DNA from: Gloeobacter morelensis MG652769
Lineage (GTDB): Bacteria > Cyanobacteriota > Cyanobacteriia > Gloeobacterales > Gloeobacteraceae
NCBI RefSeq assembly: GCF_021018745.1
Contig: NZ_CP063845.1
Coordinates: 2,356,001 to 2,420,000 of the forward strand
Reading direction: 5' to 3'
DNA: 64,000 nt
The stretch's first letter is position 1. Each line of letters starts with the position of its first letter. This document shows, piece by piece, positions 1 to 64,000 of the stretch. The notes under the pieces were generated by a model. The model was given only the letters and a program-made list of their open reading frames with translations, did no database searches and was not told the origin of the DNA. The position numbers were made by a program, and so were the translations under genes.

Positions 1-64
1 GCTGAAATTCGCTCGGATACAGTTTCAGCAGCCCTGCAAAAAGCCACTCCGGCCAGCCTTTCAT
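1..64 (-). CDS. ABC transporter permease, N-terminal fragment (runs off window)
   Basis: Only the first 21 codons are present, reading MKGWPEWLFAGLLKLYPSEFQ. The ATG overlaps the padR stop as ATGA, so the two genes are translationally coupled. The pattern of a short hydrophobic helix followed by LLKLYPSEF resembles the prefix found before many MacB/FtsX-type (ADOP family) permeases, which are commonly paired with PadR regulators. That family call is inference from 21 residues and context; the rest of the gene lies outside the window. Confidence 0.5.
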   Translation of the reverse strand, partial: MKGWPEWLFAGLLKLYPSEFQ

Positions 65-417
65 CCCAGCACCTCCGGGGCGGCCAAAAGCTTTTTTGCG
101 CGCGCGTCGGCCACCAGTGCCACGAGGCGCTCGGCCTCGGCCACCGCCACCCGCCTGCCCAGTTCGCTCAAGCGGTAGTACCGCCGCCGCTCGTCATCGA
201 GCGCCGGGTCCGGACGCCACTGCGACTGTTCGACCAAACCCTCGGCCAGTAAGCGCTTGATCGTGCTGTAAAGCGTGCCGAGTCCCAAGTGCGCTCTACC
301 CTCCGAGCGTTGCTCGACTTCGCGCACAATCCCGTAGCCGTGGCGCTCGCCGTCGGCCAGAGCCAGCAAAATCTGAAACACCGCCGGAGTCAGGGGCAAA
401 AAGCGCTCGGGGTCCAT
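61..417 (-). CDS. PadR family transcriptional regulator
   Basis: A 118-residue winged-helix regulator. Seen: FLPLTPAVFQILLALADG, then GYGIVREVEQRS, GTLYSTIKRLLAEGLV and the wing RRRYYRLSELGRR, which together make the PadR N-terminal DNA-binding domain; the short C-terminal helix serves dimerisation in this family. The ATG at 417 is chosen because the longer frame needs a TTG at 441. It overlaps the downstream permease by 4 bases. PadR proteins usually repress a linked transporter gene and themselves in response to toxic ligands or stress, so control of the following permease is likely. A promoter with a good -35 lies just upstream. Confidence 0.9.
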   Translation of the reverse strand: MDPERFLPLTPAVFQILLALADGERHGYGIVREVEQRSEGRAHLGLGTLYSTIKRLLAEGLVEQSQWRPDPALDDERRRYYRLSELGRRVAVAEAERLVALVADARAKKLLAAPEVLG

Positions 418-462
418 AGATCCAGGCTCGATGTAATGCAAGTGGATATAATCACTGCGGAT

Positions 463-491
463 ACATTAGAGCGCGTCGGATCGGTTGTCAA
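463..491 (-). promoter_or_regulatory. Candidate sigma70 promoter of padR
   Basis: On the minus strand TTGACA (486-491) is followed by a 17-base spacer and TAATGT (463-468). The segment between the -10 and the start codon carries GTATCC and TATATCC about 15 bases apart, a plausible PadR operator. No longer perfect dyad is visible. Confidence 0.5.
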
Positions 492-496
492 GGGCA

Positions 497-625
497 TCAA
501 GGAGCCGTTCCAAGACTCAGCGGCAATTCGAGCCCGCGCACCAGCAAGGTGACGGCCGTCGCGTACTGGCGGTCGGTATCGGCGGTGCGCACCGCAGGCA
601 CGACCACATCCAGAAAATAGGGCAC
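497..625 (-). CDS. Possible small protein after the TolC-like gene
   Basis: A GTG-initiated frame of 42 residues starts 1 base after the stop of the TolC-family gene (begins with PYFLDVVVPAVRTADTDRQY). Composition looks protein-like and the spacing suggests translational coupling. No family is recognised and there is no independent Shine-Dalgarno sequence. It may be a genuine small protein, or the 3' remnant of a gene whose beginning was lost. Confidence 0.25.
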   Translation of the reverse strand: MPYFLDVVVPAVRTADTDRQYATAVTLLVRGLELPLSLGTAP

Positions 626-626
626 C

Positions 627-2054
627 CTACAGCACGCCGACGGCCCGCTTGATCGAGGCGACGGCGCGGTTGAAGTCGATGATCGCGGTAAGGCGGTTGA
701 CCCGCGCCTGGGTCAGATCCCGGTCGGCGGTGAGCACGTCGGTCTGGGTACCCACCCCGGCTTGAAAGCGCAACCGGGCCAGGCGCAGCGACTCCTCGGC
801 GCTGGTGACGGAGGTGCTGGTGGTATCGATGCGCAGCATCGCCGTCAGCATGTCGGTGTAGGCGCCCTCGACGCCGTAGCGCACGGTGTTGAGCGTGTCG
901 ATGTAGTTGAGCCGGGCGGATTTGGCGTCGGCTGCCGCCTGGGAAGCCCGGGCGGCGGCGGCACCGCCGTCGAAGGCGTTCCACTGGATCTGCACGCCGG
1001 CGCTGTAGCCGGTGAAGGCCCCGGTGACCCGGTCGATGGTGTTGTCGTAGACCTGGCCGGTCAGAAATACGCTCACCTGGGGGGCGACCGAGGCGTAGTA
1101 CGCCTCCTCCTGGGCCTTGGCCACCTGCTCCAAAGCGAGATAGCGGGGCAGTTCCGCCCGGTTGCGATAGGCTTCGAAGATCGTCTGTTCGAGGGAGAGT
1201 TTCCAGCTTTCCCCTTGCTCGATCGCCTCGGCGGCGGTCACATCGGTGGGCCGGGCGAAGTTGAGTTGGCGGGCCAGGTTGCGCTGGGCGACGATGCGCC
1301 GGTTCTGGTACTGCAACAGCTCGACGCGGGCGTTGGCCAACTGCACCTCCGCCTGCAGCGAGGCGAAGCGGGTGCCGGTGCCGGCGCGCTCCTGGGCGCG
1401 AGCGTCTTGGTAACTCGCTTCGGCGCTTTTGACCGACGCTTCACCGATGGCGACGTTGCCGTCGGCGTTTTGCAAGTCATAGTAGGCGGTGATCACCGAA
1501 TCGATCAGATCCTGGCGGGTGCGCGCGTAGTCGAGGCGGGCGGCGCTCAGGTTCTGGGCGGCGGTGCGGATGTTGCTGCCGACCAAGCCACTGGAGAAGA
1601 TGGTCCAGTTGATTTCAATCTGACCGTTGAGGGGGGCGCTCTCGACGACGGCCAGGGCGGAGCTGAGGGAGGAGGTGGCGAGCAGCGCGGCGCTGATTTT
1701 GCTGGTGGCCGACTGGACGTAGCTGTAGCTAAGGCTGGTTTGGACGGTCGGGTAGAGCCCGGCGCTCTGCTCGCGCACCGAACCTTCCGCTTTTTCGACC
1801 GCCACAAGCGCAAGCTGCAACTGGGGGCTGCGCGCCAGGGCGATGTCGACGGCATCCTGCAGCTTCAGCGGTTGGATGGTCTCGACTTTGAGTTCCACTG
1901 CCCGGGTCGGCAGTGACGGCAGAGTCGGGGTCAAAGGTTCGACACCGAGCGCGTTTGCCTGGGTATTCGGCGTGTCGGCTGCTTGGGCCCCAAAAAAGGG
2001 TCCACAAAAATACAGACTCATCGCGAACAAAACCGTAGCCGAGCGACGCTGCAT
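627..2054 (-). CDS. TolC-family outer membrane efflux protein
   Basis: A 475-residue protein with a signal peptide (hydrophobic stretch ending GAQA, cleavage before ADTPN). It has two repeated coiled-coil/beta halves typical of the OEP family, each opening with DAVDIALARSPQLQLALV-like and AEESLRLARLRFQAGVGT-like segments. In Gram-negative envelopes such trimers form the outer-membrane and periplasmic channel for tripartite efflux pumps or type I secretion. The start is supported by TGAGGAG about 7 bases upstream. Adaptor and pump genes are not adjacent here. A PadR/permease pair lies downstream on the same strand but is separated by a promoter. Substrate cannot be inferred. Confidence 0.92.
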   Translation of the reverse strand: MQRRSATVLFAMSLYFCGPFFGAQAADTPNTQANALGVEPLTPTLPSLPTRAVELKVETIQPLKLQDAVDIALARSPQLQLALVAVEKAEGSVREQSAGLYPTVQTSLSYSYVQSATSKISAALLATSSLSSALAVVESAPLNGQIEINWTIFSSGLVGSNIRTAAQNLSAARLDYARTRQDLIDSVITAYYDLQNADGNVAIGEASVKSAEASYQDARAQERAGTGTRFASLQAEVQLANARVELLQYQNRRIVAQRNLARQLNFARPTDVTAAEAIEQGESWKLSLEQTIFEAYRNRAELPRYLALEQVAKAQEEAYYASVAPQVSVFLTGQVYDNTIDRVTGAFTGYSAGVQIQWNAFDGGAAAARASQAAADAKSARLNYIDTLNTVRYGVEGAYTDMLTAMLRIDTTSTSVTSAEESLRLARLRFQAGVGTQTDVLTADRDLTQARVNRLTAIIDFNRAVASIKRAVGVL

Positions 2055-2387
2055 CGGTGTGTCTCCTCAGGTATTTGACATCAGCAGTTGGAGTCTAATC
2101 TTTCGAGACTTACTGGTTGCGCAACCCATGCTCGTTGCACCGTCAGTCAGTTGTTCTTATCCTAAAATTGCCGGTGCGGTAAATCGCGTACCGAAGGTCA
2201 AGAATTGCTCTCGTACTTTAGTCGAGTGTCCAGCCTGACGGAAGTTGAGATCTAACTGGGAAGGCCGCAAATAAAGTCATAAGCGAGCACAAGTGGGCGT
2301 CGCCCTACTGCCGCTTTTGCCCGTATCCTTGCACCCGAGCCTTTGCCGTTGATGACCGGTCCATCAATAATAGGAGCGCTAAATGTC
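2055..2387. other. Intergenic region between gyrB and the TolC-family gene
   Basis: 333 bases with lower GC than the flanking genes. It must hold the promoter and ribosome-binding site of the minus-strand TolC-family gene (TGAGGAG near 2062-2068) and the 3' end of gyrB transcription. I see no convincing long open frame and no clear hairpin followed by a T-run. Confidence 0.6.
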
Positions 2388-4322
2388 CTAAATGTCCAGG
2401 TCGGCCATCTGCAGTCGTGGACCGTAGGTCTCGATAAATTCCCGTCGCGGTTCGACGCGGTCGCCCATCAGGATGTTGAAGACGCGGTCGGCCTCGGCGG
2501 CGTCCTCGATGGTCACTTGTCTGAGGGTACGCGTCTCGGGATTCATCGTCGTCTCCCAGAGCTGATCCGCCTGCATCTCGCCCAGACCCTTGAAGCGCTG
2601 GATCTCATACTTCTGATTTTCGCGCAGACCGCGGAGAATCGCCTCTTTTTCCTGTTCGGAGTAACAGTAGCGCACGTCGATGTTGCGGCCGCCGCCGATT
2701 GAAATCTTGTACAACGGCGGCTGGGCGATGTAAATGTAGCCCTGCTCGACCAAGTCGCGTTTGTAGCGGTAGAAGAACGTGAGTAGCAACGTGCGGATGT
2801 GGGCGCCGTCGACGTCTGCGTCGGTCATGATGATGATGCGATGGTATCGGAGCCGACCGACATCAAACTCTTCGGTCTTGAGGCCGAGGCCGAGGCCCGT
2901 GATCATCGCCTGGATTTCGTTGTTGCCGTAAATCTTTCTGTCGTCCGCTCTTTCGATATTGAGGATTTTGCCCCGAAGCGGCAAAATCGCCTGGAATCGC
3001 CGATCTCGGCCTTGCTTGGCGCTCCCGCCGGCGGAATCTCCTTCGACTAGAAAGACTTCTGATTCTGCGGGATCGCGGCTCTGGCAGTCGGCCAATTTGC
3101 CGGGGAGGGTGGACGATTCGAGGGCTGATTTGCGGCGGACTAGATCGCGCGCTTTGCGGGCGGCTTCCTCGGCCTGCATCGACTGCAGCGCCTTTTCGAG
3201 GATGGAAGCTACCACATCTGGGTGAAATTCGAGGTATTCGGTGAGTTTTTCAGAAATCACGCCGTCGACGATGCCGCGCACTTCGGGGTTGCCGAGTTTG
3301 GTCTTGGTCTGGCCTTCAAATTCGGGGTTGGGGACTTTGACGCTCAGCACGGCGGTGAGCCCCTCGCGCACGTGCTCGCCGGTGAGGTTCTTGTCACCGT
3401 CTTTGAGCTTGTTGGCCTTGCGGGCGAAGCTGTTGAAGGTGCGGGTGAGGACGGCTTTGAGACCTTCGAGGTGGGTACCGCCGTCGATGGTGCGGATGTT
3501 GTTGGCAAAACCGAGCACGTTGTCGTTGTAGACGTCGGTGCTCCACTGCAGGGCGCACTCGACACTCACCCCGTCGCGCTCCTGGTGGATAAAGATAATG
3601 TCGGGGTGCAGAGCAGCCTTCTCGCGGGTCATGTACTTGACGTACTCGCGGATGCCGCCTTCGTAGAGGTAAGTTTCAGTGCGCTCGGTCTCGCCGCGCA
3701 AATCGCTGAAACGAAATTCGACCCCCGCATTCAAAAAGGCCAGTTCACGAAAGCGACTCAAGAGCGTGTCGAAATCAAAATCGACGCCGGTGGTAAAAAT
3801 TTCGGGATCGGGCAAAAACGAAATCATCGTGCCGCGGCGCTTCTGGGAGTCGGGACTCACCGCAAGACCGCCCTCGGGAATGCCGCGGTGGAAGCGCTGA
3901 ATGTACTGCTTGCCCTCGCGCCAGATCGTCGCGGTGAGGATGGTCGACAGGGCATTGACCACCGCCGCGCCGACGCCGTGCAGACCACCGGAGACTTTGT
4001 AGCCGCCGCCGCCGAACTTGCCGCCGGCACCGAGCACCGTGAGTACCGTCTCGATGGTGGATTTGCCCGTGCGCGGGTGGGTGTCGGTCGGAATGCCGCG
4101 CCCATCGTCGGTGATTGTGGCGGAGCCGTCGGCGTTGAGACTGATGGCGATGTGCTTGCAGTGACCGGCCAAAGCCTCGTCGACGGAGTTATCGACGATT
4201 TCGTAGACCAAGTGATGCAGACCGCGCGGTCCGGTGGAGCCGATGTACATGCCCGGGCGCTTACGGACATGTTCCAGGCCTTCGAGAACCTGAATTTGCT
4301 CCGCCCCATAGGTTTCGGTCAT
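2388..4322 (-). CDS. gyrB: DNA gyrase subunit B
   Basis: At 644 residues this is the normal length for cyanobacterial GyrB. In order: GHKL ATPase domain with [14 protein letters not shown] (Mg/ATP-binding Glu/Asn), DDGRGIP and the [15 protein letters not shown] lid; transducer domain; TOPRIM domain with [17 protein letters not shown] and the metal-binding [14 protein letters not shown]; and the C-terminal [19 protein letters not shown] motif that contacts GyrA. It supplies the ATPase half of gyrase, which introduces negative supercoils ahead of replication and transcription. gyrA is not in this window. The gene is divergent from the YebC gene. A TGCTACAAT extended -10 lies about 105 bases upstream of the start. 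Confidence 0.98.
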
Positions 4323-4425
4323 TCGTCCTTGCGCTCCTTCGCGCCAGCTATCGTGCCGCCCACGGTCGTTGCTGCCGCTGTGCCCAAAGGCGCGTCAAAA
4401 CGGGGCGAGGTCAGATCACGCATCG

Positions 4426-4434
4426 ATTGTAGCA
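4426..4434 (-). promoter_or_regulatory. Candidate extended -10 for gyrB
   Basis: TGCTACAAT on the minus strand matches the extended -10 pattern TGnTAnnnT. The matching -35 position is poor (AAGCCG), and the leader to the gyrB ATG would be about 100 bases. Position within the divergent gyrB/yebC gap supports it, but no transcript evidence exists here. Confidence 0.3.
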
Positions 4435-4705
4435 CAAAGCGCTTGCAGCGGCTTCTGGTCGTTTCTGAAGCCGCATTTGCAGAACAGATGGGATCACCCG
4501 CAAAATGGACTCCTGTCCATGGAAAACCGCTCTCGGCCCGCGGGCGCAAATCGCCGGGGCGCAGTTGTCGGACAGCTTGTTTGGGGCAGCGTGCGGGTCG
4601 CCATGATTTCCTTAGGGATTGTTGGCGGGGGACGCGAGGCGCTTCTGGCTGGAGCGACGATTTTGCTGTGATAGATTCGACCAGAATCAGCAAGCAGCGC
4701 AGATC

Positions 4706-5461
4706 ATGGCAGGGCATAGCAAGTGGGCGCAGATCAAGCGTCAGAAAGCCAAGAACGACGTGGCTAAAGGGGCGATGTTCGCCCGGCTCTCCCGCGAAAT
4801 CATTGTCGCCACGCGCCTGGGCGGCCCCGACCCGGCCGGGAATTTCCGGTTGCGCCTGGCCATCGAGCAGGCCAAGGCGGCGAGTTTGCCGGGGGAGAAC
4901 ATCCAGCGGGCCGTCGACAAAGGTAGTGGCGCCCTCGAAGGCGACAACTTTGAAGAGATCCGCTACGAGGGCTACGGTCCGGCGGGGGTAGCAATCTTAA
5001 TCGAGGCGCAGACCGACAACCGCAACCGGACGGCGGCAGATCTGCGGGCGGTCTTCAGCCGCAACGGCGGTAATCTCGGTGAAACCGGCTGCGTGGGCTG
5101 GATGTTCCAGCAGCGGGGCGTGGCGGTCCTCGAAGGGCCGGTGCGCGAGGAAGATCTGATCGAAGCGGCCCTTGACGGGGGGGCAGTGGGTTACGAAATC
5201 GACCCCGAGGGGCAGGGGGCGGAAGTGACCTGCGAAGCTGCGGATCTCGAAGCGCTCACCGATACCCTTAAGGGGGCCGGGTTTCAGCTGGCGGCGGCCG
5301 AGGTGCGTTGGGTACCCGACAACAACATCGAGATCGCTGATCCGGATATCGCCCGCCAGGTGCTCACCCTGCTTGAGAAGCTCGAAAACCTGGACGATGT
5401 GCAGCGGGTGAGCGCCAATCATCTGGTCGCAGATGCGGTGCTGGAGTCAATCTATGCCTGA
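4706..5461 (+). CDS. YebC/PmpR family transcriptional regulator
   Basis: 251 residues beginning [22 protein letters not shown], the invariant N-terminus of the TACO1/YebC family; the longer upstream frame is rejected because the conserved start is at 4706. Domain I carries the basic helices. [15 protein letters not shown] and [18 protein letters not shown] mark domains II and III, and the C-terminus [19 protein letters not shown] is typical. Family members act as DNA-binding regulators in some bacteria and as translation factors that relieve polyproline stalling in others; which applies here cannot be seen. A tRNA-Leu follows 43 bases downstream. Confidence 0.95.
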
Positions 5462-5504
5462 TGGGGCCGATGGGCGGGTCGGTCCGTTTACACTGGTAGA
5501 GCGT

Positions 5505-5585
5505 GCGGACGTGGTGGAATGGTAGACACGCCGGTCTTAGGAACCTGTGGCGCAAGCCGTGGGAGTTCGAATCTCCCCGTCCGCA
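5505..5585 (+). tRNA. tRNA-Leu (anticodon UAG)
   Basis: 81 nucleotides. Acceptor stem GCGGACG pairs perfectly with CGTCCGC and is followed by discriminator A. The D-arm contains GGTAGACAC, the anticodon loop is CTTAGGA with TAG at positions 34-36, there is a long class II variable arm, and the T-arm is GGGAG-TTCGAAT-CTCCC. The anticodon stem CCGGT/ACCTG contains one C-U mismatch. CCA is not encoded. It marks the left edge of the accessory region. Confidence 0.95.
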
Positions 5586-5694
5586 TCCAGACTCAATCCC
5601 AGGCCCTGAGAGGCTTTTGGCGCTTATGTTGAAGTTGCCTGCCAAGAGCCGACAGAGCCGTTAGGGCCGAAAAAACCGGCAAAAACAGCTAAAA

Positions 5695-5717
5695 TTTGGG
5701 CACAGTTTTGGGCACAG
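5695..5717 (+). repeat. Tandem 12-base direct repeat TTTGGGCACAG
   Basis: TTTGGGCACAG occurs at 5695-5705 and again at 5707-5717, just upstream of the Rpn-like fragment and 110 bases after the tRNA. Similar GGGCAC repeats are sometimes seen next to tRNA-targeting integrases, but no integrase gene is present, so the function is unknown. Confidence 0.4.
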
Positions 5718-5729
5718 TGGAGGAAGGCG

Positions 5730-6008
5730 ATGCTGAATCTGTTGCAACAGACGCCGCTGTTTCAGGAGCTGACCCGGGACGTTGTTCAGCAAGCGGAGCA
5801 ACGCGGAGAGCAGCGTGGCCGCGTCGAGGGCGGGCTGCAACTGCTGCAGCGCCTGTTTGAGCACAAGTTTGGGCCGCTGCCGGAAGATCTGCGGATGACC
5901 TTGGAGGCGATCGCCGATGCGCAAGAACTGGATCGTCTGGGCTTGGGCCTAATGGATGCCCCGGATGTCGAAACCTTCAGAAGGCAAATCTACAATGGCG
6001 AGCCATAG
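5730..6008 (+). pseudogene. C-terminal remnant of an Rpn/DUF4351-type nuclease-transposase
   Basis: A 92-residue frame with a GGAAGG ribosome site. The repeat-like acidic/Gln linker (EQRGEQRGRVEGGLQLLQRL), the helix containing KFGPLPEDLRMTLEAI, and AQELDRLGLGLMDAPDVETF match the C-terminal portion of cyanobacterial Rpn-family PD-(D/E)XK proteins (DUF4351 region), which are normally about 300 residues. The catalytic domain is absent, so this is a truncated fragment or an internally initiated C-terminal product as described for Rpn genes. It overlaps the next small frame by 14 bases. Assignment rests on pattern memory and is moderately sure. Confidence 0.55.
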
Positions 6009-6192
6009 AATCGGTGAGGAGCGGCTCTACCGGTGGGCACAGTCGCAAATCGACGGCACAGCCAAGCCCGCTGTCTGGCCCGAGATCGGGGTGAGTGTTT
6101 TGCAGCTACTGGACGAGTTGGAAAGGCTGCAAGACGAGACTGCAGGCAAGCGCGATGCACCAGAGGCAAGCCAGCCCAAGCAAACGCCTTAG
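5995..6192 (+). CDS. Hypothetical protein, 65 aa
   Basis: Starts at ATG 5995 inside the 3' end of the Rpn-like fragment and reads in another frame (MASHRIGEERLYRWAQSQID, then VSVLQLLDELERLQDETAG). Composition is soluble, helical and Lys/Glu-rich with no signal peptide. The 14-base overlap suggests translational coupling. No family is recognised. It may be a small partner of the Rpn gene, left behind with it. Confidence 0.4.
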   Translation: MASHRIGEERLYRWAQSQIDGTAKPAVWPEIGVSVLQLLDELERLQDETAGKRDAPEASQPKQTP

Positions 6193-6734
6193 TCCTGTGC
6201 TTAAGGCCCCTTGCAAATGGCCCACACAGAGGAGTGCCTGGCAAATGCATTGTCAAGCGGACGCTTATGCCTTTGGCTACTGCGAATCGTCGAGGGTGGC
6301 CGGCAGCGAGACCGCTCGGCCAGAGAAAACTTCTCCTACCAGTCCGGCAATGCGCCCGCGCAATCCGGCCAGATGGCTCGAAGCGCACCTGCACCGCTGG
6401 GGCATGGACTTCGGCTTCGGGCGCAGCCAGACCTAGCCCAGCGAGAGTCTGGCACTAATGCCGGAAGGTGGCTGCCGTCTCCGCTCGCGTTCGGAACATG
6501 CGGCGGGACACCCACCACCCATTTTCAAACCGTCTCCAGTAAGTAGGGCACCGGTTTGGATTTCGTACAATGGAGCAAACTGGACAGACACCCTTACCGC
6601 CAACACCAGCACCGGCAGAGGTCGGCGGCATCACCTGCACGGGCAGAGCACCCACAACGCCAGCAGCATCAGCGGCACCAGCGGGTGCGCGGCACCCGGC
6701 AGCACCGGGCGGCGGCGGTGGCTACGACGAGCCT
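6193..6734. other. Region without a supported gene
   Basis: Several short plus-strand frames exist. One of 63 codons from ATG 6245 has an AGGAG about 10 bases upstream, but it has no recognisable domain and looks like decayed sequence. A proline/alanine-rich frame starting near 6570 runs antisense through the next gene and is probably spurious. I regard this stretch as decayed accessory DNA. Confidence 0.4.
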
Positions 6735-7382
6735 TCAGGCGCACGACCTGAGCTTCACCTCGGCGTCGCCCGTTCTGGCCATCATATGGCGGACCAGCGT
6801 GCCGAACACCCGCCACCCCACCAGGCTGAGGCTGGCGTGGCGAGTGGCCAGTTGCAGCTCGGCCATTCGGATCTGAGCGATGCCGTCGAACTCGACGGCG
6901 TTGCAAACGACCCTTTCCCCGTCACCCTCGATCGTGGGCAGGTACATGCGGCGGATCGATTTGAACGACAGCAGCTCGCCGACCAACGCCGCCGCTGCCG
7001 GGTTGTCCGCACGAATGGGGCTCAGCCGCAGCAAGGCGGCGTACTGCCGGCGTTTGGGCACCAGGTCGCAGGTGGAACCGGCAAGAACAAAGCGGGCGTT
7101 GCGTACCCGTTCGCCCATGAAATAGGCCGACTCAGTAGCGACCACGTCCCCCTGCAAGAACGTGAAGGGATCTTCGTCCGCAGAAACGATCCCCCGCTCC
7201 AGTGCGTCTTCGTAGAGGATGGGTGGCCGCACGAGGGCACCGGGCCGGTTGAACACCGCCTGACGCTGTCTGGTCTTGCCCAGGCTTTCGGCGAACCCCC
7301 GCACGATCCCGAGCGCCCGGTCGTCGTGGGAGTACTCCCTCAGCGCCGCTTCGAGGGCATCCAGATCGTCGGGTGCGCTCAA
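6735..7382 (-). CDS. Uncharacterised protein, second gene of a two-gene cassette
   Basis: 215 residues, no signal peptide or membrane helix. The N-terminal part is acidic and helical (DDLDALEAALREYSHDD). The central part carries FMGERVRNARFVLAGSTCDLVPKRR followed by AALLRLSPI. A strand with a Cys-Asp pair in a sentence such as 'VVSNDCDLA' recurs in small uncharacterised proteins linked to phage and mobile-element loci, and this resembles that pattern. Its ATG overlaps the stop of the upstream gene by 4 bases, so the pair is co-translated. Function unknown; a role in defence or toxin control is possible but not shown. Confidence 0.6.
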   Translation of the reverse strand: MSAPDDLDALEAALREYSHDDRALGIVRGFAESLGKTRQRQAVFNRPGALVRPPILYEDALERGIVSADEDPFTFLQGDVVATESAYFMGERVRNARFVLAGSTCDLVPKRRQYAALLRLSPIRADNPAAAALVGELLSFKSIRRMYLPTIEGDGERVVCNAVEFDGIAQIRMAELQLATRHASLSLVGWRVFGTLVRHMMARTGDAEVKLRSCA

Positions 7383-7843
7383 GCGGGTTGCTCCGGGGCG
7401 AGCGCACCGCCCAGTGCGGCCGGGTTCAGGTCGACATCGTCATCGGGGTCCACGCTGAGTCCCTCGGGGGCGATGTCGGCGAACCCGTCGCGGGTGGGTA
7501 GGGAGGGCAAATCTCGCACCAGGCACACGGCCTGGATCAGCGTCTCCACCGTCGCGTCGTCGCGGTGACGCTCGACGGCCTGAACGGCCGAGGCGACCAG
7601 CTGCAATCCGCCGCGCAGACGCTCCACGTCCGCGGCCAGCCCCAGGAGGCGCTGGAAGTCGCGCTCCTCGACGATGCGGTAGCGGCCGGAGCGGGTGGCG
7701 AGGGTGCCGACCACGCCATTGCCGATCGGAGCCAATGCGGCAGTGCCGGACAGGCGGAATCGTTCGAAGGACGGCCACTCGGGTCCGGGCCGGAGGGCCA
7801 GGCCCCCGTTCTGCCCGAATACAGGGACGGGATGGGCGTTCAT
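7379..7843 (-). CDS. Uncharacterised protein, first gene of a two-gene cassette
   Basis: 154 residues from ATG 7843 with GGAG 8 bases upstream; the longer frame to 8008 reads through the iteron region and is rejected. The N-terminal half is beta-rich (WPSFERFRLSGTAALAPIG, then GRYRIVEERDFQRLLGLA). A helical segment (ADVERLRGGLQLVASAVQAV) and an acidic C-terminal tail (SVDPDDDVDLNP) follow. No family is recognised. It overlaps the next gene as ATGA and has three 11-base direct repeats 40-70 bases upstream of its start, suggesting cooperative autoregulation. Confidence 0.6.
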   Translation of the reverse strand: MNAHPVPVFGQNGGLALRPGPEWPSFERFRLSGTAALAPIGNGVVGTLATRSGRYRIVEERDFQRLLGLAADVERLRGGLQLVASAVQAVERHRDDATVETLIQAVCLVRDLPSLPTRDGFADIAPEGLSVDPDDDVDLNPAALGGALAPEQPA

Positions 7844-7882
7844 GGGACAAACTCCAAACTCGACCTCAATTTTAGCCTGATA

Positions 7883-7911
7883 GCCAACGGAAGGCCAACG
7901 GAATGCCAACG
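7883..7911 (-). repeat. Three 11-base iterons upstream of the unknown cassette
   Basis: GCCAAC(G) recurs at 7883, 7894 and 7905 on the plus strand; the first two copies are GCCAACGGAA and the third diverges after GCCAACG. Exact 11-base phasing places the sites on one DNA face. The position just upstream of the 7843 start suggests an operator. Confidence 0.55.
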
Positions 7912-8082
7912 CTCGCGCTGGAACCGGTCGAGTTCTGTTGCAAAAATAATTCGTGCTGCAGTTCCTCTCGGAATATGTACCTGTTAGGCTGCCAGTCCGA
8001 GCAAGCACTCGACAAAAAAGTGGCTGGAGATCTTGCTCACCGGATTTGTAAGAAACAGATTCTTAGCCGCCCGCAAGACAAA

Positions 8083-8424
8083 TCAATTGCCACCGAACAG
8101 CAGCTTCCGGCTCAGGCCCAGGCTGTAGTAATACACCTTGTCGTGAGCGTCACCGCTCGAACGGCTTACCAAAGTACCGTCCAACTCCATCCGCTCCAAC
8201 AAGTACCAAGTCAGGGGAACGACCAAATGGCGGTTTTCTTTGGCGAGCGCCCCCTCGACCGTTCTCAGCAACGGCCCTATCTCACACTCCCGTCTGCTTT
8301 TGAGCAGTTCGACAATCGCCTTCTCGGCCGCAGGCTCGAAAAGCAGTCCACCAGCCGCGGCGAGAGAAGCTCGATCCGAAAAACTTATCATCTGAAGGAA
8401 AAATCTTTTCAGGTATTCGAACAT
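8083..8424 (-). CDS. Hypothetical protein, winged-helix-like C-terminus
   Basis: 113 residues from ATG 8424 with GGAG and GAAGG upstream. The C-terminal half, LTWYLLERMELDGTLVSR followed by DKVYYYSLGLSRKLL, resembles the recognition helix and wing of small winged-helix proteins. The N-terminal half is helical. The same frame stays open upstream to a single TAG at 8509, beyond which lies a PD-(D/E)XK-like remnant, so it could be the 3' part of a gene interrupted by a stop codon. Both readings are possible. Confidence 0.45.
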   Translation of the reverse strand: MFEYLKRFFLQMISFSDRASLAAAGGLLFEPAAEKAIVELLKSRRECEIGPLLRTVEGALAKENRHLVVPLTWYLLERMELDGTLVSRSSGDAHDKVYYYSLGLSRKLLFGGN

Positions 8425-8508
8425 CGCCTTCGACTCCAAAAAAGCCTCAAGTTCAAGTTTAGCGGTCTTAAGCGAGAAGCCACGGCAGACGGGGCAACAC
8501 CAGTGGGA

Positions 8509-8799
8509 CTACAGCAACTTGTAACCGGGCGGCTTGTTGTAGTCGTTGGCACAGCTGACGATTTGGTGGAAACCCTCGACAATGCGGTTTCCGCCGCATG
8601 GACGTCCGAAATCAAACACCTTGACCTCGAGCACGAGAGGATCTCCTATATCGAGAAGTGCCACCACGTCCGCACGACCCGGGCGAAGCGGCCCACGACC
8701 GGGTCCTGGCGAAACCCTACCGCCGCTACCCAACCATCGAGGCGATCCCGGCCGCGTCGCTGCGCACCCGGGGCGGGGAATAGACCGACCGGCGCCAAG
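8509..8799 (-). pseudogene. Remnant of a PD-(D/E)XK nuclease-like protein
   Basis: The minus-strand frame contains RADVVALLDIG, then PLVLEVKVFDFGR, then GFHQIVSCANDYNKPPGYKLL before TAG at 8509-8511. The Asp, the E-x-K strand (LVLEVKV) and the G..Q....DYNKP.GY helix-strand fit the core of restriction-endonuclease-like folds. No start codon, ribosome site or N-terminal domain is visible; the frame is closed by TGA near 8800. After the TAG the frame continues open into the 8083-8424 frame. I read it as a decayed gene. Confidence 0.45.
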
Positions 8800-8876
8800 C
8801 CGTCACTTTACACCGTTGACGGGTTTGCGTTCGAGCTTTCTTCTGGCCTGTTACTCTTTCTTGCCGACCGCGACAT

Positions 8877-9129
8877 TCAGGGGCGTTGCTCGCTTGTAGT
8901 TCCACCAAAGAAACGCCCATGTACTTCGCTGTACTCACGTCTAGCATCCGAGACGAGACAGGCAAGCTTCTCTCCGAGAGTGATTGTTTTGCTATCGACA
9001 AACCGCTCGTAAAAATTGCTTTTTTGGGTAAAGACGACGCTGTCATTCATCTTGGAAAATTGATCTGCCGTGAGGTCTACGATCTCGCCTTTTACCAGAA
9101 GCCAGGCATGAGTGGCTTTACCTCTTTTG
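8877..9129 (-). pseudogene. 3' portion of a HAW/TADQF-type protein cut by the IS element
   Basis: The frame reads THAWLLVKGEIVDLTADQF, then VVFTQKSNFYERF, ending at 8877. The pattern H-A-W-L-x(4)-G-x-I-V-D-L-T-A-D-Q-F belongs to a widespread family of small proteins, often with an upstream Cys, whose function is not established; a papain/transglutaminase-like fold is sometimes suggested. The region encoding the N-terminus has been replaced: the inverted repeat of the IS starts at 9130, immediately 5' of the codons for KRGKATHAWL. The gene is therefore truncated. Confidence 0.55.
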
Positions 9130-10409
9130 TTCAAGGGGTGACAGAGTAGCTCACAAACCGGACTGGACAAGCATTCCAGGCATCGCTACATAGGAAAATG
9201 GACTTGGGATGTCGCCCAAGTCCATCCAAAAAAACAATGATGCCTGCATTCTACCAGACCTTCTTCGCACACCTGCTCACTGCGCGACAGTCTCTGTTTT
9301 TGCATTTGCTTGTCGCCACTTTGCAAACCCACAAACAGCTCGCCTTGGGCAAACTCTCCCAGGCACTGCCGCTGCCGATCACTGCCGACAGTCGCAAGCG
9401 CGCTCTCCAACGCTTTCTCACCCTCGACAAACTCAATATTTTCGAGGCTTGGTTCCCATTGGTTTTGTACCTGGTACTGACCCACTTTTCCAAGACAACC
9501 ACACTCAAACTGGCGATCGACCGCACCGACTGGTGGCACTACAACGTGCTGACAGTGGCCCTGGTGTGGCATAGACATGCCTTGCCACTCAATTGGACCT
9601 TGCTCGACCATCCTGGCAACAGTAACCTCGAAGACCAACAACTGTTACTCTCACCGGTTCTGTCTCTACTTTCTGCCTATCGCGTCGTGGTGTTGGGGGA
9701 CAGAGAGTTTTGCAGTGTCAAGCTGGCCAATTGGTTGCGCAGTCGAAAGGCCGGCTTTTGCTTGAGATTAAAAATCAGTGAATATATTCGACAACAAGGT
9801 GCAGACTTTCGCTCGCTAAAGTCTTTGGAACTACAACCTGGAATGTCGATGTTTCTTGGCGGAGTGCGCGTCACCAAAAATCGTAAAAACAAGGGATTCG
9901 AGCCGTTCAATATTGCTTGTATCTGGAAACGAAAAATCCGGAATATGCAACCGGGTGAAGGCTGGTATATTTTGACAGACCGGCCAAAGTTACACGAAGC
10001 ACTTGAGCTGTATGCTGACCGTTGGGGAATCGAAGTTTGGCACAAAGACGTCAAATCCTGTGGCTACCATCTTGAAGAAGTACGCGTCAGTCAGGAACGG
10101 ATGATGCGGGTACTGTTGTTAGCATCGATTGCCTGGAGTGCAGCGATGCTCAACGGTCTGCAACTGGAGCGAATAGGGGTGGACAAGTACACCGGCAGGG
10201 TTCAAGAAAAGCAGCGACGCTTGCGGCGTCACAGCCCTTTTCGGGTTGGCCAGTACGCTTGGCACTGGGCACAGGCGGTGCTGGGTTTGGGTGACTGGCT
10301 CGACAATTTGATAGACACCTGTAGGAACAAAGCCCGGGACTATCGACGCGGGTTGCGGGCTGCAAGGTTGATGCTGAGCGTCACGTAGCCTTGTCTGTCA
10401 CCCCTTGAA
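9130..10409 (+). mobile_element. IS4-type insertion sequence, about 1.28 kb
   Basis: Bounded by perfect 16-base inverted repeats TTCAAGGGGTGACAGA (9130-9145) and TCTGTCACCCCTTGAA (10394-10409). It contains one transposase gene on the plus strand. I do not see a clear target-site duplication in the immediate flanks (left flank ends CTCTTTTG, right flank begins GTATTTGCC), so the flanks may have rearranged or the insertion is old. Confidence 0.85.
9198..10388 (+). CDS. IS4-family transposase
   Basis: 396 residues, intact, with TAGGAAA just before ATG 9198 (a second start at 9240 is possible). DDE residues are visible: first Asp in LKLAIDRTDWW, second in VVVLGDREFCS, and Glu in the Y-(2)-R-(3)-E-(6)-K signature YADRWGIEVWHKDVKS of the IS4 group. 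The enzyme cuts and joins DNA at the terminal inverted repeats. The full-length frame with no stop implies a recent or still active copy. Lower GC than the neighbouring core genes fits acquisition. Confidence 0.92.
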   Translation: MDLGCRPSPSKKTMMPAFYQTFFAHLLTARQSLFLHLLVATLQTHKQLALGKLSQALPLPITADSRKRALQRFLTLDKLNIFEAWFPLVLYLVLTHFSKTTTLKLAIDRTDWWHYNVLTVALVWHRHALPLNWTLLDHPGNSNLEDQQLLLSPVLSLLSAYRVVVLGDREFCSVKLANWLRSRKAGFCLRLKISEYIRQQGADFRSLKSLELQPGMSMFLGGVRVTKNRKNKGFEPFNIACIWKRKIRNMQPGEGWYILTDRPKLHEALELYADRWGIEVWHKDVKSCGYHLEEVRVSQERMMRVLLLASIAWSAAMLNGLQLERIGVDKYTGRVQEKQRRLRRHSPFRVGQYAWHWAQAVLGLGDWLDNLIDTCRNKARDYRRGLRAARLMLSVT

Positions 10410-10589
10410 GTATTTGCCAACAATTGAGTCTGAAGCAGGAACCCAATAATGCGACTTGACCCTAGCAGGGTCTGAGAAACTTTGAAATCTATCTTTTGGT
10501 AGATCGCTCGGCAAAATTAAAGCTGGTTGATACTTCACGTCGTTGCAGAGCCGGTTGGCAAACCCCCAATTGTGTTGTGGAAAAGCCAC
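10410..10589 (-). pseudogene. Open fragment abutting the IS right end
   Basis: A minus-strand frame (AFPQHNWGFANRLCNDVKY, later DPARVKSHYWVPASDSIV) runs into the IS inverted repeat, where it stops. It has a TAA just upstream of its GTG and no ribosome site. It lies where the 5' part of the truncated HAW/TADQF gene would be expected, and FPxxxxGFAN is faintly like the start of that family, but I cannot confirm that. The remaining bases to 10808 hold no gene I can support. Confidence 0.25.
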
Positions 10590-10808
10590 ACAGGATTTGA
10601 TGATTTATTTTGACATCACTTATTCTTTTGGCAGCGTTCAATCTTCGGGTATAGCGCTAAATGCCCGAAGTTACACCTTGCGAACTATGGGAGTCTTCAT
10701 AAGCAGGATCTACCGTTAGACAGCGAGCCGAGCTATTTCGGGATCGTTCGCGTCCAATGGCAATCGACACCTACCGGGGTGCGTACGCAGATCGATGGAG
10801 GCAAGCCG

Positions 10809-11408
10809 ATGGCAACAAGTGATTCAGTGGAGTCTCGGGCGGGTTTGAGCGGTCCTGGCACCGCAGAGATGAACGTAGGCGGCACAGAAAGGCTGATTTC
10901 GGTGATTAGCGGCAGTTTGGTGGCCCTCTACGGCCTGTCGCGCAGCAATCTGGGCGGCTTTGCCCTGGCGTTGCTGGGGGGGGGCCTGGTTTTGCGGGGC
11001 GTCACGGGCAAATCCATCGTCTACAAAGCGCTCGATATCGACACCGCGCACTTTGGGCGGGGCGACGGGCGCAACCTGCCGGACGAGCGCAACGTCCAGA
11101 TTGCAAAGGCCGTGACTATCAACCGCTCGCCGGAGGATCTTTACCGCTATTGGCGAGACTTTGAGAATCTGCCTCGCTTTATGGGCCATTTGCAGTCGGT
11201 GCAGATAGTCGACGAGCGGCGTTCGCGGTGGGCTGTAAAGTCTCCGGGCGGCGGCACTGCCGAGTGGCTGGCAGAGATCGTCGAAGAACAAGAAAACGAG
11301 CGGATAGCCTGGCGCTCGCTCGAAGGATCGGATGTTGCGAACGCTGGTTTGGTGCGGTTCAGCCCGGCCCCGGACGGTGGCACGCAGGTGCAGGTGACGA
11401 TCACCTAA
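10809..11408 (+). pseudogene. SRPBCC-family membrane protein, 5' part (split by IS630)
   Basis: Starts at ATG 10809 with GGAGG 7 bases upstream. Residues about 28-80 form a DUF2892/YgaP-like membrane pair (NVGGTERLISVISGSLVALY, later LLGGGLVLRG). From about residue 95 a polyketide-cyclase/SRPBCC domain begins (IAKAVTINRSPEDLYRYWRD, NLPRFMGHLQSV). It stops after GGTQVQVTIT at a TAA created by the IS630 insertion. The missing last strand and helix are found at 12520-12675 beyond the element. Intact relatives of this COG5637-type architecture are known in cyanobacteria and proteobacteria; their role is not established. Confidence 0.85.
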
Positions 11409-11422
11409 GTAGGCTTACTGGA

Positions 11423-11893
11423 TTAAAGCAAATATCGCTTGACTGAGTGCCCTTTCTTTGCGAAGCGGTTCTCTATCGCCTCCACGAGTGCTTTTTCTAG
11501 AGCAGATTCTTCAGTAAAGCTTTTTCCTCTCAGTTCATCGTACTTCAAATGTAGCCACTCGCCCTCAATAAGGTTCTGCTGGGGGCTGTACGGTGCGATA
11601 AAAAACATGTGCAACCCTTGCCTATGCCACAACCTCCAGTGCTTCTGGATTTTCTTGCTTTTGTGAATCGATGCATTGTCCTGAACGATCACGGTCGGCT
11701 GGCCCGTCGCCAGAAAATGTCTCCAGGCTTCCCGTGCCTCCTGCTCCATAATCTTCAGATATTCCTCACTCGTAAAGTTCTTCTTGATCAGGGCATATTT
11801 GAAATCTTTGCTCGGTTCCCAAATACCCAAGATGCTCTGACGTTTCGCCGCTTCTTTGGGTTGCTTAATGTGCTTTTGCCGGCCAATCTTCAT
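11423..11893 (-). CDS. IS630 transposase, DDE catalytic part (orfB)
   Basis: The ATG-started portion is 156 residues, but the frame is open further upstream and encodes [20 protein letters not shown], supplying the first catalytic Asp. The second Asp is in VIVQDNASIHKS and the Glu in YSPQQNLIEGEWLHLK, giving the D-D-E triad of the IS630 superfamily. It is most likely expressed as a frameshift fusion with orfA through an A8 run at 12069-12076. It lies in the -1 frame relative to orfA. Confidence 0.85.
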   Translation of the reverse strand: MKIGRQKHIKQPKEAAKRQSILGIWEPSKDFKYALIKKNFTSEEYLKIMEQEAREAWRHFLATGQPTVIVQDNASIHKSKKIQKHWRLWHRQGLHMFFIAPYSPQQNLIEGEWLHLKYDELRGKSFTEESALEKALVEAIENRFAKKGHSVKRYLL

Positions 11894-11946
11894 CCAGGTG
11901 TAGTTGACTGTGCTTTCCCCGTCTTTTCCCGTCTCATCCAGATACT

Positions 11947-12465
11947 TTAATCGGATGAAACCATCTTCTGCCGACGCTTTGAGCTCGTCGAGCTGTTTTT
12001 GCCTCTCCTGCCGGAGCTTTGGATCCGCTCCACCAGGACTTTTGCGTGTGCGTTTCCAGACGTAGCCATTTTTTTTAGCGCCCTGCGCAGCGGCACCGCG
12101 GACATACTGACCCCGCGCTCCGCCAAAAGCAACTCGGACAACTGCCGAGCGTTGTACGTTTGCTCGTCTTCGAGAATGCGCTTCTCAAGACAGGCCAAGT
12201 CCTCTTGCGTGCATCTTGATTTCCCGCCACGACCGGGAGCTTCATAAAGACCTTCAATGCCACCATCCCACCAACGCTGAAACGTCTCACGTATCGTCTG
12301 CTGATGGCAATGGAAGAATTCTGCGATGCGAGGTACCGTCCAATCTCTTGCGGACAATCTGAGGGCTTCAGCCCGCTGTCGAACCCGAGACGGTACCGTA
12401 CTGTTCTGAGAAAGTGCGAGCAAGGCCAGGTCTTCATCGGCAGAGAGATGGATCTTATGAGGCAT
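11947..12465 (-). CDS. IS630 transposase, DNA-binding part (orfA)
   Basis: 172 residues from ATG 12465. Residues 20-110 form two helix-turn-helix units ([40 protein letters not shown]) that bind the IS ends, then [20 protein letters not shown] typical of IS630 leaders. After the A8 tract the frame-0 product becomes a nonsense-like tail ([15 protein letters not shown]), while the -1 frame continues into the DDE domain. So the true transposase is probably a frameshift product. Confidence 0.85.
12069..12076 (-). promoter_or_regulatory. A8 slippery run for transposase frameshifting
   Basis: On the minus strand CTAAAAAAAATGG gives A-AAA-AAA. A -1 slip changes reading from KKMATSG to [14 protein letters not shown], after which the frame runs through [19 protein letters not shown] into the catalytic YLDE motif. 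IS630 elements commonly use this mechanism. The alternative is a simple indel in a dead copy. Confidence 0.6.
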
Positions 12466-12519
12466 AGTCTGAAAGATGCGGCATCCTCAGTATATTCAGT
12501 TTTTCCCTATCTCCCTACT

Positions 12520-12675
12520 TATGAGCCGCCCGCCGGAAAATTGGGCGTGGCCCTGGCCTGGTTCGCCGGCGAGGAACCTTCGCAGCAGCTTTACGATGAC
12601 CTGCGCCGCTTCAAACAGCTCATGGAGGCGGGCGAAATCGTTTCCACCGACGGCCAACCCACCGGTCAGCGCTAA
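12520..12675 (+). pseudogene. SRPBCC-family protein, 3' part (split by IS630)
   Basis: After the second TA the frame reads [20 protein letters not shown], then [20 protein letters not shown], ending at TAA 12675. These are the last strand and C-terminal helix of the SRPBCC domain whose first part ends at 11406. The fragment has no start of its own. It lies 19 bases before the alcohol dehydrogenase gene, so the two were probably one transcription unit before the insertion. Confidence 0.85.
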
Positions 12676-12694
12676 TTTACCCAGAGGAACGACT

Positions 12695-13867
12695 ATGAAA
12701 GCGGTTTGCTGGCACGGTGCGGGCGATGTTCGGATCGAGACCGTCCCGGATCCGGCCATTCTTTATCCCCGCGACGCCATTATCAAAGTGACCTCCACGG
12801 CCATCTGCGGCTCGGATTTGCACCTCTATGACGGGGTGATCCCGACGATGCAAAAGGGCGACATTCTCGGCCACGAATTTATGGGCGAAGTGGTCGAAGT
12901 CGGGGCGGCCATCAATAACCTGCGCAAGGGCGACCGCGTGGTAGTACCCTTCACCATCGCCTGCGGCCACTGCCACTTCTGTGAGCGGACGCTATGGTCG
13001 CTGTGCGACAACTCCAATCCCAATGCCTGGATGGCCGAGAAAGTCTACGGCTCTACCTCCGGTTCCGGGCTTTTTGGGTATTCGCACCTGTTCGGAGGTT
13101 ACGCGGGCGGTCAGGCGGAGTACGTACGGGTACCCTTCGCGGATACCGGACCGATGAAGGTGCCCGAGAGCCTGACGGATGAGCAAGTGTTGTTCTTGAC
13201 CGACATCTTTCCGACCGGTTATATGGCGGCGGAAAACTGCAGCATCCAGCCGGGGGACACGGTGGCGGTCTGGGGTTGCGGGCCGGTCGGGCAGTTTGCG
13301 ATTAAAAGTGCCTACATGCTCGGGGCGGACCGGGTAATCGGTATCGACCGCCATCCCAAACGCCTCAAGATGGCCAAGGAGCAGGGGGGAGCCGAAGTGC
13401 TCAACTTCGACGAAGTAGAGGTGGGTGAGGCCCTTAAAGAAATGACCGGCGGTTGGGGGCCGAGCCACTGCATCGACGCGGTGGGTCTGGAAGCCCACGG
13501 CAGCGGCATCGAAGGGATTTACGACAACGTCATGAACGCCTTGAAGCTGGAGACCGACAAGCCCGCCGCCCTGCGCCAGGCAATCGTCGCCTGCCGCAAA
13601 GGCGGCACAGTCTCGATCCCCGGCGTCTACGGCGGCCTGCTCGACAAGATGCCCATGGGGGCGGCGTTTGCCAAAGGGCTTACCTTTAAGATGGGCCAGA
13701 CCCACGTCCATCGCTACTTGCAGCCGCTGCTGGAACGCATCGAGCAGGGCGAACTCGACCCGAGTTTTGTGATCACCCACCGCCTGAAACTCGTGGAAGC
13801 GCCGGAAGGCTACCGGACCTTCCGAGACCAAAAAGACGACTGTATCAAAGTTGTACTGAAGCCTTAA
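12695..13867 (+). CDS. Zinc-dependent alcohol dehydrogenase (formaldehyde dehydrogenase-like)
   Basis: 390 residues, ATG preceded by AGAGGAAC. GroES-like domain with catalytic zinc ligands in [14 protein letters not shown] and [12 protein letters not shown]; the structural-zinc loop [15 protein letters not shown]; Rossmann domain with [17 protein letters not shown] and GIDRHPKRL. Length and the long insertion after the structural zinc match the glutathione-independent formaldehyde dehydrogenase-like branch of the MDR superfamily, using NAD. Substrate is not deducible. The gene sits directly after the broken SRPBCC gene, an association that recurs in other bacteria as far as I recall, and is convergent with DAHP synthase. 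Confidence 0.9.
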
Positions 13868-13876
13868 TTTGCAGCA

Positions 13877-15022
13877 TCAAACCGGCAGCTTGCTGCGGAC
13901 AGCCAGTCTGCACCTTCTGGCGCCGGCAGCTTCGTGCAGGCGGGCGAGCAGTCGCTCGGTCTGTTCCCAGCCGATGCATGCATCGGTGATGCTCTGACCG
14001 TGGCGCAAGTGGCAACCGTCGCCTAGCTCCTGTCGCCCTTCGACTAGATGGCTTTCGATCATCAGGCCCATCATCCGCATATCCCCCTGGGCAATCCGTA
14101 CCGCCAACTGTTCGCAAACTTCTCCCTGGCGGCGGTGATCTTTGGAACTGTTGGCGTGGCTGCAGTCGACCATCAACCGCTCCGGCAAGCCCGCTTCGCG
14201 CAGCAATCGCCCTGCCTCCACAAGGTGGTCAGCCGAGTGGTTGGGGCCGTTTTTGCCGCCGCGCAACACGATGTGGCAATCGGGATTGCCGCTGGTCAGC
14301 ACGATAGCCGTGCGACCCTCGCGGGTGTGCGAAAGGAACTGATGGGCGTTGCGCGCCGAGAGCACCGCTTCGACGGCAACGGCGATGTCGCCGGAGGAGC
14401 CGTTTTTAAAGCCCACCGGACAGGAAAGCGCCGAAGCCACTTGCCTGTGTACCTGACTTTCGACCGTGCGCGCCCCAATCGCCCCCCAACTGATCAGATC
14501 GACAATGTACTCGGGGGTGATCGGATCGAGAAATTCGGTGGCCGCCGGCAGTCCGAGCCGGGCAACGTCGAGCAGCAGCGCGCGGGCGGTGGCCAGTCCC
14601 TCACCGATACGGCAGCTGCCGTCGAGATCGGGATCGTTGATCAGTCCTTTCCAGCCGACCGTGGTGCGCGGTTTCTCGAAGTAAACGCGCATGGCGATGA
14701 GCAATTCGTCCGCGTAGCGGCGGGCGCACTCGGCAAGCCTCTGGGCGTACTCGCGCGCCGCGTCTGTGTCGTGCACCGAACAGGGGCCGACCACCACCAA
14801 CAGGCGTGAATCAAAGCCGCCCAATACAGCGCGAATCTGCGAGCGGCCCCGGCGCACCGCATTCTGGGCAGCCGCATCTAGAGGCAATTGCTCGCGCAGT
14901 TGCACTGGAGGAGGAATCTCACTCACCGAGACGATCCGCAAATCGTCGAGCGGCTCAAAGGCGAACTCGCCGACATCGCGAGAGCCGCCGGGCACTATCG
15001 TCCGCTGGTCCAAATCGGGCAT
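13877..15022 (-). CDS. aroG: 3-deoxy-7-phosphoheptulonate (DAHP) synthase, AroF/G/H type
   Basis: 381 residues, slightly longer than the roughly 350 of E. coli AroF/G. It joins phosphoenolpyruvate and erythrose 4-phosphate, the first step of the shikimate pathway. Motifs: VVVGPCSVHD, MRVYFEKPRTTVGWKGLIND, ATEFLDPITPEY, WGAIGARTVESQVHR, PVGFKNGSSGD, VLRGGKNGPNH and VDCSHANSSKDH, covering the PEP/E4P and metal ligands of class I alpha DAHP synthases. The N-terminal 50 residues include the segment that carries allosteric determinants in E. coli isozymes; feedback specificity cannot be read here. The gene symbol among aroF/G/H is arbitrary. Confidence 0.95.
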   Translation of the reverse strand: MPDLDQRTIVPGGSRDVGEFAFEPLDDLRIVSVSEIPPPVQLREQLPLDAAAQNAVRRGRSQIRAVLGGFDSRLLVVVGPCSVHDTDAAREYAQRLAECARRYADELLIAMRVYFEKPRTTVGWKGLINDPDLDGSCRIGEGLATARALLLDVARLGLPAATEFLDPITPEYIVDLISWGAIGARTVESQVHRQVASALSCPVGFKNGSSGDIAVAVEAVLSARNAHQFLSHTREGRTAIVLTSGNPDCHIVLRGGKNGPNHSADHLVEAGRLLREAGLPERLMVDCSHANSSKDHRRQGEVCEQLAVRIAQGDMRMMGLMIESHLVEGRQELGDGCHLRHGQSITDACIGWEQTERLLARLHEAAGARRCRLAVRSKLPV

Positions 15023-15105
15023 GGCCGTGTGCTACCTGCTCTGGTTGACAACCTCCCAGATTGTGGCACCTCGAGCGGTCAATCGCGACGCTTTCTCGCC
15101 CGGAT

Positions 15106-15282
15106 CTAGTTGTCGAACGGAGGAAACAACCCGTTGTAATCCACCTCAGCGACAAACCCATCCGATCGAAAGTGCATAGTCACATCCATACCCGCATCCG
15201 CCAGCCGCAACAGCGTTGCCCGCAGTTGCTGGACTAGCTCCTCTACAGTTGTCTGCTGCTGAATCAGTTCTTCTAAGGTCAT
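15106..15282 (-). CDS. Small conserved-looking protein, 58 aa
   Basis: Starts at ATG 15282 and ends at TAG 15106. The first half is an amphipathic helix (MTLEELIQQQTTVEELVQQL); the second half forms strands ending in a hydrophobic aromatic tail (GFVAEVDYNGLFPPFDN). No signal peptide or membrane helix. Codon usage and the regular helix pattern look coding. It lies 83 bases upstream of the DAHP synthase start on the same strand. No family recognised. Confidence 0.55.
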   Translation of the reverse strand: MTLEELIQQQTTVEELVQQLRATLLRLADAGMDVTMHFRSDGFVAEVDYNGLFPPFDN

Positions 15283-15686
15283 AGATAGTACTCACATTTC
15301 ACTAGAGCGTAGCTTAGCGTCGGTGGCCGGGGGTTCCGCGCTGCACCTCCGTCAAGCATTGACATTGTGGAAAGGAATGGGGGCTCCTCAGTCAAAGTTG
15401 GGCCAGGGGCTGCGCAATGCAACCCAATTATGGAGAGGCTTTCAGCGATTGCTACCCAGTTTGGAGTAATCTTGGGCAGCCGATCCCGAGGTGGGCCGGG
15501 ATAATTATACAGCAGCCCGAAATCCTGGCTAGCCCCCCAACGATTCCGCCGGTGTCCATCGCCTGGTGCTTACTGATCTCAGGTGTGGGCAACTTCCAGA
15601 CTTAGCGTTCGTCACTTCAAAGGTGGGGCATCAGGCGCAATCTATAGAGAGAAGGGCGTCGCAATTTTCTAACGGCCGGGCACTGC
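15283..15686. other. Intergenic region, nothing recognised
   Basis: About 400 bases between the 58-residue gene and the next minus-strand gene. A short plus-strand frame near 15417-15605 lacks a ribosome site and protein-like composition. I see no tRNA and no clear terminator. Confidence 0.5.
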
Positions 15687-15941
15687 TCAGTCGACTTCGC
15701 CGACAAAGTCGGTACAGCCAATCGCCTGTTCGGTGAGGGCAGCTTTGGGATTGACCGGGCATTTGAGTACCGTTTCCCCGGTAAAGTAGCGGCAACGGGT
15801 ACAGGGGATCGCATGGAAGCGTCGAACGCGCCGCAGGCCGCGGTTGGTGCCGCGCACCAGCTGCAACAGTCCATAAACGAGCGCCAGCCACAGCAGCACA
15901 GCGATCACGCCGCTGGGCGGCGGTCCGAACACAATGGGCAT
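15687..15941 (-). CDS. Small membrane protein with Cys-rich domain
   Basis: 84 residues. One transmembrane helix near the N-terminus (GVIAVLLWLALVYGLLQLV), a basic stop-transfer segment (RGLRRVRRF), then a small domain with four cysteines: IPCTRCRYF, LKCPVNP and AIGCTDF. The pattern is shared by small uncharacterised cyanobacterial proteins and may bind metal. It is divergent from the GIY-YIG gene by about 100 bases. Function unknown. Confidence 0.75.
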   Translation of the reverse strand: MPIVFGPPPSGVIAVLLWLALVYGLLQLVRGTNRGLRRVRRFHAIPCTRCRYFTGETVLKCPVNPKAALTEQAIGCTDFVGEVD

Positions 15942-16039
15942 CGGCCACCGCAGGATAGAGTGTACCGCCGGCGGGATCGCCGAGCGAGGTGCATCCAGTC
16001 TAGGCCCTCGGCGCGTCGGTCGATTGTACCGGAGGTTGG

Positions 16040-16396
16040 ATGAGCTGTTGGGTCTACCTGGTGCGCTGCCGCAACGGTGCGCTCTACTGCGGCCAGACGG
16101 CCGATCTCGAAGCGCGCCTGCGCCTGCACGCGAGCGGCAAAGGGGCGCGCTTTGTACGCATGGCCGGTTTCGACCACCTCGCCGTCAGCTGGCCGGTGGC
16201 CGATCGCAGCGCCGCTTTGCGCCTGGAGGCGGCCATCAAGCGCCTCGACAAGGCGACCAAAGAAGCCCTCGTCCGCCAGCCCGAGAGGCTGGTCACCCTC
16301 GCCCCGCCCACCGGCTCGGGGCTCCAGCAATCAAACGAAATATTTCATCTGAATGGGGTAGTCGATGTAGCTGATTCTGGCTGTGCTAGTCTTTAG
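16040..16396 (+). CDS. GIY-YIG nuclease family protein (YhbQ/UPF0213-like)
   Basis: 118 residues, ATG with GGAGG 5 bases upstream. The GIY-YIG core is complete: WVYLVRCRNGALYCGQTADL (GIY and YIG equivalents are VYL and YCG), catalytic Arg in LEARLRLHASGKGARFVR, and a Glu in LRLEAAIKRLDKATKEAL. Single-domain members of this size (UPF0213) are thought to act on DNA, but their cellular role is unclear. The C-terminal 25 residues are unconserved. Confidence 0.88.
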   Translation: MSCWVYLVRCRNGALYCGQTADLEARLRLHASGKGARFVRMAGFDHLAVSWPVADRSAALRLEAAIKRLDKATKEALVRQPERLVTLAPPTGSGLQQSNEIFHLNGVVDVADSGCASL

Positions 16397-16470
16397 CACA
16401 AAGCTGCGAGCGCTGCGTTTGTCTGGAAGTTGACCGGATATCGCCCCATCCATCCGATGTAAAAACGTAA

Positions 16471-19140
16471 ATGCAATCTCACCTGTGTATTCTGGCTGTT
16501 CTTGGCCATTTCCTGCTGCTTGCCGTACCTGCCGCCGCCCAGACGCCCGCTTTGAGCGCTTCCGGGGGTGGGTTGCTTGCTGCGGCCGCCCGCGAGGACG
16601 AAAAATCCTTCGACGAGGTGGTGCGCGGCTACCGCGCCAGCCAGGGACTGTTCACGGTCTACACCAACCTCGAAGAGAACCGGGTGCTCATTGAAATCGC
16701 CCCGGAGCAGTTTGAGCGATTGTTCCTGTGCAATGTCACTTTGGAGGCAGGGGACGGATTATATTTCGACTCAGGGGCAATGCTCGACAACTTTCCATTT
16801 ATTTTTAAGCGCGTCGGCAAACGGATTCAACTGATTCACAAAAACGTCTACTACCGCGCTGAAACCGGCACCCCGATTGGCCGCGCCGTCGAGCGGGCGG
16901 TCTCCAGTTCGATTGTCGGTTCAGCCAAGATCGAGAGCCGACCGCACCCCGAGCGCAAGAGTGTCCTGGTGGATTTGTCGAGTTTTTTTGTGCAGGACTA
17001 TGCGGGGGTGGCCAACGCCCTGGGCCGCCACAAGATCGACTTTGTATTTGATCGCAGCGAGAGCTATCTGGGGCCGGTGAGCGCCTTCCCGCTCAACGTC
17101 GAGATCGAGGCGGTGCTGCACTTCAAGAACAATCGCCCGCGCGGGACCGACGGGCGGATCGCCGATGGGCGCAGCATGCAGCACCGCTACCGCTACAGTC
17201 TCTCGACGTTGAGTGAAGGCGGCGGGAGCTACCGGCCACGGCCGGCCGACGACCGGGTGGGTCACTTTTTGACGCTGCACCAGGACTACACCGACCCGAC
17301 CGCCGAGACCCCTTACGTTCGCTATATCAACCGCTGGCACCTCGAAAAGGCCGACCCGAGCGCGGCCCTCTCGCCCCCCAGGCAACCCATCGTCTTTTGG
17401 CTGGAGCGCACCGTGCCGCTGGAGTACCGCGAGGCGGTGCGCGAGGGGGTACTCCTCTGGAACCGCGCCTTCGAGGGCATCGGCATCGAGGGTGCCCTCG
17501 AAGTGCGCCAGCAACCCGACGATGCCGAGTGGGATCCAGCCGACGTGCGCTACAACACCGTGCGCTGGATTGTCAATCCGGGGGGCGCCTACGCCGTCGG
17601 TCCCGCCCGCGCCAACCCTTTTACCGGCCAGATCTACGACGCCGATATCCGCATCAGCGCCGATCTGGTGCGCTACCTGGTGCGCGAGCGGGAGGATTAT
17701 GTCATCCCGCTGGCCGGCCCCGCCGCCCTCACACCCCTGCTCACCCGCTTACCCGTCTCGCAGCTGTGCCAGTTTCAGGCGGGGCTTGCCTCGGAGGCGG
17801 CCTTCGGCTGGAGCGTGCTTGCGGCGCGCTTAGGAGGGCTCGATCCCACCGCACGGGAAGCCCAAGCGTACATCCACGACGCCATTCGCGCCCTGGTCGC
17901 CCACGAAGTCGGTCACACCCTGGGTCTCAGGCACAATTTCCGCGCCAGCGCCGCCCACGCCCACGCCCACCTGCACGATCGCTCCCGCACCCAAAAAACC
18001 GGGGTCTCCGCCTCAGTCATGGACTACAACCCGGTCAACCTTGCCCCGCGGGGCAAACCCCAGGGCGAATTCTGGAACAGCGGCCTGGGCGAGTACGACT
18101 ACTGGGCGATCGCCTACGCCTACAAGCCCTTCGAAGCGATCGAAGAATCGGCGGGGCTCGCGCGCATCGCCGAGCGCAACCTGCCCTACGGCACCGACGA
18201 GGACGCCTTCGGCTTCGACGCGCGGGGCATCGACCCGGTGACCAGTCCCTTCGATCTCGGTTCCGACCCGATTCGCTTTTATCGCGAGCGCATCGAGATG
18301 GCGGGTGAGTTGCTCGCCACCGCCGAGCGCGGCTACCTGCGCAAGGGCGAGCGCTACCAGAAGATGCGCCGACTCTTTTCCCAGGCGCTGCGCGCCCACG
18401 CCACCGCCGCCGCCTCGGTGCCCAAGTTCGTGGGCGGCCTCTACCACCGCCGCCACCACCGGGGCGACGCGGGCGACCAGTTGCCCTTCGAGCCGGTGAG
18501 CGCCGCCCGTCAGCGCGAGGCGCTCGCCTTTTTGGGCCGCTATATCTTTGGCGCCGGGGCTTTCGCCTTTTCACCCAGCCTGCTCAATCAGCTGCCGCCG
18601 GAGCGCTTCGAGGACTTCAGCAATACGCCTTTTTACACCGCCCGCATCGACTATCCGGTGCACGATCAGGTGCTCGACATCCAAAAGCGCGCCCTGGGGC
18701 GGCTCTACCATCCAATCGCCCTGCACCGGCTGGCGGATCTGCCGCTGCACTACGCAAAAGGCCAGCCGCGCTTCACCCTGGCCGATATGTTCAGCAGCGT
18801 GCGCTCGGCTATTTGGGAAGAAGTCACCCGCCACCAAAGCATCAGCAGCTTCCGGCGCAATCTCCAGCGTGCCCACCTCGCCCAACTGCTCACCCTGGCC
18901 GGGCCGAATCCCCAGGCAGCGCTCTGGTCCGCCCTCGGGATTGCCGCGGCGAGCGGAGCGTCGGCCCCCCCCGAGGATGCCGCGAGCCTGGCGCGCGCCG
19001 ATCTGACGGCCCTGCACACCCAGATCCGCAGGGCCCTTGCGAAGGGCAAGCTCGACGCGCTCACCCGCGCCCATCTCGACGCATCCCTGGCCCGCATCAC
19101 AGAGCTGATTGAGCCCGCTTCAGGACGTTCGGGCGATTGA
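16471..19140 (+). CDS. Exported zinc-dependent metalloprotease (DUF5117/DUF4953 type)
   Basis: 889 residues with a signal peptide ending LLAVPAAAQ. The N-terminal half matches the DUF5118/DUF5117 region (SFDEVVRGYRASQGLFTVYT, LSSFFVQDYAGVANALGRHK). The catalytic domain carries H478-E-V-G-H482-T-L-G-L-R-H488, the metzincin HExxHxxGxxH zinc site, and a Met-turn SVMDYNP with Met517. The C-terminal helical region is DUF4953-like. Predicted periplasmic or secreted endopeptidase; substrates unknown. An exported M1 aminopeptidase follows 103 bases downstream on the same strand, suggesting joint peptide breakdown in the envelope. Confidence 0.93.
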   Translation: MQSHLCILAVLGHFLLLAVPAAAQTPALSASGGGLLAAAAREDEKSFDEVVRGYRASQGLFTVYTNLEENRVLIEIAPEQFERLFLCNVTLEAGDGLYFDSGAMLDNFPFIFKRVGKRIQLIHKNVYYRAETGTPIGRAVERAVSSSIVGSAKIESRPHPERKSVLVDLSSFFVQDYAGVANALGRHKIDFVFDRSESYLGPVSAFPLNVEIEAVLHFKNNRPRGTDGRIADGRSMQHRYRYSLSTLSEGGGSYRPRPADDRVGHFLTLHQDYTDPTAETPYVRYINRWHLEKADPSAALSPPRQPIVFWLERTVPLEYREAVREGVLLWNRAFEGIGIEGALEVRQQPDDAEWDPADVRYNTVRWIVNPGGAYAVGPARANPFTGQIYDADIRISADLVRYLVREREDYVIPLAGPAALTPLLTRLPVSQLCQFQAGLASEAAFGWSVLAARLGGLDPTAREAQAYIHDAIRALVAHEVGHTLGLRHNFRASAAHAHAHLHDRSRTQKTGVSASVMDYNPVNLAPRGKPQGEFWNSGLGEYDYWAIAYAYKPFEAIEESAGLARIAERNLPYGTDEDAFGFDARGIDPVTSPFDLGSDPIRFYRERIEMAGELLATAERGYLRKGERYQKMRRLFSQALRAHATAAASVPKFVGGLYHRRHHRGDAGDQLPFEPVSAARQREALAFLGRYIFGAGAFAFSPSLLNQLPPERFEDFSNTPFYTARIDYPVHDQVLDIQKRALGRLYHPIALHRLADLPLHYAKGQPRFTLADMFSSVRSAIWEEVTRHQSISSFRRNLQRAHLAQLLTLAGPNPQAALWSALGIAAASGASAPPEDAASLARADLTALHTQIRRALAKGKLDALTRAHLDASLARITELIEPASGRSGD

Positions 19141-19243
19141 TTTGGGTCATGGGGAACCAAATTGCCCTGCCGCTCGACTGCATACTGATTTTGGGCGCGG
19201 CCGGTCGGCCGTGCGTGTATTCCGTGAAAAGGTACAGGTATCG

Positions 19244-21916
19244 ATGTTTCGCCAACTGACGGGTCTGATGGGGCTGGCCATCATCGCTTTGCTGGCAGTG
19301 CCGGCACAGGCCGAGCCGAAATTTTCGTTTGCGACCACCCCCGGGCAGCTGCCCCGCGATGTGATTCCGACGCGCTACGCGGTCGAGATCACCCCGGACC
19401 CCAAGAGTTTGAGCACCACCGGCACCGAAGTGATCGACATCGAGGTGCGCAAGCCCACCCGCACGGTGGTGCTCAACGCCCTCAACCTCAAAGTCGACCA
19501 GGCCCGCCTCGACGGCCGACTGCCCGGCGCCGTCAAAATCGATCCGGTAAAGCAGACCGCCACCATCACCTTTGCGCGGCCGATTCCGACTGGTCCCCAC
19601 AGGCTTTCTCTTAATTTCGCAGGCCAGGTAAACGCCCAGGCCGAGGGGCTCTACTACGTGCGCTACAAAACCGACAAAGGCGAGAAGCTGATGTTCGGTA
19701 CCCAGATGGAGCCTACCGACGCGCGGCGGATGTTCCCGCTGTGGGACGAGCCGGTCTTCCGCACGCCCTTTGCACTCACAGTGAAGTTGCCCGAAAATTT
19801 CAAGGCGGTCTCCAACATGCCCGTCGAGCGTGAGAAGCGCCTGGGGGGTGGCCTCAAATCGATCGCCTTCGCCCCTACCCCGAAGATGCCAAGCTATCTG
19901 CTGGTGCTGTGCGCCGGTGAACTGGAGTCCCTCGAGGACGAGGTGGCTGGGGTAAAAATTGGCGTGGTCACCACCGAAGGCAAGAGCCAGAACGGTCGCT
20001 ACGCCCAGGAGGCCCTCAAAAAACTATTGCCCTACTACAACGACTACTTCGGGGTGGGCTACGCCCTGCCCAAGCTCGACCAGATAGCTATCCCCGGCGG
20101 ATTTAGCGGTGCTATGGAAAACTGGGGCGGCATTACTTATAACGAAGCGATTTTGCTCTACGACCCGGCCCGTTCCTCCCAGAGCACCAAAGAAGCGATC
20201 TTCAACGTCGTCGCCCACGAAGTGGCGCACCAGTGGTTCGGCAACCTGGTGACGATGGCCTGGTGGGACAATCTCTGGCTCAACGAAGGCTTTGCCTCCT
20301 GGATGGACACCAAGGCCACCGATCACTTCAACCCCGAGTGGGAAGTCTGGCTGCGGGCGAGCGCCGCCAAAAATTTCGCCATGCAGTCCGACGCCCGCTC
20401 CACCACCCATCCCATCCAGCAGCCGGTCACCGATCCGGCCCAGGCGGCGAGCGCCTTCGACGAGATTACTTACCAGAAAGGCGAAGCGTTCATCCGCATG
20501 CTCGAAGCCTACCTGGGCGAAGCCAAATTTCGAGACGGCATCCGCCGCTACATGAAGGCCCACACCCTCTCGAACACCACCACCGCCGATCTGTGGGCGG
20601 CGCTCGAAGAGGCTTCCGGCCAGCCGGTGCAGGCAATCGCCGCCGGCTGGACCGAGCAGCCGGGCTTTCCGGTGGTGACGGTGTCCTCGCGCTGCGAGGG
20701 GGACAAGCAACGGCTCGCCCTCCGGCAGGACCGCTTCACCGTCAACGACCCGAACGCCAAGGCGCTGTTGTGGAAGGTGCCCATCACCTACGGCGCCGTG
20801 GGCAGCGACAAAGTAGAATCTTTTTTGCTCGCCGAGAAGACGGCCACCACCACCGCCGAGGGTTGCGGGGCGCCGGTCAAGCTCAACCGGGGCGACACGG
20901 GCTACTACCGGGTAAAGTATGAGGGCAACCTGTTCGAGCAACTGAAGCAAAATTTCTCGCGCCTGCAGACGGCGGACCGGGTCAATCTTCTAAGCGATAC
21001 CTGGGCATTGGTGCAGGCGAAGCAGGCAGGGGCGCGCGACTACCTGAGCCTGGCGGAAGCGGCCAAAGACGATACCAACCTGGCGGTCTGGCAGCAAATC
21101 CTCGCCACCCTGGGTGAAATCGACCGGCTGCAAATCGGCCAGCCGGGGCGCGAGCCGTTTCAGGCTTACGCCCGGTCGCTGTTGCAACCGGTCTACCAAC
21201 GCGTCGGTTGGGACGCCCAACCCGGCGAGCCCGAGACGACCGGCCTGCTCAGAAGCAGCGTGCTCGCTTCCCTGGGCAAGTTCAAAGACGAAGCGGTCGT
21301 CGCCGAGGCGCGCCGCCGCTTCGAAGCTTTTGTGCGTACCCCCGAGTCGCTTGCCCCCAACCTGCGTCCGCCGGTGCTGAGCGTCGTGGGCCGCTACGCC
21401 GACCAGGCCACCTACGACCAGTTGCTTTCGCTGGCTCGCAAAACCCAGAGCACCGAAGAGAAGCGCAACTACTACGCGGCGCTGGCTGGGGCGCTCGACC
21501 CGAAACTCGCTCAGCAGACGTTGGCTCTGTCGCTCAAGAACGAGGAGGAGCCCAACCTGGCTACCAACCTGGTGCTGCAGGTGGCCGGCAGCGGCGAGCA
21601 CCGGGAGATGGCCTGGGAGTTCGCCAAGCAAAACTATCAAGCTCTGCTCGACAAACGTGCCTTTTTCAACCGCTACAAGTACCTGCCCGGACTGGTGGCC
21701 AACTTCACCGAAGCGGAGCGCGCCCAGGAATTCGAGGCGTTTGCCAAGGCCAATCTCCCGGCGGAGGCGCTGCCGGAGGTGAGCAAGGGCGCCGAGTTCG
21801 TCCGCGCTTCCGCCGGGATCAAAGAGCAACAGATTGGCGAAGTCGACAGCTGGGCCTGCAGCAAGACCAAAGTCGAAGGCGGCAAAGGCGCTCAATTCTG
21901 CCTCGGGGTGAACTGA
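19244..21916 (+). CDS. Exported M1-family aminopeptidase
   Basis: 890 residues; the start at 19244 gives a clean signal peptide (LMGLAIIALLAVPAQA), whereas the longer frame does not. The M1 signature is complete: substrate-binding GAMEN at 289-293, zinc motif H325-E-V-A-H329 and third ligand Glu348 in NLWLNEGFASW, followed by the ERAP1-like C-terminal helical domain. It removes N-terminal residues from peptides, probably in the periplasm. Same strand as the metzincin protease just upstream. Confidence 0.95.
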   Translation: MFRQLTGLMGLAIIALLAVPAQAEPKFSFATTPGQLPRDVIPTRYAVEITPDPKSLSTTGTEVIDIEVRKPTRTVVLNALNLKVDQARLDGRLPGAVKIDPVKQTATITFARPIPTGPHRLSLNFAGQVNAQAEGLYYVRYKTDKGEKLMFGTQMEPTDARRMFPLWDEPVFRTPFALTVKLPENFKAVSNMPVEREKRLGGGLKSIAFAPTPKMPSYLLVLCAGELESLEDEVAGVKIGVVTTEGKSQNGRYAQEALKKLLPYYNDYFGVGYALPKLDQIAIPGGFSGAMENWGGITYNEAILLYDPARSSQSTKEAIFNVVAHEVAHQWFGNLVTMAWWDNLWLNEGFASWMDTKATDHFNPEWEVWLRASAAKNFAMQSDARSTTHPIQQPVTDPAQAASAFDEITYQKGEAFIRMLEAYLGEAKFRDGIRRYMKAHTLSNTTTADLWAALEEASGQPVQAIAAGWTEQPGFPVVTVSSRCEGDKQRLALRQDRFTVNDPNAKALLWKVPITYGAVGSDKVESFLLAEKTATTTAEGCGAPVKLNRGDTGYYRVKYEGNLFEQLKQNFSRLQTADRVNLLSDTWALVQAKQAGARDYLSLAEAAKDDTNLAVWQQILATLGEIDRLQIGQPGREPFQAYARSLLQPVYQRVGWDAQPGEPETTGLLRSSVLASLGKFKDEAVVAEARRRFEAFVRTPESLAPNLRPPVLSVVGRYADQATYDQLLSLARKTQSTEEKRNYYAALAGALDPKLAQQTLALSLKNEEEPNLATNLVLQVAGSGEHREMAWEFAKQNYQALLDKRAFFNRYKYLPGLVANFTEAERAQEFEAFAKANLPAEALPEVSKGAEFVRASAGIKEQQIGEVDSWACSKTKVEGGKGAQFCLGVN

Positions 21917-21985
21917 GATCTAATGTTTCCAGCTTTTTGTCTGGACTATCTTTAAGCGCTCAGGCGAGTTCTGGATTTCACGATT

Positions 21986-22987
21986 TTATTCGGGAGCGGC
22001 CACGGGAGGCCAGAATCTGAATACATGTACTTCCCAGCCGGGAAACAGATCCTCAACGGTAAGCAGGTCTTGATCCTGCAGAACCCTGGGTTCAGCGGCC
22101 TCCCGGTAGACCGTCACCGTCCGCGATTGCGGGTCGAGCAACAGCCCCACCTGCACCCCATACTCCATCAAGATCTCCAGCCGCATGCGTTTTGCAGAAG
22201 GCTGGAGACCGGATAGAACCACGGCTGCCAGCTTGGGGAGCAGTTCCTGGGAAGGCAGCTGCTGCAGTTGTCTGCGGCTGATAAAAGCGACATGGGGGGT
22301 CAAAATCAGGTAATCATCGTCGTTGAGCACCAGCCTCAAACTGGGAGAGCAAAGTACTTCTCCTAATCGTCGCGGTTCCACCCACTGGTAAAGAGCCGCG
22401 CAGAAGCGGGCGGCAACGGCGGCGGCCAGTGGTTCCTGGAAGCGGCTATCCGGGGTGCCGAGTTCTTCGACGATTTGACGAGCCAATCTCCTGAAGTCCG
22501 CCTCGGCTGCCCTTGCTTGCAAACCAGCAGGGCTATCCGTGTCCGTATCTTGAATCACACCCGACCTGCGCAAAACCTGGGTTCGGAGCTTGGGTAGGTC
22601 AACTCCCTGATTTTCAAGTACCCGAACTGCTACTCCTTCGCCCTCGCGGGCAAGACCCAACAGCAGATGTTCGGTGTCCACATAGTTGTGACCGAGTTGA
22701 CGTGATTCTTCAAGCGACAGCTCCAATACCCGCTTAGCTCGCGGCGTATAGGGAATTTCGGGCGCCACGAACCCGGAACCACGGCCGATGATTCTCTCAA
22801 CGCCTACGCGGGTCTCTTGCAGATTCACCCCCATGGACTGGAGCGCCCAGGCGGCGACACCGGTGTTCTCGGCGATGAGGCCCAGCAGAATGTGCTCGGT
22901 GCCCACGAAGTTGTGCCCCAGGCGGCGGGCCTCCTCCTGGGCCAGCATGGCCACTTTGATTGCCTTTTTGGTAAACCATTCGAACAT
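21986..22987 (-). CDS. Tandem Clp_N repeats fused to a degenerate Uma2-like domain
   Basis: 333 residues. Residues 1-65 and 80-142 are two Clp_N (ClpR) repeats nearly identical to ClpC N-domains ([60 protein letters not shown]). No AAA+ module follows. Residues about 165-325 have the layout of a Uma2/DUF820 PD-(D/E)XK domain: [67 protein letters not shown]. The usual acidic residues are replaced (His232, Lys252 and Val256 at the D, D and E positions), so it is probably not a nuclease. It may be a ClpC adaptor or decoy. It lies 15 bases after the ATP-grasp gene, likely same operon. Confidence 0.8.
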
Positions 22988-23002
22988 GGAGGTTCTCCCG
23001 CC

Positions 23003-24457
23003 TCAGGATTCGCCCAACACCCAGGTGTCCTTCGAGCCGCCGCCCTGGCTGGAATTGACCACCAGCGAGCCCGGGCGCAGGGCGACGCGGGTGAGGCCGC
23101 CGGGCAAAACCCAGATGTCCTCGCCGTTGTTGAGGATGTAGGGGCGCAGGTCGATGTGGCAGCCGTAGAGGTTGTGGTTGTCCTCGGAGTAAGTAGGGTG
23201 CCGGGAAAAATTGACGACCGGCTGGGCCAGGTAGTTGCGCGGATGGGCGCGCACCCGACTGCGAAATTCTTCGACCTCGGCTTGGGTGGCCTTGGGGCCG
23301 ATGAGCATGCCGTAGCCGCCGGAGTTGTCGGCCTCCTTGACCACCAGTTCCTCCATATGCTCCAGGATGTAGCTGCACTCGGAAGCGTCTTCGGCCAAAT
23401 AAGTTTCGACGTTCTTGAGGATGGCCTCCTCGCCCAGGTAATAGCGAATAATCTCGGGGACGAACTTGTAAATCACCTTGTCGTCGGCGACACCGGTACC
23501 GACCGTATTGGCAAGCACGACATTGCCGGCGCGGTAGGCGCGCATCAAGCCCGGCACGCCGAGCACCGAGTCTTTGCGAAAGACTTCCGGATCAAGATAA
23601 TCGTCGTCGATGCGCCGGTAAATCACATCCACCGGCTGCAGGCCGTTCACGGTCTTGGCGAAGACACGGTCGTTTTCGACTACCAGGTCGCGGCCTTCGA
23701 CCAGTTCGGCGCCCATCTGCAACGCCAAAAAGGCGTGCTCGAAGTAGGCGGAGTTGTAGACGCCGGGGGTGAGCACCACCACCGCCGGGTCCGGCCGCGG
23801 CGAGACCCCCCGCAACGTCTGCAGCAGGCGCAGCGGATAATCGAGCACCGGCCGCACCGGGTAGTTGGCGAAGATGAGCGGGAAGACCTGCTTCATGATT
23901 CGCCGGTTTTCGAGCACGTAGGAAACCCCCGAGGGCACCCGCAGGTTGTCCTCGAGCACCCGGTACTCGCCATCCCGGTCGCGAATGAGATCGGTACCGC
24001 AGATCTGTACATAGGCATCTTTGGGCACCTTCATGCCCATAAACTGGGGCCGAAACTGGTTGGCACTTTCGACTAGATGCCGGGGAACGACCTTATCCAG
24101 CAGAATCTTCTGGCCGTTGTAGAGGTCCTTAAGAAACAAATTGAGCGCCAACAGCCGCTGTTTGAGACCGCGTTCAAGCACCTGCCACTCGTCGTGGGGA
24201 ATGATGCGCGGAATCAGGTCAAAAGGAAAGATTTTCTCGGTACCCTCATCGGAGCCGTAGACCGCAAAGGTAATCCCGCGGGTCAAAAAGGCGATGCGCG
24301 CCTGGCGGGCGCGGTTGGCCAATTCCACCGGCCCGAAGCGATCGAGAAATTCGGCGACGACTTTGTAGTGCTCGCGCGGCACGCCCGGCTCGCTGAACAT
24401 CTCGTCGTAGAAGTCTCCGGGGACGTACTGCTGGAGCATGGTTGCCGATTCGGGCAT
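23003..24457 (-). CDS. Circularly permuted ATP-grasp type 2 family protein
   Basis: 484 residues, full length for the DUF404/DUF407 family. Motifs: [18 protein letters not shown] near the start, [77 protein letters not shown] and the C-terminal [20 protein letters not shown]. Members catalyse unknown ATP-dependent ligations and are usually paired with an alpha-E domain protein and a transglutaminase-like protein, possibly in peptide modification. Those partners are absent here; instead a Clp_N-Uma2 fusion follows 15 bases downstream. Confidence 0.93.
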
Positions 24458-24532
24458 GGATTACCTTGGATGGAGTGAGGCTTGCGAATCTATTTAAAAC
24501 CTTCGGCCCCTGCGGGGCAAACGTATCCAGCC

Positions 24533-24709
24533 ATGTCCCTCCCCAACGAGCCCAAAGTCCAGAAGCCCGAAGAACCCGCCCCCAGTTATGTCAAATTGGC
24601 GATGCGCAACATGGTGCGCAAGCGGGGCACCTCACTCAAGCACTTCGCGCTCACGTTGGTGGCCGTTCTCGCTTTTTTTGTGCTGCTGAGCGTCGTCTTC
24701 CGGGGCTAA
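24533..24709 (+). CDS. DUF3285 family small membrane protein
   Basis: 58 residues. A Pro/Glu-rich N-terminus (EPKVQKPEEPAPSYVKLAMR), a basic segment (NMVRKRGTSLKHF) and one C-terminal transmembrane helix (ALTLVAVLAFFVLLSVVF). This matches the short DUF3285 family, found essentially only in cyanobacteria; function unknown. The ATG at 24533 is preferred because the conserved sequence begins there. It is divergent from the ATP-grasp gene. Confidence 0.85.
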   Translation: MSLPNEPKVQKPEEPAPSYVKLAMRNMVRKRGTSLKHFALTLVAVLAFFVLLSVVFRG

Positions 24710-24886
24710 AAACGCCCCCAATTTGCACAATGTGATCGCGAAGCCATCCCTGTGGGCTGCATCGGGCGGCTGTGAACACAGAAGCACCTGAGCAAATGGC
24801 AGAGGACGAAGTCGAACTATGTCATAAACAAAATTGTTTGATCGCATAGAACCAATCTATAATTTTGATAAACTAGATCTATTGAT

Positions 24887-24916
24887 TTGACAAAAATGCC
24901 CTATGATACGAACAAT
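24887..24916 (+). promoter_or_regulatory. Candidate promoter of the sulfate uptake operon
   Basis: Within the AT-rich 317-base gap before cysA, TTGACA (24887-24892) is followed after 18 bases by AACAAT (24911-24916). A TATGAT lies at 24902 but is only 9 bases from TTGACA. The gap holds no gene I can support. Sulfur-responsive control is likely from the operon content but no known operator was recognised. Confidence 0.35.
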
Positions 24917-25026
24917 TACACAGCCTGTTTTAAAAGTACTCATCTTCTTTTTTTGCAAGCTTTTTGACCTTGATCGCCCTATCAGTCTGCACAGCAACAC
25001 CTACTTGGTTCTATCGGAGGCTCCTT

Positions 25027-26061
25027 GTGTCGATACTTATCGATAATGTTTCCAAGAACTTCGGCGATTTTCAGGCGGTAGCCGACATTCGCCTGGAGAT
25101 CCAGCCTGGCAACCTGGTGGCTCTCCTCGGGCCTTCCGGATGCGGCAAATCGACCCTGTTGCGCCTGATCGCCGGGCTCGAACTGCCCGACAGCGGCCAA
25201 ATCTGGTTGGAGGGGCAGGACGCCACCCGCCAGCGGCTGCAGGAGCGCAATATCGGCTTTGTCTTTCAGCACTATGCGCTTTTTAAGCACCTGACCGTCG
25301 CCCAGAACATCGCCTTTGGCCTGGAGGTGCGCAAGACGCCCAAGGCCCAGATCAAAGCCCGCGTCGAAGAGTTGCTTGGGCTGGTGCAACTGGCGGGCTA
25401 CGGCGGTCGCTACCCAGCCCAACTCTCCGGCGGCCAGCGCCAGCGGGTGGCCCTGGCGCGCGCCCTGGTCGTCGAACCGCGGGTGCTGCTGCTCGATGAG
25501 CCCTTCGGCGCCCTCGACGCCAGGGTGCGCAAGGATTTGCGCGCCTGGCTGCGCCGCCTGCACGACGAAGTGCACGTCACGACCATCTTTGTCACCCACG
25601 ACCCCGAAGAAGCGCTCGAAGTCTCCGACACGATCGTGGTCATGAACAAGGGCCGTGTCGAGCAGGTGGGTTCGCCGGTCGAGATTTACGACCATCCGGA
25701 GAGTGCTTTTGTGATGAGCTTTTTGGGCCAGGTTAATACCTTGCCCAACACCCCGGAACTGTTCCCACAACTGAGCGAGGCGGCCCGCGAGGTGCTGGTG
25801 CGCCCCCACGATCTGAGCTTGAGCGTCCAGGCGGGCGGACCTTCCCTAGCCGCCCGCGTCGAGCGGCTGATGTACCTCGGCTGGCAGGTCCAGGCCGAAT
25901 TGGTGCTGGAGGCGGGCCAGCCGCTGATCGTCCAGCTCAGCCGCGAGCAGGCGGACCGTCTGCAGTTGCGCCCCGACCAGCCCGTCTACGTGCAGGTGCG
26001 CAATCCGAAGATCTTCCCGGCGGTCGCGACCGACAAACAACTGGCCGAAGCCGCCGCCTAG
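25027..26061 (+). CDS. cysA: Sulfate/thiosulfate ABC transporter, ATP-binding protein
   Basis: 344 residues. The GTG at 25027 is chosen because GGAGG lies 6 bases upstream and the conserved start [17 protein letters not shown] follows. Walker [13 protein letters not shown]-loop [13 protein letters not shown], signature [15 protein letters not shown], Walker [13 protein letters not shown] and the H-loop [10 protein letters not shown] are all present, followed by a TOBE-like domain. It powers periplasmic sulfate import. Gene order ATPase, binding protein, CysT, CysW is the cyanobacterial-style sulfate operon. Confidence 0.95.
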
Positions 26062-26093
26062 ATCGTCCCCCGTTCATATTGAGGAGTTTTTCG

Positions 26094-27143
26094 ATGGTCC
26101 CTGCGTTCAATCGGGCCTGGGTTGCGCGCGCCCTGGTTTCCCTCGTCGTTCCCTTGTTTGCAGCGGCGGCGCTGGTCGGGTTTCCGGCCGCCGCTCAGAC
26201 CCCTAAGGAAGTGGCCCTGCTCAATGTGTCCTACGACCCGACCCGCGAGCTGTACAAAGATTTCAACGAAGCGTTTGCAGCCTACTGGAAGAAGAAGACC
26301 GGCCAGAGCGTCACCGTCAAGCAGTCCCACGGCGGCTCCGGCAAGCAGGCCCGCTCGGTGATCGACGGGCTGGAGGCGGACGTGGTCACCCTCGCCCTCG
26401 CCTACGACATCGACGCCCTCGCAGACAGAGCCAAGCTCATCCCCGACGACTGGCAAAAGCGCCTGCCCAACAACAGCACGCCCTACACCTCGACCATCGT
26501 GTTTCTGGTGCGCAAGGGCAACCCCAAGAAGATCATCGACTGGAACGACCTGGTGCGGCCGGACGTGGCCGTGATCACCCCCAACCCCAAGACCTCCGGC
26601 GGGGCGCGCTGGAATTACCTGGCCGCCTGGGCCTACGCCGCCAAGCAGAACAAAGGCGACGAGGCCAAGACCCGCGATTTTGTGGCCCGCCTGTTCAAGA
26701 ACGTGCCGGTGCTCGACTCAGGCGCCCGGGGTTCGACCACGACTTTCGTGCAACGCGGCATCGGCGATGTGCTGCTCTCCTGGGAAAACGAAGCCTACCT
26801 GGCGGTCAACGAACTGGGTGCCGACAAAGTCGAGATTGTCACCCCTTCGTTGAGCATCCTGGCCGAGCCGCCGGTCACCTGGGTCGATAAAGTCACCGAC
26901 AAGCGCAAGACCTCCGAAGTCGCCAAAGCTTATCTGGAGTATCTCTACAGTCCCGTCGGCCAGGATCTGGCCGGCAAGCACTATTACCGTCCCCGCGAGG
27001 CCGCCGCGGCCAAGAAGTACGCCAAGACCTTCGGCAAGGTCAGCCTGGTCACCATCGACAAGGAATTCGGCGGCTGGGAGAAAACCCAGAAAAAGCACTT
27101 CGACGACGGCGGCATCTTCGATCAGATCTATAAGCCCAAGTAA
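26094..27143 (+). CDS. sbpA: Sulfate ABC transporter substrate-binding protein
   Basis: 349 residues with GAGGAG upstream of ATG 26094. Signal peptide ends FPAAAQ; mature protein starts [20 protein letters not shown], the conserved Sbp/CysP motif. [20 protein letters not shown] and [20 protein letters not shown] contact the sulfate dianion in relatives. It binds sulfate in the periplasm for the CysTWA importer. Located 32 bases after cysA. Confidence 0.95.
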
Positions 27144-27184
27144 GTTCTCTATCCCTGCCTGCCTTCGTGGCAAGGAAACGCACC

Positions 27185-28021
27185 ATGACCCTACTGGCAT
27201 TCAAAAAGCACAGCGTTCTGCCCGGCTTCGGGCTCAGTCTGGGGTATACCGTCTTCTACCTCAGCATGATTGTCTTGATTCCCCTGTCGGCTCTGTTTTT
27301 CAAGTCGGCGACGATGGGTTGGACACAGTTCTGGACGACAGTCACCGACCCACGGGTGGTCGCCGCCTACCAGCTCACCTTCGGCGCTTCGCTGGTGGCT
27401 GCCCTCATCAACGCCGTCTTCGGGCTGTTGGTGGCCTGGGTGCTGGTGCGCTATACCTTTCCGGGTAAGCGCATCCTCGATGCGCTGGTGGATTTGCCCT
27501 TTGCACTGCCCACCGCCGTGGCCGGTATCGCCCTGACTAGCCTCTACGCACCGAACGGCTGGATCGGGCAGTACCTCGACCCGCTCGGGATCAAAGTCGC
27601 CTTTACCCCAATCGGCATCATTATTGCACTGACGTTTATCGGGTTTCCGTTCGTTGTGCGCACGGTACAGCCGGTGCTGCAGGATCTGGAGCTTGAGAGC
27701 GAGGAAGCCGCTGCCTGCCTGGGGGCAAGCCGCCTGCAGACGTTTCTCACCGTCATCCTGCCCACGCTGATCCCATCGTTGCTGACGGGTTTTACGCTGG
27801 CCTTTGCCCGCGCCCTGGGCGAGTACGGTTCGGTGGTCTTCATCTCGGGCAACATGCCCGGCAAGACCGAAATCGCCTCGCTGCTCATCATCACCAAGCT
27901 CGAACAGTACGACTACGCCGGGGCCACGGCCATCGCCGTGGTGATGCTGGTGGCGGCCTTCGTGCTGCTGTTTGCCATCAATTTGCTCCAGCGCTGGAGC
28001 AGCCGCTTCGCCGCCCGCTAA
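27185..28021 (+). CDS. cysT: Sulfate ABC transporter permease CysT
   Basis: 278 residues with AAGGAAAC before ATG 27185. Six predicted membrane helices; [20 protein letters not shown] and the EAA loop [20 protein letters not shown] that couples to the ATPase are clear, as is [20 protein letters not shown], diagnostic of CysT. It forms the heterodimeric inner-membrane channel with CysW. Confidence 0.95.
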
Positions 28022-28042
28022 CCCGCAGGAGGAGGTTATTCC

Positions 28043-28912
28043 ATGGTTGCTGTCATCGAAAAACGCCCGCAAAGGCGGGAATTCTGGGAGCGGGCCACCA
28101 CCGAACCCGCCTGGCTGCGCTGGGTGCTGGTGGTCGTAGCGCTTGCCTTCTGCGGATTGTTCCTGGTGGTGCCGCTGGTGGCGGTCTTTGCCCAGGCCCT
28201 CGAAAAAGGCTGGGAGCTGTATCTGGCTTCTTTCACCGACGCCGACGCCCTGACGGCCATTCAACTGACGCTCCTGGTCAGCGCCATCGCTGTGCCCGTC
28301 AACCTGGTCTTCGGTGTCGCCGCCGCCTGGGCGATTGCCAAGTTCGATTTCAAGGGCAAGAACTTTTTGACCACGCTGGTGGATTTGCCCTTCTCAGTAT
28401 CGCCCGTGGTCTCGGGGTTGATTTTCGTGCTGCTCTTCGGGGCGCAGGGCTGGTTTGGCCCCTGGCTTTCGGCCAACGACTTCAAGATCATCTTTGCGGT
28501 GCCGGGGATCGTGCTGGCGACCGTGTTTGTCACCTTTCCGTTTATCGCCCGCGAACTGATTCCGCTGATGCAGGAGCAGGGAACAGAGCAGGAGGAGACG
28601 GCCCTGGTACTCGGTGCAAGCGGCTGGCAGGCCTTCTGGCGGGTCACCCTGCCCAATATCAAGTGGGCTTTGCTCTACGGGGTGATCCTCTGCAACGCCC
28701 GGGCGATGGGCGAATTCGGCGCCGTCTCGGTGGTCTCGGGCCACATCCGCGGACAAACCAACACGATGCCCCTGCACGTCGAAATTCTCTACAACGAGTA
28801 CAACTTCGTGGGTGCCTTCGCGGTCGCCTCGCTGCTGGCACTGCTGGCGCTGGTCACCCTGGTGCTCAAGAGCCTCGTCGAGTGGAAGTCGGGCCACCAG
28901 ACCGAGCGCTGA
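28043..28912 (+). CDS. cysW: Sulfate ABC transporter permease CysW
   Basis: 289 residues; AGGAGGAGG precedes ATG 28043. Permease motifs: [23 protein letters not shown] loop [20 protein letters not shown], and [20 protein letters not shown], matching CysW. Six membrane helices. Its stop TGA overlaps the next ATG by one base (TGATG), so the DUF2490 gene is translationally coupled. Confidence 0.95.
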
Positions 28913-29649
28913 TGGCAGGATTTATTGTTCGGCTAAAGGCACTTTTGGCAACGCTCGCCGTCCTCCTCGGGTCTGGCTTGCTCTATCCCCCATCTGTCCT
29001 CGCCCAGTCCGCCGCCGGGTTGGTCGAGGACTTTCAAGTCTGGACCCGACTTACCCTGCGGGGTCGCTTCGAAGGCAGTTCGACCCGCTGGGGCTTCGAG
29101 ATCGAAAACCGGCTGCGCAACGGTGCGCGCGAGCAGCGCCAACTGCTCGTCCGTCCCTACGTCGGACTCACCGTCAGCGACAAATTTACGATCAACCTGG
29201 GTTTTGCCAACTTTTTTACCTGGCCCACCCAGGGCAACAACATCAGCGTCGAGACGCGGCTTTTTCAGGATTTTATCTATGCCTTCCGGGTGGACAATCT
29301 GACCATCGGCCAGCGCATCCGGCTGGAGGAGCGCTGGATCGAAGGGGCTTCGGCCGTCTCGCTGCGCGCCCGCTACCGGCTGCAGCTGCAACATCCGCTC
29401 GACGTCGAGAAGCGTTGGCTGGTCAACGTCAGCGACGAATTGTTCTACAACCTCAACACGCCGACCAATGGTCCCGTGGGAGGCTTCGAGCAAAATCGGG
29501 CCATCTTCTCGATCATCCACAAGCTCAATCCCCAGTTGAGTCTGGAAGTAGGCTACCAGGGCAACTTCAACAACCGCCCCGCCCCCCGCGCCGATCAGTT
29601 CGACCACGATTTGCTGGTCTACTTTACCTACGACTTCGACGGCCGATAG
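28912..29649 (+). CDS. DUF2490 family predicted outer-membrane beta-barrel protein
   Basis: 245 residues. Signal peptide ending YPPSVLA. The mature part alternates hydrophobic and polar residues in strands (EDFQVWTRLTLRGRF, SDKFTINLGFANFFTWPTQG, ISVETRLFQDFIYAF) and closes with LLVYFTYDF, an outer-membrane-like C-terminus. DUF2490 proteins are predicted barrels of unknown function. The start codon overlaps the cysW stop, making this the fifth gene of the sulfate operon, and hence possibly an outer-membrane route or accessory for sulfate uptake; that is inference from position. Confidence 0.8.
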   Translation: MAGFIVRLKALLATLAVLLGSGLLYPPSVLAQSAAGLVEDFQVWTRLTLRGRFEGSSTRWGFEIENRLRNGAREQRQLLVRPYVGLTVSDKFTINLGFANFFTWPTQGNNISVETRLFQDFIYAFRVDNLTIGQRIRLEERWIEGASAVSLRARYRLQLQHPLDVEKRWLVNVSDELFYNLNTPTNGPVGGFEQNRAIFSIIHKLNPQLSLEVGYQGNFNNRPAPRADQFDHDLLVYFTYDFDGR

Positions 29650-29750
29650 ACTTGCTGGGGTCCAGGACAGTCCACCGTCCGGCTTTACCCACTGTATGCA
29701 CCGGCTTGCGTTGCCCTACAATGAATGCATTGCAAGCCACCTTAGGGACA

Positions 29751-29993
29751 ATGGCCAGAGAATCGGTGACCTTCAGAGTGGAAGCGGGACTACTCGCTTC
29801 GGTGGATGAACTGGCGCGGTTGTTTGAGCGCGACCGCTCCTGGGTGCTCAACGAAGCTATCCGCGGTTACATCCACCAGCAGCAGGCGCAACTGGAACAT
29901 CTCGATGAAGGCATTGCCCAGGCCGAGCGGGGCGAGTTTGCCACCCAACAACAAGTCGACGAACTGTTCCGTCAGATCCGCGCGCTGCCTTGA
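29751..29993 (+). CDS. RHH/CopG-type antitoxin
   Basis: 80 residues from ATG 29751 (an in-frame ATG at 29721 would add 10 residues). ESVTFRVEAGLLASVDELAR followed by RDRSWVLNEAIRGYI is a ribbon-helix-helix DNA-binding domain of CopG/ParD kind; the acidic Gln-rich tail (GEFATQQQVDELFRQIR) would wrap the toxin. It probably represses its own promoter. The toxin gene overlaps by 4 bases. Confidence 0.85.
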   Translation: MARESVTFRVEAGLLASVDELARLFERDRSWVLNEAIRGYIHQQQAQLEHLDEGIAQAERGEFATQQQVDELFRQIRALP

Positions 29994-30268
29994 GAATCCT
30001 CTGGACCTTGCGGGCCTTGGCGGACTTGCAAGAGTACAAAGCGCAGGTGCAGGCTTCCGGGACGAGCGGCGAAGCGTTGCGCAGGGTCGAGGGTGTCGTT
30101 TTGCGCCTCGCCGATTTTCCGAACTCCGGCCGCCCCGGCCGTAGGCCCGGCATCCGCGAACTGGTGGTGCCGCGCACGCCATACGTCGTCGAGTATCGTG
30201 TTGAGGTCGAGGCGGTGGTCATCGTGAGCGTGCGGCGCGGGGGAGTGCCCCACGATTCTGAACTTTGA
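29990..30268 (+). CDS. RelE/ParE-type toxin
   Basis: 92 residues from a TTG start that overlaps the antitoxin stop as TTGA. The fold signature is visible: a first strand and helix (ILWTLRALADLQEYKAQV), a helix with RVEGVVLRLADFPNSGRPG, and strands GIRELVVPRTPYVVEYRV and VVIVSVRRG. ParE members inhibit gyrase and RelE members cut mRNA; the sequence does not decide which. No frameshift is seen, so the module may be active. Confidence 0.85.
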   Translation: MRILWTLRALADLQEYKAQVQASGTSGEALRRVEGVVLRLADFPNSGRPGRRPGIRELVVPRTPYVVEYRVEVEAVVIVSVRRGGVPHDSEL

Positions 30269-30315
30269 AGAATCGACTTAACCGTCACTCCCTGAAAAAG
30301 CGCACTCGGCGCACT

Positions 30316-31362
30316 TCAGTCGCGGGCACTTTCCGTATGCGCCACACCGTTCAGACTGCGCCGTCTGAGTTGACCGCAGGCAGCCGCTTCCTCTAAACCC
30401 CGGGTGCTACGCACACTCGCAGCAATTTTGTGACGGGTAAGTTCGCGCTCAAAAGCACGCACCCGCTCCTCGCTCGGCCGCTCGTACTCAGCCCCTTCGA
30501 TGGGGTTGTAGGGAATTAAATTGACGTGGGACTGGAAGCCGCGCAAAATCGTCGCCAGTTCGCGCGCGTGGCGCGGCTCGTCGTTGACACCGGCCAGTAG
30601 GGTGTACTCGAAGCTCATCCGGCGGTTGGTCGTCGCGACATAGTCGCGACAGTCGTCCAGCAACTCTTCGATCGGATAGTGCTGCGCGGTCGGGATGAGT
30701 TTGAGACGCAAAGCCTGATTGGGGGCGTGCAGGCTCACCGCCAGGGTGATCTGCAGCCTGTAGGTCGCAAGCCGCCGAATCTGGCCCGGTACTCCCACTG
30801 TCGAAACGGTGAGCTGCCGCTGGCCGATGCCAACCTCGCCGTTGAGCACCCGGATGGCCCGCACGACCGCACCCAGGTTCAATAGCGGCTCACCCATGCC
30901 CATGAAGACGACGTGGCTCACCCGGCGACCAAAACCCTCCTGCACCGTGAGTACCTGATCGACAATCTCGTGCACGCCCAGGTTGCGGGCAAAACCAGAT
31001 TGGCCGGTGGCGCAGAAGCGGCAAGCCATGGGACAGCCCACCTGCGACGAGACACAGACGGTGAGGCGATCGGGAGCCGGAATGCCTACGGTCTCGACCG
31101 TCTCGCCGTCGGCTCCAGCCAGCAGGTACTTGATCGTGCCGTCGGGGGCAGCGCTTTCGCGCACGACCTGCGAGCGGCCCACCGGCACCGAGTGCACCTG
31201 TTCGCGCCACGCCTTAGGCCAGTCGGTAATCTCCATCAACGAGCGCACCCCCCGCTGGTAGAGCCAGCGGTGCAACTGTTGGGCGCGGTAGGCTGGCTGG
31301 CCCTGGGATTCAACCCAGAGGCGCAGTTCTTCGGCGCTCTGGCCAAGCAAAGGGGTGGTCAT
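30316..31362 (-). CDS. rlmN: 23S rRNA (adenine2503-C2)-methyltransferase
   Basis: 348 residues. Radical-SAM motif C110-PMA-C114-RF-C117 binds the 4Fe-4S cluster. [37 protein letters not shown] and [13 protein letters not shown] are RlmN hallmarks, and the C-terminal [18 protein letters not shown] holds the catalytic resolving Cys. The N-terminal [19 protein letters not shown] binds RNA. It methylates A2503 of 23S rRNA and A37 of some tRNAs. Confidence 0.97.
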
Positions 31363-31482
31363 GACCGCTCAAAAGCACTCCTTCGATCATAGTGCGCTCG
31401 ATAACTCCCTGTCCGTATTGCACAGTCCTTCGGCAGGGAGTATTCTTTGTAACGGTTTGCAGAAGGAGTGCCAGAGAGGCCG

Positions 31483-31965
31483 ATGAAAAAACAGATGGTA
31501 ATACTTGCTCTGTGCTTGATGGGTGCCGTAGGTGCACCACCTTTAGCTGCCCAGGTCAGCGAACAGTCTGCGCCGCCGCAGCCGACCCGCGAAGAGATCC
31601 AGAAAAACCGGCAACAAATTGTCCTGGCCAATGTCGAATTGAACGATACGGAGAAAAAAGCCTTTCTACCAGTCTACGAAAAGTATCAAACGGGTGTGTA
31701 TTCCCTCGAAGAAAGGCTTGAAAAAACGATCGAAGAGTACGCAAAGTTCTACAACAGCGACAGCCTCACCGATAAGAAAGCCGGGGAACTGCTCGACACC
31801 AGTTTGAGTATCAGGAAGGCGAAATTGGAGCTGCTCAACAGCTATGTCGCCCAGCTCAAGAAGATCCTGCCCCTCAAGAAAGTCGCCAGGATCGCGCAGG
31901 TCGAAAACAAAATGGATGCCATCGTCAATTATTATTTGGCTGCGGTGATCCCGCTTGCCAAATAA
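31483..31965 (+). CDS. Exported helical protein, paralogue 1
   Basis: 160 residues from ATG 31483 with AGAGAGG upstream; an in-frame ATG 15 bases earlier lacks the clean signal peptide start. Signal peptide ends PPLAAQ. The mature chain is all-helical and charged: NDTEKKAFLPVYEKYQTGVY, then LDTSLSIRKAKLELLNSYVA and LPLKKVARIAQVENKMDAIV. The layout resembles Spy/CpxP-like periplasmic helical proteins but lacks an evident LTxxQ. It is a paralogue of the next gene (shared F-P-V/L-Y-x-x-Y, KL-x-LL/LK, VARxxQ(V/L)E(N/D)K(M/L)DAI). Confidence 0.75.
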   Translation: MKKQMVILALCLMGAVGAPPLAAQVSEQSAPPQPTREEIQKNRQQIVLANVELNDTEKKAFLPVYEKYQTGVYSLEERLEKTIEEYAKFYNSDSLTDKKAGELLDTSLSIRKAKLELLNSYVAQLKKILPLKKVARIAQVENKMDAIVNYYLAAVIPLAK

Positions 31966-31993
31966 ATCTACGAAGGCGAAACGGAGAGACATA

Positions 31994-32464
31994 ATGCAGA
32001 TCCCAAAATGGGCATCCCTGTCGGCGGCCCTCGGGTTGGTTTTTGTTCTGGGCAGTTCTGTAGCTGCCCAGATGAATGCGGATCTCGCTTTGACCCGTTC
32101 GCTGCTGAGGACGGACCGTCAGCAAGTGGTCATCAAAGTGATGCAGCTTAACGCGAAAGACAATGAAATTTTCTGGCCGTTGTATCGGGAATACCAGGCG
32201 GAGGTGCTCAAACTCAACGACCGCTTTATTCCCATCCTCGACACCGTCTCCGAAAACAAAAACCTCAGCGAGCAACAAGCCCAACAGTTGATCGACGAAG
32301 TTCTGCAAATTCGCGAAGACGAACTCAAGCTCAAAAAGACCTACGTCCAGAAGTTCCGGGCGGCGCTGCCCGCCCCTGTCGTCGCCCGCTACTTTCAGCT
32401 GGAGGACAAATTGGACGCGATCAACCGCTTCGATTTGACCGGCACAATTCCGCTCGTCAAATAA
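31994..32464 (+). CDS. Exported helical protein, paralogue 2
   Basis: 156 residues from ATG 31994, signal peptide ending GSSVAAQ. NAKDNEIFWPLYREYQAEVL, LIDEVLQIREDELKLKKTYV and VVARYFQLEDKLDAINRFDL align along the length with the upstream paralogue, showing tandem duplication. The two genes are 28 bases apart and likely co-transcribed. Function unknown; an envelope chaperone-like or sensor role is possible. An 18-bp perfect hairpin follows 23 bases after the stop. Confidence 0.75.
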   Translation: MQIPKWASLSAALGLVFVLGSSVAAQMNADLALTRSLLRTDRQQVVIKVMQLNAKDNEIFWPLYREYQAEVLKLNDRFIPILDTVSENKNLSEQQAQQLIDEVLQIREDELKLKKTYVQKFRAALPAPVVARYFQLEDKLDAINRFDLTGTIPLVK

Positions 32465-32487
32465 TCGCTGCTCCCGCTAAAGAGACT

Positions 32488-32527
32488 CGGTGCCCAGGAT
32501 GGGGGGCGGCCCCCATCCTGGGCACCG
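32488..32527. terminator. Long perfect palindrome between convergent genes
   Basis: Arms CGGTGCCCAGGATGGGG (32488-32504) and its exact complement (32511-32527), extendable by one pair to 18 bp around a GCGG loop. There is no T-run on either side. Its site between convergent genes suggests a bidirectional transcription stop or an mRNA-stabilising hairpin. Confidence 0.6.
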
Positions 32528-32534
32528 TCAGGGT

Positions 32535-33227
32535 CTAGCCGGTGGTCTCCTCGCCGCTGTAGAAGACATCGTCGATCAATTCGTCGGCCACCGACGCTGC
32601 GTAGTGGCCGACGACGGTCCCGGCGGCAGCACCGCCCGGCCCGCCGAGAGCAGCCCCGGCGGCGGCAAAGCCTCCCTTCATCCCCCAACCGGCAATGTCG
32701 TCCCAGGAGTATCCGTCATCATCGGTGTCGGTGTACTCACCAGCCGTATCCACCGCGTCGTCCCCGAGCGCACCGGCCGTCTCCAGAGCCGCATTGGTGG
32801 CCACACCGGCCTGGTCGTAGCGCTGGTCGGTCCACTCGCCGACCGCGTCAAGGCCCATGTCGGCCAACTCGCCACCCCGGTCGTATCGGTTGTCGGCCCA
32901 TTCGCCCACCTGGTCGAAGCCGGCTTCGAGCGATTGGCCGGCACCCGTCATATCCTCGCCGAACGCACCGAGGCCCTCCGAACCGAACAGATCGCCCGCC
33001 TCCGACACCAGTTCGCCACCGGCCTCCAGGGTACCGCCGTAGACATCGCCGCCCAATTGCGCCAGATCTTCGACGCGATCCCCGGTCCAGTCGGAGGCTT
33101 GCTCGACGGCATCCCCGGCAACGTCGGCGACCTCCTCGGCAGCATCACCCATCCAGTCGGTGGCATCCTCAGCTCGATCGCCGAGCCAGCCACCGACGGA
33201 CTCTAAGAACCCTTGTTCTTCTTCCAT
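32535..33227 (-). CDS. Acidic Trp/Asp/Gly-rich repeat protein
   Basis: 230 residues, strongly acidic, no signal peptide. Imperfect repeats around W-x(2-3)-D and E-A-x-D: GWLGDRAEDATDWMGDAAEE, ASDWTGDRVEDLAQLGGDVY, VGEWADNRYDRGGELADMGL, VGEWTDQRYDQAGVATNAAL. The C-terminus has a glycine-zipper-like stretch (GGFAAAGAALGGPGGAAAGT). The amphipathic repeats resemble apolipoprotein-like or desiccation-type helices, and the Gly/Ala segment resembles those in pore-forming or spacer regions, but no family is recognised. No neighbour points to function. Confidence 0.65.
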   Translation of the reverse strand: MEEEQGFLESVGGWLGDRAEDATDWMGDAAEEVADVAGDAVEQASDWTGDRVEDLAQLGGDVYGGTLEAGGELVSEAGDLFGSEGLGAFGEDMTGAGQSLEAGFDQVGEWADNRYDRGGELADMGLDAVGEWTDQRYDQAGVATNAALETAGALGDDAVDTAGEYTDTDDDGYSWDDIAGWGMKGGFAAAGAALGGPGGAAAGTVVGHYAASVADELIDDVFYSGEETTG

Positions 33228-33403
33228 GGCTTGGTCTCCCCGAATCGAGGCGACCGGTCAGCGGCGCAGGCAACCCACAAGTGTCCTGAGCATTGGTTTA
33301 TTGGTCGTTGCATGGACCGCAAAGCCGGGGCGCACTCGATTTCAGAACGTCCTGTCTCAGTAGGGAAATTTATTGCCGTCGTGAATGCGCCTACAGCCAT
33401 TTT

Positions 33404-34438
33404 TCAAATCGGGCGCGGCGGAAGCACATGGGCGTCCTGTGGGTCGAAGTGCAGATGGACAGGCGTGCCTGGCGGCAAAGGATGCGCGTCCGCCTGATAG
33501 ACCTGCCAGATGCCGCCTGTGGGCAGCTTGAGGGTGTAGCCGTACTCGCGACCCAAAAAAGTGGCCGCCACGATCACCGCTGCGCCGTCCGCTGCCGGTT
33601 CGCAGCGCACCGCCTCCGGGTACACGGCGATCTCCACCTCGGCCGCACCAGCCTCCGGTTCAAAGGGTAACATCCCCAGTTCGCTCCGCCAGCCTGCGGG
33701 GGTGCGCCGGGCTGCCAGCACATTGGCGCGCCCGACGAAGCGGGCGACAAAGCGCGAGCGCGGGGCGCGGTAGAGGCGCTCCGGGGTGTCCCACTGCTCC
33801 AGGGCGCCGCCGTTGAGCACGGCGATGCGATCCCCGAGGCTCAACGCCTCCGCGCAGTCGTGGGTAACAAAAATCGCGGCGGTGCGCGTCTTCTGGAGGA
33901 TGGTGCGCACTTCCTCGCGCAGGGCGATGCGCACGCTGTAGTCAAGGTTGCTGAATGGTTCGTCGAGCAATACCAGGCGCGGCTCGGGGGCGAGGGCGCG
34001 GGCGAGGGCGACGCGCTGCTGTTGGCCGCCCGAGATCTGGTGGGGATAGCGCTCGCGCTCACCCGCCAAACCCACCAGCTCGAGCAGCTCGGCGATGCGC
34101 TTGGGGGCAGGGTTTTTGAGGCCGAAGCCGATATTTTGAGCGACACTCAGATGCGGAAAGAGCGCAAAATCTTGAAAGACCATGCCGATGCCGCGCCGCT
34201 CAGGGTTCAGGCAATACCCCGCAGCAGCGATCGTCTGCCCCGAAAAGCGAATTGAACCGGCGTCGGGCACCTCGAAACCCGCCACCAGCCTGAGCAAGGT
34301 CGTCTTGCCGCAGCCGCTCGGCCCCAGCACCGCCAGAATTTCGCCCGCTTCGAGCGCCAAAGACACCCCCGCGAGGGCGCTCTGCCCGCGGGCATAGCCT
34401 TTGGTGAGCTGGTCGAGCACCAGCAACGGTTCGCTCAC
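33404..34438 (-). CDS. futC: Iron(III) ABC transporter ATP-binding protein
   Basis: 344 residues: Walker [13 protein letters not shown]-loop [13 protein letters not shown], signature [15 protein letters not shown], Walker [14 protein letters not shown]-loop [11 protein letters not shown], then a C-terminal TOBE-like regulatory domain typical of FbpC/FutC. It energises ferric iron import with the permease (4-base ATGA-type overlap) and binding protein upstream on the same strand. The iron assignment comes from the whole operon. Confidence 0.9.
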
Positions 34439-36066
34439 CGGGGCACCTCCGTCCGGGCGCGCACGAACAAAAAGGCGAGCGGGATGAGCGAGCAGAGCAC
34501 CAGCAACAGGGCCGCCGGGGCGGCGTGGGTATAGACCGATTCGCTGGCCGGAATCCAGATGCGGATGGGCAGCGTGTCAAAACCGGCCGGCCGCAGCAGC
34601 AGCGTGGCGGGCAATTCCCGCAAACTCGACAGAAACACCAGCGCCCAGGCGGCGATAAAACTCGGCCACAACAGCGGAAAGCTCACCCGCACCAGGGTCG
34701 CCATCGGGGAGCAGCCCAGCGCGCGGCTGGCCTCTTCGAGCGTGGGCGAAAGCTGGGCGAGGGCCGTGCGCAACCCCTGCAGCGCCTCGGGCAAAAAGCG
34801 GACCACATAGGCCACCAGCACCATCGCGACGGTGCCGTAAAGCCAGGGGACAAACTGGGTGCCCACGAACACCAGGCTGAGGGCGACCACCAATCCCGGC
34901 AGGGCATAACCGAGCTGGGAGAGGCGATAGAACACGCCGGCCGGCCGCGACGGATAGCGCACCCACAGCAGGGCCACCGGAAAGGCGGCGACCGTGGCGA
35001 TGGTGGCGGCGGCGGCGGCACTGGCGAGCGAGTGGGCCAGGGCCTGCCAGACGTTGTTGTAAGCAGCAGTCCAGACCGCCGCCAGGGCGCTCCGGTCGGT
35101 GAGGCTCTGCACAGTCCAGGCGGCCAACAGCGCAAAGGGCAACACCAGCGCCAGACCCACCACCGTGCCCACCGCCAGCAGAGCGGGTACGCGCCAGGGG
35201 CCGAGGAGCACGGGTGCCGGGGGCCGCCAGCCGCTTTTCATCTGGGCCACCCGCCCACTGCCCTGGGCACGCTGCTCCGCCCAGAGCACCCCGAGGGCAA
35301 TCACCACCAGCACCGCGCTCAGCACCGCCGCCCCGGCCCGGTCAAAGCGGGTGGTCAGTTGCAGATAAATCGCGGCAGTAAAGGTTTCGACCCGCAGCAA
35401 GCTCACCACCCCAAAGTCGGAGATGGCATAGAGGGCCACCAGCAGGCTGCCCGCCCCGACAGCAGGTGCCAGAAGCGGCAGGGTGACGCGGCGAAAGGTC
35501 TGCCACGGCCCCTGGCCGCAGGCCCGCGCCGCCTCGATCAGCCCGCGGTCGGTGCTGCGCAGTTGCGCCCCGGCGAGCAGATAGACGAACGGATAGGTCG
35601 TCAGTACCAACACCAGCGCCCCGGCCGGAAAGCCGATGAGCCGCACCTGCGGCACCGCCGCCACCCCGAGCCGGGCTGCAAGCCACTGCTCGATCAGTCC
35701 CTGCGGTCCTGCCAGGGTCAGATAGCAAAAAGCACCCACGTAGGGGGGGATCACCAGCGGCATGGCACAGAGCACCCGCCACAGCGAGCGCGCCGGCAAA
35801 TCGGTGCGCTCGACCAAAAAGGCCAGCCCCGTGCCCACACCGGCGGCCAGGACGGTGACTGCGAGGGCCAACGCAATCGTCGTGGCCAAGAGCGGCCCCA
35901 ATTGCGTCGCAAGCAGGCTGCTCCAGGTGGCCCCGTCGACTTCGAAGCTGCGCACCAGCAGATACACCAGCGGCACAGCCAGGGCGCACGCCACCGTCCC
36001 CGCAAGCCAGAGAAGCGGAGCCGGGGCGCGGCGAAGGGCGGGCTCACCCGCTTGCAGATTGCGCAT
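34435..36066 (-). CDS. futB: Iron(III) ABC transporter permease, two-domain
   Basis: 543 residues, two fused permease halves of about six helices each, as usual for FbpB/FutB. EAA-type loops occur in each half: LIEAARACGQGPWQTFRRVT and LEEASRALGCSPMATLVRVS. Forms the inner-membrane channel. It lies 6 bases after the binding-protein stop and overlaps the ATPase start by 4 bases. Confidence 0.92.
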   Translation of the reverse strand: MRNLQAGEPALRRAPAPLLWLAGTVACALAVPLVYLLVRSFEVDGATWSSLLATQLGPLLATTIALALAVTVLAAGVGTGLAFLVERTDLPARSLWRVLCAMPLVIPPYVGAFCYLTLAGPQGLIEQWLAARLGVAAVPQVRLIGFPAGALVLVLTTYPFVYLLAGAQLRSTDRGLIEAARACGQGPWQTFRRVTLPLLAPAVGAGSLLVALYAISDFGVVSLLRVETFTAAIYLQLTTRFDRAGAAVLSAVLVVIALGVLWAEQRAQGSGRVAQMKSGWRPPAPVLLGPWRVPALLAVGTVVGLALVLPFALLAAWTVQSLTDRSALAAVWTAAYNNVWQALAHSLASAAAAATIATVAAFPVALLWVRYPSRPAGVFYRLSQLGYALPGLVVALSLVFVGTQFVPWLYGTVAMVLVAYVVRFLPEALQGLRTALAQLSPTLEEASRALGCSPMATLVRVSFPLLWPSFIAAWALVFLSSLRELPATLLLRPAGFDTLPIRIWIPASESVYTHAAPAALLLVLCSLIPLAFLFVRARTEVPR

Positions 36067-36072
36067 CGATGC

Positions 36073-37083
36073 TTACGGCATACCGGCACCGTTGGCCAGC
36101 TTCAATGAACCGTCCACCTCTTTGGCCAGGGCCGACAGGGGCACCTGGGTGACTTTAAAATCGCCCAGCGAGCGCACCCCGGCCTGGGCTTGCACCCCAG
36201 GCAGCAGCGGAAATTCGTAATTAGCCTGGGCAAAGATTTCCTGGGCCGGGGCGGTGGCCAGAAAATCCACGAAGCGCTGGGCGGCGGCGGTGTGCTTCGC
36301 CCCTTTGACGATGCCCACGCCGCTGACGTTGATCATCGTCCCCATCTGTCCTGCCCCCTGGTCGGGGTAGATGACCCCCACGGGCGAACCTTCCGCCAGT
36401 TGCAGATGGTAGTAGTAGTGATTGACGATGCCCAAAGGAAATTCGCCGCGACCGACCGCCTTGCGCACATCGGTGTGACCCTTGAGAAAGGTCGTCTGGT
36501 TGGCCACCAGGCTCCTGACGAACTCGCGGGTCTTCTCGTCGCCCAGCACCTGGCGCATCTCGCTCAGTTGGCCCAGCATCGATTCGTTGGCGGTGCCGGC
36601 GGCGGCGATTTTGCCCTTGTACTTGGGATCGCTCAGATCCAGCAGCGACTTGGGCAAGTCGGCTTCTTTGATCAACGATTTGTTGTACATGATCACGCGG
36701 GCACGGCCGGTGACTCCCACCCAGCCCGCACCCCGGTAGCGCGCCGGGATCTTCGCGATCGAAGCGGATAGGTAGGGCTGTAACACCCCGAGATTGCCCA
36801 GCCGACCCAGTACCCCAGCGTCGTTGGCGACAAACACGTCCGCCTGCGGGTTCTTCTGCTCCTCGATGAGCTGGTTGGCCAGGGCGCTCGCATCCCCGCT
36901 TTTGAGCACCACCCGAACACCCGTCTCCTTCTGGAACCGCTCGAGCACCGGCTGGATGAGCGGCTCCTTGCGCCCGGAATAGACGACCAGCTCCTCACCC
37001 CCCTGGGCAAGACCGACCGACGGTACCGCGGCAAACAGGCCACCGACGGCGAGCACTCCCAACACTTGTCTACGCGTGCACAC
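36073..37083 (-). CDS. futA: Iron(III) ABC transporter substrate-binding protein
   Basis: 336 residues from GTG 37083, which has GGAGG 5 bases upstream; the longer frame crosses the promoter and is rejected. The N-terminus CTRRQVLGVLAVGGLFAAV is a twin-arginine-like signal ending SVGLAQ, unusual enough to suggest export of a folded, cofactor-loaded protein as for FutA2. Mature motifs: LVVYSGRKEPLIQPVLERFQ, ALANQLIEEQKNPQADVF and NHYYYHLQLAE, the Tyr cluster that coordinates Fe(III). Confidence 0.92.
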   Translation of the reverse strand: MCTRRQVLGVLAVGGLFAAVPSVGLAQGGEELVVYSGRKEPLIQPVLERFQKETGVRVVLKSGDASALANQLIEEQKNPQADVFVANDAGVLGRLGNLGVLQPYLSASIAKIPARYRGAGWVGVTGRARVIMYNKSLIKEADLPKSLLDLSDPKYKGKIAAAGTANESMLGQLSEMRQVLGDEKTREFVRSLVANQTTFLKGHTDVRKAVGRGEFPLGIVNHYYYHLQLAEGSPVGVIYPDQGAGQMGTMINVSGVGIVKGAKHTAAAQRFVDFLATAPAQEIFAQANYEFPLLPGVQAQAGVRSLGDFKVTQVPLSALAKEVDGSLKLANGAGMP

Positions 37084-37170
37084 AGCAACCTCCAGGACAT
37101 TCGCACGAAAACATCTCCCGCAACCGCCGCGACCACGGGCGTTGCAAGGGGCGTTCCTGTAGCCTGTGAA

Positions 37171-37199
37171 ACTATAATCTTGCTGCAATTAATTGTCAA
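37171..37199 (-). promoter_or_regulatory. Sigma70 promoter of the iron uptake operon with AT-rich palindrome
   Basis: Minus strand TTGACA (37194-37199), 17-base spacer, TATAGT (37171-37176). CAATTAATTG, a perfect palindrome, lies at 37186-37195 over the -35/spacer. Position and AT-richness suit a Fur-type operator, though the match to the Fur consensus is weak. Confidence 0.65.
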
Positions 37200-37208
37200 T
37201 TGTGCCGT

Positions 37209-37583
37209 TCAGCGGCGCTTTTGGCGGTTGCTGCGGCGCTGTCGTCGGTTGGGGCGGGCAGGGTTGGGCGGGGTGCGCACGCCGAAGGGGGGCTCCACCC
37301 GGCCGCCGCTGCGCTCGGTGCGCAAGTTGCGGTAGCTGATCGCGGCGGACCCCCAGTAGGTAAGACTCCAAAGTGCAAGTACCAATCCCAGCCAGTGCAG
37401 CCAGCCGTCCGGATAGGCCACAAAAAAAGTAAGACCGACGGCCCCAAAGGCGATTGCCGAGGCGACGCCGTCCTTGATGAGCGCCGCCCAATTGCCCATC
37501 AGATTTTTCTCGGTGAGCTTGAAGTAGAAATAGAGTGCTCCGGCCGGAACGAGCACCAGCAGCGGCCACCAGGTAGAGTCCAT
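37209..37583 (-). CDS. Small membrane protein with basic tail
   Basis: 124 residues, three or four predicted membrane helices (WWPLLVLVPAGALYFYF, AIAFGAVGLTFFVAY, WLHWLGLVLALWSLTYWGSA) and a strongly basic C-terminus (PARPNRRQRRSNRQKRR). No signal peptide is needed. It ends about 10 bases before the -35 of the iron operon promoter. No family recognised. Confidence 0.65.
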   Translation of the reverse strand: MDSTWWPLLVLVPAGALYFYFKLTEKNLMGNWAALIKDGVASAIAFGAVGLTFFVAYPDGWLHWLGLVLALWSLTYWGSAAISYRNLRTERSGGRVEPPFGVRTPPNPARPNRRQRRSNRQKRR

Positions 37584-37815
37584 GACCCAAATGTTAGCGC
37601 ACGTCCAACCGCCCGGCGACGCCGGGAGATTGGGGAGCGGTTCCAGTTTGTGAAGCTAAGCCTGATGGACCGACCGGTGGGCATTGGTTGCACCCGCCGA
37701 TGCGGCAAGCGCATACTGTTAACACGCGGGTTTCACAGAACTGGCCTTCCAGCAGTCTTGGCTTGCAACCTGTCAGTCACCGCATCTGCCTTTTGGTAGA
37801 TAGACCAAGCGTAGG

Positions 37816-40800
37816 ATGAGAGAGAACCGGGTGATTGCGAAATTCAAATCCCAACGAAAAGGCTCAATCGCCAGGCGGCTGTTGCTGACCCTGGGCTCGC
37901 TGCTGCTCGTATTTTTGCTGGTCTTTGGATTCAATTACTGGCTGGTATTTAATCAGGTCGAAAACCTTCGGCAGTCCTATCGGCTCAGCCGCGAACTCAA
38001 TATTAACGTCTACCGGATGCAAGAAGGTATGACCGATCAGGAGACGGGCGTGCGCGGATTTTTGCTGGCCCGCCAGGAGGAGTTTCTCGCCCCTTTCTAT
38101 CAGGGACGGGTCCAGTACCTGCGCTCCCTCGAAGAAGCTCGACGGGTCGTGCAACTGATCACCGTCCGCATCGAAGACCCGCAGATGCGCAGCCAGATGC
38201 TCAGCGCCCTCGACGCCGCAGGACAAGCGGCTGAGAGCTGGTACGAATTTGTGCGCGCCGGCGAAGTCGAATCGCTCCGGCGCGGCGATCTGGCTCTGGC
38301 TGCGGCTCTGGACCTTGGCCGTAGCCGCCAGGGCAAAGAACGCTTCGACCGGTTTCGCCAGGCGGCAGCGGAGGTGCGCAGGCGCAACGACCTGCTCTTT
38401 GCGCAGCTCGAAGCGCGGATCCGCGAGCGGCAGAACCAGAGCGAAATCTTGAGTATCGGGCTTCTAGCGATGGCCGGGTTGGTTGCCGGGGCAATTTCCC
38501 TGGGATTGGTGCGCAGTCTAAGGCGGCCTTTTGCGGCGCTGGAGGGGGCGGCGGCAGCCCTTAGCGAAGGAAATTTTCAGACGCGGGTACCTGCTGAAGT
38601 CATCGAAAACGACGACGAGCTGGCGGTGCTCGCCCGCTCCTTCGATCAGATGGCCGAGCGGCTCGGCCGCCAGAACCTCGAATTGCGCGAGCGCGACATT
38701 CTGGACAGCCTGCGCGCCCTCGATGCGGTAATCGTCGAAGAACGCGACCTCGACCGTTTGTGCGGACGGCTGCTCGAGAGCCTGGGGGAACTGACCGGGT
38801 CGCAGTTGGGGGCGCTCTATTTGCTCGAAGGTGAGCGGCTGCTGTTGCAGAGCAGCCTGGGTCTGAGCGCCCCGGCGCCTGCCATCCGCCTGGGCGAAGG
38901 CATGGTCGGTCTGGCGGCATCGCGGGGCGCCCCGGTAGTGCTGCAGAGCCCCCCCGCAGGGGAGCCGCTCTCCCTTGAGACTCCCGCGGGCGCGCTGCAG
39001 CCGCGCAGTCTCTCCGCCTGGCCGCTTTTGAGCAAACAGCAACTGGTGGGGGTGCTCTTTGTTGCGGGTCTGGAGCCCCTGGCTCCTATGGCGCGCAACC
39101 TGCTTGAAAGTGTTTCAAATCAGCTGGCCATCGCCCTGCTCAACAGCCGCAGCGCCCGCGCCATCGAAGAAGCGCGGGCGCGCCTGGAAGCCACCTTCGA
39201 GCAGATGTCCGACGGTGTGTCGATTGCCGATGCCCAGGGCAATCCGCAACTGATCAACCCGGCGGGCCTGCGCATTCTGGGTCTGCCCGCCGATCAAGAT
39301 CTAACCGACAGCGACTGGCAGAATCGCTTCGAGGTGTTCACCCTGGAGGGCGAGCCTTTGGAAGCGCAGGAAGTGCCGGTTCGCCGCGCCGTGCGCTTCG
39401 GCACCACGGTGCGCGCCGACCTGCAAATTCGGATCCGCCAGGGACGCTCGGTACTGTTGTCGGTCAGCGCTTCGCCGCTCAAAGACGGCCGTGGCGACAT
39501 CTATGGGGTGGTGGCCGTTTTTCGCGATGTGACGGTCGAGCGCGAGCGCGAGCGGCGCCTGGCGCAGCAGGCCCACGAACTGGAGGCCTTGAACGCCGAA
39601 CTGGCGGCTACCAACGCAGAACTCGAAGCCCAGCAGGGCGAACTGGAGGCCATCAACGCAGAACTCGAGCAGCAGCGGCTGCAGATCGAAAGCCAGAACC
39701 AGGAACTCGTCGAAGCCGACCGCCAGAAGAACAACTTTTTGGCCTCGATGAGCCACGAGTTGCGCACACCCCTCAACGCGATTATCGGCTTCTCGCAGCT
39801 GCTGTTGCGCAACAAAAACCTGCAGGAGCAACCGCAGGTACTGCTGCAACTCGACCGCGTCTATCAGAACGGCAAGATCCAGCTGCGGCTGGTCAACGAC
39901 ATTCTCGATCTCGCCAAGATCAAAGCGGGCAAAGTCGAGTTGCGCTACCAGCCAGTCGCCCTCGAACCGTTCGTGCGCGAGGTCTACGCTGCCCTCGAAA
40001 GCCTCGCGCTCCAAAAAAATCTGTCGGTGCGCATCGCCGTCGACCCGTCCATAGGGTCCGTCGAGACCGATCCGCAGCAACTGCGCACGATCTTGATCAA
40101 CTTGCTCAGCAATGCCTTCAAGTACACCGAGCGGGGCGAAGTCGAAGTGCGCGCCCGGCGCCCGGCGGCCGACCGCTTCGAGTTGGAGGTGCGCGATACC
40201 GGCGTCGGCATCGATCCGGACCAACAACAAAAAGTCTTCGACGAATTTAGCCGCCTGGAAGGGGCCGCGACGCGCCAGGCCAGCGGCACCGGATTGGGAC
40301 TGGCTATCTGCAAACGGTTGGTGACGCTGATGGGAGGCGAGATTTCGTTGGTGAGCACCCCGGGCGTGGGCAGCACTTTTACCGTCCGTCTGCCCTGCGG
40401 GCCTGCTGTTATCCCTGCCGGGCGCTCGGCGGGTGAGCCGCCGAAGGTGCTGTTTATCGAGCACGACCTGCAGGTGCAACAACTGGTGGCCACCCGGCTT
40501 GCCGAGCGCTCCTACCGGTTGCTGTTTGCCCCCGACAGCATCGAGGGCATCCAGATTGCCAAAGCCGAACGCCCCGATGCGATCGTGCTCGATCCGACCC
40601 TGCCGCGCACCGATCTGTGGGCGGTGCTCTTCGAGTTGCGGACCGACCCCACTACCGCCGGTATTCCGATCTTGTTGCAGAGCATCGCAGGCGAGCGGGG
40701 CCTGGCGATCCCACTCGGACTGGCGGATTTTCTGACCCGCCCTGTCGGCCAGGAAAGTTTGCTCGCGGTACTCAAGCGCCGCCGGGTCGCCCCCGAGGGC

Positions 40801-41184
40801 GATGCGATCTTGATCGTCGACGACAGTGCCGACAACCGCGAGTACCTGGCCGCCTGCCTGCGCGACGAGGGCTACCGTGTGCAACCGGCCGCCTCCGGCC
40901 CCGAGGCGCTTACCTACCTCGAAAGCCACCGGCCGCAACTGGTCATCCTCGATTTGATGATGCCGCAGATGGACGGCTTCGAAGTGCTCAGGCGACTGCG
41001 CCGGATGCCGGGGGGCAGGCAGTTGCCGGTGCTCATCTTGAGTGCGATGGATTTGACCGAACAGCAGCGCCAGAGCTTGCTGGCCGAGCAGACCGCACAG
41101 ATCCTCAAAAAAGGCGATCAGAGCATCGACGAGCTGCTGAGCTTGCTCGACGACACCCTGCGCCGACAGCTTGAGACCGCCTGA
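37816..41184 (+). CDS. Hybrid sensor histidine kinase (CHASE3-HAMP-GAF-PAS-HisKA-HATPase-REC-REC)
   Basis: 1122 residues. A membrane helix near residue 25, CHASE3 periplasmic sensor (MQEGMTDQETGVRGFLLARQ), second helix near 220, HAMP, GAF (LLESLGELTGSQLGALYLLE), PAS (LEATFEQMSDGVSIADAQGN), a long Glu-rich coiled coil, HisKA with phospho-accepting His647 (SMSHELRTPLNAIIGFSQ), HATPase ([12 protein letters not shown]), then two receivers. The first receiver keeps Asp926 but has Arg (LTRPVG) where the conserved Lys sits, so may be weak. The second (ILIVDDSADN, Asp1046 in LDLMMPQMDGF) looks functional. It stands alone without a linked output regulator, so signalling probably goes through phosphotransfer to a distant partner. 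Confidence 0.92.
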   Translation: MRENRVIAKFKSQRKGSIARRLLLTLGSLLLVFLLVFGFNYWLVFNQVENLRQSYRLSRELNINVYRMQEGMTDQETGVRGFLLARQEEFLAPFYQGRVQYLRSLEEARRVVQLITVRIEDPQMRSQMLSALDAAGQAAESWYEFVRAGEVESLRRGDLALAAALDLGRSRQGKERFDRFRQAAAEVRRRNDLLFAQLEARIRERQNQSEILSIGLLAMAGLVAGAISLGLVRSLRRPFAALEGAAAALSEGNFQTRVPAEVIENDDELAVLARSFDQMAERLGRQNLELRERDILDSLRALDAVIVEERDLDRLCGRLLESLGELTGSQLGALYLLEGERLLLQSSLGLSAPAPAIRLGEGMVGLAASRGAPVVLQSPPAGEPLSLETPAGALQPRSLSAWPLLSKQQLVGVLFVAGLEPLAPMARNLLESVSNQLAIALLNSRSARAIEEARARLEATFEQMSDGVSIADAQGNPQLINPAGLRILGLPADQDLTDSDWQNRFEVFTLEGEPLEAQEVPVRRAVRFGTTVRADLQIRIRQGRSVLLSVSASPLKDGRGDIYGVVAVFRDVTVERERERRLAQQAHELEALNAELAATNAELEAQQGELEAINAELEQQRLQIESQNQELVEADRQKNNFLASMSHELRTPLNAIIGFSQLLLRNKNLQEQPQVLLQLDRVYQNGKIQLRLVNDILDLAKIKAGKVELRYQPVALEPFVREVYAALESLALQKNLSVRIAVDPSIGSVETDPQQLRTILINLLSNAFKYTERGEVEVRARRPAADRFELEVRDTGVGIDPDQQQKVFDEFSRLEGAATRQASGTGLGLAICKRLVTLMGGEISLVSTPGVGSTFTVRLPCGPAVIPAGRSAGEPPKVLFIEHDLQVQQLVATRLAERSYRLLFAPDSIEGIQIAKAERPDAIVLDPTLPRTDLWAVLFELRTDPTTAGIPILLQSIAGERGLAIPLGLADFLTRPVGQESLLAVLKRRRVAPEGDAILIVDDSADNREYLAACLRDEGYRVQPAASGPEALTYLESHRPQLVILDLMMPQMDGFEVLRRLRRMPGGRQLPVLILSAMDLTEQQRQSLLAEQTAQILKKGDQSIDELLSLLDDTLRRQLETA

Positions 41185-41202
41185 GCGGCCGCAGCACAGA
41201 GG

Positions 41203-41232
41203 CTGACACCAGATACCCGAAGCTTGTAGAAT
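41203..41232 (+). promoter_or_regulatory. Candidate promoter of asd-dapA
   Basis: CTGACA (41203-41208), 18-base spacer, TAGAAT (41227-41232), each one base from consensus, about 95 bases upstream of the asd start. Confidence 0.45.
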
Positions 41233-41327
41233 GGGTGTATAGTTGTGCAACAAAACATTAAAATCCAAAATTTATCGCCCACTCTTTTGACCAAACGCAC
41301 GACTGACCAACCCGCTAAGGAGGCCGA

Positions 41328-42341
41328 TTGACAAACGCATATCGTGTCGCTGTTCTGGGAGCCACCGGAGCAGTGGGCACCGAGATGGTCAAGTTATTAC
41401 AGGAGCGCCATTTTCCCCTCGCCAGTCTCAAGCTGCTTGCCTCGGAGCGTTCTGCGGGCAAATGGGTGGATTTTGCCGGTGAAGCTGTGCCCGTCGAGGT
41501 GCTGAAGCCAGAGGCGCTCAAAGGTCTTGACATCGTCCTGGGAGCTGCCGAGGCGGATGTGTCCCGACAGTACGCCGGAGCTATTGTCGAGGCCGGGGCC
41601 ATTTTCGTCGACAACTCCAGTGCTTTCCGGCAAGATCCGGCGGTGCCCCTGGTGGTACCGGAGGTCAACTTGGCGGATCTAGCCTGGCACACGGGGATCG
41701 TCGCCAACCCCAACTGCTCGACGATTCTGCTGGTGGTAGCCGTCTGGCCCCTACACCGGCACCGGCCCCTGAAGCGCTTGGTCGTCTCTACCTACCAGGC
41801 GGCTTCCGGGGCGGGGGCGGCGGGCATGGCGGAGCTTGAACGCCAGACGCGTCAGGTGCTGGCGGGCGAAGTGCCCACAGCCGAGGTTTTTCCTCACCCG
41901 ATCGCCTTCAATCTTTTCCCGCACAATTCGGCTATCGGAGCGGACCGCTACTGCGAGGAAGAGCGAAAGATGATCCGCGAGACGCGGCGCATCTTTCACA
42001 GCGAGGCCCTGCCCGTCGCCGTCACCTGCGTGCGCGTGCCGGTCCTGCGCGCCCACAGCGAGGCGGTCAACCTCGAATTCGAGGAGCCCTTCCCGGTGGC
42101 GGAGGCGTTGGCGCTGTTGCGCGAAGCCCCAGGATTGCAGGTGGTCGAAGATTGGGAGCGCAACCACTTCCCAATGCCCGTCGAGGCGAGCGGCCAGGAC
42201 GTGGTGCTGGTCGGGCGGGTGCGCGCGGATCTCTCCTGTCCGGGGGCTCTGGATCTGTGGCTCTCGGGCGATCAGATCCGCAAGGGAGCGGCCCTCAACG
42301 CCGTCCAGATTGCCGAACAGCTGGCGGGAGGGAGGCGGTGA
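41328..42341 (+). CDS. asd: Aspartate-semialdehyde dehydrogenase
   Basis: 337 residues, initiated by TTG 41328 with GGAGG 6 bases upstream. NADP-binding [18 protein letters not shown]; catalytic Cys130 in [25 protein letters not shown] and the catalytic-region [15 protein letters not shown] follow. It reduces aspartyl phosphate to the semialdehyde, the branch point to lysine/diaminopimelate and to threonine/methionine. Coupled to dapA by a GTGA overlap. Confidence 0.97.
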
Positions 42342-43219
42342 GCTTCGGCCGGGTGCTCACAGCGATGATCACGCCCTTCGACGGCGAGGGCAATGTCCAC
42401 TACGCCCTGGCCGAAAAACTGGCTGACTATCTGGCGGCCCACGGCAGCGATACCCTGGTCGTCTGCGGCACCACCGGCGAGTCGCCGACTTTGAGTTGGG
42501 AAGAAGAGTACGCGTTGTTCGATGTGGTGCGCCGGGCGGTGGCCGGCCGCGCCAAGGTGGTGGCGGGCACCGGATCCAACGCCACCCGCGAAGCGGTTGC
42601 CGCCACCCGCAAAGCCGCAGCCCTGGGTCTGGACGGCACGCTGCAGGTGTGTCCCTACTACAACAAACCCACCCAGGACGGGCTTTTTGAGCACTTTCGC
42701 GCCGTCGCCCAGGCGGGCGACTTGCCGGTCATCCTCTACAATGTACCGGGGCGTACCGGCGTGCACCTGGCCCCTGAGACCGTCGCCCGCCTTGCCGAGG
42801 TGCCGGGAATCGTTGCCATCAAAGAAGCGAGTGGTTCCCTAGACCAGGTAAGTGCCATCCGGGCGCTCACCCGCGAGGACTTTGTCATCTACTGCGGCGA
42901 CGACTCGCTGACCTTGCCGATGCTTGCCGTCGGGGCGACGGGTGTAGTCAGCATCGCCTCCCACCTGGTGGGAGAGCCCATCCAACAGATGATCCAGGCC
43001 TTCGAGGACGGCCACAACAACCAAGCCCGCCGGATTCACCTGCACCTGTTGCCGCTTTTTCGAGGGCTTTTCTGGGAGACCAATCCGATTCCCGTCAAGC
43101 TGGCCCTCGCCCTGCAGGGCTGGGATGTCAACCACCTGCGCCTGCCGCTCGTCGCCGGGAGCAAGGAACTCAGCACCCGGCTTGAAAAGCTTTTGCACCA
43201 GCTTGAACTGCTGGTCTGA
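42338..43219 (+). CDS. dapA: 4-hydroxy-tetrahydrodipicolinate synthase
   Basis: 293 residues from GTG 42338, which overlaps the asd stop and has GGGAGG upstream. Schiff-base Lys162 in IVAIKEASG; Tyr134 in [24 protein letters not shown] binds pyruvate. It condenses pyruvate and aspartate semialdehyde toward diaminopimelate and lysine. The asd-dapA-rnj order is common in cyanobacteria. Confidence 0.97.
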
Positions 43220-43274
43220 GCGGTCCATCCGACCGCATCTTTACCACGACAACACCGCACACAAGGAACCTGAT

Positions 43275-45038
43275 ATGGCTGAAAGCCCGAACCAGACTGT
43301 TTCGCCCCTACGCATTACTCCCCTCGGTGGGCTGGGAGAAATCGGCAAGAATACCTGGATCTTTCAGGTCAACGACGAGATTATGCTCCTCGATGGGGGT
43401 CTGTCGTTTCCAACCGAGGAGATGCACGGCGTCAACCTGGTATTGCCCAATATCGACTGGCTGATCGAAAACCAGGAAAAAATCGTCGGCATGGTGGTCA
43501 CCCACGGTCACGAGGACCACATCGGCGGCATTCCCTACCACCTGCAGCGGCTGCGCATCCCGGTCATCCACGGACCGCGCCTGGCGATGGCTCTACTTGA
43601 AGACAAACTGCGGGAGGCGGAGCTGTTGGGCCGTACCCAACTGCAGACGGTCGGGCCGCGCGGCACCGTGCGCGTGGGCAAGTACTTTGTAGTTGAGTAC
43701 CTGCAAAACACCCACTCGATGGCCGATTCCTACACCCTGGCTATCCATACCCCCACGGGGTTGGTGATCCACACCGGTGATTTTAAGTTCGACCATACGC
43801 CCGTGGACGGCCGCAAGTTCGACTACCAGCGGCTTGCTGAGCACGGCGAGAAAGGCGTACTTTGCCTGATCAGCGATTCGACCAACGCCGAGGTGCCGGG
43901 CTTTACGCCTTCCGAGCGCTCGGTCTACCCCAACCTTGAGCGCTACATCAAAGAAGCCCCCGGCCGGGTGATCGTGACGACTTTTGCCTCTTCGGTCCAC
44001 CGCCTCCACATGCTGCTCGACATCGCCCAGAAGACGGGCCGCTCGGTGTGCGTCGTGGGCCGCTCGATGCTCAACATGATCGCCAAGGCCAAGGCGCTCG
44101 GATTTATTCCCAACTTTTCAGACTCGCTCCTGCAGCCGGTTCAGGCCGCCAACAGCCTGCCGCCTGAGCGCGTGCTGGTGCTCACTACCGGTTCGCAGGG
44201 TGAGCCGATGTCGGCACTGACCCGGATCGCGGGTGGCGACCACCGCCAGGTCAAAATCCAGCCGGGCGACACGGTGATCTTCTCGTCCAATCCGATCCCC
44301 GGCAACACGATCTCGGTGGTGCGCGTCATCGACAAACTGATGCAACTGGGGGCCAACGTCGTCTACGGTCGCGAGCGCGGCATCCACGTGAGCGGCCATG
44401 GGGCCATCGAAGATCAAAAGCTGATGCTCGCCCTCACCAAGCCCAAGTTCTTCTTTCCCTGCCACGGCGAGTACCGGATGATCCGCCGCCACGCCCAGAC
44501 CGCTCAGGAGATGGGTGTGCCGGCCGAAAATATGTTGCTCACCGAGAATGGCGACGTGGTCGAACTCACCGCCGAGTCGATGCGCGTCGTCGATCGCATC
44601 CCGGCCGGGGTGGACCTGGTGGATGCGAGCCGCTCGACGATGGTCAACAGCAACGTCCTGCGCGAGCGCCAGCGCCTCGCCGAGGACGGCTTTGTGACCG
44701 TGGCGGTCGCCCTCACTGCCCAGGGGACTTTTGCCGCCCGGCCCCAGATCTCGATCAAAGCGGTTGCCCGCTCCGCCGAGACGCGCAACCTCGAAGACAT
44801 GCTGCGCACCGCCCTCGAACGCACCCAGAGCCGCTTCGGCGAATTTCGCCAGCCGCTCGAAGCCGGCGCCTTGGGCTACCAGTACGACTGGATGGGGATC
44901 AAGCAGCTGTTGGAGCGCACCGTCAAGCAGGTGACCCGCGAGATGCTCCAGAGCCACCCGCTCATTCAGGTGCTCCTGCAGACGCCGCTGGAGGCTCCGG
45001 TGACCAGTCTGCCACTTGCTGTAGCGACCTCGGCGTAG
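43275..45038 (+). CDS. rnj: Ribonuclease J
   Basis: 587 residues from ATG 43275 with AAGGAACC upstream; the in-frame extension overlaps dapA and is rejected. Metallo-beta-lactamase core with zinc ligands H77-G-H79-E-D81-H82 (VVTHGHEDHIGGIPYHL), HTGDFKFDHTPVDG, beta-CASP motifs LVLTTGSQGEP and VSGHGAIEDQKLML, and a C-terminal domain for dimerisation. It degrades and processes RNA by 5'-3' exo- and endonuclease action and is a main mRNA turnover enzyme in cyanobacteria. Confidence 0.97.
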   Translation: MAESPNQTVSPLRITPLGGLGEIGKNTWIFQVNDEIMLLDGGLSFPTEEMHGVNLVLPNIDWLIENQEKIVGMVVTHGHEDHIGGIPYHLQRLRIPVIHGPRLAMALLEDKLREAELLGRTQLQTVGPRGTVRVGKYFVVEYLQNTHSMADSYTLAIHTPTGLVIHTGDFKFDHTPVDGRKFDYQRLAEHGEKGVLCLISDSTNAEVPGFTPSERSVYPNLERYIKEAPGRVIVTTFASSVHRLHMLLDIAQKTGRSVCVVGRSMLNMIAKAKALGFIPNFSDSLLQPVQAANSLPPERVLVLTTGSQGEPMSALTRIAGGDHRQVKIQPGDTVIFSSNPIPGNTISVVRVIDKLMQLGANVVYGRERGIHVSGHGAIEDQKLMLALTKPKFFFPCHGEYRMIRRHAQTAQEMGVPAENMLLTENGDVVELTAESMRVVDRIPAGVDLVDASRSTMVNSNVLRERQRLAEDGFVTVAVALTAQGTFAARPQISIKAVARSAETRNLEDMLRTALERTQSRFGEFRQPLEAGALGYQYDWMGIKQLLERTVKQVTREMLQSHPLIQVLLQTPLEAPVTSLPLAVATSA

Positions 45039-45059
45039 GAACCGGTCCAAGGTGCAGAG

Positions 45060-47018
45060 TTAGGGAGTTTGCCGGTCCGTTTTGGGCTTGGGAAGCTCCC
45101 AAATTTTGTGCCAGGGATTCCAGAACATCACCAGATCCGCACAGGCGGGGCACTTGAGAAAGTAGCCCCGCTTGACTTTTTTGGAGGGTACCTTCGAGAG
45201 CAACCGGCGGCAATGGGGACAGGGGGTGCGCGAAGTCGCGGGTGCACCGGCTGTCGGTGGAGCGGCCGAACGCTTTGGAAATTCCGCCGCAATCGTCGCG
45301 CGGGCGCGCGCCACCGCCGGCACCAGGTAGTCCGCGTTCCAGCCGATCAAATATTTCTCCCAGGGCTCGCGGCTGGCGGCAATCGCGTCGAGGCCCGCCT
45401 CCATCCGGGCGGTAAAGGCGCTGTCCACCAGCTCCGGCAGCGTGCGCCCGAGCAGCGCGTCGGTGGCCAGCCCCAGCTCGGTGGGCACCAGCGCGCGGCC
45501 CTGCAGTGCGACGTAGGCGCGCTCTTTGAGGGTTTTGATGGTCGAAGCGTAGGTCGAAGGCCGCCCGACCCCTTTGCGTTCCATCAGCTGCACCAGCTTC
45601 GGCTCGCTGTAGCGCGGCGGCGGTTGGGTGCGCTTTTTTTCGTGGGCCGAGCGCAGCAGTTCCAGCCGCTGCCCGGCTTCGAGGGCGGGTAGGGCCAGGG
45701 CCGCCTCCAGGTCGTTCCAGTAGCGGGTGTAGCCCGCGAAGGCGACGGTCATGCCCAGAGCCTGCCAGTGCACCGGGCCGCAGCGGGTCAAAATCTTTGT
45801 CTTGGCCAGGCGGGCCGGGGCGCACTGCGAAGCCACCGCCCGCCGCCAGACAATGTCGTAAAGCCGCAGTTGCTCCTCGCTCAGGTGCGCTCGGATCGTG
45901 CGCGGCGTCAGGCTGACATCGGTGGGGCGGATCGCCTCGTGGGCCTGCTGGGCGCCTGCGCGGGAGCGGTGCGTGGCGCTGCGGGCGGGCAGATTGTCTG
46001 GATCGTGGGTCTGCAGGTAAGTGCGCGCCTGCTCGATAAATTCGGGGGCTACTTCGACGCTGTCGGTGCGCATGTAGGTGATGAGCCCCTTACGGCCGGT
46101 GGGCAGGTCGATGCCTTCGTAGAGTTGCTGGGCGATACCCATCGTGCGCTCGGGGTTGTAGCCGAGCAGTGCCCCGGCCGCCTGTTGGAGGGTGCTGGTG
46201 GTGAAGGGCGCGGGCGGATTCTTGGTGACGGTGCGCCGCTCGACGCCCTCGACGGCGTGGGGGTGGCTGCGCGCCAGGGCGACCAACCGGTCGGCCTCCG
46301 CTTCGCTCAAGACCCGGGTCGATTCGGCGGGGGGCGCTTCTTGGTTCGATTTGGCGTCGTCGGCCGCCTCGGTCGCCTCGGGCCTCTCCGGCACGTCCCC
46401 TTGGTAGTAAGCCCGCCAGCCGGGGGCGTACTCGACCCACACCGACCAGTAATCGACGGGCACAAAGGCAACGATCTCCCGCTCGCGCTCGCACACAAGG
46501 TGCAGCGTTGCACTCTGGACCCGGCCTGCGCTCTTGCCGCCGGTCGCATTCCACAGCAAAGGCGAAACTTTGTAGCCCACCAGCTTGTCGAGGCACTGCC
46601 GGGCGCGCTGGGCGCTCACCAGATCCAGATCCAGGCGGCCGGGCGATTGCAGGGCTGTGCGCACGGCCCCCTCGGTGATCTGGGTGCAGCGGATGCGCCG
46701 GGGGGATTTGAGGCGCAGCTCCCGCGCCAGGTGCCAGGCGATCGCTTCGCCTTCGCGGTCGGGATCGGTGGCCAGATAGACTTCCTGGGCCTTGGCCGCC
46801 GCCGCGCGCAGTTTCTTGAGGGTCGCCGCCCCCCGCTCGCCCCTGGGCACGTAGCGGCAGGTGACCGCCTCGGCACCGACGTCGAAACCAAGGTGATCGG
46901 CGCCGTCGTTGGCCAACTCCATGACATGACCCAAGGAAGCCTGCACGTCCCAGCCCGCGCCGAGGATCCCCTTAAAGGTCTTGATCTTGCCCGGACTCTC
47001 GCAAATTAGCAGCCGCAT
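45060..47018 (-). CDS. topA: DNA topoisomerase I (type IA), short form
   Basis: 652 residues from ATG 47018, where MRLLICESPGKIKTFKGILG gives the TOPRIM start; a longer frame to 47066 is not needed. LATDPDREGEAIAWHLAREL carries the metal-binding DxD. The catalytic Tyr315 lies in ITYMRTDSVEV. PSTYASTIKTLKERAYVALQ is the type IA cleavage-domain motif. One Cys4 zinc element (CPHCRRLLSKV, LKCPACADLV) ends the protein. It relaxes negative supercoils. Most cyanobacterial TopA proteins I know of are longer, with more C-terminal repeats, so this may be a second or divergent copy. Confidence 0.93.
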   Translation of the reverse strand: MRLLICESPGKIKTFKGILGAGWDVQASLGHVMELANDGADHLGFDVGAEAVTCRYVPRGERGAATLKKLRAAAAKAQEVYLATDPDREGEAIAWHLARELRLKSPRRIRCTQITEGAVRTALQSPGRLDLDLVSAQRARQCLDKLVGYKVSPLLWNATGGKSAGRVQSATLHLVCEREREIVAFVPVDYWSVWVEYAPGWRAYYQGDVPERPEATEAADDAKSNQEAPPAESTRVLSEAEADRLVALARSHPHAVEGVERRTVTKNPPAPFTTSTLQQAAGALLGYNPERTMGIAQQLYEGIDLPTGRKGLITYMRTDSVEVAPEFIEQARTYLQTHDPDNLPARSATHRSRAGAQQAHEAIRPTDVSLTPRTIRAHLSEEQLRLYDIVWRRAVASQCAPARLAKTKILTRCGPVHWQALGMTVAFAGYTRYWNDLEAALALPALEAGQRLELLRSAHEKKRTQPPPRYSEPKLVQLMERKGVGRPSTYASTIKTLKERAYVALQGRALVPTELGLATDALLGRTLPELVDSAFTARMEAGLDAIAASREPWEKYLIGWNADYLVPAVARARATIAAEFPKRSAAPPTAGAPATSRTPCPHCRRLLSKVPSKKVKRGYFLKCPACADLVMFWNPWHKIWELPKPKTDRQTP

Positions 47019-47079
47019 CACTTTCGGTGAACACCCGGCCTCAAGTCTAAGCCGCCGGAGGCCCACCGGTCCAGAGGGG

Positions 47080-48276
47080 CTACTTTTTCACCCGCGAGAA
47101 GCTCTCAAACCAGCCCCGCCGCCAAAAATAGATGACCAGACCCACAGCCACCGACAACATCAGCACCAGGCTGTAGGGATAGCCCCAGTACCATTCCAGC
47201 TCGGGCATATTCCAGGGGGATTTTTCAGGATCGAAGTTCATGCCGTAGACCCCGGCGATAAAGGTCAGCGGAATAAAAATAGCCGAGATCACCGTGAGGG
47301 TCTTCATCACCTCGTTCATCCGGTTGCTCACCGAGGACATGTAGATGTCCGTCAGGCTCGAAGCCAGTTCCCGGTAAGTCTCCACCATGTCGATGATCTG
47401 GATGGCGTGGTCGTAGCAGTCGCGCAGGTAGACGCGCACCTCCTCGCCGATCAGCGGGTTGGCATCGCGGATGAGGGCGTTGATCACATCGCGCTGGGGC
47501 CAGATGGCGCGCCGCAGCATCAGCAGTTCGCGCCGGAGCAGATAGATTCTCTCGAGGGTACCGCGGGTGGGGTTTTCCACCACCTCCGCTTCGAGTGCCT
47601 CAATGCGTTCGCCGAAGTCTTCGAGCACCGGGTAGAAGCCGTCGACGATCGCATCGAGCAGCGTGTAGGCCAGGTAGTCGGCGCGCTGATGGCAGATGAT
47701 GCCCTTGGCGGTGCGGATGCGCTCGCGCACGGGGCCGAAGACGTCGAATTTGGCTTCTTCCTGGACTGTGAGCAAATAGCTTTTACCCAAGATCAAACTC
47801 ACCTGCTCGCTGAAAAATGCTTCTGCCGTTTCGGAGGTGGGACAGACCATCCTGGCGATAATCAGCAGGTGGTCCTTGTATTCTTCCACCTTGGGGCGCT
47901 GGGGCACATTCACGATGTCTTCGAGCACCAGCGGATGCAGCCCAAACACCTTGCCCAGGCGGCGCAGGATGTCCTCGCTGCCGAAACCGCGCACGTCGAC
48001 CCACGAGACCGAGTGGTTGTCCAGGTAAGGCGTCAGTTCCTCAGGATGTTCCACCCTCCGGCCGGTGGATTGTTCGGCATCGTAATCGATCAGGTGGATC
48101 TCGGGCGGTGGGGCGTTTTTGTCGATGCTGAGCGTTCCCGGCATGGTACCGGGGTCGTCGTAATGGTAATCGACGTAGGACTCATCCTCCTCAGGATCCA
48201 TCGCTTCGCCGGCTTCCGGCTTCCGGTCTCGCATGGCAGCCGCACCGTAAAGAACACCACCCAATTCTAGAGGCAT
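47080..48276 (-). CDS. corA: CorA family magnesium/cobalt transporter
   Basis: 398 residues from ATG 48276; a TTG at 48318 with a weak ribosome site would add 14 residues. A soluble alpha/beta N-terminal domain (WVDVRGFGSEDILRRLGKVF, HPLVLEDIVNVPQRPKVEEY) is followed by two C-terminal membrane helices with the selectivity motif YGMNF between them. Pentamers pass Mg2+ through the inner membrane. It sits between the hybrid kinase and topA on the same strand. Confidence 0.95.
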   Translation of the reverse strand: MPLELGGVLYGAAAMRDRKPEAGEAMDPEEDESYVDYHYDDPGTMPGTLSIDKNAPPPEIHLIDYDAEQSTGRRVEHPEELTPYLDNHSVSWVDVRGFGSEDILRRLGKVFGLHPLVLEDIVNVPQRPKVEEYKDHLLIIARMVCPTSETAEAFFSEQVSLILGKSYLLTVQEEAKFDVFGPVRERIRTAKGIICHQRADYLAYTLLDAIVDGFYPVLEDFGERIEALEAEVVENPTRGTLERIYLLRRELLMLRRAIWPQRDVINALIRDANPLIGEEVRVYLRDCYDHAIQIIDMVETYRELASSLTDIYMSSVSNRMNEVMKTLTVISAIFIPLTFIAGVYGMNFDPEKSPWNMPELEWYWGYPYSLVLMLSVAVGLVIYFWRRGWFESFSRVKK

Positions 48277-48339
48277 GGGCTGGTCGGCACCCTGGCTGGG
48301 GGGCAAGGTCGGCTGCAAAAAGCACCTGCTGATCGCCGG

Positions 48340-50457
48340 TTAGCCGGTGGCCCGCTCAGTGGTGCCCACCGGCAGCGCCCAGCGCTCGATGGCGGCGGTC
48401 AACTGCTCGCGGCGCACCGGTTTAATTAAGCAGTCGTCCATGCCCGCCGCCAGACACAGCTCGTAGACCCCGGCGCTGGCGTTGGCGGTGATGCCCACGA
48501 TGGGCGTGCGCCGGGCCGGGTCTTCGCGCCTGCGGATCTCGGCGGTAGCCTGGAAGCCGTCCATAACCGGCATCTGGCAATCCATCAGCACCAGTGTGAA
48601 GGAGCGGCTCGCCAGCACCGTGAGGGCCTCCGCCCCGGTCTCCGCCACTTCCGCCTCGCAGCCAAGCCGCTCCAGGTGCCGCAGCAACACCTTCTGATTG
48701 ACGGTGTTATCTTCGACGATCAAAATCGGCCCGTACTGGGGCAGACGCACCGCCACGGGTGCGCTCGGCGGCGGTGGTTCGGCCAGGGCCGAAACTTTGA
48801 GCGGCACCACAAACCAGAACGTCGAACCTTCCTCCAGGCGGCTCTCGACGCCGATCTGCCCACCCATCAACTCGACAAGTTGCCTGGAGATGGCCAGTCC
48901 CAACCCCGTGCCGCCGTACTTGCGGGTGGTGGAAGTGTCGGCTTGAAAAAACGACTGGAACAGGCGGCTGGTCGTCTCGGCGCTCATGCCGATCCCGGTG
49001 TCGACGACTTCAAAGCGCAGACGCATCTCGTTTTCTTGCTCGGCCACTGGATGCACCCGGATAGCTATCTGGCCGCGAGAGGTAAATTTTAGAGAGTTGC
49101 CCACCAGGTTGGTCAGCACCTGCGCCAAGCGCACCGGATCGCCTTCGAGTTGCCCCGGCACTCTGGAGTCGATGAGCACCTGCAATTGCAGCTCTTTGCC
49201 GCGCAGCTGCTCGGCAAACATGGCCACCACCGAGTCGATCAACCGGGGCAACTCGAAGGGAACAACGTCGAGTTCCATCCGTCCTGCCTCGATTTTCGAA
49301 AAATCGAGAATGTTGTTAATCAAATTCAGCATCGTCTCGCCGCAGTAACTGATGATGGCGGTCAGTTCCCGCTGTTCAGCGCTCAGATGGCTCTCCAGCA
49401 GCAGATCGGTCATGCTGATGATTCCATGCATCGGCGTGCGCAACTCATGGCTTGCGGCGGCAAGAAAGTCGCTTTTGGCCCTGGCGGCGGCCTCCGCCCG
49501 CGCCTGGGCCGCCTGCAATTCGACTTCGATGCGCTGCCGCTCGCCAATTTCCGCCCGCAGTTTCTGGTTGAGCAATTTGTAGCGAACGGTCCGTTCCCTG
49601 ACGCGCTCCTCCAGTTCGGCATTCAACCTGGCCAGTTCCTCCTGGGTAACCCGGTGGGCCGCCACCTCGCGCAGCAACTGCTCCCCCATGCCCGCCCAAT
49701 CCGCCGGATTGAACGGCATCTCGAGGGCGGCGCGATCGTAGGTGATGTTCAGCACGGCCACCACCTCGCCTCGACAGTTGAACTGGGGCACCGCGAGACT
49801 GTAGCAGTAAAGCTTGTAACTTGCGTCCCCCACACTGTAGGCAAAACTGGTGCTGCCCGGCTCGCCGGTCTTGAACACCCTGCGGATCAACTGCTCCCAA
49901 TCGGCCATCTGGGCAAGGATCGACTCGGGAATGCCCATCTCCCACAAGCTCTTGCCCAGCACCCATTCTTTGGGCATTCCCGAAAAACGGGATGAAGCAG
50001 CGTTGACCATCAAAGCGCGCAGCTCGCTGTCTAGCAGCCCAATTTGATCGGGAGCCATCTCGATGTACTTTTCGTACATCAAGTTGCGCTGACGAATCTC
50101 GTCAAGACGCTCCTCCGCTTCCAACCGCTCGCCCACCAGCCCGGCGGCGTGCTCCAGTAGCGCGCTCTGTGCTGTACTCAGCAACCGCCCTTGCTCATCG
50201 GCAATCCAGAGGTTGCCCGCCAGCGTGCCGTTGCAGAAAATCGGCACCGCCGCTACGAATTTCCAGGGTGACCGGCTGAAGCACGCTTCTAGTTCAGCGC
50301 TGGACAGCACACTGAGTACCTGAACGGGAGGCTGCCTGCGAAACAGGGGATCAACAGCAAAGTTTTGACAATTATTAATACAAATCTGAGCAGTGGATAG
50401 GGCGAGGGCTTCGCGCACAAGTGCGGTTATCTTCCCAAGGAATTCTGCGGGCAGCAA
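48340..50457 (-). CDS. Hybrid sensor histidine kinase (GAF-like, PAS, HisKA, HATPase, REC)
   Basis: 705 residues, soluble. The N-terminal 120 residues look like a GAF domain ([20 protein letters not shown]); then PAS ([20 protein letters not shown]), a coiled coil, HisKA with His337 ([17 protein letters not shown]), HATPase ([19 protein letters not shown]) and a receiver with Asp626 ([14 protein letters not shown]). No membrane segment, so it reads a cytoplasmic signal. The start is 107 bases from the borosin methyltransferase start, divergently oriented. Its corA neighbour downstream is 63 bases away. Confidence 0.9.
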
Positions 50458-50564
50458 TGGCTCGAATCCGAAAATAAAAGTTTGGTATGGTAGAAATTTT
50501 CCACAAAAGTAGCTTACCGCTAAATCGATATTTCGAACTTAGAACCGCTGTCAAGGAGTCAAAA

Positions 50565-51368
50565 ATGTCAGGGTCTCTGATCGTGGTGGGTACCGGAATC
50601 CGGGCTGGGCACCTCTCCCAGGAAGCCGTCAGTGCTGTTCGGACAGCCGATGCTGTTGCTTACTGCATTGCCGAACCGCTTAGTCGCCTATTGGTCGATG
50701 AGCTTCGCAAAGAAGTTGCCAAGCCCGCCGCCGAGGATCTGCACCGTTTTTACGCTGACGGTAAGCCCAGAATGCAGACCTACCGCCAGATGGTAGCCCG
50801 AATCCTCGAACTGGTGCGCCTGGACTTGCAGGTGGCGGCGGTCTTTTACGGCCATCCGGGGGTTTTTGCCTATCCCTCCCACGAATCGATTCGCCAAGCC
50901 CGCGCGGAGGGCTACCCGGCCGAGATGCTGCCGGGAATTTCGGCAGTCGATTGTCTGTTTGCTGATCTGGGCGTAGACCCGGCCACGGCGGGCTGCCAGA
51001 TGCTGGAGGCTACCGATTTTTTGTTGCGCCGCCGTCACCTTGACACAGCCTGTGGCGTGGTGCTGTGGCAAATCGGTTGCGTCGGTCATGGGGATTATCA
51101 GGGCAGCGGATACGATCTGCGCCATGTGCCAATGCTGGTGGAGGCTTTGCTGGCGTTCTATCCGCCGGAACACGAAGTGGTCGTCTACCAGGCGGCGCAC
51201 TTTGCCATGTGCGATCCGACAATTGAATACGTTGCCATTGCTGAGATGTTCAGGGCCGGCATCACCGCCGTCTCGACGCTATACATTCCCCCACTGTTGG
51301 TGCCTGCAATCGATTCACAAGTGCTTAAAAAATTCGATATTGCGACATTTCGGGGAACCGAAGGCTAG
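50565..51368 (+). CDS. Borosin-type peptide backbone alpha-N-methyltransferase
   Basis: 267 residues; ATG 50565 chosen because GGAG lies about 9 bases upstream and the conserved SLIVVGTGIRAGHLSQEAV follows, dropping 26 unconserved residues. Tetrapyrrole-methylase fold with SAM-site motifs VVGTGI (7-12), YGHPGVFAYPSH (95-106) and LPGISAVDCLFADLGVDP. The segment YADGKPRMQTYRQM carries Tyr63, Arg69 and Tyr73 at the positions of the catalytic Tyr/Arg/Tyr of borosin enzymes (OphMA, SonM); ordinary cobalamin-type methylases lack these. Unlike fungal OphMA, no peptide is fused at the C-terminus; a candidate precursor follows 53 bases later. Predicted to methylate backbone amide nitrogens of that peptide using SAM. 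Confidence 0.88.
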   Translation: MSGSLIVVGTGIRAGHLSQEAVSAVRTADAVAYCIAEPLSRLLVDELRKEVAKPAAEDLHRFYADGKPRMQTYRQMVARILELVRLDLQVAAVFYGHPGVFAYPSHESIRQARAEGYPAEMLPGISAVDCLFADLGVDPATAGCQMLEATDFLLRRRHLDTACGVVLWQIGCVGHGDYQGSGYDLRHVPMLVEALLAFYPPEHEVVVYQAAHFAMCDPTIEYVAIAEMFRAGITAVSTLYIPPLLVPAIDSQVLKKFDIATFRGTEG

Positions 51369-51421
51369 AGAAACTGTCCACGGCAGTGTAATGATGTAGA
51401 AAAGTTGGAAGCAATTATCTT

Positions 51422-51658
51422 ATGAACGACAAAGCCAGATCTTTTCTTATCAGGCTGACGCAGGATCCCTTCCTGGCACAGCGCTTTCGTCAAGATCCCG
51501 AGCAGCGTCGGGCGATGCTGGAGGCCGCGGACTTCGATGCTTCCACGCGCGAGGCGCTCGAAAGCCGCGACGAGCACCGCATTGCCCAGATCTTGGGCAT
51601 AAGCAGTCTGCCCGCTTTTATGATCGTCGCCATCATCGTTCCCAACGGCCCCTTCTAG
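51422..51658 (+). CDS. Split-borosin precursor peptide candidate
   Basis: 78 residues, ATG 51422. Residues 1-58 form a helical leader (KARSFLIRLTQDPFLAQRFR, PEQRRAMLEAADFDASTREA, RDEHRIAQILG) of the kind that docks the methyltransferase in split borosins (LigA-subunit-like helical domain). Residues 61-78 (SSLPAFMIVAIIVPNGPF) are a hydrophobic core with a beta-branched run at 67-73 and a Gly/Pro end, resembling borosin cores. Which amides are methylated, and whether a protease releases the core, cannot be read. It lies 53 bases after the methyltransferase and 22 before rpiA. Confidence 0.82.
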   Translation: MNDKARSFLIRLTQDPFLAQRFRQDPEQRRAMLEAADFDASTREALESRDEHRIAQILGISSLPAFMIVAIIVPNGPF

Positions 51659-51680
51659 CCCATAAAAGCCAGGCTGAGCG

Positions 51681-52373
51681 GTGGATCTGAATACCCTCAA
51701 GCAAACGGCGGCCCGTCGCGCCGTCGAAGATGTCGAGGACGGCATGGTGGTCGGGCTGGGCACCGGCTCGACCGCCGCTTTTGCGGTGAGCGCCCTCGCC
51801 GAGCGGGTACGTCTGGGGCTGCGGGTGGTGGGGATCCCCACATCGGAGCGCACCGCCCGGCAGGCCGAGGCCGAGGGTATTGGCCTGGGGACGCTGGCGG
51901 AGTACCCCAGGGTCGATCTCACCATCGATGGGGCGGACGAGGTGGCCCTGGGGGAGCTGGCCCTTATCAAGGGCCTGGGCGGTGCTCTGTTGCGCGAAAA
52001 GATTGTCGCTGCCGCGAGCGAGAGGCTGATTATCATCGTCGATGCCACCAAGCTGGTCGAACGGCTGGGTAGCCACGGCCCGCTACCGGTGGAGGTGGCG
52101 CCGTTTGGCTGGCAGGCGACCGCCCGCGCCCTGGAGCGGCTCGGCGGGCAGGCGAATCTGCGAGCCCAGGAAGGCCAGGCATTTCTCACCGACGGCGGCC
52201 ACTACATCCTTGACTGTCGTTTTGGGCCGATCGCCCGGCCGGCCGAACTCGAAGCGGCCATCGACCGCATCCCGGGGGTGGTGGAAAGCGGTCTGTTTGT
52301 CGGCATGGCAAGCGCGGTGATCGTAGCCGACGAGGGGGGTATCGAAGTGCTCACACCTTCTGCAGCGCCTTGA
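51681..52373 (+). CDS. rpiA: Ribose-5-phosphate isomerase A
   Basis: 230 residues from GTG 51681. [78 protein letters not shown] and [11 protein letters not shown] are RpiA motifs, including the catalytic Asp and Glu/Lys region. It interconverts ribose and ribulose 5-phosphate in the pentose phosphate and Calvin cycles. It starts 22 bases after the borosin precursor, perhaps by read-through, and its 3' end overlaps the convergent peroxiredoxin gene by 23 bases. Confidence 0.96.
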
Positions 52374-52890
52374 GCACCGCGAGTACCTCGTCGGTCGAAG
52401 CATTGCTGTCGATAAACGAGAACAGGTGCCGATAGACGATCGTGCCGGTCATATCGACGATGTACTGGGCCGGCAAAGGGGCGCCGAGGGCCTGTCCCGC
52501 GCCGTAGGCCTGAAAGAGCGTGCAGCCGGGATCAAACAAAAACGGATAGGGCAGCGCCAGATCCGCAGCCACCTGGGCGCTCTGCACCGGGTCGGTGCTC
52601 GTCACCATCAGCAATTCGGCTCCGGCTTGGCGGATTTCGCCGTAACGATTTTTGAGGTCCTGGAGGTGCGGGTAGCAAAACGGGCAGAAAAGTTTCTCCG
52701 TAAAGATGCGCGTAAAGGCGATCACCACCGCCGTCCGTCCCCGATAATCCGACAGGCGCACCGGTGCGCCACCGACGCGCGGCAGGACAAAGTCGGGGGC
52801 TGCCTCTCCAACTTCGGGGACGCTGAAACCCGGTAAGGGCAAAAAGTTTTTCGCAAAGCGCTGGTTGAATAATCCGGTGTCGGCGGTCAT
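52351..52890 (-). CDS. Peroxiredoxin-like redoxin domain protein
   Basis: 179 residues, AhpC/TSA fold: [55 protein letters not shown] with Cys69 and Cys72, and [11 protein letters not shown]. The C-x-x-C replaces the classic peroxiredoxin T-x-x-C and is closer to thioredoxin-like redoxins, so peroxidase activity is uncertain. The gene overlaps rpiA tail-to-tail. Confidence 0.85.
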
Positions 52891-52914
52891 TGCGTTTTAT
52901 AAAGTTACCTGATT

Positions 52915-53373
52915 TCAAGATAGCCCACCCGGCGCTTCGAGGCTCTCCGCAACCGCTTTGAGCCTTTGCAATTGGGCGTGCATGTCGGCACGGGTGAGCG
53001 CTTGAGCGAAGAGGGCAAATCCAAAGCGCACCACCGGGTTGGGAATGTCGAAACAAAAGCGGTTGACCAGAAGCACAGCGCCGTCCGGCCCGGTGGCTTC
53101 CCAACGGTCGGTGCCTTCGAAAAATCCTGTAAATCGCCACTGGACCAACCCGAGGGCGCGCTCGACCACCTCACACTCCAGATGGGGATACACCGGCGGC
53201 AGGCGCAGATAAAAGCGAAAGCGGCTGCCCACCGCCGTCGACCACTCCCCGACACTGCGGCATTCGAGCAGCGGATTGAGCCAGCGGCGCATCAAGCCGG
53301 GATCGCTCAAGCAGCGCTCAGCAGCGCCTAGCGAGGCTGCGATGCGAATCTGCTGCTCAAAAATTTCCACCAC
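52915..53373 (-). CDS. DUF1997 family (SRPBCC-like) protein
   Basis: 152 residues if GTG 53373 (or 53370) starts it; a longer frame to 53424 lacks conservation. LMRRWLNPLLECRSVGEWST, FYLRLPPVYPHLECEVVERA, GLVQWRFTGFFEGTDRWEAT and LLVNRFCFDIPNPVVRFGFA fit the DUF1997 family of cyanobacteria and plastids, a helix-grip fold of unknown function. It lies 24 bases upstream of the peroxiredoxin gene on the same strand. Confidence 0.75.
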   Translation of the reverse strand: MVEIFEQQIRIAASLGAAERCLSDPGLMRRWLNPLLECRSVGEWSTAVGSRFRFYLRLPPVYPHLECEVVERALGLVQWRFTGFFEGTDRWEATGPDGAVLLVNRFCFDIPNPVVRFGFALFAQALTRADMHAQLQRLKAVAESLEAPGGLS

Positions 53374-53661
53374 CCGTCCGCCAGATCTAGAACACTGCGA
53401 TTGTAGGCCGCGGCTGCGATTCACAAAAATTTATCAAGAATTTATATCGACTGCTCTTTCGCATGCGATAAGCTGTCTCCACCCGCAATCCGGCTTCTTT
53501 GGGTCGGCAGTCGGGTTTCGATTTCGAGGGTAATCGCGGGGAAAGTCTTGCCCCGCCGGGGTTTTGGTGTCGTCAGTGGTTCGATTTGTCGCGCTGCGGT
53601 ACGCGGAGCATTGCGCTGCGGACGCTGCGGCTTTTGTCTTGCTGTGAAGGGGAGTTGCGCT

Positions 53662-54681
53662 ATGTTGAACAACTTCTGGTATGGTCTGGCCCACGGCTCG
53701 GCCATCACATCGATACCCCGGCAGGTGGTGGTGATGGGCCGCCCACTGGTGCTCTACCGCACGGCCGGGGGCCGGGTCGTCGCCCTGGAGGACCGCTGCG
53801 CCCACCGCGATACCGCCCTTTCCGGCGGCTGGGTGGAGGGCAATTGCCTGCGCTGTCCGTACCACGGCTGGCGCTACGCGCCCGACGGGGCGTGCACGGA
53901 AATTCCGGCCAACCAACCGGGGGTGGCCATCTCGCGCCTTGCCAAAGTGGAGACATTCCCGGTGCAGGAGCGCCATGGCCTGGTGTGGGTGTTTTTGGGA
54001 GAGCTGCCCGAGGCCCAGCGCCCGGAACTGCCGCCGCTGCCGGAGTACGCGGCCCCCGGTTGGCGGGCGGTGCGCGGCGAATTCACCTGGAGTGGGCACT
54101 ACACGCGCGTCATCGCCAACACCGTAGATATGTCCCACGCCCCTTTTGTGCACGCCGCCGCCTTCGGCCGCAAAGAGGCGCCCCGCATCCAGACGTATCA
54201 TATCGAGTCGGAGCGCTGGCGCGGCAGTGCCTCCATCCAGTTCAAAACCAAACCGGCCTACTTCTTGAAGTTGGTGCTCGGCCAGACGCCCCCCGACGGC
54301 AGCATCACCTCCACCTTCCACCTGCCCAACGTCACCCAGGTCCACCACCGCTTCGGCCGTATCCAGTTCATTTTATTTTTGGTCCATGTGCCGGTGGACG
54401 ACCGCACCACCCACACCTGCTGGCTGCACCTGCGCAACTTCGTCACCCACGCCTGGGCGGACCCGTTTATGCACCGCGACGTCGTGCGCACCTTCCGCCA
54501 GGACGACAGCGTCGTGCGCCTGCAACCGCCCGGCCCGGTGCCTGAGCAGTTGGGCGCGGAGGTCCACGCCCCCTCCGACGGCCTGGAGGTAGCCTACCGC
54601 CGCCTGCGCCGGCTGTGCGGGCGGGTGGAGTGGGCTTCCCCGGCCCAGAACCCACGCATCACTGAAGGAGCTTCGCCATGA
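53662..54681 (+). CDS. Rieske non-haem iron oxygenase (VanA-like)
   Basis: 339 residues from ATG 53662 with AAGGGGAG 8 bases upstream. Rieske 2Fe-2S ligands C46-A-H48 and C65-PY-H68. The mononuclear iron site is in NTVDMSHAPFVH (Asp156, His159, His164). It resembles ring-cleaving/demethylating oxygenases such as vanillate demethylase; the substrate is unknown. An ATGA overlap couples it to a beta-rich protein of unknown function, and no reductase gene is adjacent. Confidence 0.9.
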   Translation: MLNNFWYGLAHGSAITSIPRQVVVMGRPLVLYRTAGGRVVALEDRCAHRDTALSGGWVEGNCLRCPYHGWRYAPDGACTEIPANQPGVAISRLAKVETFPVQERHGLVWVFLGELPEAQRPELPPLPEYAAPGWRAVRGEFTWSGHYTRVIANTVDMSHAPFVHAAAFGRKEAPRIQTYHIESERWRGSASIQFKTKPAYFLKLVLGQTPPDGSITSTFHLPNVTQVHHRFGRIQFILFLVHVPVDDRTTHTCWLHLRNFVTHAWADPFMHRDVVRTFRQDDSVVRLQPPGPVPEQLGAEVHAPSDGLEVAYRRLRRLCGRVEWASPAQNPRITEGASP

Positions 54682-55238
54682 CCGCACCCGTCCTGACGAC
54701 GGCCATCGCCATCCAGGAGCGCGCCGGGCTGGGGGCCGACGACGGCGTCGACTGGGCCGACCTGGGCACCCCCTACACGCGCCTGGAGAGCAGCTTCGTC
54801 GCGCGCTCGATCGCTGGCATGGCAGTGCAGGTCGAGGTGGCCGGGCACAAAGCCCCGCCTCTGGTGCTCGAAAGCTGCCCCGCCAACCACACCAACTTCG
54901 CCCTGGGGGAGATGGTGCTCTTCACGGGTCTGGAGCAAAACCCCGGCCCGATTGTCCTGGTGTTCTCAGAACCCGTCTGGGGGGCTGGAGCGCAGATCCA
55001 GCCGGACTATCCGGGCGCCTTTACCGGGGGGCTCGAAGCTTTCGATGCCCAGGACCGCCCGGTGGCCTCGGTGCGCCGCGCGGGGCTGAGCACTACCGCC
55101 TGTGACGGTTCGGCCATTTTCCTCGGCTTTCGTTGTGGGCCGGTGCCGGTGGTGCGGCTGGTGTTCGCCGTCGAGGCCGCGGGCGGTCCCTACGCGCTGG
55201 CCATCAACCGCCTCGACCTGCGGCGCGCGCAGGCGTAA
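54678..55238 (+). CDS. Hypothetical jelly-roll-like protein coupled to the Rieske oxygenase
   Basis: 186 residues, no signal peptide. The second half (GAGAQIQPDYPGAFTGGLEA, FDAQDRPVASVRRAGLS, GSAIFLGFRCGPVPVVRLVF) reads like the beta-sandwich of PEP-CTERM-type exported proteins but here without export signals. Four-base overlap with the oxygenase gene suggests shared function, such as a partner or substrate-binding subunit. Function unknown. Confidence 0.7.
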   Translation: MTAPVLTTAIAIQERAGLGADDGVDWADLGTPYTRLESSFVARSIAGMAVQVEVAGHKAPPLVLESCPANHTNFALGEMVLFTGLEQNPGPIVLVFSEPVWGAGAQIQPDYPGAFTGGLEAFDAQDRPVASVRRAGLSTTACDGSAIFLGFRCGPVPVVRLVFAVEAAGGPYALAINRLDLRRAQA

Positions 55239-55312
55239 ACCCGTCCGGCGGCGTGCGGCACTCCAGATTTAGCGTGCCGACAGGTACCATAAGCTAAGTC
55301 TGGATCGAGAGC

Positions 55313-57742
55313 ATGGAAACTTTCCTGCCGGCTCCCCTGCTGCGGCCCGCGGCCTGGGTGCAGGTGCTCGTCGACGCACCGGCCCGGGAACGCACCTACA
55401 CCTACCGACTGGCCGACGGCATGACCGCCGCCGGGGGCGATGTGGTGTGTGTACCCTTCGGCAGCCAACTGGTCGGGGGCATCGTACTGGATTGTCTCGA
55501 CCAATTGCCTGCGGGCCTCGATCCTGGGCGGCTCAAAACCGTCGAGTCGGTCGTCGGGACGGGACTGTTTGCGGCAGGCTTCTGGCCGCTGCTGGTGCGG
55601 GTGGCCGACTATTATCTGGTACCGCTGGCGCGGGTGCTCGAGACGGCTTTGCCGCCGGGCATCTTGAGCCGTGCCCGGCGGCGGGTGCGTCTTGTGGCCG
55701 ATGCCGCTCCGATGGCCCAGTGGGGGCTCAGTGCGGCCGCCAAAAGCGCGTTCGATTTTTTGCGCTCTCAGGCCCATGCGGATTTCAGCTGGCGCTTTTG
55801 TGTGCAGCGGCTGAGTGGGGGGGCGTCCTCCCTGAGAGAACTGCAGGCGCGAGGGTTGATCGAGAGTTACTACGTCTTCGGTGAGACAGCCCGGCCGCGC
55901 ACGCAGCAATTTGTCGTCCTCGCAGGGGCAAATGCAGATCTCTGCGGCCGTTCGGCGGCGGTGGTGCAGTGTTTGCGCCGGCTTGGGGGAGAGGTGAGCG
56001 TCGAGCAACTGCTCGCCGAAGCGCGCACGACCCGCGCGCTATTGCAGAAGTTGCACGCCGGGGGCCACGTGCGCATCTACGAGCGCCAGATTTTGCGGCT
56101 TGCCGCCCCGACGGCGTCCGCCGATGCGCCCAAGCCGCTCACCGACGCCCAGAAGCGGGTGCTGGAGCGCCTGCAGGGGGCGACTCCCGGTCCGGTGCTG
56201 CTCGAAGGGGTGACCGGTTCCGGCAAAACCGAGGTCTACCTGCAGGCGATTGCCCCGGTGCTGGCCCGCGGCGAGTCGGCCCTGGTGCTGGTGCCTGAAA
56301 TTGGCCTCACCCCGCAGTTGACCGACCGCTTCGCCGCCCGCTTCGGGGCAAGGGTGCGGGTCTACCACTCGGCCCTTTCGGAGGGCGAGCGCTTCGACTG
56401 CTGGCGGCAGATGCTCACAGGCGAAGCCCAGGTCGTCGTCGGCACCCGCTCGGCGGTTTTTGCGCCCCTGCCCAAGTTGGGGCTGATTGTGCTTGATGAG
56501 GAGCACGACGGCTCCTACAAGCAGGACCGCCCCGCCCCCTGCTACCACGCCCGGACCGTGGCGCTGTGGCGGGGCGAACTGGCCGGCTGCCCGGTGCTGT
56601 TGGGTTCGGCCACCCCGGATCTCGAAAGTTTCGATCGCGCCACCGCAGGCCGCTATCTGCACCTGGAGATGCCCGAGCGGGTGGCCGGGCGGCCTTTGCC
56701 CGCCGTCGAGGTGGTCGACATGCGCGAGGAACTGCACCGGGGCAACTTCTCTCCCTTTAGCGCCACGCTGCAGCGGGCGGTGGCTCAGATGCAGGCGGCG
56801 GGCCGCCAGGGCATCTTGTTCATCAACCGCCGCGGCTACAGCACTTTTGTGCTGTGCCGCAACTGCGGCGAGACGCTGCGCTGTCCCCACTGCGCCGTCT
56901 CGCTCACCTACCACCGCCTCGAAGCGGGCGACTATCTGCGCTGCCACTACTGCAACTACGGAGCCCCCCAGCCGCGCGCCTGTCCCCACTGCACCTCCCC
57001 CAACCTGCGCTACTTCGGGGCCGGCACCCAGCGCATCGCAGCCCAACTGGGCGAGCAATTTCCCACCTTGCGGGTGCTGCGCTTCGACCGCGACACCACC
57101 GCCCGCAAGGACGCCCACCGGCAGATTCTTGAGCAGTTCGGCCGCGGGGAGGCCGATATCCTGGTAGGCACCCAGATGCTCACCAAGGGCCTCGATCTAC
57201 CCCAGGTGACCCTGGTGGGGATCCTGGCCGCCGATGGGCTGCTCAATTTGCCGGATTTTCGAGCCAGTGAGCGGGCTTTTCAGCTGCTCACCCAGGTGGC
57301 CGGGCGCGCCGGGCGCGGCAGCGAACCCGGCCGGGTGATCCTCCAGACCTACGCCCCCGAACATCCAGTGGTCGCAGCTGCCAGCACCCACGATTTTCGC
57401 CGCTACGCCGCCGCCGAACTCACCCAGCGCCAGGCCCTGGGCTATCCACCTTTCGTCCAGCTAGTCGCCCTGCAACTGAGCGCAGCGGAGCAAGACAGCG
57501 TCATCGAGGCGGCCGAAGCCCTCGCTCGCCGCCTCGACGGCTCGGCGGATTTTGAAGGTCGGCTTTTGGGTCCGGCCCCCTGCACCGTCGAGCGGGTCGC
57601 AGGCCGCTACCGCTGGCAGCTGCTCATCAAAAATCTGAACGGTGAAGCAGGCCGCGCCAGCCTGCGGGCCTTGCTCGCCCAGTTTATGCCCTGCGCGGGA
57701 GTGACGGTGGCGGTGGACGTCGACCCGCTGCGGTTGCTCTAA
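55313..57742 (+). CDS. priA: Primosomal protein N' (replication restart helicase PriA)
   Basis: 809 residues. N-terminal 3'-DNA-binding and winged-helix domains (VQVLVDAPARERTYTYRLAD), helicase with Walker A LEGVTGSGKTEVYLQAI and DEEH box IVLDEEHDGSYKQDR, zinc fingers CRNCGETLRCPHC and CHYCNYGAPQPRACPHC, and GTQMLTKGLDLPQVTLVGIL. It loads the replicative helicase at stalled forks. The length is at the upper end of the family. Confidence 0.96.
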   Translation: METFLPAPLLRPAAWVQVLVDAPARERTYTYRLADGMTAAGGDVVCVPFGSQLVGGIVLDCLDQLPAGLDPGRLKTVESVVGTGLFAAGFWPLLVRVADYYLVPLARVLETALPPGILSRARRRVRLVADAAPMAQWGLSAAAKSAFDFLRSQAHADFSWRFCVQRLSGGASSLRELQARGLIESYYVFGETARPRTQQFVVLAGANADLCGRSAAVVQCLRRLGGEVSVEQLLAEARTTRALLQKLHAGGHVRIYERQILRLAAPTASADAPKPLTDAQKRVLERLQGATPGPVLLEGVTGSGKTEVYLQAIAPVLARGESALVLVPEIGLTPQLTDRFAARFGARVRVYHSALSEGERFDCWRQMLTGEAQVVVGTRSAVFAPLPKLGLIVLDEEHDGSYKQDRPAPCYHARTVALWRGELAGCPVLLGSATPDLESFDRATAGRYLHLEMPERVAGRPLPAVEVVDMREELHRGNFSPFSATLQRAVAQMQAAGRQGILFINRRGYSTFVLCRNCGETLRCPHCAVSLTYHRLEAGDYLRCHYCNYGAPQPRACPHCTSPNLRYFGAGTQRIAAQLGEQFPTLRVLRFDRDTTARKDAHRQILEQFGRGEADILVGTQMLTKGLDLPQVTLVGILAADGLLNLPDFRASERAFQLLTQVAGRAGRGSEPGRVILQTYAPEHPVVAAASTHDFRRYAAAELTQRQALGYPPFVQLVALQLSAAEQDSVIEAAEALARRLDGSADFEGRLLGPAPCTVERVAGRYRWQLLIKNLNGEAGRASLRALLAQFMPCAGVTVAVDVDPLRLL

Positions 57743-57746
57743 AGAC

Positions 57747-57782
57747 AAAAAAAGTGAGGCCGACCGCCAGGGATAGCCTCAC
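57747..57782 (-). terminator. Intrinsic terminator of the 57952-58509 gene
   Basis: Minus-strand stem GTGAGGC (57776-57782) / GCCTCAC (57754-57760), followed by TTTTTTT (57747-57753). It sits 170 bases after the stop codon. A second inverted repeat, CTTCAGGTT / AACCTGAAG (57843-57851 and 57875-57883), lies in the 3' region before it. Confidence 0.75.
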
Positions 57783-57951
57783 CCGCTCCTTTCAGCACCG
57801 GAAGCCCGGCTTGCCGTCTGCCGGGACAAGCTTGTACATAGGCTTCAGGTTCCAGGGAGCGCATCTCTCCCCGAAACCTGAAGTGGCGCTTGGAAACGAT
57901 CCAACACTGGCCGCGGGGCGGGCTAGACCTGCACCCCGCAGCACGCAGGCT

Positions 57952-58509
57952 TTAGCGGCAGGCCACGCCGGAGACCACCGCAGGGGTGCCGGCGTAGGGC
58001 GTGGAGTCGGAGTAGGGCTCAGAGGCGCGCGGGCCGCTCTCGTCGTTGTCCGGGTTGAAGCGCGGGTTGTCGATGCAGGGCTGCTGCTTACCGGGCGAGA
58101 AGATGATGCTGCCGCTGGTGGCCAGTTCGTCGAGCTCGGCGGTTCTGGTGTCCTGCTTGGGCTGGGCGGCCTGGGCGACCGGCTCGGCGGCGATGGTGTT
58201 GCCCAGGAACTGGGCCTTGGCAGGCTCGGCCTCAGCCACTGCGGCGGCCGGGGCGCTCGCGACCGGCTTGGCCTGACTGGCTTTCACCTGCTTCTGCAAA
58301 TCGACAACTTCGGCGATTGTGCGGCCGGGGATGTGGGTGCGCACACTCTTGTCGCGCACATAGCTGTTGGCGCGCTCCCACAGCTCGGCCGGACGGCTCT
58401 GACCGGAGGCAAAGACGATGCTGCCGCCGCCGGCGACTTCCCCGGCCAAGGCGGCCGTCGGGGCAACCAGGGCGATACCCAACAAAGCACTGACGAACAA
58501 GCGGTTCAT
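57952..58509 (-). CDS. Exported protein with twin GSI(V/I)F motifs
   Basis: 185 residues, signal peptide ending APTAALA. Two near repeats, AGGGSIVFASGQSRPAELWE and ATSGSIIFSPGKQQPCIDNP, flank an Ala/Pro/Gln-rich linker; the C-terminus has two cysteines (one in each of PCIDN and VACR). Not a recognised family. It is transcribed away from the two-component system, with 11-base phased GTGA repeats 74-100 bases upstream, so it may belong to that regulon. Confidence 0.65.
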   Translation of the reverse strand: MNRLFVSALLGIALVAPTAALAGEVAGGGSIVFASGQSRPAELWERANSYVRDKSVRTHIPGRTIAEVVDLQKQVKASQAKPVASAPAAAVAEAEPAKAQFLGNTIAAEPVAQAAQPKQDTRTAELDELATSGSIIFSPGKQQPCIDNPRFNPDNDESGPRASEPYSDSTPYAGTPAVVSGVACR

Positions 58510-58582
58510 GGCGGTCTCCTGAAAGTTTCGTGACCCTGCACTGCGTTCCCTGCAGGCTTAATGATGAGTTTCGCGACCTTTT

Positions 58583-58608
58583 GTGAAGCGTTCGTTAAAC
58601 AAAAGTGA
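58583..58608. promoter_or_regulatory. Phased direct repeats, cluster I
   Basis: GTGA at 58583, GTTA at 58594 and GTGA at 58605 (11-base steps). OmpR-family regulators bind such tandem half-sites. They lie upstream of the minus-strand repeat-protein gene. Confidence 0.45.
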
Positions 58609-58713
58609 GAGATGTCTCATGCGGGAAACAACCATGCACAAGGCGAACCCCCCGGCGGGATCCCGAAAATCTTTGCCCTTGCGTCGCCAGCGCCCGGACG
58701 CTGGGATCATGCT

Positions 58714-58749
58714 GTGAAGGCCCGTGAGACGCTCGTGAAAACCTTATGA
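58714..58749. promoter_or_regulatory. Phased direct repeats, cluster II
   Basis: GTGA at 58714, 58724 and 58735, and ATGA at 58746 (10, 11, 11-base steps), about 165 bases upstream of the sensor kinase start. The rest of the 58510-58913 gap is AT-rich and holds no gene I can support. Confidence 0.45.
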
Positions 58750-58913
58750 GAAGGCTCTAATTCTGTAAAGAAATGATCTGGATTATCATCAAAATTAAAG
58801 AGAGAGATTGACTTCGATACATGCCGCCTGGCGCGTGCAGGCCCGTCGGGTTTTGCCCTGGGCACAGGCGGAGCTGCCTCCTCAGCAAATCGGCGTTACA
58901 TAGAGAGAGTACC

Positions 58914-60440
58914 GTGGGCGCAGGGCGTTTTTCAGCTTGGGACAAGCAATTGAACCCATCCGTCGCACGGCTCTGGCGGCGAACCTTCGGGGGGGTGCGC
59001 ACGCGCATCCTCGCCTGGTACGTGCTGCTGATTGCCCTGTGCGGAGTGACCTCGGTCCTGGCGGTGCGTGAGATTCTGTTTATGCAATTGCAGGAACGGC
59101 TGGAGACCTCGCTGGTGCGTGAGGTGCGGCTCTTTCAGCTTTTGAGTGCCGAGGAGCCGGTTGTTCAGGAGCAGCCGATGCGCGAACGCGCCGCCCACAT
59201 CTTCGATCGTTTTTTTTACCGCTACGTCCCGCACGACAACGAGTTCATGCTCGCCTACATCGACGGCGAACTCTACCGAACGATGCCCCAGAAGCTCGAC
59301 GGCACCATGCGCGCCAACGGCAAGCTCACCTCCCGCTGGTCCCATTTGCGTACGCCGGAGCGCGACGAGCGCATAGGCTCGAGCGGCGAGAAGTTTTTGT
59401 ACATCGCCGAGCCGTTGCGCCTGGGCGGCGAGCCGCGCGGACTGTTGGTGGCGGCTTATTGTGTCTCCTGCGAGCGCCGCGAGGTGGAGCGCTCGGTGAT
59501 CGTGGTGGCCCAGGTCTTTATCGGGGCGACGCTGCTCGCTTCGCTATTGGCCTGGATCGCCGCCGGCCGGGTGCTGGCGCCCCTCAGGCTGCTTGCTGAG
59601 ACGGCCCGCTCGATTGGCGAATCGGACCTGACCCGGCGCATTCCGGCGGGTGACCGCGGCGAGTTGGGCGAACTGGCCGCCACCTTCAACCAGATGCTCG
59701 ATCGGCTGGAGGCGGCCTTCGCGAGCCAGCGCAACTTCATCAGCGATGCAGGCCACGAACTGCGCACACCGATTACGATCGTCCGGGGTCACCTGGAGTT
59801 GTTGGGAGACGACCCCGACGAGCGGGCCGAGACGATGGCGATCGTTTACGACGAACTTGATCGCATGAACCGCTTTGTCGACGACCTGCTGCTTTTAGCC
59901 AGGGCCGAGCGACCGGACTTTTTGTTCTTTGAGCTGTTCGATGTCGGCGAACTGACCGACGAACTGTACGCCAAGGCCCGCGCCCTCGCCCCGCGCGAGT
60001 GGTCCATCGAGGCGCGCGGCAGCGGCCGGATGGTCGCCGATCGCCAGCGGCTGACCCAGGCGGTGATCAATCTGGCCCAAAACGCCGTGCAGCACACTGG
60101 CCCGGGTGATCGCATCGCCATCGGTTCGGCCCTGCGGGGGGCATGGGTGTATCTGTGGGTGAGCGACTGCGGGCCGGGCATTGCGCCGGAAGATCAGCGG
60201 CGCATCTTCGAGCGCTTCGAGCGCGGCAGCCATAGCCGCTACGAGGGCAGCGGCCTGGGACTTGCCATCGTGCAGGCGATCGCCACCACCCACGGCGGCA
60301 GCATCCAACTGACGAGCACACCGGGTGCAGGGGCGACCTTTACGCTGGTGCTGCCCCTCGACCCGCCCCAGGAACTGCAATTGCACAATCAACTCACAGG
60401 TCAGAGCTGCTCGACGGTGCTCTCGGTCTATTCGCACTGA
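58914..60440 (+). CDS. Sensor histidine kinase
   Basis: 508 residues from GTG 58914 after AGAGAG (a longer frame from 58821 is unconserved). Two membrane helices (ILAWYVLLIALCGVTSVLAV; VIVVAQVFIGATLLASLLAW) flank a 140-residue periplasmic sensor with a Cys pair (YCVSCERR). HAMP (APLRLLAETARSIGESDLTR), HisKA with His281 (SDAGHELRTPITIVRGHL) and HATPase (GSGLGLAIVQAIATTHGG) follow. Its response regulator begins 24 bases downstream. Confidence 0.93.
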   Translation: MGAGRFSAWDKQLNPSVARLWRRTFGGVRTRILAWYVLLIALCGVTSVLAVREILFMQLQERLETSLVREVRLFQLLSAEEPVVQEQPMRERAAHIFDRFFYRYVPHDNEFMLAYIDGELYRTMPQKLDGTMRANGKLTSRWSHLRTPERDERIGSSGEKFLYIAEPLRLGGEPRGLLVAAYCVSCERREVERSVIVVAQVFIGATLLASLLAWIAAGRVLAPLRLLAETARSIGESDLTRRIPAGDRGELGELAATFNQMLDRLEAAFASQRNFISDAGHELRTPITIVRGHLELLGDDPDERAETMAIVYDELDRMNRFVDDLLLLARAERPDFLFFELFDVGELTDELYAKARALAPREWSIEARGSGRMVADRQRLTQAVINLAQNAVQHTGPGDRIAIGSALRGAWVYLWVSDCGPGIAPEDQRRIFERFERGSHSRYEGSGLGLAIVQAIATTHGGSIQLTSTPGAGATFTLVLPLDPPQELQLHNQLTGQSCSTVLSVYSH

Positions 60441-60464
60441 ACTCCCTCAAATTTGGAGAACGCC

Positions 60465-61133
60465 ATGAACCGGATTTTGATTGCCGAGGACGAGACGCGC
60501 ATTGCCGCATTTCTAGAAAAAGGTCTGCGCGCCAACGGCTACACCACCATCGTCGTGCGCAACGGCATCGAAGCGGCCCAGATGGCCTCCTGCGACGACT
60601 TTGACCTGATGATTCTCGATCTGGGGCTACCGGGTAAAGAAGGACTCGTGGTGCTCGAGGAGATGCGTGGCCGCGGCGAGCGGCTGCCGGTGATTATCCT
60701 GACCGCCCGCGACGACATTGCCGATAAAGTGGCGGGCCTCGAATCGGGGGCGGACGATTATGTGACCAAACCCTTTCGCTTTGAAGAATTGCTCGCCCGC
60801 GTGCGCGCCCGCCTGCGCGACACCGGCAACGGCCGCACCCAGGAGCAGCTGGTCTTGCGCTCGGGAGAAATCAGCCTCGATCTGCGCACGCGCAAGGTGA
60901 GCGCCGGGGGGCGTACCGTCGAGTTGTCGGCGCGCGAATTTACGCTGGCAGAGACGTTTTTGCGCCACCCGGGCCAGGTGATGAGCCGCGAGCATCTGTT
61001 GAGCCGCGTCTGGGGCTACGACTACGATCCGGGCTCCAACATCGTCGATGTCTACGTGGGTTATTTGCGCCGCAAGCTCAACACCGACCGCATCGAGACG
61101 GTGCGCGGCATGGGCTACCGCCTGCGCACCTGA
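60465..61133 (+). CDS. OmpR-family response regulator
   Basis: 222 residues from ATG 60465. Receiver with Asp52 (MILDLGLPGKEG), acidic pair in AEDETR, Thr in ILTARDD and Lys in YVTKPF; winged-helix output (GRTVELSAREFTLAETFLRH, GSNIVDVYVGYLRRKL). Partner of the upstream kinase; likely binds the phased GTGA-type repeats nearby, which is inference. It precedes the exporter genes by about 100 bases. Confidence 0.95.
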   Translation: MNRILIAEDETRIAAFLEKGLRANGYTTIVVRNGIEAAQMASCDDFDLMILDLGLPGKEGLVVLEEMRGRGERLPVIILTARDDIADKVAGLESGADDYVTKPFRFEELLARVRARLRDTGNGRTQEQLVLRSGEISLDLRTRKVSAGGRTVELSAREFTLAETFLRHPGQVMSREHLLSRVWGYDYDPGSNIVDVYVGYLRRKLNTDRIETVRGMGYRLRT

Positions 61134-61145
61134 GGGGCGAGCGGA

Positions 61146-61171
61146 TGTGAACTTTCTCATGGTTCGCTCAT
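61146..61171. promoter_or_regulatory. Phased CTCAT (ATGAG) repeats before the exporter
   Basis: CTCAT at 61156-61160 and 61167-61171 (11-base step), with GTGAA at 61147 nearby. On the other strand they read ATGAG, matching the ATGAGAAG of cluster II. Possibly the operator of the exporter genes. Confidence 0.35.
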
Positions 61172-61236
61172 CGCTACTTTACAAAGATTTTTGAAGATCG
61201 ATCTCAGGAGAACCTCTCAGCCCTGGAGACCGCCCG

Positions 61237-63054
61237 ATGTCATTGCTCAAAACACTGCCGCTCATCGTTCCGCCCACCCAGGGTCCCTCTTCGGAGTTTT
61301 TGCACGAGGAGGCCGAGAACAACCTCAGTCCTTACGGCAAGCTAGTCAGGCTGTTGCGCGAGGACTGGCGGGATCTGGTGGCGCTGGGCGCCTACACGGT
61401 CATGGTCGGGCTGTTGTCGCTGGTGGTGCCGCTTGCGGCCTCCGCCCTGGTCAACACCATTGCCACGGGCGTCTATATGCAGCCGCTGGTCATTCTGACG
61501 CTACTGGTGCTCGGATGTTTGACCTTTGCCGGGGTGCTGCAGCTGATGCAGTTGGTGCTCGCTGAGCGTCTGCAGCAGCGCATCTTTGCGCGCATTGCCC
61601 TCAGGCTGGCTGTGCGGTTGCCGTTTATCCGCCAGTCGGCGTTGCTCAACGAGTATGCGCCGCAGCTGGTCAACCGCTTCTTCGACGTGGTCACCGCCCA
61701 GAAGACCCTGGCAAAGATGCTGCTCACGGTGCCCTCGGCGCTGTTGTCGATCCTGGTGGGTCTGGTGCTGATGGCCATCTACAGTCCCTACCTGCTGGCG
61801 TTCGATCTGTTTTTGATCTTGTTTATCGTGCTGGTCTGGGCGGGGCTGGGGAACGGCGGTCTGGAGACAAGCATCAAAGAATCTTCCAAAAAGTACCGCG
61901 TAGCTGAGTGGCTCGAAGAATTGGGCCGCTGCCAGACCGGTTTCAAGATGAGCGGGGTACCTGCCTTCCCGATCGAGCGCACCGACGCGCTGGTGCTCGA
62001 ATACATCAAGGCGCGCCGGCTGCACTTTCGGGTGCTCTTTCGCCAGGCGGTAGGCAATTATCTGTTTCGCGCGGCGGCCAACGCCGGTATCCTCGCCATC
62101 GGCGGCTGGCTGGTCATCAACGGCCAGCTCACCCTGGGCCAATTGGTGGCGGCCGAACTGATCGTGCTCACGGTGCTCGCGGCCCTCGACAAGCTCATCC
62201 GCAGCCTCGAAGAACTCTACGACCTGCTGACCAGCCTCGAAAAGCTCAGCCAGGCCACCGAATTGCCCATCGAGCGCCAGGGCGGCAAGCCGATGTTGCG
62301 CTCGCACCGTGGGGCAAGCGTCACCTGCCGCAACGTGCGCTTTGCCTACCGCCCCGGCATGGAGGTCTTAAACGGTCTCAATTTGAGCCTCAGACCCGGC
62401 GAACGGGTGAGCCTGGTGGGCACCAGCGGTGCGGGCAAATCGACCTTGAGCGCCCTGTTGTGCGGACTGCTCGAACCGAACCACGGCACGGTGGCCATCA
62501 ACAGCGTCGAGGTGCGCGACGCCAACCTCCACGACCTGCGCCAGGTGGTGGGACTGGTGAGCGACACCAACGACGAAGTGTTCGAGGGCACCATCGAGCA
62601 GAATATTCTGCTGGGCCGCACCGATACGCCCTACGAAGATCTCGTGTTGGCTCTGGAAGTCTCACAGTTGGCCGACGAGCTGGCTACACTGCCTGACGGT
62701 CTCAAGACGATGCTGGTCAGCGAAGGGCGCAACCTCTCCCGCGGCCAGGTGCAGCGGATCTTGATTGCCCGCGCCCTGGTCGCCCAGCCGCAGCTGTTGA
62801 TCCTCGACGAGGCCTTTACCGGCATCGACGAAAAGGACAAACTTGCCATCCTCGACAACATCTACAGCGGCGAGCACAACTGGACCATCCTCAATATCTC
62901 CCACGACCCGGAGGTGGTGATGCGCTCGGACATCGTGCATGTGCTCGCCGACGGCCGCATCGTGGAGACCGGTTCCCCTCCGGAGATGGCCGCTCGGCCC
63001 GCAGGCCGCTTTGCTGTGCTCTTTCCCAGCCTGCGCGCCGAACTGGCCGCGTAA
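61237..63054 (+). CDS. ABC exporter (fused permease/ATPase), type I secretion-like
   Basis: 605 residues. Six-helix exporter domain (LVALGAYTVMVGLLSLVVPL onward), then an ATPase: Walker A LVGTSGAGKSTLSALL, signature NLSRGQVQRILIARAL (SRGQ rather than SGGQ), Walker B LLILDEAFTGID and H-loop NISHDPEVV. The N-terminal 50 residues lack the Cys/His of a C39 peptidase domain. An HlyD-type adaptor follows 54 bases later, so it probably exports a protein, peptide or lipid cargo. Probably controlled by the upstream two-component system. Confidence 0.92.
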   Translation: MSLLKTLPLIVPPTQGPSSEFLHEEAENNLSPYGKLVRLLREDWRDLVALGAYTVMVGLLSLVVPLAASALVNTIATGVYMQPLVILTLLVLGCLTFAGVLQLMQLVLAERLQQRIFARIALRLAVRLPFIRQSALLNEYAPQLVNRFFDVVTAQKTLAKMLLTVPSALLSILVGLVLMAIYSPYLLAFDLFLILFIVLVWAGLGNGGLETSIKESSKKYRVAEWLEELGRCQTGFKMSGVPAFPIERTDALVLEYIKARRLHFRVLFRQAVGNYLFRAAANAGILAIGGWLVINGQLTLGQLVAAELIVLTVLAALDKLIRSLEELYDLLTSLEKLSQATELPIERQGGKPMLRSHRGASVTCRNVRFAYRPGMEVLNGLNLSLRPGERVSLVGTSGAGKSTLSALLCGLLEPNHGTVAINSVEVRDANLHDLRQVVGLVSDTNDEVFEGTIEQNILLGRTDTPYEDLVLALEVSQLADELATLPDGLKTMLVSEGRNLSRGQVQRILIARALVAQPQLLILDEAFTGIDEKDKLAILDNIYSGEHNWTILNISHDPEVVMRSDIVHVLADGRIVETGSPPEMAARPAGRFAVLFPSLRAELAA

Positions 63055-63108
63055 GTTGACTGCGCTTTTGCTGCTCCTATCCCGTCCCGCCTACCGCCAG
63101 GAACCGCC

Positions 63109-64000
63109 ATGTCCGGATACGTCGATCGCCATAGAGTTTCTAATTACGAGCCGACTTCGCTCCGCTCGCTCGCCCAGCTTGTCACCCCGGCGCCGCTCTT
63201 CTCGCTGGGAACTATCCTGCTGCTGCTGACGCTCCTGATTGGCCTGGGGCTGAGTTTTATTCCCTGGCAGCAGTCGGTGGTGGGCAAGGGCAAGGTGATG
63301 GTGCTCTCGCCGATGCAGCGGCCCCAAAATATCGAGGCGCAGATTCCCGGTCGGCTGGTGCGCTGGAATATCCGGGAGGGTCAGCAGGTTCAAAAAGGCG
63401 CGGTTGTGGCCGAGCTTGCCGACCTCGATGCGAAGTTTCTCGACAGCAACCAGCTTGCCCGCCTCGCACAGCAACAGCGCGTGCTGGTCGCCAAACGCAC
63501 CGCCGCCCAAAGCCGCATCGGCTCGATCGCCGCTCAGGTGACGGCCCTCGAAGGTTCGCGCGGTCTCGCCATTCCGGCCGCCCGGCAAAAAGCCGCTCAG
63601 AGCGTCGATCGCGAGCGCGCCTTCCGCCAGAGCCTGGAGGCGGCCGAAGCCAACCTCACCACCGCCAGCCTCAACGTCGAACGCCTGCGCGAACTGCACA
63701 GCAAGGGTCTGCGCTCTACCCGCGATCTTGAAGTGGCCGAAAACGACTTTGTCAAAGCGCGCACCGAGAGCGACCGCGCCGGTGCCGCTTTAGATGCCGC
63801 CCGCCGCGAGGTGAGCGTCGGCCGATTCGACCAGGACAAAGTCGTCTTCGACACCGCCGCCGGTCTGGCCAGTGCCCGCGCCTCCCTCGCCTCGGCGCGG
63901 GAGACTTTAGCCACCATCGAAAGCGACATCCTCAAGCTCGATGTCGATATCGAGAATCTGCGCTCGCGCACCGAGCAGCGCATCGTGCGCGCCCCGAGCG
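63109..64000 (+). CDS. HlyD-family membrane fusion protein, 5' part (runs off window)
   Basis: 297 codons are present with no stop. AGGAACC precedes ATG 63109. One N-terminal membrane helix (LGTILLLLTLLIGLGLSFI), a lipoyl-like segment (IEAQIPGRLVRWNIREGQQV, GAVVAELADLDAKFL), and a long coiled-coil hairpin ending with RSRTEQRIVRAP, the HlyD return. It bridges the inner-membrane exporter to an outer-membrane channel such as a TolC protein. Confidence 0.92.
   Translation, partial: MSGYVDRHRVSNYEPTSLRSLAQLVTPAPLFSLGTILLLLTLLIGLGLSFIPWQQSVVGKGKVMVLSPMQRPQNIEAQIPGRLVRWNIREGQQVQKGAVVAELADLDAKFLDSNQLARLAQQQRVLVAKRTAAQSRIGSIAAQVTALEGSRGLAIPAARQKAAQSVDRERAFRQSLEAAEANLTTASLNVERLRELHSKGLRSTRDLEVAENDFVKARTESDRAGAALDAARREVSVGRFDQDKVVFDTAAGLASARASLASARETLATIESDILKLDVDIENLRSRTEQRIVRAPS

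Follow-up and report, generated by a model that had tools for sequence, protein, structure and literature searches.

Fungal borosins are bioactive cyclic peptides that are secreted, and OphMA and dbOphMA are fused systems of this kind. In split borosins the precursor is a protein of its own, as in the type IV pair SonM/SonA of Shewanella oneidensis (PMC8429565; PDB 7LTC, 9CH7), where L63 and I65 of SonA are the methylated residues, mutants of SonM Y58, R67, Y71 and Y93 have been assayed, and the borosin-binding domain has been reported to be homologous to the OphMA-type clasp (PMC8429565). The enzyme mechanism of split borosins is solved, and their final product and role were not known as of 2021 (PMC8429565). 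Further borosin types, V to X, were defined by Cho et al. and Imani et al., as cited in PMC11285071.

The pair described here lies in a window of 64,000 nucleotides (the whole stretch of DNA analysed) from Gloeobacter morelensis MG652769, on a contig of 4,921,229 bp in a genome totalling 5.10 Mb. The Gloeobacter lineage is among the earliest-branching cyanobacteria, a phylum in which type IV split borosins are rare (present in 4 of the 292 genomes sampled). The pair is a further type IV split borosin, a known class, conserved in Gloeobacterales. The more interesting lead is functional, namely the linkage of the borosin pair to a cytosolic kinase; without a protease or exporter and tied to a sensor kinase, the Gloeobacter pair offers a small system for testing the role of split borosins.

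Locus layout

The sequence-only reading had placed the enzyme and precursor frames exactly where we find them (Table 1), and its count of 53 bases from the enzyme stop to the precursor ATG is correct, as is its report of YADGKPRMQTY and YGHPGVFAYPSH in the enzyme. The enzyme gene starts with an ATG preceded by AAGGAGT, and the separately encoded precursor adjoins it, which is the split arrangement. The intergenic region on the kinase side, conserved in its three-genome alignment, is a probable divergent promoter region; no match to the sigma-70 consensus occurs inside these 107 bp, and the matches of a promoter and terminator scan were not above chance. On the far side rpiA is probably co-transcribed with the pair in Gloeobacter; as a component of the system it was ruled out, being unlinked both in G003, a Gloeobacter genome without the pair, and in the more distant Gloeobacterales genome G004.

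Table 1. Features of the borosin locus (window coordinates).
Feature	Position	Strand	Description and basis
Methyltransferase gene	50565..51368	+	Split-borosin alpha-N-methyltransferase by comparison, 267 aa, tetrapyrrole-methylase fold; phmmer, AF2/Foldseek, tree, residue match
Borosin precursor peptide gene	51422..51658	+	78 aa; leader profile, dN/dS, A2 profile match to SonA
Leader / borosin-binding domain	51422..51595	+	Residues 1-58, five predicted helices; AF2, VIA-align
Linker and hydrophobic core	51596..51655	+	Residues 59-78, GISSLPAFMIVAIIVPNGPF; placed relative to the SonA core
Codons M67-I68-V69	51620..51628	+	Predicted first N-methylation sites M67 and V69, inferred from the SonA alignment
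Hybrid histidine kinase	48340..50457	-	Divergent; GAF-like/PAS_4-HisKA-HATPase_c-REC; Pfam
Shared intergenic region, 107 bp	50458..50564		Between kinase and methyltransferase starts; alignment of three genomes
rpiA, ribose-5-phosphate isomerase A	51681..52373	+	Pfam PF06026; 22 bases 3' of precursor

The genes topA and corA (45060-48318) adjoin the kinase both in the window and in the Gloeobacter-type genome G002 (compared with loci L010 and L011). Neither was found in the 20 kb covered around the pair in the Gloeobacter-type genome G001, which means that close relatives differ by rearrangement of this region.

Identity of the enzyme

By sequence comparison and structural model, the 267-residue enzyme is a borosin alpha-N-methyltransferase. 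A phmmer search of the PDB returned dbOphMA (8.5e-60), OphMA (3e-56) and SonM (2.4e-45) with no other match of weight, and the same three proteins head the Foldseek matches of the AF2 model (pLDDT 92). Identity is 44% to dbOphMA (alignment A1), whose methyltransferase domain is homologous, and 38% to SonM by structural alignment. Residues Y63, R69, Y73 and Y95 correspond to the assayed SonM residues Y58, R67, Y71 and Y93, and across 45 relatives Y73 and Y95 never vary, while Y63 and R69 are almost as constant. A tree of 86 rows places the Gloeobacterales enzymes on a branch to themselves within the borosin radiation, separate from the Oscillatoria-type cyanobacterial clade.

The fold is shared with tetrapyrrole methylases, and Pfam assigns the enzyme to TP_methylase (2.9e-20), with weak NCBIfam matches to cobI/cbiL; on these grounds it might be a cobalamin or sirohaem methylase beside an unrelated helical protein. 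This is highly improbable. The NCBIfam matches lie far under the curated cut-offs (cobI_cbiL, 24 bits vs 163), the OphMA and SonM matches are vastly stronger and the fold agrees best with OphMA, dbOphMA and SonM, a long branch separates the borosins from a precorrin methylase and from the paralogue that this genome encodes, and the small frame matches the borosin leader profile. A cobalamin or sirohaem identity was dismissed on the PDB matches, the tree and the sub-cut-off NCBIfam scores. The sequence-only reading had proposed a borosin enzyme and named placement in the cobalamin/sirohaem branch as its refutation; tested on this point, the enzyme groups with OphMA and SonM in both profile search and tree.

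The precursor and its leader family

The 78-residue frame is a real gene and not a chance open reading frame. G001 and G002 carry orthologues at the corresponding position (94% and 79% identity), at dN/dS of 0.15-0.24 (about 0.2), which indicates purifying selection, and the IVPNGPF tail is kept in three genomes. A relative with 42-44% identity occurs in G004, on a contig whose opening bases duplicate the end of the enzyme gene of G004.

Taken alone, the precursor has no phmmer match in the PDB and a single weak Foldseek match, SonA (E 8), while a Gloeobacterales-only precursor profile ranks SonA first, weakly (E 0.09); the leader assignment therefore leans on an intermediate family. This family consists of 57 frames near 80 related enzymes, the best 80 of at least 550 loci. 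A profile of its non-Gloeobacterales members singles out 51422-51658 as the sole significant frame among the 589 of the window (E 3.5e-14), a test that is not fully independent because the collection was seeded with the Gloeobacterales precursors. The independent anchor is the match of the family profile (A2) to the SonA chains, with E-values of 3.8e-14 to 1.6e-13. The family profile also matches the dbOphMA/OphMA clasp (7e-4 to 3e-3), in line with the homology reported between clasp and borosin-binding domain (PMC8429565).

The AF2 model of the precursor (mean pLDDT 80) has five helices over residues 2-58, in agreement with the helical first 58 residues of the sequence-only reading, and an extra short helix at residues 65-71 in the core region. 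In a VIA-align comparison of four chains only, it superimposed on SonA (9ch7_D) with Z 6.9 and an rmsd of 2.1 Å over 57 residues, and the LigA-like part of gallate dioxygenase scored 6.8; since helical bundles match easily, the value is support and not proof. Profiles and models together support membership of the leader in the SonA borosin-binding-domain family and, with the enzyme, the identity of both parts as split borosin enzyme and precursor. The proposal of a split borosin has thus stood, with the enzyme beside OphMA/SonM and the leader in the SonA family by profile and fold.

The likeness to SonM/SonA extends to adjacent genes for a separate enzyme (263 and 267 aa) and a precursor of 70-80 aa, to the active-site residues, the five-helix leader fold and a short hydrophobic core. 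The Gloeobacter pair differs in a side-clamp loop three residues shorter than that of SonM by sequence alignment, a three-residue insertion after position 27 of the precursor, a different core (FMIVAIIVPNGPF) and its neighbours, a divergent histidine kinase and rpiA. From OphMA and dbOphMA, whose clasp matches the leader profile, it differs in that leader and core form a separate protein.

Nif11-type leader peptides show a weak similarity to the leader. Two Nif11 models score 18.1 bits against a cut-off of 23.8 and 19.1 against 32.3, and hhalign gave 61-78% for leader versus Nif11 in a rough test, with a Nif11 set gathered from a self-written consensus seed. No Nif11 RiPP enzymes occur near the Gloeobacter pair, and the family's match of LigA/SonA type is stronger. 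A Nif11 RiPP reading was rejected, the similarity being sub-threshold only. As a side observation, N-terminal models of Nif11, LigA, Os1348-type NHLP and IniB are weakly similar to the leader family, a hint of a single ancient superfamily of helical leaders.

Core and proposed methylation

The hydrophobic core follows the leader C-terminally and is in register with the methylated positions of SonA: L63 and I65 align to M67 and V69, gap-free after the leader insertion. Both positions fall within residues 65-73, the target region suggested before, which the alignment makes a fitting candidate. Among the loci read, this core is common only to other Gloeobacter-type genomes, so the product could be new, as had been supposed.

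By analogy with SonM/SonA, the helical leader (residues 1-58) would dock on the methyltransferase dimer and the hydrophobic C-terminal core would enter the SAM pocket, where backbone N-methylation may proceed from N to C, most likely at M67 first and then at V69, with further methylation possible within I71-V73. More tentatively, and as a proposal of its own, the product may work with the divergent cytosolic hybrid histidine kinase, being either sensed or controlled by it, and would then not be an exported antibiotic. We are highly confident that this account as a whole, a type IV split borosin with leader docking and core N-methylation at sites predicted from SonM/SonA, and with the weaker kinase partnership, is the best explanation of the locus.

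The kinase neighbour

The kinase is a hybrid histidine kinase of 705 aa with a TTG start, reading away from the pair across the intergenic gap. Pfam finds a GAF-like and PAS_4 sensor, HisKA, HATPase_c and REC, and no DNA-binding output domain although REC is present; no membrane segment is predicted (top 19-residue hydropathy 1.45). With 33-59 HisKA matches per genome, adjacency in a single genome is unremarkable, and the retained linkage is the point. A full-length kinase homologue stands beside the methyltransferase in four genomes, including G001, G002 and, at 44-46% identity, G004, a small number of genomes in which simple regulation could explain the linkage. Among open-access papers on borosins, a single review also mentions histidine kinases, and no link to Gloeobacter was found; an earlier report of signalling neighbours is possible in the papers that defined types V-X.

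The linkage might be plain synteny, with no functional tie between pair and kinase, since other nearby genes are likewise conserved in the closest genomes and HisKA domains are so common. We consider this unlikely: in G004 the kinase stays with the pair although rpiA sits elsewhere, and G003 has no full-length kinase homologue, its best match covering the catalytic half only, with the sensor half not found. The recurrence of signalling neighbours across unrelated lineages, described below, speaks against it as well.

The sequence-only reading had seen no linked protease, macrocyclase or transporter; this holds as far as the genes around the pair were checked, with no dedicated protease or exporter seen beside it and a CorA-type Mg2+ channel as the nearest transporter, but the reading overlooked the conserved linked kinase.

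Signalling neighbours of other borosin loci

The neighbourhood survey covered the best 80 of at least 550 borosin loci. When the neighbours of these 80 enzymes were clustered, signalling proteins formed a single large family, and by the filter applied a member of it lies directly beside enzyme and precursor in 36 of the 80 loci, a count that includes the Oscillatoria-type clade although TPR genes and the precursor intervene there before the signalling protein. Most of the 36 (32) are on the strand of the enzyme, and their loci span 11 lineage groups drawn from the tree. Such a neighbour is absent from all 16 loci in the OphMA-like branch and present at 36 of the 64 others (Fisher 2.5e-5), a comparison among related loci with crude frame calls and with groups drawn after the data had been seen. 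Signalling frames are concentrated near the enzyme, with 29 of 159 within 1 kb and 11 of 273 at 4-8 kb (p 3e-6). The domains found in the 36 scanned neighbours were Pkinase (16), AAA_16 (14), HATPase_c (10), TPR_12 (10), HisKA (9), cyclase (3) and SpoIIE (3). At the same position, four Chloroflexota loci and L105 encode large proteins of other kinds, regulator-like as judged from sequence only.

The distribution bears on an alternative for a genuine split borosin, in which a protease encoded elsewhere cleaves the product, which is then secreted to serve as antibiotic, metal binder or signal, and the only part of the kinase is to regulate the pair's expression through the intergenic region between them. 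The divergent gene order and conserved 107 bp would suit such regulation, fungal borosins provide the precedent of secretion, and unlinked proteases are common for RiPPs, so that we give this possibility somewhat less than an even chance. Against it, the kinase carries REC without a DNA-binding output, and the lack of an exporter or peptidase beside the pair is repeated among the relatives: of the 56 further neighbours on the same strand, 13 are TPR proteins, a recurrent type, but no peptidase or transporter recurs, each appearing at most once among the matches listed.

With signalling proteins at about half of the loci examined and none in the OphMA-like branch, the purpose of the peptide becomes a concrete hypothesis, and we infer, in a form that can be tested, that split-borosin peptides act inside the cell with the adjacent signalling proteins. 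A wider extension, which we regard as doubtful, would make bacterial split borosins as a class intracellular signalling parts, in which a leader-bound and N-methylated peptide, which might escape both cleavage and export altogether, serves as ligand or switch for an adjacent kinase, cyclase or AAA-TPR protein, the Gloeobacter pair being one example.

Several loci deserve mention in their own right. The Oscillatoria-, Microcoleus- and Moorena-type split borosins (L041, L044, L052, L057, L065, L067, L068, L074, L078, L091) resemble the Gloeobacter locus in being cyanobacterial split pairs with a signalling protein nearby, yet they belong to another enzyme branch, and their precursors, leaders with an unusual, DPxPDPLPDPDP-rich C-terminal region, lie 2-3.5 kb 3' of the enzyme behind TPR genes. 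These leaders precede very large proteins; that of L041, scanned alone, has Ser/Thr kinase, AAA, GAF and SpoIIE domains. In Acidobacteriota, Ignavibacteria and Proteobacteria nine pairs (L060, L064, L085, L096, L063, L094, L095, L108, L112) adjoin proteins of the signalling cluster, and the neighbours in L060, L063 and L095, scanned alone, proved to be histidine kinases whose sensors are of TPR or beta-propeller (Reg_prop) type. Borosin methyltransferases also occur in archaeal assemblies (L054, L080, L090, L097; Thermoplasmatota, Methanomassiliicoccus), where MAG contamination is possible, and some of these loci carry leader-type frames together with signalling-type neighbours.
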